A stretch of 46,589 nucleotides of DNA from Balneolaceae bacterium (GTDB lineage Bacteria > Bacteroidota > Rhodothermia > Balneolales > Balneolaceae), in NCBI GenBank assembly GCA_020832415.1, contig JAFIES010000094.1, positions 1 through 46,589 of the forward strand. The letters run 5' to 3'. The translations under genes were made by a program, and so were the position numbers. Each line of letters begins with the position of its first letter. Position 1 is the first letter of the stretch. Below, piece by piece: positions 1 through 46,589 of the stretch. The notes beneath the pieces are model-generated. The model was not told the DNA's origin and ran no database searches. It saw only the letters and a program-made list of their open reading frames with translations.

Positions 1-1926
1 ATACTAGGCGGCGTGGTTGGGATCTTCTCACCGGCATCGGGCATTTTGATGGCACTTGCTGCACTTTTTGGGGTCATTGGTTTTGTGATGGTTATCGTCC
101 ATTTTCTGGAAGCCATTTTCAGAGGCGGAAAAGTTTCCATAATCTCCGGTTTTTTCCTTGCCTTGTTTAATGCTGTTGTATTGGTAGCAGTATCATTTAC
201 AACCACTGTTACTCTCACCGTTTGGACAGTGCTGATGGCCGTTCCGGTTCTGCTGATTGTTATAGGAGCTCTTGGCCTGCTTCGAAGATCAGAAAAACCA
301 CTGATTCTTACCGATAACAGGGCACTTCTGCTGAACTCTGTTGTTGCGTCGCTCTTTGCCATTTTTGCGATGTTTGGATTTGCTCCAACCGGTGTGGAAT
401 TCTTTCCCGAAACAGATCCCAACAGGATAATTGTTGAACTTGAGGGGCCCATTGGAATGAATGTGGATGCCAGTAACGAAATTGCAAAATATGCACAGGA
501 AAGAATATATGAACTCATTGCAAACGATGAGAAAGTTAAAGCCAACATCGAAAGTGTTCAAACCAATGTTGGAGTGGCAGGAGATCCATTTTTTGGAGGT
601 GGCGGGCAGAGCCCCGAGCTTTCACGAATCACCCTGAACCTAGTTGATTTTGGAGAAAGAGCGGAACCATCTGCAGCCACTTTAACCAAACTGCGCGAAG
701 TAGTGCGTGATATTCCGGATATCATCATCAGTATTGAAGGGGAAGAAATTGGCCCTCCAACCGGTGACCCTGTAAATATTGAAGTATCGGGTGAAGATTT
801 TGATGAAATTGTTCGGATTACACAGGATATTACCCAAATTCTTATAGAAGCATCTACAGCACAAACCGTACCTGGCCTTGTTGATGTTCGGAACAACGTG
901 AGTGGCGGACTGCCGGAATATCGAATTCTTGTTGATTACGAAGCTGCAAGTCGGTTTGGCCTGAGCATGGCAGATATTGCACAGACTATACGAATAGCCA
1001 ACAACGGCCTTGAGGCAAGTAAATGGCGCGACGGAGAAGATGAGTACGATATTATGGTTCGATTACGCCCTGAAGACAGGCAAGACCTTGAAAGCCTAAG
1101 AAATCTTAATATCAGAACCCAAATGGGCACAAGCGTTCCGCTGGTTTCTGTAGCCACATTCGAAGAGGGCTCCGGACTGGGTAATATTACCCGTCTCAAT
1201 CTCGCCAGAACTGCAACAGTGGTTGGTAAAGCATCACCGGGTTTTAGCGGCCCTGAAGTTTTGGCTAATGCTCAGGAAGTGCTTGCAGAGTATCAGCAAA
1301 ATCTGCCTCCGGGATATACAATGCAATATACCGGTGAAAGTGAAGATCAGGAAGAAGCATTCGGTTTCTTAACAACGGCACTAATGGTAGGTTTTGCATT
1401 AATTTTCCTTGTGATGCTGGCCAAATTTAACAGCCTTGTATCACCGCTGATCATTATGACAGCCGTTGGGCTCAGCCTGATTGGCGTATTGCTTGGCCTT
1501 ATTCTCACCCGAACACCATTCGGATTGATGACCTTCATCGGTATAATATCCCTTGCCGGTATTGTTTGTGTGAACAATATCGTACTGATGGATTACGTGA
1601 AACAGCTCACCGAACAGGGACTAAGCAAAAAGAATGCAATTATTGAGGCTGGGTTGATACGTTTTCGGCCGGTAATATTAACAGCGCTTACCACCATTCT
1701 CGGCCTTGTACCGCTAACTTTTGGGATCAATATTGACTTTGTAGAGTTGTTCACAAGTTTCGACCCCAAATTTCAGATTGGCTCAGAGAATACAGCTTTC
1801 TGGGGGCCAATGGGTATAGCCATTATCAGTGGTTTAACGTTTGCTACGTTCCTTACACTTGTAGTGGTGCCGGTAATTTACTCCTCATTCGATTCTGTTT
1901 CTAAGCGAATAGCTTCTCTCAGATAG
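1..1926 (+). CDS. RND-family efflux transporter permease, 3' part (5' end outside the window)
   Basis: The frame is open to the left edge, so this is the C-terminal ~640 residues of a protein that is normally 1,000-1,150 residues long. RND permeases are inner-membrane proton-driven pumps that work with a periplasmic adaptor and a TolC-like channel. Seen here: the second periplasmic loop starting at the family landmark GVEFFPETDP (about residue 127), porter subdomains with the PPTGDPVNIEV stretch, then the C-terminal TM8-12 bundle containing FLVMLAKFNSLVSPLIIM and RFRPVILTALTTILGLVPL. About 90 residues of extra hydrophobic sequence with roughly three membrane segments lie just before that landmark, where most RND pumps have a short linker. 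The adaptor gene would be expected upstream, outside the window. The substrate (drug, metal or lipid) cannot be told; hydrophobe/amphiphile efflux is the default reading. Confidence 0.93.
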   Translation: MLGGVVGIFSPASGILMALAALFGVIGFVMVIVHFLEAIFRGGKVSIISGFFLALFNAVVLVAVSFTTTVTLTVWTVLMAVPVLLIVIGALGLLRRSEKPLILTDNRALLLNSVVASLFAIFAMFGFAPTGVEFFPETDPNRIIVELEGPIGMNVDASNEIAKYAQERIYELIANDEKVKANIESVQTNVGVAGDPFFGGGGQSPELSRITLNLVDFGERAEPSAATLTKLREVVRDIPDIIISIEGEEIGPPTGDPVNIEVSGEDFDEIVRITQDITQILIEASTAQTVPGLVDVRNNVSGGLPEYRILVDYEAASRFGLSMADIAQTIRIANNGLEASKWRDGEDEYDIMVRLRPEDRQDLESLRNLNIRTQMGTSVPLVSVATFEEGSGLGNITRLNLARTATVVGKASPGFSGPEVLANAQEVLAEYQQNLPPGYTMQYTGESEDQEEAFGFLTTALMVGFALIFLVMLAKFNSLVSPLIIMTAVGLSLIGVLLGLILTRTPFGLMTFIGIISLAGIVCVNNIVLMDYVKQLTEQGLSKKNAIIEAGLIRFRPVILTALTTILGLVPLTFGINIDFVELFTSFDPKFQIGSENTAFWGPMGIAIISGLTFATFLTLVVVPVIYSSFDSVSKRIASLR

Positions 1927-2030
1927 CAGATTTATGAGATTTTGGGCAGATCTTTACAATCGTGAGATCTGTTCAAAATTTCTTATTTTCAGCAGTCAAA
2001 TTAAAACAGAATATCAAAATAAGTTTCGCT

Positions 2031-2438
2031 GTGATACAACGCCCTCAAACACTTTACCTGCTTGGAGCCACACTTTTCAATTTCGCTGTATTCTTTACCA
2101 CACTCTACAGCCGGGCAATGGCAGACCCGGTTCAATGGATAGGCTGGGGGCTTGCACTCTCTTTAACCCTTGTAATGATTATAAGCTTTGCGGCTATTTT
2201 TCTTTATAGAGACAGGCTGAAACAACTCAGTGTGGTGAAATTTGCAACCTATATACAGATTGTAGCATTGGCCGCAGTTGCGGGGGTTATTTTTTCATTG
2301 GGAGGTCTTGGTGCATATCTGCTTTGGGAGGTTGTAGGTTTAGTGCTTGTTTTTCTCTCATTGCTGTTGCTTTGGCTCGCCGGCCGGGGTATTAAAAAAG
2401 ATGAAGATCTCGTAAAATCGATGGACCGAATACGGTAG
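2031..2438 (+). CDS. DUF4293 family small membrane protein
   Basis: A small inner-membrane protein of unknown function, family DUF4293, typical of Bacteroidota and relatives. With the GTG start chosen here it has 135 residues and opens VIQRPQTLYLLGATLFNF, matching the usual family opening (M/V)IQR-QT-YLL. A longer reading from 1962 adds 23 residues that do not look like the family. Four hydrophobic segments can be seen, and the end DEDLVKSMDRIR is the family's conserved basic tail. It follows the RND gene by about 100 bp and ends 7 bp before the EamA transporter, so co-transcription with the latter is likely. No catalytic residues are evident and no role is known to me. Confidence 0.82.
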   Translation: MIQRPQTLYLLGATLFNFAVFFTTLYSRAMADPVQWIGWGLALSLTLVMIISFAAIFLYRDRLKQLSVVKFATYIQIVALAAVAGVIFSLGGLGAYLLWEVVGLVLVFLSLLLLWLAGRGIKKDEDLVKSMDRIR

Positions 2439-2445
2439 TCACCTC

Positions 2446-3366
2446 TTGAATACTTCCACAAATTCAGAAATACCTGCTTTAAAGGTTACCGTTCTATTGG
2501 TAATTGGGTTGCTAACCTTTGGGTTTGCCCCAATACTGGTTCGCTTAGCAACCGATGTTGAAGCATTAACACTTGCAGCTCTTCGAACCTTTTTTGCGGC
2601 ACTCTTTCTCATTCCTTTCTGGCTGCCAAAGAGAGTGCCGCTTAAACAGCTCAGAGAAAATGGTGCTAAACCGTTATGGCTTATCGCTGCTGGAGTATCA
2701 CTCGGATTGCATTTTTCGCTCTGGATTTGGTCCCTGCACTATACATCCGTCGCCTCTGCTTCTGTACTTGTTACCATTCATCCCGTAATGCTAATTGTGG
2801 CAGAAAGTCTCATTTTTAAAAAACAGTTCAGGCCGTTAGTGTGGATTGGTGTTTTCATAGCATTTGGAGGTTCTGTATTGTTGGGAATATCTGATGATAC
2901 ACAGGCAGGCCAGTTTCCCAATGCACTGCTTGGTAACATTCTTGCCTTTTCTGCAGCAGTAATCTTTGTGGTATACTTCCTCATAGGCCGAAAAATAAGG
3001 CAGCACACCGAATGGATTGATTATGTTTTCTATGTCTATCTCTATGCAGCAATTACCTGTGTTGTACTCTCATTAGTATGGTCCGGTGGGTGGCCTTACA
3101 TTAGCGGAATGGCGCTGCTTGTTGGCATAGCACTGGCAATTGGCCCGACAATTATTGGGCATGGATCCATGAATTATGCCGTTAAATATGTTTCTCCAAC
3201 ACTACTCTCTACACTGATATTGTCAGAAGCAGTTATAGCCGCAATTGCAGCCTACTTCATTTTCAATGAAATACCGGCTGCACTTTCTATAATGGCAATG
3301 TTGATTATTATGACAGGTGTTGCGTTTAGCTGGACAAGGCGAATCGCAAGGAAAAACGTAGCTTGA
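2446..3366 (+). CDS. EamA/DMT-superfamily transporter
   Basis: A 306-residue integral membrane protein of the drug/metabolite transporter superfamily with two EamA repeats of five membrane helices each (about residues 12-145 and 160-298). The first repeat shows the typical R-L-A-T-D-x-x-A-L-T-x-A-A-L-R pattern after TM1 and TASASVLVTIHPV-like TM4 (here SVASASVLVTIHPVMLI); the second shows YVSPTLLSTLILSEAVIAAIAAYFIFNE, the usual TM9-10 signature. The start is a TTG at 2446, 7 bp after the DUF4293 stop; no better in-frame ATG lies near. Members export amino acids, nucleobases or other small metabolites; the substrate cannot be inferred here. Confidence 0.88.
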   Translation: MNTSTNSEIPALKVTVLLVIGLLTFGFAPILVRLATDVEALTLAALRTFFAALFLIPFWLPKRVPLKQLRENGAKPLWLIAAGVSLGLHFSLWIWSLHYTSVASASVLVTIHPVMLIVAESLIFKKQFRPLVWIGVFIAFGGSVLLGISDDTQAGQFPNALLGNILAFSAAVIFVVYFLIGRKIRQHTEWIDYVFYVYLYAAITCVVLSLVWSGGWPYISGMALLVGIALAIGPTIIGHGSMNYAVKYVSPTLLSTLILSEAVIAAIAAYFIFNEIPAALSIMAMLIIMTGVAFSWTRRIARKNVA

Positions 3367-3761
3367 GTTGAATCAATAAATGATGAAATCACTTTTCGAC
3401 CTGTTTTTATGTAGAATAATAAGTTTAATTTCAATTCATACAACTGCTTTCACCACAGTATTTTAATCAGTAAATGATATTTACGGTTCATTAAGTTAAA
3501 CAGGTTGAATTTACAAGATTTTGCTCATCTGCAACAAAACAGGTAAATTAATCGTTACAAACAGTCAAATTCAACCACATAAATACAATAGTAACAATCC
3601 GGTTAAGGGTAGATTACTCAAGAGATAAACAGATTTTAGTTCGTTTAGAGTACTTATACAGATCATGTTGGATAAGCAGTTTATAATGAAAGTAATACTG
3701 TACCTATCATTTCGATAGCCATTGGTTGAAACTTTCTCTATTGAGAACGAACCTCGAACAC
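3367..3761. other. Intergenic region, AT-rich, with a spaced inverted repeat
   Basis: No convincing gene in about 395 bp. A perfect 10-bp inverted repeat, GGTTGAATTT at 3503-3512 and AAATTCAACC at 3567-3576, encloses 54 nt. No Bacteroidota-type promoter (TTTG-N19-21-TAnnTTTG) was recognised for the downstream lytic transglycosylase gene. Confidence 0.5.
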
Positions 3762-5279
3762 ATGAACACGAAAACATTTTCATCCAGGAAGCTCACTTTT
3801 TTAGCTTTAATTCTGCTATCCTTTTCCCTGATTCAATGCCAAAGAGGGAAAGATGCACCCGATCGCACCCGCAGCGGATTGCTAACTCAATATGAACCAA
3901 TTGAGAGAGATTTTGCAGAGATTAAAGCAGGTGGTGTATTGAGGATGATTACGTATTACAGTTCCAATACCTATTTTTTAAATCAAGGGCTCGAAGTAGG
4001 TTTTGAATATGAACTGCTTCGTGAATTTGCCAGAGAGAACGATCTTGCACTCGAAGTGATCATTTTAGGTGCCGATGAAAACCCATTTGATCTTCTAAAC
4101 CAGGGCATAGGAGATGTAATTGCAGCAAATTACACCATCACCGATGAACGCCGTGAAGTAGTAAATTTTACACGTCCATACAATATTGTGGATCAAATTG
4201 TAGTCTACTCTGCTGATTTGCCAAACAGGCCGCAAACATTGGAAGAACTTTCAGAATCAAGAATACCCATCTCAGTGAGGAGGAACAGTTCATACTATAA
4301 CCGGCTCGTTGAACTGATTGAGGAAGGGTATGATTTAGAGATTGATATTATCTCTGAAAATATGGATACAGAGGCGGCCCTTGTACAGCTGGCAAATGGT
4401 AATTTGCGGGCAACTGTGGCCGATGATAACATGTTTCACGCGGCAAACAGATATATGGAGGGTCTCTATGAGGGACCGGTAATTGCAGAAGCTGATACTA
4501 TTGCATGGGCTATTCGAAAAAATGCACCGGATCTTGAGAGTCGAATGAACCGGTACCTTTATAAACATTTTCGGATGGTTGCCGAAGACGACAGGCCGAG
4601 GCGATCTACATTTTTGAATATTTTGAGGCGAAAATATTTTGAACAGAGTCGTCAGATGGCCGAGTATTACAACCCCGATTGGCAGTATCAGTCTGTTGGT
4701 ATTATTTCTCCATATGATGATATGGTGAGAGCAGTTTCTGAAAATCTTGGCTTGGACTGGCTCCTGATAACGGCTATGATTGCTCAGGAATCCAGTTTTA
4801 ATCCTGATGCAAAAAGCTGGGCCGGAGCCGTTGGGCTGATGCAAATTATGCCTCAGTTTGTTGAAACTCCTTACGAAGAACTTTATGACCCTTATACGAA
4901 TATTCAGGTTGGTTCGCAGATTATAAAAGACCATTTAGATCATTATGCTTATATGGATAGTACCAATCAAATTGCTTTTGCCCTGGCAACGTATAATGTT
5001 GGTATGGGCCACATGGCTGATGCAAGGAGACTGGCGATTGACCGAAACCGTAATCCTAATGAATGGGAAAATATCGCAGATGCTCTTTTGATGCTGATGC
5101 AGCACAGGTACTACCAAAATGCACGATATGGATTTGCAAGAGGAATTGAGCCTGTTCGCTATGTAGAAGAGATTATGAACCGTTATCGAACGTATGAGGC
5201 AATTTTAGCACTTGCCGAGCAGCAACAACGCTCCGGATTAACGAACCTGGTGGGGCCGCAAATCAGTCGCAGGCCTTAA
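3762..5279 (+). CDS. mltF: MltF-like membrane-bound lytic murein transglycosylase lipoprotein
   Basis: Cleaves the MurNAc-GlcNAc bond of peptidoglycan in the periplasm, releasing 1,6-anhydro muropeptides. The ATG at 3762 is preferred over a TTG at 3726 because it puts a normal lipoprotein signal at the N-terminus (K-L-T-F-L-A-L-I-L-L-S-F-S-L-I-Q-C, lipidated Cys26). The 505-residue protein then has a family-3 solute-binding-like domain (about 45-265; GVLRMITYYSSNTYF through TDERREVVNFTRPY) and a C-terminal SLT domain (about 320-430) with catalytic Glu343 in AQESSFNPDA, followed by GAVGLMQIMP and FALATYNVGMGH. This two-domain order defines MltF. The last 17 bases overlap the 3' end of the convergent rsbU-like gene. 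The family is known for turnover regulated by muropeptide binding to the N-terminal domain. Confidence 0.9.
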   Translation: MNTKTFSSRKLTFLALILLSFSLIQCQRGKDAPDRTRSGLLTQYEPIERDFAEIKAGGVLRMITYYSSNTYFLNQGLEVGFEYELLREFARENDLALEVIILGADENPFDLLNQGIGDVIAANYTITDERREVVNFTRPYNIVDQIVVYSADLPNRPQTLEELSESRIPISVRRNSSYYNRLVELIEEGYDLEIDIISENMDTEAALVQLANGNLRATVADDNMFHAANRYMEGLYEGPVIAEADTIAWAIRKNAPDLESRMNRYLYKHFRMVAEDDRPRRSTFLNILRRKYFEQSRQMAEYYNPDWQYQSVGIISPYDDMVRAVSENLGLDWLLITAMIAQESSFNPDAKSWAGAVGLMQIMPQFVETPYEELYDPYTNIQVGSQIIKDHLDHYAYMDSTNQIAFALATYNVGMGHMADARRLAIDRNRNPNEWENIADALLMLMQHRYYQNARYGFARGIEPVRYVEEIMNRYRTYEAILALAEQQQRSGLTNLVGPQISRRP

Positions 5280-7005
5280 GCACCAAAAGTGTGAGATCAT
5301 CAGAAAATTTGTTACCTGAATACTCCTTCACACTATTTACAATTGCATCAAGTATTTCCTGAGAGCTTTTATCTCTGTTGCTGACGATGCAATCTTTCAA
5401 TCTCTTTGTACCATACTCCTCATCACCGGCATTCATCGTTTCGTCAATACCATCGGTATAACAAACCAGCAGATCACCGGAATTTAACTGAATATCGGTT
5501 TGGACGTATGGCATCATCGTCTCCATAGCACCGAGCAGAAGGCCACCATCTGTAAGTTCAATGAACTCATCTTCCCCAAACCGCAATAACAGCGGAGGGT
5601 TGTGCCCTGCGTTAACATACCTGAGAATTTTATGATCATTAATATACTTAGCCCAAAAAAAGGTAATAAACTTGTCAGAGGGGGTGTTTTTGTGGATGAT
5701 ATTGTTGATTCTGTCTGTAGCCTCACTCAAGGTGATCTCCACTGGCAGAAGCACATGAAGCATTGATTGAAGATTGGCCATCAGTAGTGCGGCAGGCACC
5801 CCTTTTCCGGTAACATCTGCAATCGCAAAAATCGTATTGCCATCGGGAGCTTCAGCAATGTCAAAATAATCACCGCCAACCTCACGCGATGAAATTGTTT
5901 TTGCAGCAAGATCTACGCCGGCAATTTCAGGAATTGGATCAGGGAGCAGCCCTTCTTGTATCGCTTTAGCAATGGATAATTCTTCTTCCATCCGCTCTTT
6001 ATCGATCCTCTCTTCAAGGAAGAACGTTTTTTGAATGGAGATTACAGCAAGGTTTGCGAGGGATTTGAGGAAGTTATAGTCGGCATCAGAAAATGGAATT
6101 TTATTGACTCTCTCTCCCACTCCGATCAGAGCAACTCTCTCATTTTGAATGGTTACGCTGAACAGCGTGGTGATGTGGCTTTTATTGATCCAATCATGCC
6201 GGTTTCTGAGATCGTCATCAACAACGATGATATCTTCATCAGCCTCTGAGAATATACGATCGATCTGCTTTTGAGAAGGCTTTGTAACTGCCCCGCTGGA
6301 TGCCAGGAGCGAATAAGAATCTCCTGTTTTGTATATCAAAAAGAAAGTTCTGATAAAAAGCTGGCCAAGCAGTGCAAATTTGAAAATTGACGATATTTTA
6401 TCTCTGTCAACAAGCAGGTTAAATTCTTTTGACAGATCGAAAAGTGTATTAAGCTCGTGAATACGGCGGTCAAGATTCCTGTAGGTGGTTGTAAGCTCTG
6501 TAAATAGTTGAGAGTTAACCAAAGCAGCTGTTGATATGATGCAGAGGCTCTCGGCAAATTCAAGATCTTCGGGATTGAATTTGCGGTTGTTTGCTTTTGG
6601 GCCCAGCAGTAAATAACCGTGATGATTGTTACTGGTTCTTAAATTGAACAGATAGCAATTATTCAGGTCGGCATCAGCTGATGGAATAAGATTACTATTC
6701 CCGGTTAATTCGAAGTACGATTGGTTAACCTGTTCACTATTCAATTCAAAATTGTAGTGTGAACCTTCTTGAAATTTGTCGAACCCTTTTCTCTTTTTTA
6801 AGCAATACGTTTCTTTGACCGGATCATGAATAAAAATGGCGGCTTTTGTAACAAGGAGCCTGCCCATCAAAATGAGCAATAAATTATTGATGATAAAAGC
6901 AGAGTCTCTTGATTCTACCAGCATTCTGCTGGTCTCAAGAACTGTCTTTAGCTCGAATTTTGAGTGAGAATTCTCTTTTGAGTGGTCAATTTTCACGTTA
7001 ATCAA
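5263..7005 (-). CDS. rsbU: GAF-like + PP2C (SpoIIE/RsbU) serine phosphatase
   Basis: A 580-residue cytosolic phosphatase expected to dephosphorylate the STAS-domain antagonist encoded two genes upstream. The N-terminal half (about 30-320) looks like two degenerate GAF-type sensor domains joined by a short helical stretch. The PP2C/SpoIIE domain (about 345-575) has the metal-binding landmarks VGGDYFD, IADVTGKGVPAALLMANLQ, NAGHNPPLLL, CYTDGIDETMN and SDDLTLLVL, so catalysis is probable. It overlaps the RsbW-like gene by 4 bp (ATGA), showing an rsbV-rsbW-rsbU operon. The signal sensed by the GAF region is unknown. No sigma factor gene is next to it. The symbol is by analogy with Bacillus. Confidence 0.88.
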   Translation of the reverse strand: MINVKIDHSKENSHSKFELKTVLETSRMLVESRDSAFIINNLLLILMGRLLVTKAAIFIHDPVKETYCLKKRKGFDKFQEGSHYNFELNSEQVNQSYFELTGNSNLIPSADADLNNCYLFNLRTSNNHHGYLLLGPKANNRKFNPEDLEFAESLCIISTAALVNSQLFTELTTTYRNLDRRIHELNTLFDLSKEFNLLVDRDKISSIFKFALLGQLFIRTFFLIYKTGDSYSLLASSGAVTKPSQKQIDRIFSEADEDIIVVDDDLRNRHDWINKSHITTLFSVTIQNERVALIGVGERVNKIPFSDADYNFLKSLANLAVISIQKTFFLEERIDKERMEEELSIAKAIQEGLLPDPIPEIAGVDLAAKTISSREVGGDYFDIAEAPDGNTIFAIADVTGKGVPAALLMANLQSMLHVLLPVEITLSEATDRINNIIHKNTPSDKFITFFWAKYINDHKILRYVNAGHNPPLLLRFGEDEFIELTDGGLLLGAMETMMPYVQTDIQLNSGDLLVCYTDGIDETMNAGDEEYGTKRLKDCIVSNRDKSSQEILDAIVNSVKEYSGNKFSDDLTLLVLKACD

Positions 7006-7424
7006 CTCCTGATTTTACTCATTCGAAGAACATTCTTCTCACTGTTTGCAGAGTAGCTAACATCATCCATCAATGTTTTTATAAGATAGACTCCCATACC
7101 GCCTCTCTTTTTCTTCTCTATCTGTTTCTTTAAATCAGGTTTTTGATACCTGTCAGGATCAAATCCGGCACCTTTATCTGTAAGGATTATGCTTAGTTGA
7201 GCGCCGTCAAATTGGAGCTCGATGGTGAATTTTTTTGTTTTGTCGAAACTGTATGCATGTTTGATGATATTGGTGCACGCTTCATCTACTGCAAGCTGGA
7301 TGTCCGATATATGCTTTTCACTGAATCCATGTTCCCGAGCATGTTTTGCCACGAACTTGCGTATTTCAGCAAGGTTTGAAGTGGCAGCCTTAATGGCTTT
7401 TTGGTATGTAGCCGAATTACTCAA
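7002..7424 (-). CDS. rsbW: RsbW-like anti-sigma factor / serine kinase (HATPase_c_2)
   Basis: A 140-residue GHKL-fold ATPase. In partner-switching systems this protein binds and inactivates a target (often a sigma factor) and phosphorylates the STAS antagonist. The ATP-binding boxes are visible: N box DEACTNIIKHAYSF (about residues 67-80), G1 box DKGAGFDP (about 98-105) and G2 box KRGGMGVYLIKTLMD (about 120-134). It lies 8 bp after the antagonist gene and overlaps the phosphatase gene by 4 bp. The target is not identifiable from this window; it could be a sigma factor or another output elsewhere in the genome. Confidence 0.88.
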   Translation of the reverse strand: MSNSATYQKAIKAATSNLAEIRKFVAKHAREHGFSEKHISDIQLAVDEACTNIIKHAYSFDKTKKFTIELQFDGAQLSIILTDKGAGFDPDRYQKPDLKKQIEKKKRGGMGVYLIKTLMDDVSYSANSEKNVLRMSKIRS

Positions 7425-7432
7425 ATGGGTGA

Positions 7433-7786
7433 TTAGCTGTCGCTTAAAAATTTATTTATAGCCTGCTTTTCGTCATCAAAAATGTCGTATAGAGTAGGAA
7501 AGCCAAGCAGATCGAAAACGTTATACACTTTGTCATTCATGTTGGATAGCTTGATATCTCCTCCAATAGTTCTCACATCTTCAATGTAGGCCATAAAAAC
7601 ACCAAGGCCGGCACTTGCTATGTAGTCAAGTTCTCGGAAGTTTACAATAATATTGGACTTGTGGTTGCTGATGAGATTTTTAAGTGATTCCTCGAGTTGC
7701 GAAGCAGTATGGGCATCGAGCTCACCATAAAGATCTAATATCTCAAAACCGTCTGAGTTGCGTTGCTCAATTTTGAATGTTTTCAT
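7433..7786 (-). CDS. rsbV: STAS-domain anti-anti-sigma factor (RsbV/SpoIIAA-like)
   Basis: A 117-residue single STAS domain, first gene of the partner-switching operon. The family alternates between a phosphorylated, inactive form and an unphosphorylated form that captures the RsbW-like kinase. The phosphorylation loop is present as DYIASAGLGVFMAYI (about residues 52-66), with the conserved serine before A-G-L-G. The upstream sequence has a weak Bacteroidota-like -7 element (TATATTCG near 7828-7835 on the minus strand). The divergence from its kinase and phosphatase is normal for the family; assignment rests on motif and gene order. Confidence 0.88.
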   Translation of the reverse strand: MKTFKIEQRNSDGFEILDLYGELDAHTASQLEESLKNLISNHKSNIIVNFRELDYIASAGLGVFMAYIEDVRTIGGDIKLSNMNDKVYNVFDLLGFPTLYDIFDDEKQAINKFLSDS

Positions 7787-7889
7787 CGATGGTATAGGTC
7801 TAATTGAAAAGAATGCAATATATCGAATATAGAAATAAGAGAGTCAGGCTAAAAATAAGAATACGATGTAAAAGATGGGCATGTTACAA

Positions 7890-7926
7890 AAAAAAGAGGG
7901 TATCACACGTATCCGGTGTGATACCC
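7890..7926 (-). terminator. Rho-independent terminator (minus strand)
   Basis: An 11-bp perfect stem (GGGTATCACAC at 7898-7908 with GTGTGATACCC at 7916-7926) with a 7-nt loop. On the minus strand it is followed by TCTTTTTTTT. It stands 110 bp upstream of rsbV and downstream of the DUF1080 terminator, so it may end a separate small transcript or act as a leader attenuator for the rsb operon. Confidence 0.72.
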
Positions 7927-8144
7927 TGACTATTCATCAAGAGAGACGCTACTTGAGCGCATTCCATATTAGTAAAAATGATTGTAAATCCACAATAATA
8001 AATGAGAAAGAGCCCCTTAAATTTGAAAATTCAGCATTTTTACGAGTATGAAATCAGCAATATAGGTAAAAACACTTATGTCAAAAGTAGCTTTCAATTA
8101 CTTATGATTCGGATTTAAAAAGGAGTGAAAATCTAGGAAATAAA

Positions 8145-8173
8145 AAAAGCCATCACAAGATGTGATGGCTTTT
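8145..8173. terminator. Bidirectional hairpin terminator after the DUF1080 gene
   Basis: A 13-bp stem, AAAAGCCATCACA (8145-8157) and TGTGATGGCTTTT (8161-8173), with a 3-nt loop. It has a T-run on either strand. It lies 27 bp beyond the stop of the DUF1080 gene and should end the oxidoreductase-DUF1080 transcript. Confidence 0.85.
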
Positions 8174-8200
8174 GAAAGATGAAATTTGGACTAAAATGAA

Positions 8201-8989
8201 TTAATCCATTTTTCTGATCTTGATATTTCTAAACCACACGTCATCGCCATGATCCTGAAGGGCAATGTATCCGGGCTGATTGATACCAAATTGCTCGTAC
8301 TCAGCAAACTTGCTGTTGGCTACCATTTCATCCCAGGCAGGTGTACCAAGGTGGTATTCAACGACAGGTTCTCCATTTTGGAAATGTACTACTGTGCCCC
8401 TGTAAACAAGAACTTCAGCTTTATTCCATTCGCCTGCACCACGGAAATTTTGTGGATTTGCAGGGATCAGGTCGTAGAGTCCACCGGCTTTTCTGTTTCC
8501 ATCTACACCCAATTCAGCGTCGGGGTGGCGGTCGTTATCCAGAATCTGCATTTCAGGTGCTGATTGCCAGATAGGTGTGTTTTCGATTTCCTGGCCAAGG
8601 TAGAAAATACCGGAGTTTCCTCCTTCTGAAACTTTCCACTCAAGCGAAAGCCTGAAATTGTGGAATTTTTCATCAAAAATGATATCTCCGCCTTCACCAC
8701 CTGCTTCGCCCATACCGGTGCCGATCACGCGCAGTGAGCCGTCGTCTTCAACAACCCAGCCGCCTTCAGGAAACGAATCCTGATTGTAGCCGCGCCATCC
8801 GGTAGTGGTTTCTCCATCAAACAGAAGCACCCATCCCTGATCAATTTCCTCTTGTGTAAGGGTATTTACAGGTACTTCAGTTTCCGGTTCTGTTTGTTCT
8901 GCTTGTTGTTCATCTGATGAGCAAGCTGCCAAAAGAAAGGCAGCAAGCATCATTGCAGATAAAACACTAATCATCGAAGTGATTTTCAT
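8201..8989 (-). CDS. DUF1080 (3-keto-disaccharide hydrolase-like) lipoprotein
   Basis: A 262-residue lipoprotein with signal MKITSMISVLSAMMLAAFLLAAC (lipidated Cys23), followed by a short acidic linker and a DUF1080 domain (about residues 50-262). DUF1080 is a concanavalin-like beta-sandwich; family members have been shown to act on 3-keto-glycosides. Typical motifs visible are WVLLFDGETTTGWRGYN, DIIFDEKFHNFRLSLEWKVSEGGNSGIFYLG, EMQILDN and WNKAEVLVYRGTVVHFQNGE. The gene starts 34 bp after the Gfo/Idh/MocA gene and is probably co-transcribed with it. Inference: the oxidoreductase makes the 3-keto sugar and this protein cleaves it in the periplasm or at the membrane. Confidence 0.88.
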   Translation of the reverse strand: MKITSMISVLSAMMLAAFLLAACSSDEQQAEQTEPETEVPVNTLTQEEIDQGWVLLFDGETTTGWRGYNQDSFPEGGWVVEDDGSLRVIGTGMGEAGGEGGDIIFDEKFHNFRLSLEWKVSEGGNSGIFYLGQEIENTPIWQSAPEMQILDNDRHPDAELGVDGNRKAGGLYDLIPANPQNFRGAGEWNKAEVLVYRGTVVHFQNGEPVVEYHLGTPAWDEMVANSKFAEYEQFGINQPGYIALQDHGDDVWFRNIKIRKMD

Positions 8990-9023
8990 AGGTTTTAAAT
9001 GTTAAGTTTTGGTTCAGATTAAA

Positions 9024-10544
9024 TTATGCTGGCATATCCGGCAAGTCCCATCCTTCACGATAATTCGTTTTGATGAGGCTGTTTGCGAATTCACGTGCAT
9101 TGAGCGGATCAGTCATATCACGACGGAAAGATGGATGCCCATCTTCGATTGTAAAGCCATCTTCAATGATGATTCTCAGATTTTCATCCGGCCCAATGTT
9201 AGTGAACTGCATGTTTTCGCCATCCCAGTGAAGCTCTTTGTTTAAAGCCTGCAGACGTACAGCAAGTACACCCATTACAACCATTTCATTGAATGGACCT
9301 GATTCATGGAATGCAGATTTCGCTTCTGTACGGTATTCCGGAGTCTCCTTGCACGCGCGTACCCAATCCATGTAGTGATCGGTTTCAACGCGACGCTCGG
9401 TTTTTGGTACGTCAGGCACTCTGCCGGAGAGTAACCATGGATCTGAGCCATAGCAACCACAAATCATTGTATCTTTTGATCCGTGGAAGATCACAGCACC
9501 ACCCTGGTGGTTCATATTACCGCCGCCCGGCCATGCATCTGGCTTGTATTTCTGTGCTTCGGTCCAGCCTTCTGGCTTCACAGGCTGTAAGCCGCCATCA
9601 TACCAGTCGATTTCAACTGCAGGCTGAATACCAAAGCTTGTTTCTCTTCTTGGGTAAACAAGACGAACTTTCTGTGATACCGGTGCACTATCTCTCAGGA
9701 GCATGGATGAGCTTCCCTGTACTTTTGTAGGATATCCAAGCTCAAGAGCTTTGAAAGGAGCTTCGAGAATATGGCAGGCCATATCGCCCAGTGCACCTGT
9801 TCCGAAATCCCACCATCCGCGGAAATTCCATGGTGTGTAAATTTCATGGTAGGGTCTCATTTTAGCAGGGCCCACAAACAGATCCCAGTTCATGGTGTCG
9901 GGTACAGCCATCTCTTCGGACGGTGTATTAAGACCCTGTGGCCAGATCGGACGATCTGTAAAGGATTCGATTTTTCGAACTTCACCAATTTCACCTGCTC
10001 TGATCCACTCAATCATCAGGTTGATACCTTCGTTTGAAGAACCCTGATTACCCATCTGTGTGGCAACTTTGTACTTTTCAGCAAGCTTTGTAAGAAGTCT
10101 TGATTCGTAAACAGTATGTGTTAATGGCTTTTCAACATATACGTGTTTGCCTTGCGCCATTGCATGAGCAGCTACTGCAGCATGTGTATGATCGGAAGTA
10201 GCAACCATTACAGCGTCAATGTCATCCATCATTTCATCATACATAACCCGCCAGTCCCAGTATTTCTCTGCATTTGGGAAATAATCGAAACAATTTTGTG
10301 AGTATCTCCAGTCAGTATCGCAGAGCGCTACGATATTTTCTGATTCCATCTGGCGAAGTACACCAAAGCCACGCCCGCCAACACCAACACCGGCAATATT
10401 TAATTTGTCGCTTGGAGCTTTATGGCCTAAGCCACTTACTACTTTACTTGGCAGAATGGTAAAACCGGCAGAAAATGCAGCGGCTTTCCCGAGAAAATCA
10501 CGGCGTGATAAGCCATCTTTCTTTTTATTGTCTAACTCTTTCAT
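9024..10544 (-). CDS. Tat-exported Gfo/Idh/MocA family oxidoreductase
   Basis: A 506-residue NAD(P)-dependent sugar dehydrogenase-like protein. The N-terminus carries a twin-arginine signal (SRRDFLGKAAAFSAGFTIL), so it is expected to fold with its cofactor and be exported. The Rossmann domain follows, with GVGVGGRGFGVLRQM as the dinucleotide loop (about 52-66), the acidic residue of ALCDTD, and the family motif VEKPLTH (Lys in EKP) at about 138-144. The C-terminal alpha/beta domain covers about 170-500 (for example WWDFGTGALGDMACHILEAPF). It is the first gene of an operon with the DUF1080 lipoprotein. Members of this exported clade oxidise glycosides at C-3; the exact sugar cannot be told. 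Confidence 0.9.
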   Translation of the reverse strand: MKELDNKKKDGLSRRDFLGKAAAFSAGFTILPSKVVSGLGHKAPSDKLNIAGVGVGGRGFGVLRQMESENIVALCDTDWRYSQNCFDYFPNAEKYWDWRVMYDEMMDDIDAVMVATSDHTHAAVAAHAMAQGKHVYVEKPLTHTVYESRLLTKLAEKYKVATQMGNQGSSNEGINLMIEWIRAGEIGEVRKIESFTDRPIWPQGLNTPSEEMAVPDTMNWDLFVGPAKMRPYHEIYTPWNFRGWWDFGTGALGDMACHILEAPFKALELGYPTKVQGSSSMLLRDSAPVSQKVRLVYPRRETSFGIQPAVEIDWYDGGLQPVKPEGWTEAQKYKPDAWPGGGNMNHQGGAVIFHGSKDTMICGCYGSDPWLLSGRVPDVPKTERRVETDHYMDWVRACKETPEYRTEAKSAFHESGPFNEMVVMGVLAVRLQALNKELHWDGENMQFTNIGPDENLRIIIEDGFTIEDGHPSFRRDMTDPLNAREFANSLIKTNYREGWDLPDMPA

Positions 10545-10903
10545 GATTGGACGTATTTATTTTTTAGGTTCAGTTATCAGATATCCTTTTTTGAGTGAGT
10601 ACATCTTAAATTACAAATCAGGAAAGCTGGCACTCAATAGAGGAGAACACCACTTAGACCGAGCCGGATTTGCTGAATTTGTACCATCAAAATTAGCATA
10701 CATTACCGTTATATTAATCTTTTTTTCTTGATACGTCAATTAAAAGGATGCGCTTTCACAGCTTTATGCATAAAGAGGGCGATATTTAAAGTAATAAGGG
10801 TGATATTGAGATTATGTAACCTGCCGTTTGCCAGAAACAAACAGTTTTTAAACGAGTAAAAAGCCATCAACAGAGATAAACACGAAAACCAAATAAAAGT
10901 CTT
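10545..10903. other. Divergent intergenic region with a palindrome
   Basis: About 359 bp between the oxidoreductase (minus) and an outer-membrane protein (plus). No gene seen. A perfect 14-bp palindrome, CTTTATGCATAAAG, sits at 10762-10775 and could be a protein-binding site. No clear promoter was recognised for either gene. Confidence 0.4.
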
Positions 10904-11458
10904 ATGAAACTAATCATAAAAAGTACAATTCTGTTAATTAGCACACTGTTTTTTATTTCCCTGAACAATACTGCAGAGGCGCAGTGGGCAGTTGGTGCTT
11001 CCTATGAAATTAGATCGGAAGACCCTACCAACGGTTTTGGTGCCAGAATAGAGAGGGAATTTCTCCGGGGAGTTCCACTGTTTGATGTGAACGTCAGAGC
11101 TCATCTCAGCTATTTTAATGACACCAACAATTTGAGCATCAGCGAATTCGACATCAGCGGAGATTTTGATGTATACGATTTTGGACTTGCCACCACCCTT
11201 GGAATGAACGTTGGTATCGTAAAACCATATGTGGGGCTTGGTATTGGTACAGAACGTTATAAATTTAGCCCTAATCTTGCAGAGGCCGCATTTAAAGAGA
11301 GAGGGTATTATTACAACGGATTTGGCGGAGCTGAAGTTAGCCTTCTTCCATACCTAAAACCATTTATCGAGTATCGAATCAGTCGCCTATCATCGATGGA
11401 CGACATCAGTTTTGATAATATCGGACGTTTCGCAGTTGGATTGAATATCCGGTTTTAG
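10904..11458 (+). CDS. Small outer-membrane beta-barrel protein
   Basis: A 184-residue protein with a Sec signal peptide (about 1-27, ending TAEAQWAVG). The mature part is a run of short amphipathic strands (for example WAVGASYEIRSEDP, FGARIEREFLRGVPLFDVNVRAHLSYF, FDVYDFGLATTLGMNVGIVKPYVGLGIGTERY) and ends in an aromatic-rich strand, GRFAVGLNIRF, whose final Phe is the usual BAM signal. Size and strands suggest an 8-stranded barrel of the OmpW/OmpX/outer-membrane beta-barrel domain type. No ligand or function can be inferred, and the flanking genes give no clear clue. Confidence 0.8.
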   Translation: MKLIIKSTILLISTLFFISLNNTAEAQWAVGASYEIRSEDPTNGFGARIEREFLRGVPLFDVNVRAHLSYFNDTNNLSISEFDISGDFDVYDFGLATTLGMNVGIVKPYVGLGIGTERYKFSPNLAEAAFKERGYYYNGFGGAEVSLLPYLKPFIEYRISRLSSMDDISFDNIGRFAVGLNIRF

Positions 11459-11600
11459 GTGGAATAATTGAGAGATTAAACCTGCAAAAGTAATGGTTCA
11501 GGCAATTTCATAGAATCAAAAAAATGCTTAGTTTATATAGACTGAATTTAAATAAGAAAATTTGGATTCAGTTTAACTGCTTTATCTTGGTTTGATTTGA

Positions 11601-12644
11601 ATGTTGCTTGAAGTAAAAAATATTGAGAAGTCGTTTGAAGATGATGTTCCTGTAATACAGAAAGCATCATTCGAAGTGCAGGAAAATGAAATTTTTGCAC
11701 TGCTTGGCCCAAGTGGCTGTGGTAAAACTACAACTCTTCGATTGATCTCCGGCTTTGAACATGCTGATCAGGGAGAAATCTATCTCAATGGTGAATTGCT
11801 ATCATCAAACAGGGTGCATGTAGCTCCCCAAAAGCGTGGTATTGGGTTTGTTTTTCAGGATTATGCTCTTTTTCCACACATGACAGCACTCGATAATGTT
11901 GCTTTTGGTTTAACTGCACTGCCAAAGTTCAAAAGAAAGGTTTTTGCTGAAGAAGTATTATGCCGAACCGGCATGGGCGATCATAAACATAAAAGCCCCG
12001 CAGAACTTTCAGGCGGCCAGCAGCAAAGAGTGGCACTTGCCAGGGCTATCGCACCGGAGCCAAAACTTGTTCTGCTTGATGAGCCCTTCTCAAATCTCGA
12101 TGCCATGCTTCGGGAATCAACCAGGAAAGAAGTACGGTCTATTCTCAAAAAAGCCGGTATGAGTGCTGTATTGGTAACACACGATCAGGAAGAAGCATTA
12201 TCCTTTGCCGACCGCATTGCTGTAATGAACGAGGGCAGAATTGAACAGATTGGCTTGCCTGAAGAGGTTTACTATAAGCCAAAAACCAAATTTGTTGCGC
12301 AGTTTCTTGGCCGTACCAATCTGTTTGAAGGAAATGTTGATAATTGTGATTCAATTCAGACAAAACTTGGCCATATAAAGCTGAACCGGTCAGCAAACGG
12401 CCATGTGATGTGCTCTATACGGCCTGAGCATCTAACCATTGAAACTCCAAATGGAAGTTCAAATGGCTATAGCCGGGGAATAATTATTGCAAGAGAGTTT
12501 AAAGGGCACGATATCACATACCATGTAGAGTGCGGCGGTGAGCGATACATTATCCATACTGATAACCGCATTATCTTTGAAAAGAATGATGAGGTTGTTG
12601 TAAAGCCGCTTGAACCCGCAGTGGTGCTGGATAACCTGAATTAA
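11601..12644 (+). CDS. ABC transporter ATP-binding protein, FbpC/PotA-type
   Basis: A 347-residue nucleotide-binding subunit of the CUT1/iron/polyamine type. Motifs in order: Walker A GPSGCGKTT (about 36-44), Q-loop VFQDYALFPHMT, signature LSGGQQQR (about 132-139), Walker B LVLLDEPFSNLD (about 153-164), and switch His in LVTHDQEEAL. A C-terminal TOBE-like region (about 240-345) supports the substrate-importer type rather than an exporter. The ATG at 11601 gives the usual MLLEVKNIEKSF opening. There is no permease or binding-protein gene beside it: the neighbours are an OMP and a DUF5686 protein. Its partners must be elsewhere in the genome; ferric iron, thiamine, sulfate and polyamines all remain possible substrates. 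Confidence 0.88.
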   Translation: MLLEVKNIEKSFEDDVPVIQKASFEVQENEIFALLGPSGCGKTTTLRLISGFEHADQGEIYLNGELLSSNRVHVAPQKRGIGFVFQDYALFPHMTALDNVAFGLTALPKFKRKVFAEEVLCRTGMGDHKHKSPAELSGGQQQRVALARAIAPEPKLVLLDEPFSNLDAMLRESTRKEVRSILKKAGMSAVLVTHDQEEALSFADRIAVMNEGRIEQIGLPEEVYYKPKTKFVAQFLGRTNLFEGNVDNCDSIQTKLGHIKLNRSANGHVMCSIRPEHLTIETPNGSSNGYSRGIIIAREFKGHDITYHVECGGERYIIHTDNRIIFEKNDEVVVKPLEPAVVLDNLN

Positions 12645-12645
12645 T

Positions 12646-12674
12646 ATCACACAGTTTGTGATTATTTGGTTTTT
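12646..12674 (+). terminator. Weak hairpin terminator after the ABC ATPase gene
   Basis: ATCACA (12646-12651) and TGTGAT (12657-12662) form a 6-bp stem with a 5-nt loop immediately after the stop codon. A T-rich stretch interrupted by G residues follows. The stem is short, so this is tentative. Confidence 0.35.
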
Positions 12675-12736
12675 GTACGCAACGAAAACAGCTTTTAAAC
12701 CGTAATACTACTTCCACTATGAATTAGGATTCGGTT

Positions 12737-15103
12737 TTGATCAAATTTTTGATTCCCCTCTTTTTATTTGCCCTGCTACCCTTTGCTTTGTCGGCTCAGC
12801 AAGATGTAAGCGGATCTGTAATCGACGCGCAAACCGGCGAATCCCTTCCATCGGCTACCATACTTTTGGAAGGTACCTATCGGGGAACCATTACAAATCC
12901 CGATGGCCGTTTCTCGATTGATATTGATAATTACCCTGCAACATTAATTGTAAGATACATTGGGTATGACAGTGAACGGGTTGTACTCACTGAAAGGCCC
13001 GAAAGCCCGGTTTATGTTGAGATGAGCAGATCTGTAACAGAGCTGGAAGAAATTACAGTTACTGAGAAAGATCCCGGCCTCTCTATCATGGAGATTGTTA
13101 TTGCCAGAAAACAGATTTGGCGGGCCAATCTGAATACCTATAAAGTGGATGCATACACACGGCAGTCTCTGCGTAATGATACCTCAATCGTATCTATTAC
13201 TGAAAGCAGCTCTATTGCATATTGGGATCGAGAACTTGGCCACAGGGAGGTGCAATTATCACGCAGGCAAACATCCAATCTCTCTGAAGACCAAAACTTC
13301 TCAGGTGTCCGGTATCAGCCAAATTTTTATGATGATAATATTCAGATAGCCGGTTACCAGATGGTTGGAATTACCCATCCCGAGGCTACGCGTTACTATA
13401 ATTTCAGGCTGCTTGAAACGGAGCAGATGGATGGTAAGCCGGTTTACAAGATTGAAGTAAAGCCGCGAAGGCAGTTGCAGCCACTTTTTGAGGGAACTGC
13501 ATGGGTATTAGGGCGTGATTATGCCCTTCTTGAAGTTGAATTGAAACCGAATGATGTGGTGAGTTTTCCGCCTCCTGTGCAGGATTTTGATCTCTCATAC
13601 CGCCAGCAGTTCAGCAATTATGGAGGTGAATTTTGGCTTCCTGTTGATATGAGAGTGGAAGGGTTAATACGAATTGGCATCATCGGCCTTCGATTTCCTC
13701 AAATACAATTCCGGCAAACATCCCGTTTGACCGATTATGAGATAAATGTGGAGCTGCCCGACTCAATCTATCAAAGAGATAACTGGTTTGCCCGGGCCGA
13801 CTCGGCTGCATTGAATCGTCTTGAGCCAAATATTGAACCCATACCACTCACACTGGAAGAAGTTTCTGCATATGAAACGATAGACAGTACTGCCACACTT
13901 GAGGAGGCATTCAGGCCGGAAGGTTTTTTGGCGAGGATGGCAGAGGCAAGTGATGGAGACGGCAGTGGAGGGTTTGGTATAGGTGGCGGCAGACTGGCAT
14001 CATCCGGAATTTCTCCAAGATTGAGATTCAACAGAATGGATGGTTTTCATGCAGGACTTAATTTTAATCGCCAATTGGGTGATTTCGGAATTCGATTGAA
14101 ATCCTTTGGCGGCTACAGCTTTCATAGTGAACTTTGGGACTATGGGCTTTCCATCAATCAAAGATTATTGCCAATTGGCGGTGACGCTGTGTACCTGAAA
14201 GCAGGTTATGAAAATAGTACAGATACCATTTATCCATCAAAACAATACGGCATTGGCTTAGGTAGTATTGTAATGATATTGGGCGGAGAAGATTATTTCG
14301 ACTACTATCGTAACGAAAAAATGCATGCGGGTCTGCTTTTTCGAAGACTACTGCCCCGAACCGATCTTTACATCTCATTCAATCGGGAGCATCACCGAAT
14401 GTTCAGGGATCTTGAAGTGCTCGATTACAGCGTTTTTGGCTGGCATGATGAACGCAGGCCAAATCCATTGATTCAGGAAGGTACGCTACATGCTTTAAAA
14501 TTTGATCTGGGTATAAATGTATCACCTAATACTCTTGGGTTTTCCGGCAGCAGGCAGCTTCAGTTTATGGTTGAGGTTTCGGATGATGCCATAGGCAGTG
14601 ATTTTTCATACTCCAAATTTGATGTAGCACTTAATTTTAATTTTGAGACGTTTTTCCAGCGACGACTTTTCGCAAATACGCTCGATCTCCAAATTTCTGC
14701 AGGCACAGCTTTGGGCAGTCTACCTCTGCAGAGATTTGGCTCGATTGATGGCACAAAAAACCGATTTACCCCTTTTGGATCACTTCGCGCCAGAAAATAT
14801 TTACCATACACAGGCAGCAGTTACTGGCTTGCAGTGGCAGAACATAACTTCAGAACCATACCTTTTGAAATACTTGGCCTGCAGCCGCTTGTTGACAGGG
14901 GTTGGGGAATCATTCTTTTTGGAGGTGCCGGTTATACCAATGCAAGCAGGGATTTTTCCGAGAGTGTAATGTTGACGGATGGTATTCACACGGAAGCAGG
15001 AATTAGCCTCAATAGTATATTCGGTGTTCTTCGGGTTGATTTTACCAAACGCCTTGATGCTCCCGGAGCCTTTATTGGGATTAGCCTGCCACGATACTTC
15101 TGA
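12737..15103 (+). CDS. DUF5686 outer-membrane protein with N-terminal carboxypeptidase-regulatory-like domain
   Basis: A 788-residue surface/outer-membrane protein. It starts at a TTG that gives a normal signal peptide (MIKFLIPLFLFALLPFALSAQQ). A CarboxypepD_reg-like beta-sandwich follows (about 23-105: DVSGSVIDAQTGESLPSATILLEGTYRGTITNPDGRFSI). The remainder is DUF5686, a large beta-rich region that ends as a predicted barrel (final strand GAFIGISLPRYF). This pairing is widespread in Bacteroidota and relatives and resembles the plug region of TonB-dependent receptors, but there is no TonB box or receptor plug here. Function is not known. It ends directly against the convergent lipoprotein gene (no gap). 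Confidence 0.87.
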   Translation: MIKFLIPLFLFALLPFALSAQQDVSGSVIDAQTGESLPSATILLEGTYRGTITNPDGRFSIDIDNYPATLIVRYIGYDSERVVLTERPESPVYVEMSRSVTELEEITVTEKDPGLSIMEIVIARKQIWRANLNTYKVDAYTRQSLRNDTSIVSITESSSIAYWDRELGHREVQLSRRQTSNLSEDQNFSGVRYQPNFYDDNIQIAGYQMVGITHPEATRYYNFRLLETEQMDGKPVYKIEVKPRRQLQPLFEGTAWVLGRDYALLEVELKPNDVVSFPPPVQDFDLSYRQQFSNYGGEFWLPVDMRVEGLIRIGIIGLRFPQIQFRQTSRLTDYEINVELPDSIYQRDNWFARADSAALNRLEPNIEPIPLTLEEVSAYETIDSTATLEEAFRPEGFLARMAEASDGDGSGGFGIGGGRLASSGISPRLRFNRMDGFHAGLNFNRQLGDFGIRLKSFGGYSFHSELWDYGLSINQRLLPIGGDAVYLKAGYENSTDTIYPSKQYGIGLGSIVMILGGEDYFDYYRNEKMHAGLLFRRLLPRTDLYISFNREHHRMFRDLEVLDYSVFGWHDERRPNPLIQEGTLHALKFDLGINVSPNTLGFSGSRQLQFMVEVSDDAIGSDFSYSKFDVALNFNFETFFQRRLFANTLDLQISAGTALGSLPLQRFGSIDGTKNRFTPFGSLRARKYLPYTGSSYWLAVAEHNFRTIPFEILGLQPLVDRGWGIILFGGAGYTNASRDFSESVMLTDGIHTEAGISLNSIFGVLRVDFTKRLDAPGAFIGISLPRYF

Positions 15104-15859
15104 TCAATATTCCGGATAGAATGGGTAGGGGTTGATAGGTCTGAATGAAACTCGTCTGATCTCACTGCAGCTGTTAAATTCGTCAATGGCACCATCCGGG
15201 CATTCACTGGTTGAGATCGATTCGAAATTCACATCAATTCTCTCTTCTGTTACTCCATTTTGTATGAGGTAGTCTGAAACGGCCTCAGCTCTTTGATCAA
15301 AGACAGACTCTAAACCATTCTCATCTACCTCAGATTCATTTTTAAAGACAATAATTTCAACCCTGAACTTTTCAGCTGTTATTAGTTTTTGTGAATTGAT
15401 TTCCAAAACCTCAGAGGCGCTGTTATCGAGCTCTGAATCGCCAAAGTGGAAATAGACAGGATTTAATTCATTGCTGCGGATAAAAGGCGGATCATTCGGA
15501 TCGAGTGGGTTGGTCCCCATTTCAACTTCCTGACCATCTGTAAATCCGTTGCCGGATGTATCCTTTATCAGAGGGTCTGTTCCAAAGAGAAAAATCTCAT
15601 CATAATCAGAAAGTCCGTCACCATCCGTGTCGGGATTGAGGGGATCGGTGCCGTAAATATAGATCTCATCATAGTCAGAGAGACCGTCTCCGTCACTGTC
15701 TCTTTCCATCAGTTCTTCATCTGAAAGTGTAATTAAATACTCAATGGTGAGGTCTCCAGGCTCAGGTTCGGGTTGATTGGTTCCGCAAGCTGCAAATAGT
15801 AATAGTGCACCAATAAAAAAAGAGGTGATTTTCAGCGGGCTAAGTAACAGAAATTTCAT
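15104..15859 (-). CDS. Lipoprotein with thrombospondin type 3 calcium repeats and OmpA-like C-terminus
   Basis: The ATG at 15859 is chosen over an upstream in-frame start at 15952 because it begins a lipoprotein signal (MKFLLLSPLKITSFFIGALLLFAAC). The 251-residue protein then has three TSP3-type repeats (DSDGDGLSDYDE, DTDGDGLSDYDE and a degenerate DTSGNGFTDGQE) of the sort that bind calcium through spaced Asp residues. The C-terminal ~110 residues (YFHFGDSELDNSASEVLEI through RAEAVSDYLIQNGVTEERI) resemble an OmpA C-terminal peptidoglycan-associated domain, with the RA-x-V-x-x-Y-L-I-x-x-G-V signature. This order, TSP3 linker plus OmpA domain, is typical of envelope-spanning OmpA proteins, here without a barrel. 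Likely role: tethering the membrane to peptidoglycan. Confidence 0.82.
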   Translation of the reverse strand: MKFLLLSPLKITSFFIGALLLFAACGTNQPEPEPGDLTIEYLITLSDEELMERDSDGDGLSDYDEIYIYGTDPLNPDTDGDGLSDYDEIFLFGTDPLIKDTSGNGFTDGQEVEMGTNPLDPNDPPFIRSNELNPVYFHFGDSELDNSASEVLEINSQKLITAEKFRVEIIVFKNESEVDENGLESVFDQRAEAVSDYLIQNGVTEERIDVNFESISTSECPDGAIDEFNSCSEIRRVSFRPINPYPFYPEY

Positions 15860-15937
15860 AAGATGTGAAATTAGTTGGGAATAAAGAATGATGCCTTTCC
15901 TCCAAAATAACGAAGCGTAAAAACCAATCAAAAGGTT

Positions 15938-15970
15938 TTTGACTTGTAGCATGAAAAGGTGATATATTTG
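15938..15970 (+). promoter_or_regulatory. Bacteroidota-type promoter of tRNA-Ala
   Basis: TTTG at 15938-15941 (-33 element), 21 nt, then TATATTTG at 15963-15970, matching the -7 consensus TAnnTTTG. The tRNA begins 9 nt further on. The tRNA-Lys gene in this window has the same two elements with the same 21-nt spacing. Confidence 0.75.
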
Positions 15971-15978
15971 TGGTCTTT

Positions 15979-16052
15979 GGGGCTATAGCTCAGCTGGCTA
16001 GAGCGTCGCGCTGGCAGCGCGAAGGTCCGGGGTTCGAATCCCCGTAGCTCCA
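15979..16052 (+). tRNA. tRNA-Ala (anticodon GGC)
   Basis: A 74-nt cloverleaf. The acceptor GGGGCTA pairs with TAGCTCC, including the G3:U70 wobble that identifies alanine tRNAs. The anticodon loop in GCGCTGGCAGCGC gives GGC, and the T-loop is GGTTCGAATCC. The discriminator is A, and CCA is not fully encoded (the next bases are CAG). Confidence 0.96.
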
Positions 16053-16127
16053 CAGAATACGCTAATATAGATTTGAGTTTTTATTTGAAGCTTTAAAAAT
16101 ATATTAGTGAGTTACCGGTATCGTTTT

Positions 16128-16170
16128 GCGAAGCAATACTTCGCGGGTTCGAATCCCCGTAGCTCCACCA
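16128..16170 (+). pseudogene. 3' fragment of a tRNA-Ala gene carrying CCA
   Basis: Positions 16145-16168 repeat 24 bp of the T-arm and 3' acceptor of the tRNA-Ala gene (16030-16053) exactly. Here the copy continues into an encoded CCA (ending 16170), which the intact gene lacks. Just before it is a hairpin, GCGAAG-CAATA-CTTCGC (16128-16144). No 5' half is recognisable upstream. It may be a remnant att site, a decayed second tRNA, or a transcribed 3' tail, because it lies before the terminator. Confidence 0.8.
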
Positions 16171-16177
16171 CTTTTAG

Positions 16178-16210
16178 AAACCCGAATGAAGAAATTTATT
16201 CGGGTTTTTT
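16178..16210 (+). terminator. Rho-independent terminator of the tRNA-Ala transcript
   Basis: A 10-bp stem, AAACCCGAAT (16178-16187) with ATTCGGGTTT (16198-16207), a 10-nt loop and a run of T. It lies 8 bp after the CCA of the tRNA fragment, so the fragment is probably part of the tRNA-Ala primary transcript. Confidence 0.85.
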
Positions 16211-16248
16211 ATTCAAATTGGGCTCAAAAGGCCTTATCTTTCAAATTC

Positions 16249-16355
16249 GGGGCAAGTTCCATACAGCCAGCTCCCTGTGAACTCCGTCAGGGTCGGAAGG
16301 CAGCAGCGGTAGCAGGTCGTAGCGGCGTGATATGGGTAGCTTGCCCTATTTTTTT
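16249..16355 (+). ncRNA. ffs: Small bacterial signal recognition particle RNA (4.5S-type)
   Basis: This RNA pairs with Ffh to target membrane proteins to FtsY and SecYEG. The conserved apical core GTCAGGGTCGGAAGGCAGC, with the GGAA tetraloop and the purine-rich symmetric loop, is present at about 16287-16305. The ends close into a long hairpin: GGGCAAG near 16250 pairs with CTTGCCC at 16340-16346. Length is about 98-100 nt, the size of the short (Alu-less) SRP RNA. The T-run after it (16349-16355) serves as a terminator and overlaps the stop codon of the convergent YpdA-like gene. TATCTTTC at 16235-16242 could be the -7 element; no clear -33 was seen. Confidence 0.92.
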
Positions 16356-17310
16356 ATCCCATCTTTTGTTCAATATCAGCCGCAATATGATCTGCATGAA
16401 TGCGTGTATTCTCAATGAAAAGTCTGCTCGTATCCATTCCACCACATACAACACCGGCCACGTATAATCCTTTTCTGTTGGTCTCCAGTGTTTTATCACT
16501 ATACACAGGCATTTTCAGATCATCATTTGAGAGCTCTATACCAAGTTTTTCCATGATGCCAAAGTTTGGATGATAGCCCGTCATCGCCAGAACAAAATCA
16601 TTCGGTATGGTGATTAATCCTTCAGGCGTTTCTATATCAACTTCCCCTTCGCGTATCTCTTTCAACTCTGAGCTGTAATAGGCAGTAATCGACCCCTCTT
16701 TGATTCTGTTCTCAATGTCTGGCTTTACCCAATATTTTATGGAGGGTTTCAGTGTTGGATACCTCACAAGAATACTCACATTGGCATTGCAGTGCCAGGT
16801 TTCAAGTGCAGCATCAGCTGCAGAGTTACCGCCCCCAACTACCAGTACATTTTGCCATGCATAGCGATGTGGCTCATCATAATAGTGTGTTACTTTAGGG
16901 AGGTCTTCTCCGGGTACATTCATTCGGTTTTCCTGGCCATAAAAGCCGGTAGCAAGAACTACTTTTTTTGCAGAATATGTGCCTTTATTGGTCTTTAATA
17001 TAAAATTGCCGTCGTTTCCTTCTACATTAAGCACCTCTTCGTACAGCCTGATATTGAGCTTGTAGTGCTCAGCTGCACGCCTGTAATATTCAAGAGCCTC
17101 CTGCCGGGTGGGCTTTGGCCCGTGCGAAATAAACGGAATATTCCCGATTTCGAGTTTATCGGAGGTTGAGAAAAATGTCATCTTAACGGGATAGTGAAAA
17201 ATGGAGTTCACAAGGCAGCCCCGTTCAATAATGAGCGATTCAATTCCTCTCTTTTTTAACTCTATTGCTGTGGCAAGCCCGATAGGGCCCGAACCAATTA
17301 TGATTACCAT
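16354..17310 (-). CDS. ypdA: YpdA-family FAD/NAD(P)-dependent oxidoreductase (putative bacillithiol disulfide reductase)
   Basis: A 318-residue flavoprotein of the thioredoxin-reductase-like fold. FAD-binding loop GSGPIGLATAIELKKRG (residues 6-22); NADPH-binding loop VVGGGNSAADAALE (about 153-166). The family-specific stretch GCLVNSIFHYPVKMTFFSTSDKLEIGNIPF is well kept. YpdA (Bdr) in Firmicutes reduces bacillithiol disulfide with NADPH; it lacks the CxxC of thioredoxin reductase. In the Staphylococcus protein the reactive Cys14 lies in the GGGPCG loop, whereas this protein has Ile10 there; Cys32 in GCLVN is the nearest cysteine. Function in this organism is therefore inferred by family only. 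The stop codon lies within the T-run of the SRP RNA gene. Confidence 0.85.
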   Translation of the reverse strand: MVIIIGSGPIGLATAIELKKRGIESLIIERGCLVNSIFHYPVKMTFFSTSDKLEIGNIPFISHGPKPTRQEALEYYRRAAEHYKLNIRLYEEVLNVEGNDGNFILKTNKGTYSAKKVVLATGFYGQENRMNVPGEDLPKVTHYYDEPHRYAWQNVLVVGGGNSAADAALETWHCNANVSILVRYPTLKPSIKYWVKPDIENRIKEGSITAYYSSELKEIREGEVDIETPEGLITIPNDFVLAMTGYHPNFGIMEKLGIELSNDDLKMPVYSDKTLETNRKGLYVAGVVCGGMDTSRLFIENTRIHADHIAADIEQKMG

Positions 17311-17376
17311 ATACTTTTTATTTGTGATGAATACTATAGAACAACTTTAACTGATCAATCGATTCAGAGATATGAT

Positions 17377-18324
17377 CTATACAAAGCTTTTGAAATATTC
17401 AGCTACAGTTTTGTTCAGCCATCCCGGCGGGAGGCTCCAAAAACCTACATGGCCCCCTTTCTCTGTAAAACAAGGCTCAGTGAATGGATTTTTATGAATT
17501 ACATCAATCGGGGTCCACTCAAACGGGCACATGGGATCTTCCTTACTGTGAACAACCAATGTATTCGTCTTAATTTTATCCATAAAATAGTAGCTTGCAC
17601 ACTGATGATAGTAATCATCGGCACTTTCAAACCCATGAATTGGTGCGGTAACCTGATCATCAAATTCATAGAGTGTTGATCCGGTAAACTGAGGAAGATC
17701 CGGGAACTGCTCTCGTTTCTCTTCAAGCTTTTTTTGAAGAGTTCGCAGAAATCTGATTGAGTAGAGCTTATTAAAGCCTTTTTCCAGGTTATGAGAGCCC
17801 TTTTCAAGTTCAAACGGAGTGGATATTGTTGCCGCAGCTTTTACCGGATGATTAGTACCGTGTGCTTTCAGATAGTTAAGCAGCGCGCTCCCACCAAGAG
17901 AAAATCCCGCCGAGACAATAGGCGAATTCGGGTACTCACTTTCCACCCATTTATAGATGGTATGCAAGTCCTCAGTTTCACCGGAGTGGTAAAATTTTCT
18001 CTGTCTGTTCATTTTACTCCCGCACCCTCTGAAGTTTATCGATACAACCGTAAACCCGCGGGCTGAAAGTTGTTCGCCAAGCTGGGTGACATAATACCTT
18101 TTTGAGTGCCCCTCGAGGCCATGGAGCAGAACAGCAACCGGTGCATCTTTTCCTTTTTCTGAGACATCCAGTTCAAGAAAATCATCATCCGGCGTATCAA
18201 TTACCACGCGCTGGTAGTGCAGAGTTGGCGATGGAAATAGCAGTGAACAAAGTACGGTGTGTACATGCCCGTTTACACACCAGGGTGCCGACTTAAAATG
18301 CTCTTTTTGTGTATTAAAATTCAT
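17377..18324 (-). CDS. Alpha/beta hydrolase, YheT/EMB8-like
   Basis: The ATG at 18324 (MNFNTQKEHFKSAPWCVNGHVHT) is preferred; an upstream start at 18435 would overlap the divergent ppx promoter region and adds residues that do not resemble the family. The 315-residue protein keeps the family opening W-x-x-N-G-H-x-x-T, the oxyanion-region HGLEGHSKRYY, the nucleophile elbow GFSLGGS (Ser in G-F-S-L-G), an acid near HSKEDPMCPFE, and the catalytic His in KGGHVGFW. Family members are esterase-like proteins with unsettled substrates. It lies on its own, 66 bp from the YpdA-like gene on the same strand, so the two may be co-transcribed. Confidence 0.85.
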   Translation of the reverse strand: MNFNTQKEHFKSAPWCVNGHVHTVLCSLLFPSPTLHYQRVVIDTPDDDFLELDVSEKGKDAPVAVLLHGLEGHSKRYYVTQLGEQLSARGFTVVSINFRGCGSKMNRQRKFYHSGETEDLHTIYKWVESEYPNSPIVSAGFSLGGSALLNYLKAHGTNHPVKAAATISTPFELEKGSHNLEKGFNKLYSIRFLRTLQKKLEEKREQFPDLPQFTGSTLYEFDDQVTAPIHGFESADDYYHQCASYYFMDKIKTNTLVVHSKEDPMCPFEWTPIDVIHKNPFTEPCFTEKGGHVGFWSLPPGWLNKTVAEYFKSFV

Positions 18325-18449
18325 CAGAACAAAATAACAAAGCCGGCAGGTAAATTCAGAGAGGTTTTTGGTATTTGAATTGCGTAAGAATTTGGCTTCT
18401 ACATTCTGTATCATTTCTGCAGTCCGGCAACACAAAACAATCTGATTCT

Positions 18450-20030
18450 ATGGAAACGGGTTTTCAAAAAAAGTCTCTAAAACGTATAGCTGCAATTGAT
18501 CTTGGCACAAACTCATTTCACGCCGTTATCGTGGATATTTTTCCGGATGGTAGTTTTTATACGGTTGACAAATTAAAAGAGATGGTATTGCTTGCAGAAA
18601 AGGGGTTTGATGAAAACCTGTCACCCGATGCAATGGACCGCGCAGTTGAGGCTTTGAAAAAGATAAAAACATTAAGTGAGCATCAGGGCGCAGAGAAGAT
18701 TTTAGCGTATGCAACAAGTGCAATCAGAGAGGCAAAAAATGGTGGTGAACTGATTCAGCGCGTTATCGATGAGGTAGGTATTAAAATTATCGCGATACCC
18801 GGCCGTGTGGAGGCAGAATTGATTGGGCTGGCTGTGCAGCATGGTGTGCAGATGCCAAGTACACCATCGCTCATTATGGATATTGGCGGCGGCAGTGTGG
18901 AGTACATCCTGGCAGATAAACAGAAATTCTACTTTCTCACGAGTAAAAAAATTGGGGTTGCCAGGATGACGGCTTCTTTTGTTGACAATGATCCAATCTC
19001 AGATGATGAGGTTAACAAACTGAGGGAGTATTATCGGTCTCAATTAACTGAGGTGGCACAGTCATTTGCAATACACAGGGGAGCCATTTTGATTGGTTCG
19101 TCCGGCACGATGGAGAATATTGCACTGATGATCTCCTACAGAAATAAAAAAACGCCAAGTTTAAGTGTGAATGAACTGAAATTCACAGCTAAGGAATTTT
19201 TTGAATTCTATGATGCAGTCATAAAGATGGATTATAACGAACGATCCAAACTTGAGGGACTGGATGAAAAACGGATTCATCTGCTTCCCGCCGGTTTGGT
19301 TCTGGTACACTATGTGCTGAAAACTTTCGGAATCAAAGAAGTTAAAATTTCGTCGCAGGCATTGCGTGAGGGTATTATTCTTCGATATTTGAAGCATGAG
19401 CTGGAAGATCTGCTTGAACTGGCCGACTCTGAAGGGCCTCGAAAACGCAGTGTGATGGAGCTTGTGCATAAATGCGACTGGCATGAATCTCATTCAAGAC
19501 ATGTGGCTAAGCTTGCACTCCATCTATTCGATCATTTCAGGCAGGATCTTGGATTGGGTAATTCCGATCGGGAGCTTCTTGAGTATGCTGCTTATATGCA
19601 CGATATCGGCTACCATATTTCTCACAGAAAACATCACAAACACGCTTTATACATCATCCGAAATGCAGATCTGAAAGGATTTGAAGAGAATGAAATCGAA
19701 ATCATGGCGAATGTTGCCAGGTATCACAGACGATCAACACCCAAAGCACGGCATCCACAGTTTAAAGCACTGGAAAAACCGGACAAAGAGAGGGTAACAA
19801 AATTGTCGGCTATTCTTCGAATTGCCGACGGGTTAGACCGAAGCCATTATCAGAATGTTCGGGCAATGGATATCGAAAAGACAAAAAAAGAGATTGTAAT
19901 CACACTCAAAACGGAATCAGATGCCGAGCTTGAAATCTGGGGAGCCATGCGTAAAAATGCTCTCTTTGAGCAGGTTACAAAACGTAAGCTTCGAATAGAA
20001 GAGGCTGAAAGTGCAGAGCTGGTCTATTAG
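18450..20030 (+). CDS. ppx: Exopolyphosphatase / pppGpp phosphohydrolase (Ppx/GppA) with HD domain
   Basis: Degrades inorganic polyphosphate and/or converts pppGpp to ppGpp. The ATG at 18450 is preferred over a TTG at 18375 since it gives METGFQKKSLKRIAAIDLGTNSFHAVIVD. The 526-residue protein has two ASKHA (actin-like) lobes, about 10-310, with phosphate-binding loops AIDLGTNSFH and IMDIGGGSVEYIL and the catalytic Glu region ATSAIREAKN. The C-terminal ~180 residues are an HD-type domain (KCDWHESHSRHVAKLALHLFDHF, YAAYMHDIGYHISHRKHHKHALYII) as in the longer Ppx proteins. The length matches the E. coli-type Ppx (about 510). Confidence 0.9.
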   Translation: METGFQKKSLKRIAAIDLGTNSFHAVIVDIFPDGSFYTVDKLKEMVLLAEKGFDENLSPDAMDRAVEALKKIKTLSEHQGAEKILAYATSAIREAKNGGELIQRVIDEVGIKIIAIPGRVEAELIGLAVQHGVQMPSTPSLIMDIGGGSVEYILADKQKFYFLTSKKIGVARMTASFVDNDPISDDEVNKLREYYRSQLTEVAQSFAIHRGAILIGSSGTMENIALMISYRNKKTPSLSVNELKFTAKEFFEFYDAVIKMDYNERSKLEGLDEKRIHLLPAGLVLVHYVLKTFGIKEVKISSQALREGIILRYLKHELEDLLELADSEGPRKRSVMELVHKCDWHESHSRHVAKLALHLFDHFRQDLGLGNSDRELLEYAAYMHDIGYHISHRKHHKHALYIIRNADLKGFEENEIEIMANVARYHRRSTPKARHPQFKALEKPDKERVTKLSAILRIADGLDRSHYQNVRAMDIEKTKKEIVITLKTESDAELEIWGAMRKNALFEQVTKRKLRIEEAESAELVY

Positions 20031-20112
20031 TTAGAAAGTGAGACAACCACTTTGAGTAGTCGTAAAAACAGTGACCTTAAAATCCTGTTTGGGAATATTT
20101 TGTAAAGCTGAC

Positions 20113-20141
20113 TTGACATTCAGGGTGTTCTTCAATATCAT
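20113..20141 (+). promoter_or_regulatory. Sigma70-like promoter of the membrane protein/XRE pair
   Basis: TTGACA (20113-20118), a 17-nt spacer, then TATCAT (20136-20141). It is a near-perfect enterobacterial-style promoter, unlike the TTTG/TAnnTTTG promoters of the tRNA genes in this window. The start codon at 20171 is about 22 nt after the expected start site. Confidence 0.72.
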
Positions 20142-20163
20142 AATGTAAACTCAACTTTACATT
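20142..20163 (+). promoter_or_regulatory. Operator-like inverted repeat
   Basis: A perfect 8-bp dyad, AATGTAAA (20142-20149) and TTTACATT (20156-20163), spaced by CTCAAC. It abuts the -10 box and covers the expected start of transcription. It is the right size for a dimeric HTH_3 protein; the regulator encoded at 20613 is the natural candidate for autorepression. Confidence 0.65.
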
Positions 20164-20170
20164 ACTTCGT

Positions 20171-20623
20171 ATGAACACTGCACAAATTCAAAAGTTACTA
20201 CTGCCAAACCAATTTCGATATGTTGGCTATTCAGTTCTGAGTTTATGGTTTCTCTATTTTCTCTATGAAATAATAAACGCAGTGCTGGGAAATCAGGCTC
20301 CCTTTGTTGGGGATAACTTTTCTTCTGAAAAAACACTTGTATGGTTCTCTCTGGTTACATATCACTTTCCAATAATGGGTATAACACTGATTTTAGTTTC
20401 AAAAGAGAGAATAGAGGATGAATTTTCTCTGCAAATAAGAATGCAGGCATTCATTTTAGGATTGGTAGCAACAATTGTGCTGTCTGTTTTGATTTTACTC
20501 TATGCGTTGATTGTATCTCCAATGCAGGTATTTCTGTCGAGATTTGGCCTGCCAACAGGCCTATTGTTTATTTTAACAGCATATATTTGGCTTAAATGGA
20601 GAGCTTCCGGCTATGAAAAATAA
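20171..20623 (+). CDS. Four-helix membrane protein of an XRE-paired operon
   Basis: A 150-residue protein with four predicted membrane helices (about 18-40, 58-80, 92-115 and 123-143) and a basic C-terminus. I do not recognise a named family. The SKERIEDEFSLQIRMQAF stretch between helices 2 and 3 resembles the loop of small membrane proteins that sit upstream of tiny XRE regulators in Bacillota and Bacteroidota. It overlaps the regulator gene by 11 bp, so the two are translated together. The role is unknown; candidates are a membrane-stress or signalling partner of the regulator. Confidence 0.75.
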   Translation: MNTAQIQKLLLPNQFRYVGYSVLSLWFLYFLYEIINAVLGNQAPFVGDNFSSEKTLVWFSLVTYHFPIMGITLILVSKERIEDEFSLQIRMQAFILGLVATIVLSVLILLYALIVSPMQVFLSRFGLPTGLLFILTAYIWLKWRASGYEK

Positions 20624-20813
20624 TGTTCGGGAACTTCGAAAACAGATCAAGCTAACACAGGCAGAATTAGCCAGTAAACTGGATGTGTCCAGGCAAACAA
20701 TTCACGCTATTGAAAGTGGTGATTACAACCCATCAACACTGCTTGCCATCAAATTATCAAACTTGTTTGGAAAGAGTGTTAACGAGATTTTTTTTCTTGA
20801 AGAAGGCGAGTAG
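20613..20813 (+). CDS. Small XRE-family (HTH_3) transcriptional regulator
   Basis: A 66-residue stand-alone helix-turn-helix protein. MKNNVRELRKQIKLTQAELASKLDVSRQTIHAIESGDYNPSTLLAIKLSNLFGKSVNEIFFLEE spells the canonical form: Q-x-E-L-A as helix 2 and V-S-R-Q-T-I-x-x-I-E as the recognition helix. It resembles the YozG/Cro-type small regulators. The start overlaps the membrane protein gene by 11 bp. The perfect dyad at 20142-20163 is a plausible binding site, giving an autoregulated two-gene unit. Confidence 0.9.
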   Translation: MKNNVRELRKQIKLTQAELASKLDVSRQTIHAIESGDYNPSTLLAIKLSNLFGKSVNEIFFLEEGE

Positions 20814-20832
20814 TTTAAGGTATGTTCGATCA

Positions 20833-21294
20833 TTACCCATTCTTCTGCAGCTCTTTCAGCTTTTGAATGTACTCGTAACGTGCTTTAATTCCCGACCGGT
20901 TACCAAGTATCATTCCGGCATAGCATCCTGCTGCTGTTATGATTGCGAAGAGCAGTTCATTGGCGGCAATTCCATCGCTCATAAAGAAAATAAAGACAAC
21001 AGGAGGGAGGAAAATAAGTAATGAGAGCAGCATGTGCAGGTTTGTGGGTACTGGCACTTTTCTGATGAAACGTTTCACCGCGGCAAAAGTGAGATTGAAG
21101 TATAAAAAGCTGATGAAAACCATCGCTAAAATACCCAGCCAGAAATCATATTCCGATGCTTCTAAAAAGCGATGAGTAAATATGATAATACCCAGCGATA
21201 TCATAATTGCCCAGGTTGAATAAGCAAAAAAACGGGCTCCGTTCTGCATAAAATTTTTTTCTTTAAAGGTAAGGCTGTTGCTTTGAAATTCCAT
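20833..21294 (-). CDS. Hypothetical four-helix membrane protein
   Basis: A 153-residue protein (ATG at 21294; a TTG one codon earlier is also in frame). Four hydrophobic segments are visible (about 20-40, 51-73, 85-103 and 108-130), with a basic tail containing RYEYIQKLKELQKNG. I do not recognise the family and see no catalytic motif. It converges with the XRE regulator gene (20 bp between stops) and lies 28 bp downstream of the LptD-like gene's stop on the other side, with no evident terminator. Confidence 0.68.
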   Translation of the reverse strand: MEFQSNSLTFKEKNFMQNGARFFAYSTWAIMISLGIIIFTHRFLEASEYDFWLGILAMVFISFLYFNLTFAAVKRFIRKVPVPTNLHMLLSLLIFLPPVVFIFFMSDGIAANELLFAIITAAGCYAGMILGNRSGIKARYEYIQKLKELQKNG

Positions 21295-21324
21295 CAATAA
21301 CTGTGCAGTGTATGATTGCGATCA

Positions 21325-24102
21325 TCAAAATGAGGGAGGCCTTCTGCCTGTTGGAGTTGAGCTGCGTTCGAGATTATTCAAACCCGGAAGTTTCTGGAAC
21401 AGACTCTGAATCTGCCCGCCCGTGAGAGAAAGCCTGAACATGTAGTATTGAAAATCGCCAAATGGGTTAAACTGAAATGAGAGATCCCAGCATACCATTT
21501 GCCGTCTTAAACTGAATTGTGACGGGGTAAGTTCTTTTTCGATGAAATCGTAACCAATTCTTGTGGTAACACTCCATTTCGGCGTGAGGTTAAACCGAAT
21601 ATTATTGGCATTCAAAACGGCTGACTTGCGTGCATCCTGGCCAAACTGATAGGTCCACCGATAACTAAAATCGAGCCCCATCTCAAACGTTGAGGCAAAA
21701 TCCTGAACGGGTTGTGTATTAAAACGTGAATCAACAGGGCCGAAAAAAGCCTGATCATATGGGTCATAAGGCCTGTATGCCGGTGTGGTTACCCTGGCAC
21801 CGCGCCTGCCTCGCCGTATATTGGTTGAGAGGCTCAAATTGTAATTTATTGGTTGAAGGAATTTGTTGCTGTCTTCCCAGATATAACGGTCTATTTCAAC
21901 CCCGTTGTCATTTCTTGAATAGAAAGAGTAGGAGGCACTGGCTGAAAATCGCAAACCTTCCACAACTCTTGAGGAGAGCGATACGTTAACCCGGCCAAAT
22001 TTAAGGCTGTCGGCCGCAAAATTATAACTCGATGTGGCAGAGAGATTGTCAATAATTCGCAGATTGGAACTTGTCACCTCACCGGTTGAATCACGCCTAA
22101 CCCGTTTGGTTTCAAAAATATTTGTGATTCCGAACGACATGGTTTGCTGTTCGCCGGCTGAAGGACCGCCAAAGATTTCATCCTGAAATATGGAATAACG
22201 CTGAGTATTGCCAAGTGTATCGGTTTGAACTTCACGAAATACTCCCCATCGGTCTTCAGAAAAGTCCGGACTATAACTAAAGCTGATATTAGGCCTTACC
22301 GTATGCCTTAATCCTTCAAAATTGCCGATCCGCATCTGCGAGATACCATAAAACGTAGTGGTAAAATTCAAAGAAGTAGAAAAATCCCTGGCAGCCTCAA
22401 AGCCTTGAACGCGTCTGGTAACAACCCGGTTTTCCTCTTCATCAAACTCACGGCGAATAGTGGTTGGGTACCAGAATTCATTAAAATTTACACCCGCACT
22501 TACATTTAAAAACTGGCTTGGAATTAATTGCGAAGCACTTAACTGAACCCGCTGCACAAAACCGTATTGAATGTGGCGATCATCTCCGGTTGCCTCTCTG
22601 TATTTGGATGGATCAAGAAGTGCTTCAAACCAGTTCACTTCGGCAGAATCCCTGTCGGTCGGTACAAAATTGTATTGCGATCTGAAGTTGTTCCGATAGT
22701 TAACGGAGATTCTTTCGTACCAGCTCTCTTCAGCAAGCCCGGGACGGTTACGTTGAAATGGCGAAAACTGCCTGAGTGAAAAGTTCATTTCAGGTCCGGT
22801 TAGCCGTGTGGTATTTGTGTTAAACTGCTGATTTAAATTGGACGTGACACTGAAATTGTAAGCTCCTTCGGGATGGCTATAACGGTACGATACCCTTGAT
22901 GTACTGCTTGTTTCAGCCCGGTCGTCTATGTCAAAAGAGTTTCGGCGAAAGTAGTCTGCACTACGCAGGTTAATGTTTGCATTGATATTGGCAAATGGGG
23001 ATAGCTGCTGATCGTGTGTAAGTGCCAGCCTGCGGGTCCTTGTTTCTGTAAATCCGGGATCAGTCCGTTCAAGACCTCTCTCCCTGGAAAAACCGATTAC
23101 AGCATTACCGTTAAAATTTCCGGTTTTTCGGTACTGAAATCTCGATTCATTAAAAATGGTGCCCGATGTAAACACATCAAATGATGTTTGAGCTGTAAAA
23201 TATTCATTAATGTACTGAAACCAGCCCAGGTTTTGCAGGCCAATACCCCTGGCAGAGGTATTTTGAAATACATATGTAGGTTCAAGAAGTCCCGATCGCC
23301 GCCTGTCTATACCTGCAGGTACATATCCAAAAGGAAATATAAGCGGATAGGGAATATCCAGTATATAGAGCTGGGCATTGGTAAAAAATATCTCCTCTTC
23401 ATCAACAACTTTCATCCGCCGCGCCTTAATGTAGTAATACATATGGTCGGGCGGGCAGGTAGAGTAGATGCCATCCTCCACAAATACCTCAGTTCGAGAA
23501 ATATTTTTTACCTGTGTTCCAATCAGGTATCCATCATCCACCTGTATTTCTGCAACTTCAAATTTCCCCTTTTCAGTTTCGTAGTTGAACAGTATCCGGG
23601 TACTTCTCAGATCAGTCCCATTCTGCTTCAGTACGGGATAAGAGAGTGTATCCTGAGGTGAGGTGGCTTGTGCCTGTACCTGGCTGAGGTTCAGATCAAG
23701 TTCGATAATACCGGAGGTTAACTCCCCGCTTGTGTGTCTCACATTACTTGAACCATACAGGAAAGCTTTTCTTTCCCCTCTGAACCTGAATGTCAGTGAA
23801 TCCTGGGCCTGAAAATTGACGGCATCATCGGCTGATTGCCTGTCTGCCCGCCTGGTTTGGGGAGTTTGTTGTGTGGAACCTGTACCACCACTTATAGATG
23901 AGGGTGTTGACTGACCCTGAGGCTGATTTTGTAGAAATTCTTCGAGATCAATTCCCTCAGGTAATTCGGGTATGGTATCGTTCTCTGCAGTACGAAGTGT
24001 ATCAGACGCAGCCTGAGCGTATAAATTTCCTGTAGTGATGAGAAACATGCATAAAGGCAAAAAGATGATCGGGATTCTATGTTTTAGACAGGGCACATGC
24101 AT
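21325..24102 (-). CDS. lptD: Putative LPS assembly protein LptD (Bacteroidota type)
   Basis: A 925-residue outer-membrane protein predicted to insert lipopolysaccharide into the outer leaflet. After a signal peptide (about 1-30) and a Gln/Ser-rich linker, residues ~85-270 form an OstA/LptA-like beta-jellyroll (FRFRGERKAFLYGSSNVRHTSGELTSGIIELDLN; KFEVAEIQVDDGYLIGTQVKNISRTEVFVEDGIYSTC). The rest is a large barrel with many Y/W-rich strands, for example NYRNNFRSQYNFVPTDRDSAEVNWF. Both the domain order and the IPYPLIFPFGYVPAGIDRRRSGLL turn are typical of the family. It lies 15 bp from the ROK kinase gene upstream on the same strand, suggesting co-transcription. LptE was not seen. Confidence 0.87.
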   Translation of the reverse strand: MHVPCLKHRIPIIFLPLCMFLITTGNLYAQAASDTLRTAENDTIPELPEGIDLEEFLQNQPQGQSTPSSISGGTGSTQQTPQTRRADRQSADDAVNFQAQDSLTFRFRGERKAFLYGSSNVRHTSGELTSGIIELDLNLSQVQAQATSPQDTLSYPVLKQNGTDLRSTRILFNYETEKGKFEVAEIQVDDGYLIGTQVKNISRTEVFVEDGIYSTCPPDHMYYYIKARRMKVVDEEEIFFTNAQLYILDIPYPLIFPFGYVPAGIDRRRSGLLEPTYVFQNTSARGIGLQNLGWFQYINEYFTAQTSFDVFTSGTIFNESRFQYRKTGNFNGNAVIGFSRERGLERTDPGFTETRTRRLALTHDQQLSPFANINANINLRSADYFRRNSFDIDDRAETSSTSRVSYRYSHPEGAYNFSVTSNLNQQFNTNTTRLTGPEMNFSLRQFSPFQRNRPGLAEESWYERISVNYRNNFRSQYNFVPTDRDSAEVNWFEALLDPSKYREATGDDRHIQYGFVQRVQLSASQLIPSQFLNVSAGVNFNEFWYPTTIRREFDEEENRVVTRRVQGFEAARDFSTSLNFTTTFYGISQMRIGNFEGLRHTVRPNISFSYSPDFSEDRWGVFREVQTDTLGNTQRYSIFQDEIFGGPSAGEQQTMSFGITNIFETKRVRRDSTGEVTSSNLRIIDNLSATSSYNFAADSLKFGRVNVSLSSRVVEGLRFSASASYSFYSRNDNGVEIDRYIWEDSNKFLQPINYNLSLSTNIRRGRRGARVTTPAYRPYDPYDQAFFGPVDSRFNTQPVQDFASTFEMGLDFSYRWTYQFGQDARKSAVLNANNIRFNLTPKWSVTTRIGYDFIEKELTPSQFSLRRQMVCWDLSFQFNPFGDFQYYMFRLSLTGGQIQSLFQKLPGLNNLERSSTPTGRRPPSF

Positions 24103-24117
24103 GCTTTAAACTACTCA

Positions 24118-25065
24118 TCACAACTCTTCAAAGGCAAGGCTTGCTGCGCCCAATAGCGCTGCTTTGTTGCCAAGAGTTTCATATATAATATCAAAACCTT
24201 CAAGAAACGGCGGCATCAATAATTGGGATGCTGTCTCCTTTGCTGGTTCAAAAATAAATTTACCGGCTTTTGCCACTCCTCCGCTAACGATTATTTTTTT
24301 AATGTCGAGTATATGCACGTAATTAACGATTGCATAACCAAGTTTTTCACCGGTTTTTTTGAGGATATCAATGGCCAGTTCATTCCCATCTTTTGCGGCG
24401 TGATAGAGGTCAACCGGTTCAAGAAGATCAAAATCTTTACTGAATGTTTTGAAAAGGGTATTGTCAGGATGCTGACGAATTCGGTCAGCAGCGTACCTGC
24501 TTAAAAAACGCTGGCCAAGGTAGGCTTCAATACCGCCCCGGGTGTTGCTGTTTGAAAGCGGGCCGTGGTAATCAATAATCACATGCCCAAGTTCGGCAGC
24601 CATACCGGTTGTACCTCTGTATATTTTTTTCTTAAAAATAATTCCACCGCCAACACCGGTACCCAGGGTTATCATGATAAAACTGTCAAATCCGGTACCG
24701 GCTCCAAACCGGGCTGATCCCAGTGCCGCGAGATTACCATCATTTTCGATAACACAATCGAGGCCGGTTCTCTTTTTTAGTTCTTTAGATACGTTCTCTA
24801 CCTTCCAGCCGGTGAGATTGGGTGGGTTTTTCACTGTTTGTCTGTCAAGGCTTACCATTCCCGGCAAGCCCATACCTATGCCTATGGGTTTAACATCATT
24901 ATTTTCGATAAGCTCATCGATGGCCATTGCAATTCTGTCGAACACATGATCTTTTCCCATCTCGGCATGTGTAGGCAGGGAAATTGTATCGATAAAGCCA
25001 TCGGTTTTATGAACCAGTGCTGCTTTGATGTTTGTGCCACCTAAATCAATTCCAACTGAAATCAT
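24118..25065 (-). CDS. ROK-family sugar kinase (glucokinase-like)
   Basis: A 315-residue cytosolic kinase that phosphorylates glucose or a related sugar with ATP. The ATG at 25065 gives MISVGIDLGGTNIKAALVHKTDG; a TTG two codons earlier is less likely. Seen: the ATP-binding DLGGTN loop, the substrate loop with catalytic Asp in ENDGNLAALGSARFGAGTG (Asp109), TLGTGVGGGIIF, and the ROK His161 in GMAAELGHVII. The zinc motif that normally follows (CxCGxxGC) reads SNSNTRGG here, so all three cysteines are missing. It lies between the LptD-like and FtsB-like genes on the same strand, and the three may form one operon. Confidence 0.88.
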   Translation of the reverse strand: MISVGIDLGGTNIKAALVHKTDGFIDTISLPTHAEMGKDHVFDRIAMAIDELIENNDVKPIGIGMGLPGMVSLDRQTVKNPPNLTGWKVENVSKELKKRTGLDCVIENDGNLAALGSARFGAGTGFDSFIMITLGTGVGGGIIFKKKIYRGTTGMAAELGHVIIDYHGPLSNSNTRGGIEAYLGQRFLSRYAADRIRQHPDNTLFKTFSKDFDLLEPVDLYHAAKDGNELAIDILKKTGEKLGYAIVNYVHILDIKKIIVSGGVAKAGKFIFEPAKETASQLLMPPFLEGFDIIYETLGNKAALLGAASLAFEEL

Positions 25066-25107
25066 ATCCAATTACTTATCCGTTGCGAACTCTAAAGAAA
25101 ACCGTAT

Positions 25108-25413
25108 TTAATTTGTTCGTTCTATTCGGTATACGGTTTCGTTTGGCTTTTTCATCCCATAATCTTCACGAACTATCCGCTCCAGTAATTCCGGATTTTT
25201 TTGAAGGTTCTCAATCTTTTCTTCGAGCTCGGCAGTCTGCTGTTCATACTGTTTTGTACGTTCAATCAGCTCTTTCTTTTGATTTTCAAGCTGTATTTTT
25301 GTGAGCAGGCTGTGTGTATCAAAAAAGAGAAACCATACAGTTATGAAAGATATGAGCGTACCCACAATCCAGGATCTTTTCCATTGAAACGAATTGAATT
25401 GATTTTGCTTCAT
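25108..25413 (-). CDS. FtsB/DivIC-family septum formation initiator
   Basis: A 101-residue bitopic membrane protein of the divisome. A short basic N-terminus is followed by one membrane helix (about 15-33) and a periplasmic coiled coil (about 38-75, LENQKKELIERTKQYEQQTAELEEKIENLQ). The family's end, N-P-E-L-L-E-R-I-V-R-E-D-Y-G-M-K-K-P-N-E-T-V-Y, is exact. It would act with FtsL and FtsQ/DivIB to activate septal peptidoglycan synthesis. The gene is 42 bp upstream of the ROK kinase gene. Confidence 0.9.
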   Translation of the reverse strand: MKQNQFNSFQWKRSWIVGTLISFITVWFLFFDTHSLLTKIQLENQKKELIERTKQYEQQTAELEEKIENLQKNPELLERIVREDYGMKKPNETVYRIERTN

Positions 25414-25560
25414 GATACTGTGATGATTTTTTACGAAATTACTTTAAATATAGCGTAGAACCAAAGTATTTTGATCAGATTGCATTCTGAATTTCCCCGA
25501 AATTTGATGATCATACAGCTTATTTTCATCCATCATCATCGGATAACACATTAGTTCTCT

Positions 25561-27549
25561 ATGAAAGTACAACATTTTTTACTGCCACTTATTTTCACAA
25601 TCTTTTTCGGCGCCTGTTCAGCTCCGGAAGTATTTGTTGCAGATAACGGTGAAGATACCCATCAAACCGTTCAATTACCCGATACAAGCACTGTTGAATG
25701 GATTGAAATTTATTTCAATATGCCGGCCGATCACTCTGTTGCAAAAGAGGACAATTCAGTTAATGATAACGCAGACCTGCTGCAAACTCTTCTCGATCTG
25801 ATTGAATCAGCCAGGTACAGCATCGATTTGAATATCTACAACCTCGAGCACCATTTGGTTGGGGAAGCGCTTGTTGCGGCCAAAGAGCGTGGTGTAAGAG
25901 TTCGGGTGGTTACCGATCATTACAACCGTTTCAGAAACCGTGAGCACGGTGAGGCAATGTGGGGAATGCTGCGCGATGCCGGTATCTACACCATCGATGA
26001 TGCCGGGGATGTATTCAACCCGGATGGTACCATCACATCAAACAGACTACCCGGAGCCAGTTATGATATGCACAATAAATTTGCTGTAATCGATATCCTC
26101 AGCGATGATCCCGACGACTATTATGTCTGGACAGGATCGATGAACCTTACCTATACCGGCCCTATCAATTCAAACAACACCATAGTAATTAAAGACAGCG
26201 GTATTGCAGAAGCGTATCATAGGGAGTTTAACCAGATGTGGGGCAGTGAGGGGGATGTGCCAAACCCTGAGCGTGCGCGTTTTCATAAGGATAAAAGATA
26301 CATCGGTGAAAAAATATTCTTTGTGGATACCACAAAAGTAGAGCTCTATTTTGGGCCTATCAATCGCGATCGCTCTAAGCCATCTATTGCAGACCGGCTG
26401 CATGAACTTGTACGTGATGAAGCGCAAACCGACGTTAATTTTTTGGCTTTTGCTATTACGCCGGATCTGCCAATGAGCCAAACCATGTGGAGCCGCTCAT
26501 TTTCCGATGGCATTCTTTTGCAGGGATTAATTGACCCGCGATTTTACGCTCAGTACAGAAATTCCGGAACCATTTGGGCTACTCCGGAAGCCCAAATGGG
26601 TACACGAAACATCAGGCAGGCAAATGAACTGCGAACACTCCATCATAAAGTGATGCTGATTGATGTAACAAATCCATTTGAGAGCGATCGGGGTATTGCT
26701 GTGGCGGGATCATACAACTTTTCCAGAAATGCAGAAGAGAATAATGATGAGAACTTGCTGATTTTTCATTGCCAGTATATTGCGAATCAGTATTATCAGG
26801 ATTTTATGGGGGCTATGAAACGGGCTACAGGTGAGTTTGAACCCCCAATTCCACCCATTCGCCACGAACAGTGGTATCCGGTAATGCGTGTTCATGATGG
26901 AAGCCGCTTTGAAATCGAAGTGGCTTACAGATTCGGTTACCCGGTGCGCTTTTTAGGAGTAGAGGTCCCGCGAATCTATGCCGGGCAGGACTCGTCAGAA
27001 TACCATTCAGCCGAAGCGGCAAAGTTTCTGGCGAATTTGATAGAAGACAAAGAGGTGAGAATGTATGGGTATGATCTGTTTACCCCTGAGTCGAGATATG
27101 GTTCATTCAGGGCGTACGTTCAGGTGCGTGATGAGGATGGTACCATAACAGATGTAAACAGAGCGATGATTGAAAATGGATTTGGTGAATGGACACGCTA
27201 CTACCGGCAGCATCCGGATTCTGTGGCTGCATTTCAGGATTATGGAGAATTAGCAAAAGAGCAGGGTATAGGAATGTGGCAGGAGCCCGACCGTGTGGGT
27301 GAGCGGATCCCAAGAGTTTCTTTGGGGCGCGATGGTGATGCTGTGCCTGTAGTATTTCCAATCAATATTAATACAGCAGATGCGGCTACCCTTCAGGCTT
27401 TAACCGGTGTTGGACCCGCTATTTCAGAAAGAATTGTTGAGTACAGGCGTGAGAATGGTCCGTTCAGGAGTATTGAGGATCTTATAAACGTAAGTGGAGT
27501 GGGGCCTGTAATGATGGAGAGGGTGCGCCCGTATATAACTACGGAATAA
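25561..27549 (+). CDS. Lipoprotein with phospholipase D, SNase-like and ComEA helix-hairpin-helix domains
   Basis: A 662-residue lipoprotein (LIFTIFFGACSAPEV, Cys19). Residues ~70-420 are a phospholipase D fold with two HKD motifs: H171-x-K173-x4-D178 (MHNKFAVID, followed by TGSMNLT) and H361-x-K363-x4-D368 (HHKVMLID, followed by AGSYNFS). Residues ~448-575 look like a staphylococcal nuclease fold (RFLGVEVP, SAEAAKFL, RYGSFRAYVQV). Residues ~600-660 are a ComEA-type HhH DNA-binding domain (ININTADAATLQALTGVGPAISERIVEYRRENGPF). PLD proteins cleave phosphodiesters, and with HhH a nucleic-acid substrate is plausible. The SNase catalytic residues appear lost: Glu43 and Arg87 of the S. aureus enzyme align with R471 and S515. 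A surface or periplasmic nuclease is the best reading. Confidence 0.87.
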   Translation: MKVQHFLLPLIFTIFFGACSAPEVFVADNGEDTHQTVQLPDTSTVEWIEIYFNMPADHSVAKEDNSVNDNADLLQTLLDLIESARYSIDLNIYNLEHHLVGEALVAAKERGVRVRVVTDHYNRFRNREHGEAMWGMLRDAGIYTIDDAGDVFNPDGTITSNRLPGASYDMHNKFAVIDILSDDPDDYYVWTGSMNLTYTGPINSNNTIVIKDSGIAEAYHREFNQMWGSEGDVPNPERARFHKDKRYIGEKIFFVDTTKVELYFGPINRDRSKPSIADRLHELVRDEAQTDVNFLAFAITPDLPMSQTMWSRSFSDGILLQGLIDPRFYAQYRNSGTIWATPEAQMGTRNIRQANELRTLHHKVMLIDVTNPFESDRGIAVAGSYNFSRNAEENNDENLLIFHCQYIANQYYQDFMGAMKRATGEFEPPIPPIRHEQWYPVMRVHDGSRFEIEVAYRFGYPVRFLGVEVPRIYAGQDSSEYHSAEAAKFLANLIEDKEVRMYGYDLFTPESRYGSFRAYVQVRDEDGTITDVNRAMIENGFGEWTRYYRQHPDSVAAFQDYGELAKEQGIGMWQEPDRVGERIPRVSLGRDGDAVPVVFPININTADAATLQALTGVGPAISERIVEYRRENGPFRSIEDLINVSGVGPVMMERVRPYITTE

Positions 27550-27586
27550 AAAAATAACCCCTACCGGGTATCAGCCGATAGAGGTT
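27548..27586 (-). terminator. Terminator of the tRNA-Lys transcript
   Basis: A 12-bp stem with two G-T pairs between 27556-27567 and 27575-27586, with a 7-nt loop. On the minus strand it is followed by ATTTTTTT, whose complement overlaps the stop codon of the convergent PLD gene. The sequence just upstream on the minus strand, TCTCTCTTGATTAA, nearly matches one before the 7898-7926 terminator. Confidence 0.78.
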
Positions 27587-27622
27587 AATCAAGAGAGAGT
27601 CTTAATAAAATTTTGTAAAGCG

Positions 27623-27695
27623 TGAATCGGGAGGGGCTCGAACCCTCGACCCGCGGCTTAAAAGGCCGCTGCTCTACCAACTGAGCTACCGATTC
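27623..27695 (-). tRNA. tRNA-Lys (anticodon TTT)
   Basis: A 73-nt cloverleaf on the minus strand. Acceptor GAATCGG pairs with CCGATTC; the D-arm includes AGCTCAGTTGGTAGAGC; the anticodon arm GCGGC-CTTTTAA-GCCGC gives TTT; and the T-arm is GAGGGTTCGAGCCCCTC. The discriminator is A and CCA is not encoded. Confidence 0.96.
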
Positions 27696-27718
27696 AGAAA
27701 GTAATTTTTCAAAGACTT

Positions 27719-27751
27719 CAAATATAAGAGTTTTGATTAATTAAAATCAAA
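27719..27751 (-). promoter_or_regulatory. Bacteroidota-type promoter of tRNA-Lys
   Basis: On the minus strand, TTTG (27751-27748), a 21-nt spacer, then TATATTTG (27726-27719). The same elements and spacing precede tRNA-Ala. The tRNA's first base is 23 nt further on. The spacer is itself an inverted repeat (TTTGATT-AATTAA-AATCAAA, 27732-27751). Confidence 0.75.
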
Positions 27752-27862
27752 CATTCTGTTTCGGTATCAGCTTATATCATAAAAATTATTGCTAAAGTTT
27801 TTCAAGCTGTATATTGCTAACGATTAACTAAAGCGTGTAGTTCAAATTACGAAGAATAAAAT

Positions 27863-28261
27863 ATGGCTACAATATTTACAAAGATCATCCGCGGTGAAAT
27901 ACCGTGCTACAAAATTGCAGAGAATGAGATGCATATCGCTTTTTTAGACATCAATCCGGTAGCCGAAGGGCATACATTGGTGGTTCCCAAAAAAGAGGTT
28001 GATTACCTGTTCGATCTGCCGGATCCGCTTCTGTCGAGTACCATGCTATTTGCAAAAAAAGTGGCGTTGGCTCTTGATAAAGCACTAAAACCGGACCGAA
28101 CCGGTGTAGTTCTGGATGGCCGTGAAGTGCCACATGCCCATGTTCATCTGGTACCTATCTATTCAGATTCTCAAAGTGTTTCACTTGGAAAAAAAATTGA
28201 AATTAGCCGTGAGAGAATGCAGGAGATCGCTAAAATTGTATCGGCTGAGGTGGAGCTATGA
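27863..28261 (+). CDS. HIT-family nucleotide-binding protein (Hint-like)
   Basis: A 132-residue cytosolic protein with the histidine triad HAHVHLVP (about residues 92-99). The HINT opening TIFTKIIRGEIPCYKIAENEMHIAFLDINPVAEGHTLVVPKK matches the family, which hydrolyses adenosine 5'-phosphoramidates and similar nucleotides through the central His of the triad. The gene overlaps aroQ by 4 bp (ATGA), making a two-gene unit. tRNA-Lys lies on the opposite strand upstream and shares the intergenic region. The specific substrate cannot be told. Confidence 0.93.
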   Translation: MATIFTKIIRGEIPCYKIAENEMHIAFLDINPVAEGHTLVVPKKEVDYLFDLPDPLLSSTMLFAKKVALALDKALKPDRTGVVLDGREVPHAHVHLVPIYSDSQSVSLGKKIEISRERMQEIAKIVSAEVEL

Positions 28262-28692
28262 AATTTTTAGTTTTGAATGGGCCGAACTTAAATCTGCTGG
28301 GACTACGTGATGAGAGTGTGTACGGTTCTGCTACACTGGAAGATGTAAAAAAATTACTGACAGATCGCTTTCCTGAGATCGATTTTATCTTTCTGCAAAG
28401 CAATCACGAAGGTGATTTGATCGATGCCATTCACTCTGCCCGTACTGAAACCATTGATGCTCTAATTGCAAACTGGGGCGGGTTTACCCATACCTCCGTT
28501 GCCATCCACGATGCACTGGAACTTTTAACCATCCCAAAAGTGGAAGTTCACATTTCTAATATTCATGCGCGCGAGGAGTTTCGTGAGCGCTCAATTACTG
28601 GGAAAGCGATGGATGGAATTATCACCGGGTTTGGTATTAATAGTTACGCTTTGGGTGTAAATGCCGCTCAGCAACTGCTTTCGAATAACTAA
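28258..28692 (+). CDS. aroQ: Type II 3-dehydroquinate dehydratase
   Basis: Catalyses 3-dehydroquinate to 3-dehydroshikimate, third step of the shikimate pathway; forms a dodecamer. The 144-residue protein has LNGPNLNLLGLRDESVYG (catalytic Arg17 and Tyr22), QSNHEGDLIDAIH, TKVEVHISNIHAREEFRERS-like region (PKVEVHISNIHAREEFRERS, His98) and THTSVAIHDAL (His78). The usual substrate loop N-P-x-A-Y-T-H reads N72-W-G-G-F-T-H here, replacing Pro by Trp and Ala by Gly. The remaining catalytic set is present, so activity is likely. It overlaps the HIT gene and is followed by a flippase 3 bp later. Confidence 0.9.
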   Translation: MKFLVLNGPNLNLLGLRDESVYGSATLEDVKKLLTDRFPEIDFIFLQSNHEGDLIDAIHSARTETIDALIANWGGFTHTSVAIHDALELLTIPKVEVHISNIHAREEFRERSITGKAMDGIITGFGINSYALGVNAAQQLLSNN

Positions 28693-28695
28693 TCT

Positions 28696-30159
28696 GTGAA
28701 TAAACTCCGCGAACTCTTTTCAGATACGTTGATATATGGCATCAGTAGTGTGCTTGCGCGGTTCATTAACTATTTACTGGTTCCTCTCCACACAGGTGTT
28801 TTTAACACTGCACAGTATGGAATTATGGGGTTGGTCTATGCAGCCATTGCATTTCTGAATGTGCTGTTTACATTCGGGATGGAATCGGCCTACCTGCGGT
28901 ATGCAGAGGATCGTAAACAGGCTCCCCATGTTTTTAAAACGTTACAGATCAGCCTGCTGCTTTTTGCATCGTTTCTCTGCCTAATACTCTATTTTTTGAT
29001 GCCGTGGCTGCTCCCGGTCATGAGTCTCGGGGGCGATGTGGCCGGTATCTATCTAATCATGCTGGGTATTCTCTGGTTTGATACGCTTTCCATTATTCCA
29101 ATGGCAGAATTGCGGCTAACCCGCCGGGCCTGGCTCTATGCCACGCTAAAAACCGTGAATGTACTGATCAATATTGCCCTAAACTTTTATCTGATCCTGG
29201 GGCTTGGTTTAGGAATAGAAGCGGTGTTTCTGGCAAATCTTGCTGCATCATTCGTGATGACCATTCTGGTATGGATGTTTACAGCAGATTTGTTGAAAGG
29301 ATCTTTCAAAAATGAGTGGGTAAAAACTGCATTCACTTTTGGCTGGCCGTTTGTTCCCTCCGGCATAGGGTTTGTGATCAATGAAACGCTCGACCGTTTT
29401 TTGCTAAATGCTATGGATCCGGCTAATACAGAGAGGCTCTATGGGCAGGGTGTTACTCCGGAGGATGTGGTGGGCATATATAATGCATGTTACAAGCTGG
29501 CGGTGTTTATGCTGCTTTTGGTACAGATGTACCGAATGGCCTGGCAGCCATTTTTTATGCGCCATGCAAAAGATGTTCAGTCGAAAAAGCTGTTCGGCCA
29601 GGCGTTTATCTGGTACAATGTATTTTCGGCCATGGTATTTATGGCTGTGGCACTGTTCAGAGAGCAGATAGTAGCAATCCGGATACCCGGCACGGAGTCT
29701 ACACTAATCCACAGCGACTACTGGGGTGGACTCGACATCGTGCCATTTCTGCTGCTTGCATACTGGTTTCATGGGTGGTATATCAATTTTTCATCAGGCG
29801 TATTCATCAAAGAGAAGACCCGTATTTTTTACAAAATCACCCTGATGGGTGCTGTAATCACAATTATTATGAATCTGCTGCTGATTCCGTACCTGGGAAT
29901 GGTAGGATCTGCTATAGCAACAATGATTAGTTATGGGTCTATGGCTACAGCACTTGGGCTCTATAGCAAAAAAGTGATGGAAGTGCCCTATCGGTTGCCT
30001 GAAAGTTTTGTCCTGATGGTAATTCTGGCAGGTTTGGTTTTCTCTGAACCGTGGTTCCGGGGTTTTATCGAAGGCGAGTTTCTGATCAAAGGAGTTATAC
30101 TGCTAGCCGGATTAGCTGTAACCTCTCTCTATATGTGGCGGTTCATTCGGATGGATTGA
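28696..30159 (+). CDS. Polysaccharide flippase (Wzx/MATE-like oligosaccharide transporter)
   Basis: A 487-residue inner-membrane protein with about 13-14 hydrophobic segments across its length. The family signature for lipid-linked oligosaccharide flippases is present: YGISSVLARFINYLLVPLHTGVFNTAQYGIMGLVYA at the start, and R-L-T-R-R-A-W-L-Y-A-T-L-K near helix 5. It would move undecaprenyl-linked glycans across the inner membrane. It starts with GTG 3 bp after aroQ, so it belongs to the HIT-aroQ unit by position. No glycosyltransferase gene is next to it; the sugar it moves is unknown. Confidence 0.87.
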   Translation: MNKLRELFSDTLIYGISSVLARFINYLLVPLHTGVFNTAQYGIMGLVYAAIAFLNVLFTFGMESAYLRYAEDRKQAPHVFKTLQISLLLFASFLCLILYFLMPWLLPVMSLGGDVAGIYLIMLGILWFDTLSIIPMAELRLTRRAWLYATLKTVNVLINIALNFYLILGLGLGIEAVFLANLAASFVMTILVWMFTADLLKGSFKNEWVKTAFTFGWPFVPSGIGFVINETLDRFLLNAMDPANTERLYGQGVTPEDVVGIYNACYKLAVFMLLLVQMYRMAWQPFFMRHAKDVQSKKLFGQAFIWYNVFSAMVFMAVALFREQIVAIRIPGTESTLIHSDYWGGLDIVPFLLLAYWFHGWYINFSSGVFIKEKTRIFYKITLMGAVITIIMNLLLIPYLGMVGSAIATMISYGSMATALGLYSKKVMEVPYRLPESFVLMVILAGLVFSEPWFRGFIEGEFLIKGVILLAGLAVTSLYMWRFIRMD

Positions 30160-30310
30160 TACAAAAAAAGTATCAGTAAAAGTGTTTTAGTAAGAGTTTA
30201 GCTCTCCTGTGGATGTGACTGGTTACGAAGTTTGTACAAAAGATGCAATTTGTAGTCACAGATACAGATTTGATGATCTATATAGAACTCTGAGGCTAAA
30301 TCGCACCAAT

Positions 30311-30379
30311 CGTTCCGAGGGAACGACGTTTTTTGATGGGTCACGGTATGTTACCGACCAGGTCTTCCTCACGGAAGAC
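30311..30379 (+). repeat. Hairpin cluster 1 (three stems)
   Basis: Three tandem hairpins: CGTTCC-GAG-GGAACG (30311-30325); GGT/CGGTA pairing with TACCG/ACC (30338-30358, one bulge); and GTCTTCC-TCAC-GGAAGAC (30362-30379). The order (GTTCC stem, GGT-ACC stem, TTCC stem) is the same as in the two 77-bp repeats further on, although the sequence between them differs. Confidence 0.7.
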
Positions 30380-30486
30380 AGATTTTTGCCATAAGCTTGT
30401 AAGTAATTGTTATGATTGTTCGTCCAGTCGGAAAAGTACTATAAAATTTAAGTTTGGGAGATCAAAGCTGCATAAACTCAACAAAG

Positions 30487-30563
30487 TGTTCCTATAAGAA
30501 TATTTGGTAGGCAGCCTAAAGAAGCAAATACACTCTTTAGTTTCGTTAGGAACGTTTGGTGTT
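30487..30563 (+). repeat. 77-bp direct repeat, copy 1 (decayed)
   Basis: A close match to 30733-30809 over its full 77 bp, with about 10 substitutions. The central hairpin is intact as TAGGC-A-GCCTA (30508-30518). The outer stems survive through G-T pairs. The other copy has TAGGT-A-ACCTA, a double change that keeps the pairing. Confidence 0.85.
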
Positions 30564-30732
30564 TGCACTCTAAAAAACCTCCGATGGAGCAAAGTTGAAA
30601 AACTCCATGTAATGATCAGCCAGGAACTTCAAGCCATAAACTTTCACTCAACAATATTTTTGTAAGGAAATCAGGATAATTGGTTCATATATATAGATGT
30701 GGAGTTTACAGAAAAGGAAAAACTCCGAACTA

Positions 30733-30809
30733 TGTTCCTATAGGAACATTTGGTAGGTAACCTAAAAAAGCAAATACACTCTCTCGTTCCGTTAGGAACG
30801 TTTGGTGTT
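30733..30809 (+). repeat. 77-bp direct repeat, copy 2 (intact palindromes)
   Basis: Holds three intact palindromes: TGTTCCTATAGGAACA (30733-30748), TAGGT-A-ACCTA (30754-30764) and CGTTCC-GTTA-GGAACG (30785-30800). It ends 28 bp before the transposase start and is the likely left end of the element. Confidence 0.85.
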
Positions 30810-30837
30810 CTTTTTTTAAGACCAAAATAAAATCAAG

Positions 30838-31299
30838 ATGCCTAATACATATACACAAATTCATATCCAGTTTATTTTTGCTGTAAAATACCGAATGGCT
30901 TTGATAGACCCGGAGTGGAAAGAATCATTGCATCAATATGTAACCGGAATATTTCAGCAAAACAATCATAAAATGCTGCAAATAAACAGTGTTCCAGACC
31001 ATATTCACATTTTGGTTGGTTTTCGGCCAAACCAATCTATTTCACAAGTGATTCAAAATGTTAAAACCGAAAGCAGTAAATGGATCATTCAGAATCAGCT
31101 TTGTAAAAGAAAATTTGCCTGGCAAACCGGTTTTGGTGCTTTTTCTTATTCAAAAAGTCACATACCAAATGTAATCAGATATATAAAAAACCAGGATAAA
31201 CATCATAAATCGAATTCTTTTTTGGATGAATACAAATTGCTGTTAAAAAAGTTTGAGGTAGATTATGATGATCGTTATATCTTCAGGCATCCTGAATGA
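30838..31299 (+). CDS. tnpA: IS200/IS605-family Y1 (HUH) transposase TnpA
   Basis: A 153-residue single-strand transposase that cuts and joins DNA at hairpin-flanked sites. The HUH motif is PDHIHILVGF (His55 and His57) and the catalytic tyrosine is Tyr115 in RYIKNQDKHHK. The family's QTGFGAFSYSKS stretch (about 96-106) is present. All catalytic residues are intact. It closely resembles a Bacteroidota clade of stand-alone IS200-like transposases with the N-x-Y-x-Q-I-x-I-Q-x-x-F-A-V-K opening. Close hairpin arrays upstream also recall REP-associated tyrosine transposases (RAYTs), so either label is possible. The gene is likely active or recently so. Confidence 0.92.
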   Translation: MPNTYTQIHIQFIFAVKYRMALIDPEWKESLHQYVTGIFQQNNHKMLQINSVPDHIHILVGFRPNQSISQVIQNVKTESSKWIIQNQLCKRKFAWQTGFGAFSYSKSHIPNVIRYIKNQDKHHKSNSFLDEYKLLLKKFEVDYDDRYIFRHPE

Positions 31300-31456
31300 A
31301 AACCAATTATCTTTCTGAGATCAATGAGATAAATTCTATTTTAACATCCATTGTTAAAACAACTTCTGAATCCTTGCAAAAAAGTGTTGGGTCTTGATCT
31401 TAAAAAATTCAACACTCAAAATTTGACATTCAACATTTCCAATCCAATTACTATCC

Positions 31457-33163
31457 ATGATCAAATCCCTCTACATCAAAGACTTTGCACTGATTGATGA
31501 ACTTGACGTTTCTTTTGAAGCCGGGCTGAATGTGCTTACCGGACAAACCGGTGCCGGGAAATCAATTATAATCGGGGCGTTGAACATGATTTTGGGCGAG
31601 CGTGCCGATACGGAAGTGATCAGGCAAGGGGCCGATAAAGCCATTGCTGAAGCAACAATACATGTTGGAGAGAATGAGTTTTTGGTTCAGCTGCTTGAAG
31701 AAAATGCAGTTGATTATTCACCCGAACTGATTCTCCGAAGGGAGATTCGCCAAAATGGCAGCCGTGCATTTATCAATGACACGCCGGTAAATATATCTGT
31801 ACTGAAGCAGGTAGGAGATCAGCTTGTGGATCTCCATGGACAGCACGATCACCAGATGCTGCTCAAAGATGAAAATCATTTGGGCGTTATTGATCAGTTC
31901 GATTCGGTAAAGCCATTTATTGAAGCGTATAAAAAAGAGTATAAAGTCATGGCTGATCTGCAAAAAGAGCGGCGTGATTTGAAACGCAGAGAGCGTGAAC
32001 TAAAAGAGAAAACAGAACTCTATCAATTTCAGGTGAAAGAGCTCGAGAGTGCTGAACTGGATGCTCATGAAGAAGAGGAGCTTATTGCAGAGATGAACCT
32101 GCTCGACAACGCTGAAGATCTGGATCGGAAAGCTGCGGCCATTTTTCAAATTGGAAGTGGCGATGATGTAAGCCTTATGGAGATGATTAATTCCATTAAA
32201 CTTCATCTGGAAGATATGTCTCGTATTGAGCCGGAATTTGAAACCTATTTACAAGAGATCAACACAGCGCGAATCAGTATTCAGGAAACCATACAATTTG
32301 CCGAGCGCTATCGAGACAGAATTGAATTTAACCCCGACAGGCTCGAAAAACTGAGGAGGCGTCAGTCTGAACTCAACAGGCTTCAGAAAAAATATCAGCG
32401 ATCTGTACCCGATCTCATCAGCTACTACAACGAAATAAGAGCTGAACTGAACATAGCTGAGAATTTTGATCTGGAAATAGAGCGTATCGACAAGAAAATT
32501 TCGGCCCAGGCAGAATCCCTCAGAAATAGTGCTGTGAATCTTCATAATAAGCGTGTTTCTACAGGTAAGCAGCTTTCTGCGGATATTGTGCAGGCACTTC
32601 AGAACCTGGGGATCATGAATGGACAATTTCGCGTGGATGTGGAGTGGCAAACTTCCGAAAAAGGCTGGTTTGAGTACGAAGGAAAATTAGTTGAGTGTAC
32701 TGAAAACGGTTGTGACGACGTGCGCTTTTTCATTTCAACAAACAGGGGTGAAGAGCCAAAACCGCTCGCAAAAATTGCATCGGGTGGTGAGGTGAGCCGT
32801 GTGATGCTCTCACTGAAGTCAATTCTTGCAAAAGAGCATCATCTGCCTATAATGATTTTTGATGAAATTGATACCGGAATCAGCGGTAATATTTCAGAAA
32901 AAGTTGGCCGCGAGATGAGAAAACTTTCAGAAGCCTGTCAGATCGTTGCAATCACCCATCAGCCACAAATTGCCAGTCAGGCTCATAAGCACTATCGGGT
33001 GGAGAAAATGGAAGAGAATGAGCGAACTACCACAAGGATTTTACCACTGACTGATGAGGAGCATATCCGTGAAGTTGCAAGCCTTATGAGTGGAGAACAG
33101 ATTACAGAATCAGCCTTGATGAGTGCCAGGGAGCTGGTTGAGCGCGGAGCGATGAGAAATTGA
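31457..33163 (+). CDS. recN: DNA repair protein RecN
   Basis: A 568-residue SMC-like ATPase acting early in double-strand break repair. Walker A GQTGAGKS (residues 29-36) follows the MIKSLYIKDFALIDELDVSFEAGLNVLTG opening, and the RecN marker DQLVDLHGQHDHQMLL is at about 120-135. A central coiled coil (about 155-380) is broken by a short hinge. The C-terminal lobe has the signature ASGGEVSRVMLSLK, Walker B PIMIFDEIDTGISG and the D-loop/switch ITHQPQIASQAHKHY. The length is typical. The gene stands alone downstream of the IS200-like element. Confidence 0.95.
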   Translation: MIKSLYIKDFALIDELDVSFEAGLNVLTGQTGAGKSIIIGALNMILGERADTEVIRQGADKAIAEATIHVGENEFLVQLLEENAVDYSPELILRREIRQNGSRAFINDTPVNISVLKQVGDQLVDLHGQHDHQMLLKDENHLGVIDQFDSVKPFIEAYKKEYKVMADLQKERRDLKRRERELKEKTELYQFQVKELESAELDAHEEEELIAEMNLLDNAEDLDRKAAAIFQIGSGDDVSLMEMINSIKLHLEDMSRIEPEFETYLQEINTARISIQETIQFAERYRDRIEFNPDRLEKLRRRQSELNRLQKKYQRSVPDLISYYNEIRAELNIAENFDLEIERIDKKISAQAESLRNSAVNLHNKRVSTGKQLSADIVQALQNLGIMNGQFRVDVEWQTSEKGWFEYEGKLVECTENGCDDVRFFISTNRGEEPKPLAKIASGGEVSRVMLSLKSILAKEHHLPIMIFDEIDTGISGNISEKVGREMRKLSEACQIVAITHQPQIASQAHKHYRVEKMEENERTTTRILPLTDEEHIREVASLMSGEQITESALMSARELVERGAMRN

Positions 33164-33190
33164 TATCATAAAAAAATGTAGTGCTAACCA

Positions 33191-33565
33191 ATGTCTAAAA
33201 CCCATTCACAAAAATTTGTTGATCTTGTAAATGAAGCTCTTTCAAGAGTTCCGGAAATTTCTTGTGATGAGGTGAACGAAGAGCTCAATCAAAAAAGCAC
33301 ATTTATTCTGATTGATACCCGCGAAGAGCATGAGTTTAAAAATGGACATCTACCCGGCGCCATTCATTTGAGCAAAGGTGTGATCGAGCGGGATATTGAG
33401 GAGCATATTTCTGATACGGATACCGAACTGATTCTCTATTGCGGTGGCGGTTATCGGTCGGTACTGGCCGGTGATAATCTGCAGAAAATGGGCTACAACA
33501 ATGTAAAGTCCATGGCAGGTGGCTGGCGAGAGTGGACGGAAAAAGAGTATAAGAGTGAATTGTAG
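33191..33565 (+). CDS. Single-domain rhodanese-like protein
   Basis: A 124-residue rhodanese domain, a sulfur-transfer or persulfide-carrying fold. It has the CH2A-type sequence LIDTREEHEFKNGHLPGAIHLSKGVIE and the active-site loop C84-GGGYR (YCGGGYRS), with the Cys in place. The loop of six residues fits a sulfurtransferase rather than a phosphatase. It lies 28 bp after recN on the same strand, likely in the same transcript. The physiological sulfur donor and acceptor are unknown. Confidence 0.92.
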   Translation: MSKTHSQKFVDLVNEALSRVPEISCDEVNEELNQKSTFILIDTREEHEFKNGHLPGAIHLSKGVIERDIEEHISDTDTELILYCGGGYRSVLAGDNLQKMGYNNVKSMAGGWREWTEKEYKSEL

Positions 33566-33628
33566 TTGAAGGAGTCCGATTTTTTTCTATTTTCCGAGTC
33601 ACGATTCAAAACCTGACCGGAAAAATCT

Positions 33629-34606
33629 ATGAATACCAACTCATCTGAAAACCCGCGCCGATCTTTTTTGAAAAAACTCTCAGCAGGTGTTGCTGCAGGC
33701 ACACTGATTCCGCTTTCAGTTTTAGCAGAGAGAAATAAGAAATCTGGCATAGTACGAGCATCAAATCGAAGTCCGTTTCATGTAAAACTTGGCATTTCCA
33801 GTTATTCGTATTGGCATTTTAGTCCTGAGCGAACTCCAATCCGCCACGTTATCGAGGAGGCATCCCGACTTGGTGTTTATGGTGTGGATATTTTACACCG
33901 GCAGATGGAGAGTGAAGATCCTGAATATATCAAAGCACTAAAAAAGCATGCATTGATTCACGGCGTTCACCTGAATTGTCTGTCAACACATCAGGATTTT
34001 GTGAATCCGGACCCCGAAGAACGCCAAAAAAGTATTGACGATACAAAACGTTTTATCCGCCTTGCGCGTGATCTGGGTGTGCCTTGTATCAGAATTAGTG
34101 CCGGTCGGTGGAATACATCCGGTTCATTTGCAGAGCTGATGGATAATCGCGGTATTGAGCCTCCCATTGATGGTTATACTGAAGATGATGGCATGCGCTG
34201 GGCAATCGATTCGATCAACGAAATTATGCCGGTTGCAGAAGAGAATGGTGTGATGCTTGGCCTTGAAAACCACTGGGGTATGACCCGGACCGCAGAAGGA
34301 TTACTGCACATAATGCGAACCATCGATTCCCCCTGGCTGCGTGTATTGATGGATACCGGAAATTTTCTTGATGACATGTATGAGCAACTTGAAGCCATTG
34401 CGCCATATACCGTTTTTGTTCAGGCCAAAACATATTACGGTGGCGGGCGCTTTTACACACTGGATCTTGATTACAACCGCATCGCAAACATTCTGCATGA
34501 TGTGGGTTACAAAGGATACATATCTATTGAGTTTGAAGGGCATGCGCCATCAGATGAAGCGGTGGCCGAAAGTATCGGTTTACTGCGAGATGCATTTTCA
34601 ACATAA
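33629..34606 (+). CDS. Exported sugar isomerase/epimerase-like TIM-barrel protein
   Basis: A 325-residue xylose-isomerase-like TIM barrel with a twin-arginine signal (RRSFLKKLSAGVAAGTLIPLSVLA). Metal ligands typical of the fold can be picked out: Glu in MLGLENHWG, Asp in RVLMDTGNF, the QAKTYY strand, and Glu in YISIEFEGHAP. It is followed 17 bp later by a DUF1080 protein. Proteins of this type act on oxidised sugars in 3-keto-glycoside degradation; the exact reaction (isomerase, epimerase or lyase) cannot be read from sequence. The co-location is the main support for that role. Confidence 0.85.
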   Translation: MNTNSSENPRRSFLKKLSAGVAAGTLIPLSVLAERNKKSGIVRASNRSPFHVKLGISSYSYWHFSPERTPIRHVIEEASRLGVYGVDILHRQMESEDPEYIKALKKHALIHGVHLNCLSTHQDFVNPDPEERQKSIDDTKRFIRLARDLGVPCIRISAGRWNTSGSFAELMDNRGIEPPIDGYTEDDGMRWAIDSINEIMPVAEENGVMLGLENHWGMTRTAEGLLHIMRTIDSPWLRVLMDTGNFLDDMYEQLEAIAPYTVFVQAKTYYGGGRFYTLDLDYNRIANILHDVGYKGYISIEFEGHAPSDEAVAESIGLLRDAFST

Positions 34607-34622
34607 CAAAAATGATAGTTGA

Positions 34623-35384
34623 ATGAATAGAAGAGAATTTGCGAAGAAAGCACTTTTTGCCTCCACTGCAACAGCTTTACCTGCAGGAATGGACTTTTTA
34701 TCCAACAGAGGAAATGACAGGCCGGCTGAGGGAACTCAACCCGGTTTTGAAAAGCTTTTTAATGGTAGAGATCTCACCAACTTTGTGGATGTTAATACAT
34801 CGGAAGAAACATGGTATGTGGAAGATGGATTGCTGAAGTGTACAGGCTGGCCGATTGGGGTGATGAGAACGGAGAAACAGTATCAGAACTTTATTTTAGA
34901 TGTGGAGTGGCGCTTTATGGAAGAGGGCGGAAATTCCGGAATGTTTATTCTCGCAAACCCGGATCCGCACGAAGATAATCCGTTTCCGCAGGGCGTGGAA
35001 GTGCAAATGCTGGATCCTGCATGGGCCGAAATCAACGACAGACCGATTGAATATGTACATGGGCATCTTTTCCCGGTGATGGGGCTTGAAGGAACTGTGC
35101 CGGATAATCCTTCTGAAGTAGTGCGCGGGCGCAGTTACGCATTGGAGAATAGAATGAATCGCGCTTTTGAGTGGAACAGATACATTGTGGTTTGTGTGGA
35201 CGGAGTGATTAAACTTTCTGTGAATGGAAAATTTGTGAATGGCATCACATCAACCAAGAGAAAAAAAGGGTACATTTGCCCCGAAGCTGAGGGAGCCGAA
35301 ATTCATTTCAGAAAAATTGATATTCTGGAACTGCCGGATGGAGTGATTCATCCCGATCACATCGCTCCATTAGCCGGTGGATAA
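34623..35384 (+). CDS. Tat-exported DUF1080 protein (3-keto-glycoside hydrolase-like)
   Basis: A 253-residue protein with a Tat-like start (NRREFAKKALFASTATALPAG) and one DUF1080 domain (about 40-250). Family features: GFEKLFNGRDLTNFVDVN, WYVEDGLLKCTGWPIGVMRTEKQYQNFILDVEWRFMEEGGNSGMFIL, EVQMLD and EWNRYIVVCVDGVIKLSVNGK. It is the second DUF1080 protein in the window; the other (8201-8989) is a lipoprotein. Unlike that one it has no lipobox, so it should be soluble in the periplasm. Probable substrate: 3-keto sugars, as for family members; the specificity is not known. Confidence 0.88.
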   Translation: MNRREFAKKALFASTATALPAGMDFLSNRGNDRPAEGTQPGFEKLFNGRDLTNFVDVNTSEETWYVEDGLLKCTGWPIGVMRTEKQYQNFILDVEWRFMEEGGNSGMFILANPDPHEDNPFPQGVEVQMLDPAWAEINDRPIEYVHGHLFPVMGLEGTVPDNPSEVVRGRSYALENRMNRAFEWNRYIVVCVDGVIKLSVNGKFVNGITSTKRKKGYICPEAEGAEIHFRKIDILELPDGVIHPDHIAPLAGG

Positions 35385-35402
35385 AATTTTCGAGAGCACT
35401 TC

Positions 35403-35984
35403 ATGATTAAAACAATCAAGTATGTATGTATCTTTCTGATTCTTTTCTTTTCAGCTAAAGTTTATGCACAAGAAAAAATTCTGATTGTATATCACTCAGA
35501 AACAGGTCACACGGAGCAGATGGCAAATGCGGTAGCAGAAGGTGCCTCCGGAGTTGATGGGGTAGTAGTGATATTAAAAAGTGTTGACAAAGTTGACAGC
35601 TCCGATTTAATGGATGCTACTGCCATCATTGTTGGGAGCCCTGTTCACAACGCAAATGTTTCACCTGAAATCTCTGCATTTATAGCGTCGTGGCCATTTG
35701 AAGGTGAGCCTTTAAAAGATAAAATCGGTGCAGCTTTTGTAACAGCAGGAGGGATCTCGGCCGGAGAAGAGATTGTTCAGATGAACATTCTGCAAAGCAT
35801 GCTGGTATTCGGGATGATTGTAGTGGGCGGTCCGGATTGGACACAGCCGTTCGGGGCATCAGCCATTACGGGAGAAAAACCATTTCAGCTGAATGGAGTA
35901 AATGAAGTGGATTCCCGATTTTTGGAAAAGGGAAGGGCATTAGGAGAACGTGTGGCCAGAATCAGTAAAAAGATTCAGGGTTGA
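35403..35984 (+). CDS. Exported flavodoxin-fold protein (WrbA/flavodoxin-like)
   Basis: A 193-residue FMN-binding fold (LIVYHSETGHTEQMANAVAEGAS; phosphate loop HSETGHTEQ; IIVGSPVHNANVSPEISAFIASW; VTAGGISAGEEIVQMNILQSMLVFGMIVVGG, similar to WrbA). It carries a clear Sec signal peptide before the fold (MIKTIKYVCIFLILFFSAKVYAQ). Flavodoxins are usually cytosolic, so export is unusual. It follows the DUF1080 gene by 18 bp and is probably co-transcribed with the sugar cluster. It may pass electrons or reduce quinones in the periplasm; no partner is visible. Confidence 0.8.
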   Translation: MIKTIKYVCIFLILFFSAKVYAQEKILIVYHSETGHTEQMANAVAEGASGVDGVVVILKSVDKVDSSDLMDATAIIVGSPVHNANVSPEISAFIASWPFEGEPLKDKIGAAFVTAGGISAGEEIVQMNILQSMLVFGMIVVGGPDWTQPFGASAITGEKPFQLNGVNEVDSRFLEKGRALGERVARISKKIQG

Positions 35985-35996
35985 TAAAACTCAAAA

Positions 35997-36023
35997 CCTG
36001 TCAGTACCTATTGGCCTGACAGG
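35997..36023 (+). repeat. REP-like palindrome (CCTGTCAG type)
   Basis: CCTGTCAG (35997-36004) pairs with CTGACAGG (36016-36023) around an 11-nt loop, 13 bp after the flavodoxin stop. There is no T-run. Such short palindromes are commonly interspersed in relatives and may stabilise the upstream mRNA end. Confidence 0.6.
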
Positions 36024-36082
36024 GTTGAGGTTTATTAGAATTTTGGCCAGTGTTCACTGTGATCCAATATTATTGACGCTGA

Positions 36083-36104
36083 CGTCCCGACTGCTGTCGG
36101 GACG
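36083..36104 (+). repeat. REP-like palindrome (TCCCGAC/GTCGGGA type)
   Basis: A 9-bp perfect stem, CGTCCCGAC (36083-36091) with GTCGGGACG (36096-36104), and a 4-nt loop. No T-run follows. It is far more GC-rich than its surroundings, which supports a repetitive-element origin. Confidence 0.65.
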
Positions 36105-36170
36105 GAAAAGCACCGGGTATGCTGTCAGGTCATAATAAAACGAACAGTTATGGCTTGGCACAACATTTAG

Positions 36171-38051
36171 CTAATTACCCATTAATTTTTCGTAGTCTTC
36201 TACGGTTCCGTTATCGAGGCAGCATTCTATGATTTGCTTGCCAAGGTCGTCAAGTTCAGGAGAGTCGAATTCGCCTAACATTCTGTGGAAGAATTCAAGC
36301 AGAATTTCGGCACCGGCATCATAGCCCTCTTCCTGTACTTCTCTTTGCAGCTCTACCTGCAGCATCCATGGTGGAATGGTCTTGCCTTCGAAAGTCATGT
36401 ATTTCAGGGCGTATCCCAGTACGTTACACCTGGCAGGGGTAATTTGATGATCCGAAAACGTGGCATTTCCTTTTCTTGCCAGATATTCACGAGTGATCCA
36501 CTGCGACATAAAGCCCACTTTCCAGGCTCCAATATTCTGATTAGGAGTTAAAATATATTGCACTTTAGGAGTTTCCTTTATTTGCCTTAGCAACAGATTG
36601 GCTTGTTTAACTTTTTTCCCTGTAGCAAATGGCCAGTAACTGCCCACACCCTCACTGCTAATTCCCTCGGTTTGAATGATGCTTGGGTTGGCATGGCCCC
36701 GAGGTGCCACGAGTCGCCACAACCAGGCCAGTGCCGGAGGAAGTACATGCATAATGCCCACAATTCCGTAATTAGGCTCTTCTTGTGTGCAGGGCGGAGT
36801 ACGCATACCAATACTTCGAATGTCGATATGTACGGGATCCTTCACAATATTAGGAACAATCTCTCTGGGTAATATCACCCTTGGGTTGGGACAAGGTTTA
36901 CCGGGCTCATCATACGTGTGGTCCCAAATCATAGCCCTTCCTCCCGGCACAGACTGGATATTCAGGAATAGCAGCGGTTTTGGAGGTACAGCCGTCATTT
37001 TTTCCAAGCTCGGATCTGTACCATACTCTGTGATGTGATCTACCCGTACAAACCATCCATCCTCGGCATCTTCCAGCCATAACTTTTGATCATTACGCTG
37101 TAATGAGGGGTGGCAAAGTGCCATGTCATCAGCTACAGGTAGTAAATCGCATGTCTGAGCCAAATCCAGATACCGCTTGTCATCTTTGAATAAATTATCT
37201 CCCATCAGCAGACGTCCGTCTGGTAAACGGTGAGGTTGTTGCAACATCTCACTTTTACCACCACCGCTGGCACCCTCGTGCATAAAGGTTACAACATTGT
37301 CGTATGGAGTTTTAACCTGTACGGCTGAGCAGTGGGCGGTAACCCATCCTTCTTCTTCACCCTGGCCAATCAGCATTCCATAAACACCTTTCTTGGCACT
37401 TGGACCGGGATAGAGATTGTAGCTGAACATTTCATAATTATCCGGCTGACGGTTGTGTATAACAACCTGCTTGCCTTCAAAATGTGTATGCCTGAACGGT
37501 GGGGCAGTGTACATAAACGCAGTGGGCTTAAAATCTTCATCAAGCTCATCGGGATTAATGATACCCTGCAAAAGCGCCAGGCCTAAGCCAAAAAATCCTG
37601 CATTTGCCGGAATAATAGCAACTGTTTTATATCCCATGCCGATTTTACCGGCATTAAAGAAAAACAGAGCTAAATCCTGTGTTTTCATCCAGTCAAACGT
37701 CTCTTGACGCAGCTCATTAAATGTATCACCAAACCGGCTTTTGTACGTAGTTTTATCGGTAGGAAAATCATCGGCAATAACCATACAGTTAGGGTCTCTG
37801 CGACGCATATAAGCTTCTGTATAATTAGCAGCAATTCCGTTCTTAACCCTGTGAACGATAGCCTCTTTTTTACTTTCGCCACCGGGAAGGTCATAAGTTA
37901 CATCGAAGGACAGTTTGTCTTCACCGCCAACGGAAAGGTTTACAAGATCATCAACGTTTTTGGCAACAGAAACACTGGGAGCCTCATCTATTAACTCTTG
38001 GAGTGCAGGAGGTAGTTTAAAATTAAATGTAGGTTTTGCTGATGCTGTCAT
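36171..38051 (-). CDS. DUF4914 family protein (phosphoenolpyruvate carboxykinase-like)
   Basis: A 626-residue protein of a family with a PEPCK-like nucleotide-binding core. A P-loop is visible as HEGASGGGKSEML (Gly260 to Ser267), followed by regions rich in conserved Asp, His and Arg (RHTHFEGKQVVIHN; EYGTDPSLEKM; SVPGGRAMIWDHTYDEPG). Family members are large single-domain cytosolic enzymes of unknown reaction; PEPCK-type kinases bind ATP or GTP through this kind of loop (kinase-1a motif), so a phosphotransferase or carboxykinase-like role is likely. No signal peptide or membrane segment is present. The gene stands alone, with a candidate promoter upstream at 38150-38179. Confidence 0.8.
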   Translation of the reverse strand: MTASAKPTFNFKLPPALQELIDEAPSVSVAKNVDDLVNLSVGGEDKLSFDVTYDLPGGESKKEAIVHRVKNGIAANYTEAYMRRRDPNCMVIADDFPTDKTTYKSRFGDTFNELRQETFDWMKTQDLALFFFNAGKIGMGYKTVAIIPANAGFFGLGLALLQGIINPDELDEDFKPTAFMYTAPPFRHTHFEGKQVVIHNRQPDNYEMFSYNLYPGPSAKKGVYGMLIGQGEEEGWVTAHCSAVQVKTPYDNVVTFMHEGASGGGKSEMLQQPHRLPDGRLLMGDNLFKDDKRYLDLAQTCDLLPVADDMALCHPSLQRNDQKLWLEDAEDGWFVRVDHITEYGTDPSLEKMTAVPPKPLLFLNIQSVPGGRAMIWDHTYDEPGKPCPNPRVILPREIVPNIVKDPVHIDIRSIGMRTPPCTQEEPNYGIVGIMHVLPPALAWLWRLVAPRGHANPSIIQTEGISSEGVGSYWPFATGKKVKQANLLLRQIKETPKVQYILTPNQNIGAWKVGFMSQWITREYLARKGNATFSDHQITPARCNVLGYALKYMTFEGKTIPPWMLQVELQREVQEEGYDAGAEILLEFFHRMLGEFDSPELDDLGKQIIECCLDNGTVEDYEKLMGN

Positions 38052-38149
38052 AGCAGTATTATTTAGTTTAGGATAACTTCATCCATTAATTTAACAGGTT
38101 TGTGATTAAACGTAAAGTTATGTTTTTAATAAATTATTGAAATCGCTTC

Positions 38150-38179
38150 CAAAATTAGATGTAGAATCTCACATATCAA
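38150..38179 (-). promoter_or_regulatory. Candidate Bacteroidota-type promoter of the DUF4914 gene
   Basis: On the minus strand, TTG (38179-38177), a 19-nt spacer, then TAATTTTG (38157-38150), matching TAnnTTTG. The start codon is about 92 nt beyond the expected start site. Confidence 0.45.
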
Positions 38180-38269
38180 TCTGTCGAAAAACCGTTTTGA
38201 TTGGATTGGCTAAATAACTGGATTGATGACTCAGGTTTAAGCAGTATTGAACTGCTTTGGAGTAGAAAG

Positions 38270-39001
38270 TTAATTTGAATAGTTTATTTCAAATCGGGAA
38301 AGTTCAGGGATGGTTAGCTCTGCTGTATTTACACTTTTCATATCGATCTGAACAGCGTCATCTTCGTTAGTTAATATCCATGTTCCGGAGCTTTCGGGTG
38401 TTTCAATTTCCCAACTTAGTAAAATTTCTGTTCTTGAACCCTGTTTAATACTCAGATTCCAGACCGGAGATGTCGCAAGTGGATTTCTATAATCAAACAT
38501 CAACCTTCTATCCACTCCTTCGAACCAGGCAAATAGAACTCCATCGGGCGGTGGCGGAGGAGCTTCAAGATCGATGAAGGTATCAAAGCCATCGGTTGCA
38601 CCTGTAACCTGACCAAATTGAAGCTCCGAGATGAACTGACCATCAGATACCGTGAGTTTCACCCGATTGTTATTATCTGAAAGCGTAAAATTTGCATTCA
38701 CTTGTGTGTTTTTCGTGAGTGTAATTTGCAGGGGATTTTCTGTTGATTCCACATCGCCCGACCAGTGTGAAAAGCTCCAGTTTTCATTGGGTAGTGCGAG
38801 TAATTCAACATTACCAGTCCCTGTTTTTACTACGGTTCCGCCGGTTGTGGGTAATGCTGATGTTACAATTAAGAACGCACCTTCACTCTCTTCAAAAATA
38901 TTGCAGGCATTTAGTAAAGAAAGCACATAACATGTAATCACCAGAGAGAACATCATTCTCAATGTATTTACGGTAAATCGGTTTTGGGATAAAATCTTCA
39001 T
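38270..39001 (-). CDS. Lipoprotein with an InlB B-repeat-like domain
   Basis: A 243-residue lipoprotein (signal ending YVLSLLNAC, Cys33). Residues ~43-105 match the divergent InlB B-repeat type: ALPTTGGTVVKTGTGNVELLALPNENWSFSHWSGDVESTENPLQITLTKNTQVNANF, where W-x-F-x-x-W-x-G-D is the signature. The remainder is a beta-rich domain I do not recognise (DNNNRVKLTVSDGQFISELQFGQVTGATDGFD). It starts only 2 bp after the stop of the giant surface protein, so translation is very likely coupled, and it is a candidate partner or anchor for it. Confidence 0.8.
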   Translation of the reverse strand: MKILSQNRFTVNTLRMMFSLVITCYVLSLLNACNIFEESEGAFLIVTSALPTTGGTVVKTGTGNVELLALPNENWSFSHWSGDVESTENPLQITLTKNTQVNANFTLSDNNNRVKLTVSDGQFISELQFGQVTGATDGFDTFIDLEAPPPPPDGVLFAWFEGVDRRLMFDYRNPLATSPVWNLSIKQGSRTEILLSWEIETPESSGTWILTNEDDAVQIDMKSVNTAELTIPELSRFEINYSN

Positions 39002-39003
39002 AA

Positions 39004-39252
39004 CTATTTGATCAGTGTAATTTTCCGGATTTGTGAGTCACCACCGGCCATAAAGCGTACAATGTACATGCCTGTTGAGAGGTGCGTGGCATCAAAGTTT
39101 ACCTTATACTCCCCGGAAGTTTGGATTTCGTTGGTTAGTACCTGAACCCGGCGGCCAATAGAGTCAAACACTTCAATTCGCACAAGCCCATGGTCGCGAA
39201 GCTGGTAGTTGATGGTGGTAGCCGGGTTGAACGGATTTGGATAATTTGGCAA
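39004..39252 (-). other. T9SS type A C-terminal sorting domain
   Basis: Last 82 residues of the giant protein. They contain the N-Y-P-N-P-F-N-P motif, the middle block V-R-I-E-V-F-D-S-I-G-R-R-V and the terminal block G-M-Y-I-V-R-F, the three landmarks of the domain. It directs the protein to the type IX secretion channel, and the family is cleaved after transport. Confidence 0.93.
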
Positions 39253-42200
39253 AAGTCTGTTCTCTGTAATGGCTTCATCCATGCGAATTTTCATCACCTC
39301 AATTCGGTCGTATTCTCTCAAGAGCTGAATCGGTTTTCCGGGAAACAGATCGGCTGTATGTTCATTGGTTCCATAGCTCATTCTGAACCGCCAGGTATGC
39401 TCTGAGTTATCATCCAGGCCATGCAGGGACACCGAAACCGGAAAATCATTTGAGCGGATTTGGATCCATTCTGAGTGCGAATCAACCAGGTTCAGGCTGC
39501 CTGAAGTTCGCACATCAAGAAGATCGCCCGGTGGTAATGGCGGCAGGATGTAGCTCATTTTCTCATCATCCGGAACCGGGAATTCCGACATCCACAGTTT
39601 TCGATTCTGGCCGGCTTGCTGAAACTCAATCCAGCTTTTCATTTCATTGGACGTTGCAGCTTCTTTCAGGGCAACCTGTTTGTTCTGTTCAGTTTGATCA
39701 TCCATTTTCAGGTTGATTTCTCCTTCGCCAGAAGCATAAATCCAATACCCGTTATTTGGCAATAGTGTTTGAACAGCAGCATACCCTGTGGGTGAAAATC
39801 CAAACACAGGTGCATTGGTCAGAATGCCGGACTCATCCACAATATTACTCACAGAAGCCGGTGCTGACAGGCTCCCAATCAGGTTCCATCCCTCCTGCAA
39901 ATTGTAGGATGATGAAGTGAGCCCTGACCCCGTAACCGGTACTGTTTCCGGATCGAACGTGCGGGATTTAATCCAGTAACCAGCAGCAGGTATCAACTGA
40001 TCCGATAATTCATATTGATTACTGAACCCAAACATCGTGATGTTTTCGTGACCCGCGAGTGGTGCGACGAGAGGAGAGCTGACAAGCCTCCATTCATTAT
40101 GATCTGCCACAATAGAGCTGCTGTAGAAAGTTACAACGTTTGATAGCCCCCCTTCTACGCCATCGGTGTTCACAGCTGAAAGCCTGTAAAACAGCGTGGA
40201 ACCTGATGGGGCTCCATCCACAAAAGAAATTGCGTTTGCCGCTGCCTGACCAATCTGCTCCAAATTATCCGGTGAGTTGCTCCGGTAGATGATGAAATTT
40301 TGAATAAACTCCTGGTTCATCGGCTGCCAGGTAATTGTCACTTCTGAGGCATCCCCGATCAAATCCGTAATGACGGGTGGATCGGGTACCGGAGCTGGTA
40401 CGGCTTCAAATTCAATGAGTGCAACATCATTCAACTCAACCCCAAAAACAGTTATCGTGATAGACACAGCCCCAACGGTTTCGCTGACTACAGTAAATCT
40501 GTAAACCCCGGTATCGCTCTCAGTTGGTTCTGAAGCAGATGCAGTTCCGCTTATCTGAATAGAAAACTCTTCGGGACTGATCCCGGTGATCAACTCATTT
40601 TCTTCGTCTTTGAGTGTAATCGTAACGATTGATGCATCTTCACCATCCGCCAGGTGGGGTGATGTTGCCGTTACCTTCGAATTGTCTGCATCCACAGCAG
40701 GCTCCGGCTCTGTAAATTCGATCTCGGCAATTTGGACTAGAGGGAATCCCAAAACGAGAAATTTCAGGTTGATCACACCCGGCCTGTTACTTACTACCAT
40801 GAGTTCATAAATACCTTTGGTATTGGTTTCACTAATTTTTGAAGCAGTGACTCCATCAGGCAGGTCAAAACCAAAATCTTCAGCCAACATACCGGAAATT
40901 GGCTCGCCTTTCTTATCCCTTAGTATGATGGAAATGGTTGAAAAATCCACGCCATCGGCAAGATGGGGGGATGTGGCGGAAACAGCAGATCCGTTTACAT
41001 CCACTACAATCTCAGGCTCTTTAAACTCAATAAGCGCTTTTTTATTGATGATTACTCCCCCAGCTGAAACTGTAACCGAGACGGCATCTGCTTTCGTACT
41101 TGTTACACCGAACAAGTACATTCCGGGTTTATCGGTTTCGGTAACCGGAGAGGCAGTAGCGTTTCCTGACAATGTGACTTTGAAATCATCTGCTGTAAAG
41201 CCGGTAATAACATCATCATTTTCATCCCGGAGAAAGACGTTTACTTCCGAGGCATCCATCCCATTGGCAACGTGTGGAGTTGTGGCAGAGATGAACGAAA
41301 GCTGTGCATCAACAACTTGGGGCGGTGATTCGAAATCTATTTCCGGTTGATCGTTCAATTCAATTCCATCAACAGATACAGTTACGGTAACAACTTCAGC
41401 TTCATTATTTATTACAGAAAATGTGTAAGTACCTTCGGTGTCGATTTCAGTTACCTCAGAAGCTTTTGCGCTTCCGGAGAGTATGACTTTAAAATCCGCA
41501 TTATTGAACCCGGCGATTGGAGCATCATTCTGATCGCGCAGTAAAATGGTGACAGTTGATTGATCTTCCCCGTCCGCCAGGTGGGGTGATGTTGCTGATA
41601 CTGATGAATTGTCCGCATCCACCATTTGTGGCGGAGCTTCAAATTCCACTTTGGGCTGATTATCCAACTCCACACCACCGGCTTTTACTGAAACAGTTAC
41701 TGTTTCGGCGATGGTGTTCGTTACTGTGAACGTATATACTCCCGCAGTGGCGGTTTCAGTGACGGACGATGCCACCGCACTGCCGGACAATTGTATATCG
41801 AAATCATCATTTACAAAACCGGTGATTGACTCACTATCTCCATCAACCAGCGAAATCAGAACTTCAGAAGCATCTTCTCCATCGGCAAGATGTGGGGATG
41901 TAGCGGTAATTTTGGCAAGGCCGGCATCCGGCACTTTAGGTGGTGAGATAAAATCGATTTCGGGTTGATCATTCAGTTCAATGCCCTCCGCAGTTACTGC
42001 TACGGTAACAATTTCTTCTTCTTTGTTGGTTATGGTAAACCGATAAGTTCCCGGTGTGTCGGTCTCGGTTATGGATGAGAATGCAGCACTACCTTTTACC
42101 TGGATGCTGAAATCATCATTTGTGCGACCGGGAATTGGCTGGTCGTTTTCATCCCGCAACAGTACTGTAACCGTGGATGTTTTGACATCATCAATCATTT

Positions 42201-45200
42201 GTGGGGAAGATGCCGTTACCATTGAATTTTTGGCATCGGGAATTTGAATGGGTTCTTCAAACACGATTTCGGGTTTGTCCTCAAGTTCCATTCCGAGAAC
42301 GGCAACTGTTACAATAACAGTTTCAGCCACTGTGTTGGTAACCGCAAACGTATAGACGCCTCCTGTTGCGGTCTCGCTGACGTCTGATGCAACAGCACTG
42401 CCAGTTAGTTCAATCAGGAAATCATCGTTCTGCAAGCCGGTAAACACTTCGCGGTCTTCATTCGCAACCGTGATGGTTACCGTGGAAGCGTCCTCGCCAT
42501 CGGCAACATGCGGCGAAGTTGCATTCACACTCGATTCACCAGGATCAACCGGTTTGATGAAGGTAATGAGCACATCTTCCAAAGCTATGCCATTTACAAT
42601 AATTTTGATTCCTGCAATTCCCGGTTCATCAGAAGTCACAGTAAACGTATAGGTACCCGGCACATCTGTTTCTGTGATTTTCGTCAATGAACCGAAGCCA
42701 CCATTGCTGAACGTAAAATCATCTGGCTCAAGTCCGCTTACCGGTTCACTTTTTGTATCCACTACAACGATGGTGACAACAGAAGCATCCACTCCATCCG
42801 AAAAATGGGGAGAGGTGGCCGATGTTGATGATGATTTAGCATCTACAATTTGGACGGCCGCTTCAAATACAATTTCGGGCTGATCATCCAGCTCTACACC
42901 ATCGGCTATAACCGTTAGCGTTACCGTTTCAATTTCGGTATTGGTAATAGTGAAGGTATACGTACCCGGTGTACTGGTCTCTTCAACTTCTGATGCTTCC
43001 GCACTGCCGGTTAACACTATCTCAAAATGACCGTCCAGTAGGTTTGTGATTGGCTCATCAGATTCATCGCGCAGAACTACAGTCGCGACAGAAGTGTCCA
43101 TGCCATCGGCAAGGTGCGGACTTGTGGCCGATACCGAAGAATTATCTGCATCCACAATTTGAACCGGGTCTGTACATACTTCAGCCAATTCATCGCCGGA
43201 AATGTTCCAGTTATAAGTATTCACCAGAATATTCCTGGCAGCCTCAGCACAGTATGTTTGCCCAAAAGCACCCAATTTGATGTTATTTTGCAGATTCTGG
43301 GTTGACCAGCCGATGAGCGTCGCATCATAATTTTCTCTCAACATACCTGAAAAGTTCAGCAAATCGGCCATACCTGTGACATTACTAACATTCCAGCCAC
43401 CAATATTTTGGTTGAAAATGGATGCACTATAAAACATACCACCCATGTTAGTAAGGCTGGAGGTATTCCATCCGCTGATATCGGCGTTAAAAGCAATAGC
43501 TCCAAAAAACATTCCGGACATGTTTGTCACACTGCTTACATCCCATCCACCGATATTCTGATTGAAGTAGGTTGTTTTATCAAACATGCCTGCCATATTC
43601 TCAACACTGCTAACATCCCAGCCGGATATATCGGCATTAAAGATATTTCCTTCGGGTGAGCTAAACATATAAGACATATCTTTCACATTTGATACATCCC
43701 AGCCTTGTTCACTTTCAGGGTCATAGCCGATATCCATATTGAAATTCACGGCTCCGTTAAACATCCTCGACATATCAGTTACATTGCTTACATTCCAGTC
43801 GCTGATATCTCCGTTAAAAAAGATCAGGTATTCAAAAAGGCGGCTCATGTCTGTTACATTCGATACATCCCAGTGGTTCAGATCGGTGTTAAAATTGCCC
43901 GATTCACTAAACATCTCTTTCATTGAGGCCACGCTGCTCAAATCCGGCGCATCTGTGGCATGGATATTATTGAGATTCCAGGTACCGCTGAACGCATTCT
44001 CCATCGAATCCCAGGCTAAATCACCCCACTGGTCAATCGAAATGATTTTTGCATTATCACCGCTTCGGTTGAAATAAATCCTGGGAAATTCACCGGAAAT
44101 GGATACCGTATAATCCCCTGCCACGGCGTAGGTATGCTCAAGATAGTGTTCCTCACTTTCGCCGGGATTGGTGTCGTATGATTCAGAATTACCATCCCCC
44201 CAGTCAATGGTAAAATTGTATCCATTACCGATCATGGGAATGCGTATTTGATTGTTTGCGGATGCCCCTGAGTTATTGGTTTTCCAGGTTGTAATAAATG
44301 GGGCCGTTGATGAGGAACAATCAGCAGCCAAAGCATCGCCCTGTATCTCCCAGTTAAAATCTGATACCAGGATATTTCTGGCATCTGTTGCACAATAAGT
44401 TCTGCCACCGGCACCAAGAGTTACATCACTTTCAAGATCCTGTGCCGCCCAACCGATCAGTGTGGCGTCGTAATTTTCCCTGGACAAATTGCTGAAATTG
44501 AACAGGCTGCTCATATCCGGAACACCGCTCACATCCCAGCCCCCAAGGCTTTGATCGAAGGATTCGGCACCTTCAAACATGCTGAACATGGAATTGAGGT
44601 TTGCCGTGTTCCATCCGCTGATGTCTGCATCAAAGGACCGGGCGCCAAAAAACATCACTTCCATGTTGGTTACACTGCTCACATCCCACCCACCAATATC
44701 CTGGTTAAAACTGGTAGCATTACTGAACATCGCCGACATATCCTCAACACTGCTCACATCCCATTCGGAGATTTCGGAATTGAACGCGTTGCCTTCCTGT
44801 GAGCTGAACATGTTCGCCATAGTTACCACATTGCTCACATCCCAGGCTATGTAATAATCCGGTTCATCAACATTTATCTCTTTTGTTTGAATGTCTCCGT
44901 TAAACTGCACCGCGTCCTGAAACATGTACGACATATCCGTTATATTGCTCACGTTCCAGTTACTGATGTCTCCGTTGAAGAAGGTCGCATCTTCAAACAG
45001 GCCACGCATGTTCGTTACATTGCTCACATCCCAGTGGGTGAGGTCGCTGTTGATGCGGGTACGCCGGAGCATTCTTTCCATCGATTCCACATTGCTCAAA
45101 TCCGGGGCTTCTGTTTGCGGGAAGGATGCCAGATTGAATGCACCATCAAACGCGAATGCCATAGATGTCCACTGAATACTTCCCCACTGATCAATAGATA

Positions 45201-46589
45201 AAATCTTTCCGCTGTCGCTGCTGCCGGAGAAATAAATTCTGGGGAAATCGCCGGTGATGGATACCTGATAAATCCCCGTCGAAGGATAGGTATGTTCAAG
45301 ATAATGAAACTCATCCTCGCCGGGATTGGCGGTATAGGTTTCGGAAGATCCGTCTCCCCAATGCACGGTAAAGTTGTACCCGTTACCAATCATAGGGATA
45401 CGAATCTGGTTATCTGCAGATGCTCTCGGAGGAGGGAATATGGTTGGATTCGTTCTCCACGTTGTGATGAAAGCATCACCGGGTTCAGCAGATTCTTCAA
45501 AAACAATTTCAGGAGTATCTGATAAATCCACAAAATCTGCTCTTACATAAACGGTTACGATATCTTCTGTAACATTGGTTACCTGAAATCGATACGTTCC
45601 GGGTGTAGATGTTTCTGTAACATCGGTTAATTCTGCATTTGTGGCTTCACCAATGCCTTCCAGATCTATTAAGAAATCATCGTTTGTAAAGCCGGAAATA
45701 GGCTGGTCGGATTCATCCCTCAAAATAATCTCTACTGTAGAAGCATCGAGTCCATCCGCCAAGTGCGGACTTGTTGCGCTAACAGAGGAGTTGTCAGCAC
45801 TCACAACAACAGGTGGCGGAGGTGGTGGCGATGCATCGTCTTCAAAAAGAATAACCGGCTGTTGCGCAAGTTCAACTCCATCTGCAGTGATGGTTACGGT
45901 TACGCTTTCCTCAACCGTGTTGGTTACTGAAAATGTGTAGGTTCCTGCAGTAGCTGATTCTGTAACGCTCGTTGATGAGGCACTCCCGGTAAGATTTACG
46001 TTGAAGCTGCTGTTCGCAAGGTCTGAAAAAGGCTCGTTCGATTCATCTCGCAAAAGGATTGTTACACTGGAAGCATCAGAGCCATCAGGCAGATGCGGGC
46101 TGGTTGCTGAAACGGATGAGTTCGACGCACTAACGGTTGGAGATGGGGGAGGTGCCGGCTCAATCTCAAAAAGAATCACCGGTTTCTGGTTGAGCTCCAT
46201 GCCATCGGCGGTAATGGTTACAGTAACGCTTTCTTCAACGGTATTGGTTACAATAAAAGAATAGACACCGGGTGTTGCGGTTTCCGCCACATCCGATGCA
46301 ACCGCACTGCCTGTGAGATCGATCTGGAAATCGTTGTTAAGCAGTCCACTGACTGGTTGGTCTGCTTCATCTGAAAGTTTGATGGTTACCAACGAAGCAT
46401 CGGACCCGTCTGCGATATGTGGTGATGTTGCCTCTGCATCGGAGTTGGCTGCATCCACAATTTGAGGAGGGGCGTTGAAAATAATTTGAGGCTGATTTGT
46501 TAACTGAATTCCATCGGCAGTAATGGTTACGGTGACGCTCTCTTCAACAGTGTTGGTTACCGAAAATGTATAGACACCATCAAATTCGG
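39004..46589 (-). CDS. Giant T9SS-exported adhesin-like protein, 3' part (5' end outside the window)
   Basis: At least 2,528 residues; the frame is open to the right edge. In N-to-C order: one partial and three full Big-1/invasin-type Ig-like repeats (45475-46589), two tandem BspA-like modules (45474-43156), nine more Ig-like repeats of about 102 residues (43155-40390), one fibronectin III domain (about 40389-40110), a beta-rich region with paired W-N-L-I-G/GYW motifs, and a T9SS type A sorting domain at the C-terminus (LPNYPNPFNPATTINYQL to MYIVRFMAGGDSQIRKITLIK). The sorting domain predicts transport across the outer membrane and attachment or release at the surface. The protein is probably an adhesin or matrix protein; its ligand is unknown. 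The next gene starts 2 bp downstream. Confidence 0.92.
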   Translation of the reverse strand, partial: EFDGVYTFSVTNTVEESVTVTITADGIQLTNQPQIIFNAPPQIVDAANSDAEATSPHIADGSDASLVTIKLSDEADQPVSGLLNNDFQIDLTGSAVASDVAETATPGVYSFIVTNTVEESVTVTITADGMELNQKPVILFEIEPAPPPSPTVSASNSSVSATSPHLPDGSDASSVTILLRDESNEPFSDLANSSFNVNLTGSASSTSVTESATAGTYTFSVTNTVEESVTVTITADGVELAQQPVILFEDDASPPPPPPVVVSADNSSVSATSPHLADGLDASTVEIILRDESDQPISGFTNDDFLIDLEGIGEATNAELTDVTETSTPGTYRFQVTNVTEDIVTVYVRADFVDLSDTPEIVFEESAEPGDAFITTWRTNPTIFPPPRASADNQIRIPMIGNGYNFTVHWGDGSSETYTANPGEDEFHYLEHTYPSTGIYQVSITGDFPRIYFSGSSDSGKILSIDQWGSIQWTSMAFAFDGAFNLASFPQTEAPDLSNVESMERMLRRTRINSDLTHWDVSNVTNMRGLFEDATFFNGDISNWNVSNITDMSYMFQDAVQFNGDIQTKEINVDEPDYYIAWDVSNVVTMANMFSSQEGNAFNSEISEWDVSSVEDMSAMFSNATSFNQDIGGWDVSSVTNMEVMFFGARSFDADISGWNTANLNSMFSMFEGAESFDQSLGGWDVSGVPDMSSLFNFSNLSRENYDATLIGWAAQDLESDVTLGAGGRTYCATDARNILVSDFNWEIQGDALAADCSSSTAPFITTWKTNNSGASANNQIRIPMIGNGYNFTIDWGDGNSESYDTNPGESEEHYLEHTYAVAGDYTVSISGEFPRIYFNRSGDNAKIISIDQWGDLAWDSMENAFSGTWNLNNIHATDAPDLSSVASMKEMFSESGNFNTDLNHWDVSNVTDMSRLFEYLIFFNGDISDWNVSNVTDMSRMFNGAVNFNMDIGYDPESEQGWDVSNVKDMSYMFSSPEGNIFNADISGWDVSSVENMAGMFDKTTYFNQNIGGWDVSSVTNMSGMFFGAIAFNADISGWNTSSLTNMGGMFYSASIFNQNIGGWNVSNVTGMADLLNFSGMLRENYDATLIGWSTQNLQNNIKLGAFGQTYCAEAARNILVNTYNWNISGDELAEVCTDPVQIVDADNSSVSATSPHLADGMDTSVATVVLRDESDEPITNLLDGHFEIVLTGSAEASEVEETSTPGTYTFTITNTEIETVTLTVIADGVELDDQPEIVFEAAVQIVDAKSSSTSATSPHFSDGVDASVVTIVVVDTKSEPVSGLEPDDFTFSNGGFGSLTKITETDVPGTYTFTVTSDEPGIAGIKIIVNGIALEDVLITFIKPVDPGESSVNATSPHVADGEDASTVTITVANEDREVFTGLQNDDFLIELTGSAVASDVSETATGGVYTFAVTNTVAETVIVTVAVLGMELEDKPEIVFEEPIQIPDAKNSMVTASSPQMIDDVKTSTVTVLLRDENDQPIPGRTNDDFSIQVKGSAAFSSITETDTPGTYRFTITNKEEEIVTVAVTAEGIELNDQPEIDFISPPKVPDAGLAKITATSPHLADGEDASEVLISLVDGDSESITGFVNDDFDIQLSGSAVASSVTETATAGVYTFTVTNTIAETVTVSVKAGGVELDNQPKVEFEAPPQMVDADNSSVSATSPHLADGEDQSTVTILLRDQNDAPIAGFNNADFKVILSGSAKASEVTEIDTEGTYTFSVINNEAEVVTVTVSVDGIELNDQPEIDFESPPQVVDAQLSFISATTPHVANGMDASEVNVFLRDENDDVITGFTADDFKVTLSGNATASPVTETDKPGMYLFGVTSTKADAVSVTVSAGGVIINKKALIEFKEPEIVVDVNGSAVSATSPHLADGVDFSTISIILRDKKGEPISGMLAEDFGFDLPDGVTASKISETNTKGIYELMVVSNRPGVINLKFLVLGFPLVQIAEIEFTEPEPAVDADNSKVTATSPHLADGEDASIVTITLKDEENELITGISPEEFSIQISGTASASEPTESDTGVYRFTVVSETVGAVSITITVFGVELNDVALIEFEAVPAPVPDPPVITDLIGDASEVTITWQPMNQEFIQNFIIYRSNSPDNLEQIGQAAANAISFVDGAPSGSTLFYRLSAVNTDGVEGGLSNVVTFYSSSIVADHNEWRLVSSPLVAPLAGHENITMFGFSNQYELSDQLIPAAGYWIKSRTFDPETVPVTGSGLTSSSYNLQEGWNLIGSLSAPASVSNIVDESGILTNAPVFGFSPTGYAAVQTLLPNNGYWIYASGEGEINLKMDDQTEQNKQVALKEAATSNEMKSWIEFQQAGQNRKLWMSEFPVPDDEKMSYILPPLPPGDLLDVRTSGSLNLVDSHSEWIQIRSNDFPVSVSLHGLDDNSEHTWRFRMSYGTNEHTADLFPGKPIQLLREYDRIEVMKIRMDEAITENRLLPNYPNPFNPATTINYQLRDHGLVRIEVFDSIGRRVQVLTNEIQTSGEYKVNFDATHLSTGMYIVRFMAGGDSQIRKITLIK
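40390..43155 (-). repeat. Nine tandem Ig-like (Big-1/invasin type) repeats
   Basis: 2,766 bp, averaging 307 bp (102 residues) per unit. Each unit begins near V-D-A-x-x-S and carries A-T-S-P-H-L-A-D-G-x-D-A-S, then D-D-F-x-I-x-L-x-G-S, T-E-T-x-T-x-G-x-Y-x-F and a final A-D-G-V-E-L-x-x-Q-P-x-I-x-F. The units diverge moderately, with no two identical. Confidence 0.9.
43156..44298 (-). repeat. BspA/DUF285-type module, copy 2
   Basis: 381 residues: a PKD-like head (WGDG), then seven W-D-V-S-N/S-V-x-x-M-x-x-M-F type units, then a tail with R-E-N-Y-D-A-T-L-I-G-W and Y-C-x-x-A-R-N-I-L-V. It follows copy 1 directly in the protein and is its tandem duplicate. Confidence 0.9.
44299..45474 (-). repeat. 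BspA/DUF285-type module, copy 1
   Basis: 392 residues with the same head, seven units and tail as copy 2. The units are about 24 residues, typical of the BspA-like leucine-rich surface proteins. The two modules together are an internal duplication of about 1.15 kb. Confidence 0.9.
45475..46589 (-). repeat. Ig-like (Big-1/invasin type) repeats before the BspA modules
   Basis: Three full units and part of a fourth, ending at the window edge. They share the A-T-S-P-H-x-x-D-G signature with the nine later repeats, and some linkers are Pro-rich (APPPSPT, SPPPPPP), unlike the later ones. Confidence 0.9.

Follow-up and report, generated by a model that had tools for sequence, protein, structure and literature searches.

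The three hairpin clusters that precede a Y1 transposase gene in the window (the whole 46,589-nucleotide stretch of Balneolaceae DNA analysed here) are probably REP/REPIN-like mobile units of the adjacent HUH/Y1 transposase, acting through the mechanism proposed below. Sequence comparison establishes the anatomy of the units, their position on both sides of homologous genes, the lineage specificity of their stems, their dispersal, one duplication of an entire module and a promoter motif in common with competence genes. In the open-access literature, no description was found of REP-like partners of this enzyme's subclass (TnpA subclass 1.2), nor of a competence link.

The clusters lie where a sequence-only reading of the window had placed them, and they are one element: a two-hairpin unit in which a first hairpin (HP-A) is followed, 7-9 nt downstream, by a GGTAG/GGTAAC tag, then by a spacer and a second hairpin (HP-B, Table 1). 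Clusters 2 and 3 are indeed direct repeats, 90% identical over 77 bp without gaps; the first cluster, which had been counted as a further copy, is the same unit on the minus strand and not a third direct one. The GTTCC/GGAAC stems are real, and the suggested three-hairpin REP type resolves into two hairpins plus a 3' tag. The middle stem of that earlier description, with its supposed compensatory change (TAGGC-A-GCCTA against TAGGT-A-ACCTA), would close a loop of 1 nt; if the loop has 3 nt instead, as it may, the "compensatory" bases fall within it. When 22 units are aligned, the stretch proves to be a conserved tag (GGTAA), and the bases with which it would pair show no conservation. On account of the 1-nt loop and the conserved tag, covariation in the middle stem was rejected as evidence. 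The outer stem of cluster 2, said to be kept solely by G-T pairs, does contain a G/T pair, but it has a C/A mismatch too and is decayed. Folded as single-stranded DNA, clusters 3 and 1 are better than all 200 of their shuffles (z -3.9 and -3.6), and cluster 2 reaches z -2.5 with a differing best fold. Genus-wide, the HP-A stem carries two-sided changes at three of its six pairs: one is T-A in 11 units and C-G in 7, another is G-C in 10, C-G in 2, A-T in 2 and T-A in 1, and the last is T-A in 10 and C-G in 7. For this count the units were anchored on the tag, separately from alignment A1, whose RNAalifold structure covers HP-A only partly owing to the misalignment of 3-nt and 4-nt loops. Occurrence at this site alone, or stems free of covariation, had been named as counter-evidence; the first is seen in this genome, whereas copies in congeners number up to 23 and carry two-sided stem changes. 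An Rfam search of the clusters gave no family match above chance.

Table 1. Positions and characteristics of the features described in the text (window coordinates).
Feature	Position	Strand	Details
Unit 1, inverted	30305..30379	-	HP-A GTCTTCC-gtga-GGAAGAC (30362-30379); HP-B TCGTTCC-ctc-GGAACGA (30310-30326); tag (minus strand) CTGGTCGGTAAC; spacer with optional middle hairpin
Unit 2, direct	30487..30563	+	HP-A decayed, with C/A mismatch; tag GGTAGGCAGC
Promoter-like site	30661..30689	+	TGTAAGG-N16-TTCATA; 20 exact sites in the genome (reversed pattern: 1 and 0)
Unit 3, direct, intact	30732..30809	+	HP-A ATGTTCC-tata-GGAACAT (30732-30749); HP-B CGTTCC-gtta-GGAACG (30785-30800); TTTGGTG
Unit 3 tag	30749-30761	+	TTTGGTAGGTAAC
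Y1 (HUH) transposase gene	30838..31299	+	153 aa; PF01797, 96 bits; NF033573, 73.5 bits (cut-off 55)
Remnant of four-helix-bundle protein gene	31308..31382	+	C-terminal 25 codons; 88% identity over residues 94-118, E 2e-10

By its motifs (DHIH, WQ and YIKNQDKHH), the window protein is a TnpA of subclass 1.2 (DHxH, WQ, YxxxQxxHH). The criteria for this subclass are YxxxQxxHH, [DN]HxH, WQ, a length of about 148 aa and occurrence in Bacteroidetes or Cyanobacteria (PMC6006769), and its members were described as low-copy genes that as a rule have no IS200-type terminal structures, and as having no REPs (Quentin et al., 2018, PMC6006769). The window protein scores above the cut-off of the IS200/IS605 model NF033573. 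Against the model of REP-associated tyrosine transposases (NF047646) it scores 30.8 bits, below the cut-off of 80, and it does not qualify as a RAYT or TnpA_REP (class 2). An alignment of 46 relatives shows no variation at D54, H55, H57, Y115, Q119 or H123. The structural model of the protein (pLDDT 92) matches ISDra2 and IS608 TnpA with DNA (Foldseek E 1e-8) and also the E. coli REP transposase 4er8, so that both the HUH/Y1 catalytic residues and the fold of IS200/IS605 enzymes are found.

Hairpins accompany this type of gene across the Bacteroidota. A protein scan and a phylum-wide search, the latter with a homologue in 123 of 392 genomes, provided 171 distinct Bacteroidota loci; the strict subclass 1.2 Y motif is present at 161 of them. 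A plasmid search for more subclass 1.2 members returned two Bacteroidota records only. The screen for hairpins (stem of at least 5 bp, 300-bp flanks, dinucleotide-shuffle control) gives the 171 loci an average of 2.43 per 300 bp on the upstream side and 2.32 on the downstream side; the corresponding values are 0.28-0.29 for shuffles, 0.45-0.49 for distal flanks and 0.21 for the gene itself. At least one hairpin occurs in 88% of the upstream and 90% of the downstream flanks, and at least two in 70% and 69%. Both flanks have a 5-nt stem core in common at 102 of 138 loci (mean 22.2 and maximum 36 in 1000 permutations). On the protein tree, stem type changes 22 times, against a mean of 53.4 and a minimum of 46 in 300 shuffles. 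Stem type is specific to the gene lineage; since the screen demands pairing, this phylum-wide diversity is only indirectly a sign of covariation. GTAG stands 7-9 nt 3' of 61 upstream hairpins and, as reverse complement, of 49 downstream ones, with about 1.4-1.7 expected per position, and a recognisable tag is absent at 75 of the 171 loci. GT[AG]G placed as in canonical REPs, 0-2 nt 5' of the foot of the hairpin, was found at 1 of 445 upstream and 7 of 350 downstream hairpins. The published absence of hairpins and REPs, which is a description of subclass 1.2 and no part of its protein definition, does not hold for the sampled Bacteroidota. The REP search of 2018 looked for GT[AG]G 0-2 nt 5' of the stem (PMC6006769); a tag 7-9 nt on the 3' side lies outside this rule, which may explain why the association was overlooked. 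In a Flavobacteriaceae MAG (L040), tandem one-hairpin units (tcccgtaggga...tttgggtag) stand directly before a Y1 gene.

The clusters had been read either as a structured end or as a dispersed passenger of the transposase, and both descriptions fit. Homologous genes are flanked on both sides by inverted units with a locus-specific stem. In one congener (G005), the whole hairpin-gene-hairpin module is duplicated: contig 21 contains two hairpin-promoter-gene-hairpin copies of 870 bp, 96.4% identical and 187 kb apart, which end near their outermost hairpins and have unrelated flanks. This indicates that the whole module can move, although the duplication could have arisen by homologous recombination instead of transposition. 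Elsewhere in the genus, solo units and inverted pairs are scattered. A covariance model built from 22 units, whose seed sequences match by construction, detects 66 units in 10 of the 28 congeneric genomes searched, only 18 of them at 1.8 kb or less from a homologous Y1 gene. Neighbouring units no more than 400 bp apart form 24 pairs; 16 of these are divergent, with a separation that is mostly 40-59 bp, and REPIN-like inverted pairs are frequent. The own genome gives exactly three matches, all in the window, among them unit 1 (30304-30378, minus strand), which had been part of the seed as well. DNA and pattern searches of this genome for dispersed copies found none; the unit occurs there only at this locus, but reaches up to 23 copies in congeners. 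The genome with 23 units (G021) has no Y1 homologue above 50% identity, and its orphan repeats (L083, L086, L088) are either relics or users of another Y1 protein.

A promoter-like site, TGTAAGG-N16-TTCATA, precedes the window gene. It has 10-34 matches in each of four congeners and none in three genomes of other genera, and is thus genus-specific among the genomes searched. If up to one mismatch is allowed, the site is found at 18 of the 28 Y1 genes in the genus and in none of 560 shuffles; if up to two are allowed, at 20 genes and in five shuffles. The first genes behind it in the own genome are recA, comEA, comEC, yifB/comM, recQ and an integron integrase, together with three Y1 genes and four-helix-bundle genes. 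In congeners they are comF, comEC, comEA, radC, recA, comM, GxxExxY and further transposase genes. comEA, comEC, comF and comM are genes of DNA uptake or transformation. On gene content alone, this looks like a competence-type regulon, the element being common to DNA-uptake genes, and the promoter would control Y1 expression. Promoter regions of its non-Y1 members carry 0.33 hairpins per 300 bp (n=15). The GxxExxY (PDDEXK_3) and four-helix-bundle (23S rRNA IVP-like) genes behind the site may be competence-linked (L226-L275, L335-L352). Two transposases of the other Y1 class, L259, which passes the REP-associated model, and L347, with a Y..NP motif, also stand behind a competence-type promoter.

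The window belongs to a 3.94-Mb draft genome whose nearest relatives are Balneolaceae MAGs (L037, L038). Gene order is a polysaccharide-export (flippase-like) gene, the three hairpin clusters, the transposase gene and recN; no tnpB adjoins the Y1 gene, and the right-hand hairpin unit is absent. The four-helix-bundle gene, of which a 25-codon remnant is left here, is intact at the flippase-recN locus of four congeners (G007, G008, G011 and G023), behind the same kind of promoter, the promoter itself not being seen in the interval shown for G011. The units and the Y1 gene have therefore replaced most of this resident gene. The interval between the flippase gene and recN acts like an exchange site, in most cases following a competence-type promoter (window 31308-31382; L314, L321, L324, L326, L319), and contains, depending on the congener, the four-helix-bundle gene, a GxxExxY gene, a Y1 module or nothing. 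In G005, it has the promoter and an inverted unit pair, the gene being absent; in G015, the arrangement is pair-gene-pair.

Other origins of the hairpins have to be weighed against these data. Cluster 1 has, on its plus strand, stems followed by T runs, but the clusters are almost certainly not intrinsic terminators or other generic intergenic palindromes: hairpin density is 2.2 per 300 bp at the clusters versus 0.46 in other intergenic DNA of the window, unrelated genes are without such a density, and neither the sharing of stems between flanks, nor a fixed tag, nor dispersed copies would be expected. The hairpins could also be RNA elements of the transposase 5' leader, serving as an attenuator or sequestering the ribosome-binding site, as in IS200; unit 3 does lie between promoter and start codon in the window, and action at the RNA level has been proposed for many REP hairpins (PMC3733652). 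Such a position is seen at only 4 of 20 genus loci, however. At the remaining 16, the hairpins are upstream of the promoter, which argues against a general RNA-leader role, and inverted copies also follow the gene, with solo copies standing far from it. Leader control was rejected as the general or main role by this position relative to the promoter, and it is very unlikely to account for the units. The ends of IS200/IS605 elements are single subterminal hairpins, unlike the inverted two-hairpin units found here, so that the units are unlikely to be ordinary left and right ends of such an element, even if the protein passes the model of that family and the module of G005 is duplicated with its hairpins. 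There are more solo units and inverted pairs than copies of the gene, and lineage-specific stems and a low gene copy number are as in REPtrons. IS-like behaviour may nevertheless coexist with REP-like spread.

The promoter motif has a rival reading of its own, as the mark of an SOS (LexA) or other DNA-damage regulon and not of competence. The com genes behind it serve DNA uptake or transformation, and its fixed spacing resembles that of a -35/-10 promoter. recA, recQ and radC belong to the SOS response of some bacteria (PMC8565304), but the LexA motif of the Balneolaeota, TTACACATATTTTWTACATA (PMC7739468), is unlike TGTAAGG-N16-TTCATA, and identity with a LexA/SOS motif was rejected on this published consensus. 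A damage regulon as a whole is rather doubtful.

In the preferred reading, the clusters are REP/REPIN-like mobile units of the transposase; as a rule, such units form inverted pairs that flank the gene, with the tag 7-9 nt 3' of HP-A. The transposase most likely binds the hairpins in single-stranded DNA, where the tag would be recognised as a guide or cleavage site and the catalytic tyrosine would cut and rejoin single strands, as the known biochemistry of IS608, ISDra2 and E. coli TnpA_REP suggests. In this way the enzyme would move single units or pairs and, at times, the entire hairpin-gene-hairpin module. Because most Y1 genes of the genus lie behind the promoter common to competence genes, the enzyme is probably made during single-stranded DNA uptake, when single strands are abundant, and Y1 expression would go alongside competence. 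A further step can be proposed only tentatively, with somewhat more doubt than trust: that this is a hairpin-moving HUH system tied to natural transformation, which acts on the strands delivered by uptake, such that uptake triggers REP-like spread. Under the same promoter stands an integron integrase, an enzyme that also recombines folded single strands, and the transposase and its units would act alongside it.

Subclass 1.2, so far described without recognisable DNA partners, thereby gains candidate partner sequences and, with them, testable biochemistry. This REP-like system has a different tag geometry and is built, within the Y1 family, on the IS200 side, which bears on the origin of REP systems from insertion sequences. 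Were the competence link true, single-strand transposition would be tied to natural transformation.

Among known systems, IS200/IS605 elements (IS608, ISDra2) have the same catalytic fold and small-hairpin ends; the present system departs from them in its two-hairpin ends of inverted orientation, its numerous solo units and its few gene copies, and no tnpB lies next to the window gene. TIRYT elements also consist of a tyrosine transposase flanked by inverted repeats that occur alone as well (Di Nocera et al., 2013, PMC3733652), but the protein subclass is different and no GTAG tag of this geometry is described for them. As in REPINs and BIMEs (Bertels and Rainey, 2011, PMC3116915), an inverted pair of hairpin units forms a non-autonomous repeat; here, however, each half is itself a two-hairpin unit and copy number is low (1-23 per genome). 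REPtrons, which are RAYT or TnpA_REP genes with REP elements (PMC6006769, PMC3733652), likewise combine an HUH/Y1 gene flanked by lineage-specific hairpins with dispersed hairpins, a GTAG tag and inverted pairs. In contrast to REPtrons, the protein is of class 1 (subclass 1.2, YxxxQxxHH) and below the REP-transposase cut-off, the tag is found 7-9 nt beyond the hairpin on its 3' side rather than 0-2 nt 5' of it, the unit has two hairpins, one of which carries the tag, and the module can be duplicated whole. A hairpin type of its own flanking the gene, dispersal and inverted pairs are all found, as in REPtron/REPIN systems. The system works like a REPtron/REPIN, though with an enzyme other than a RAYT and with elements other than canonical REPs.
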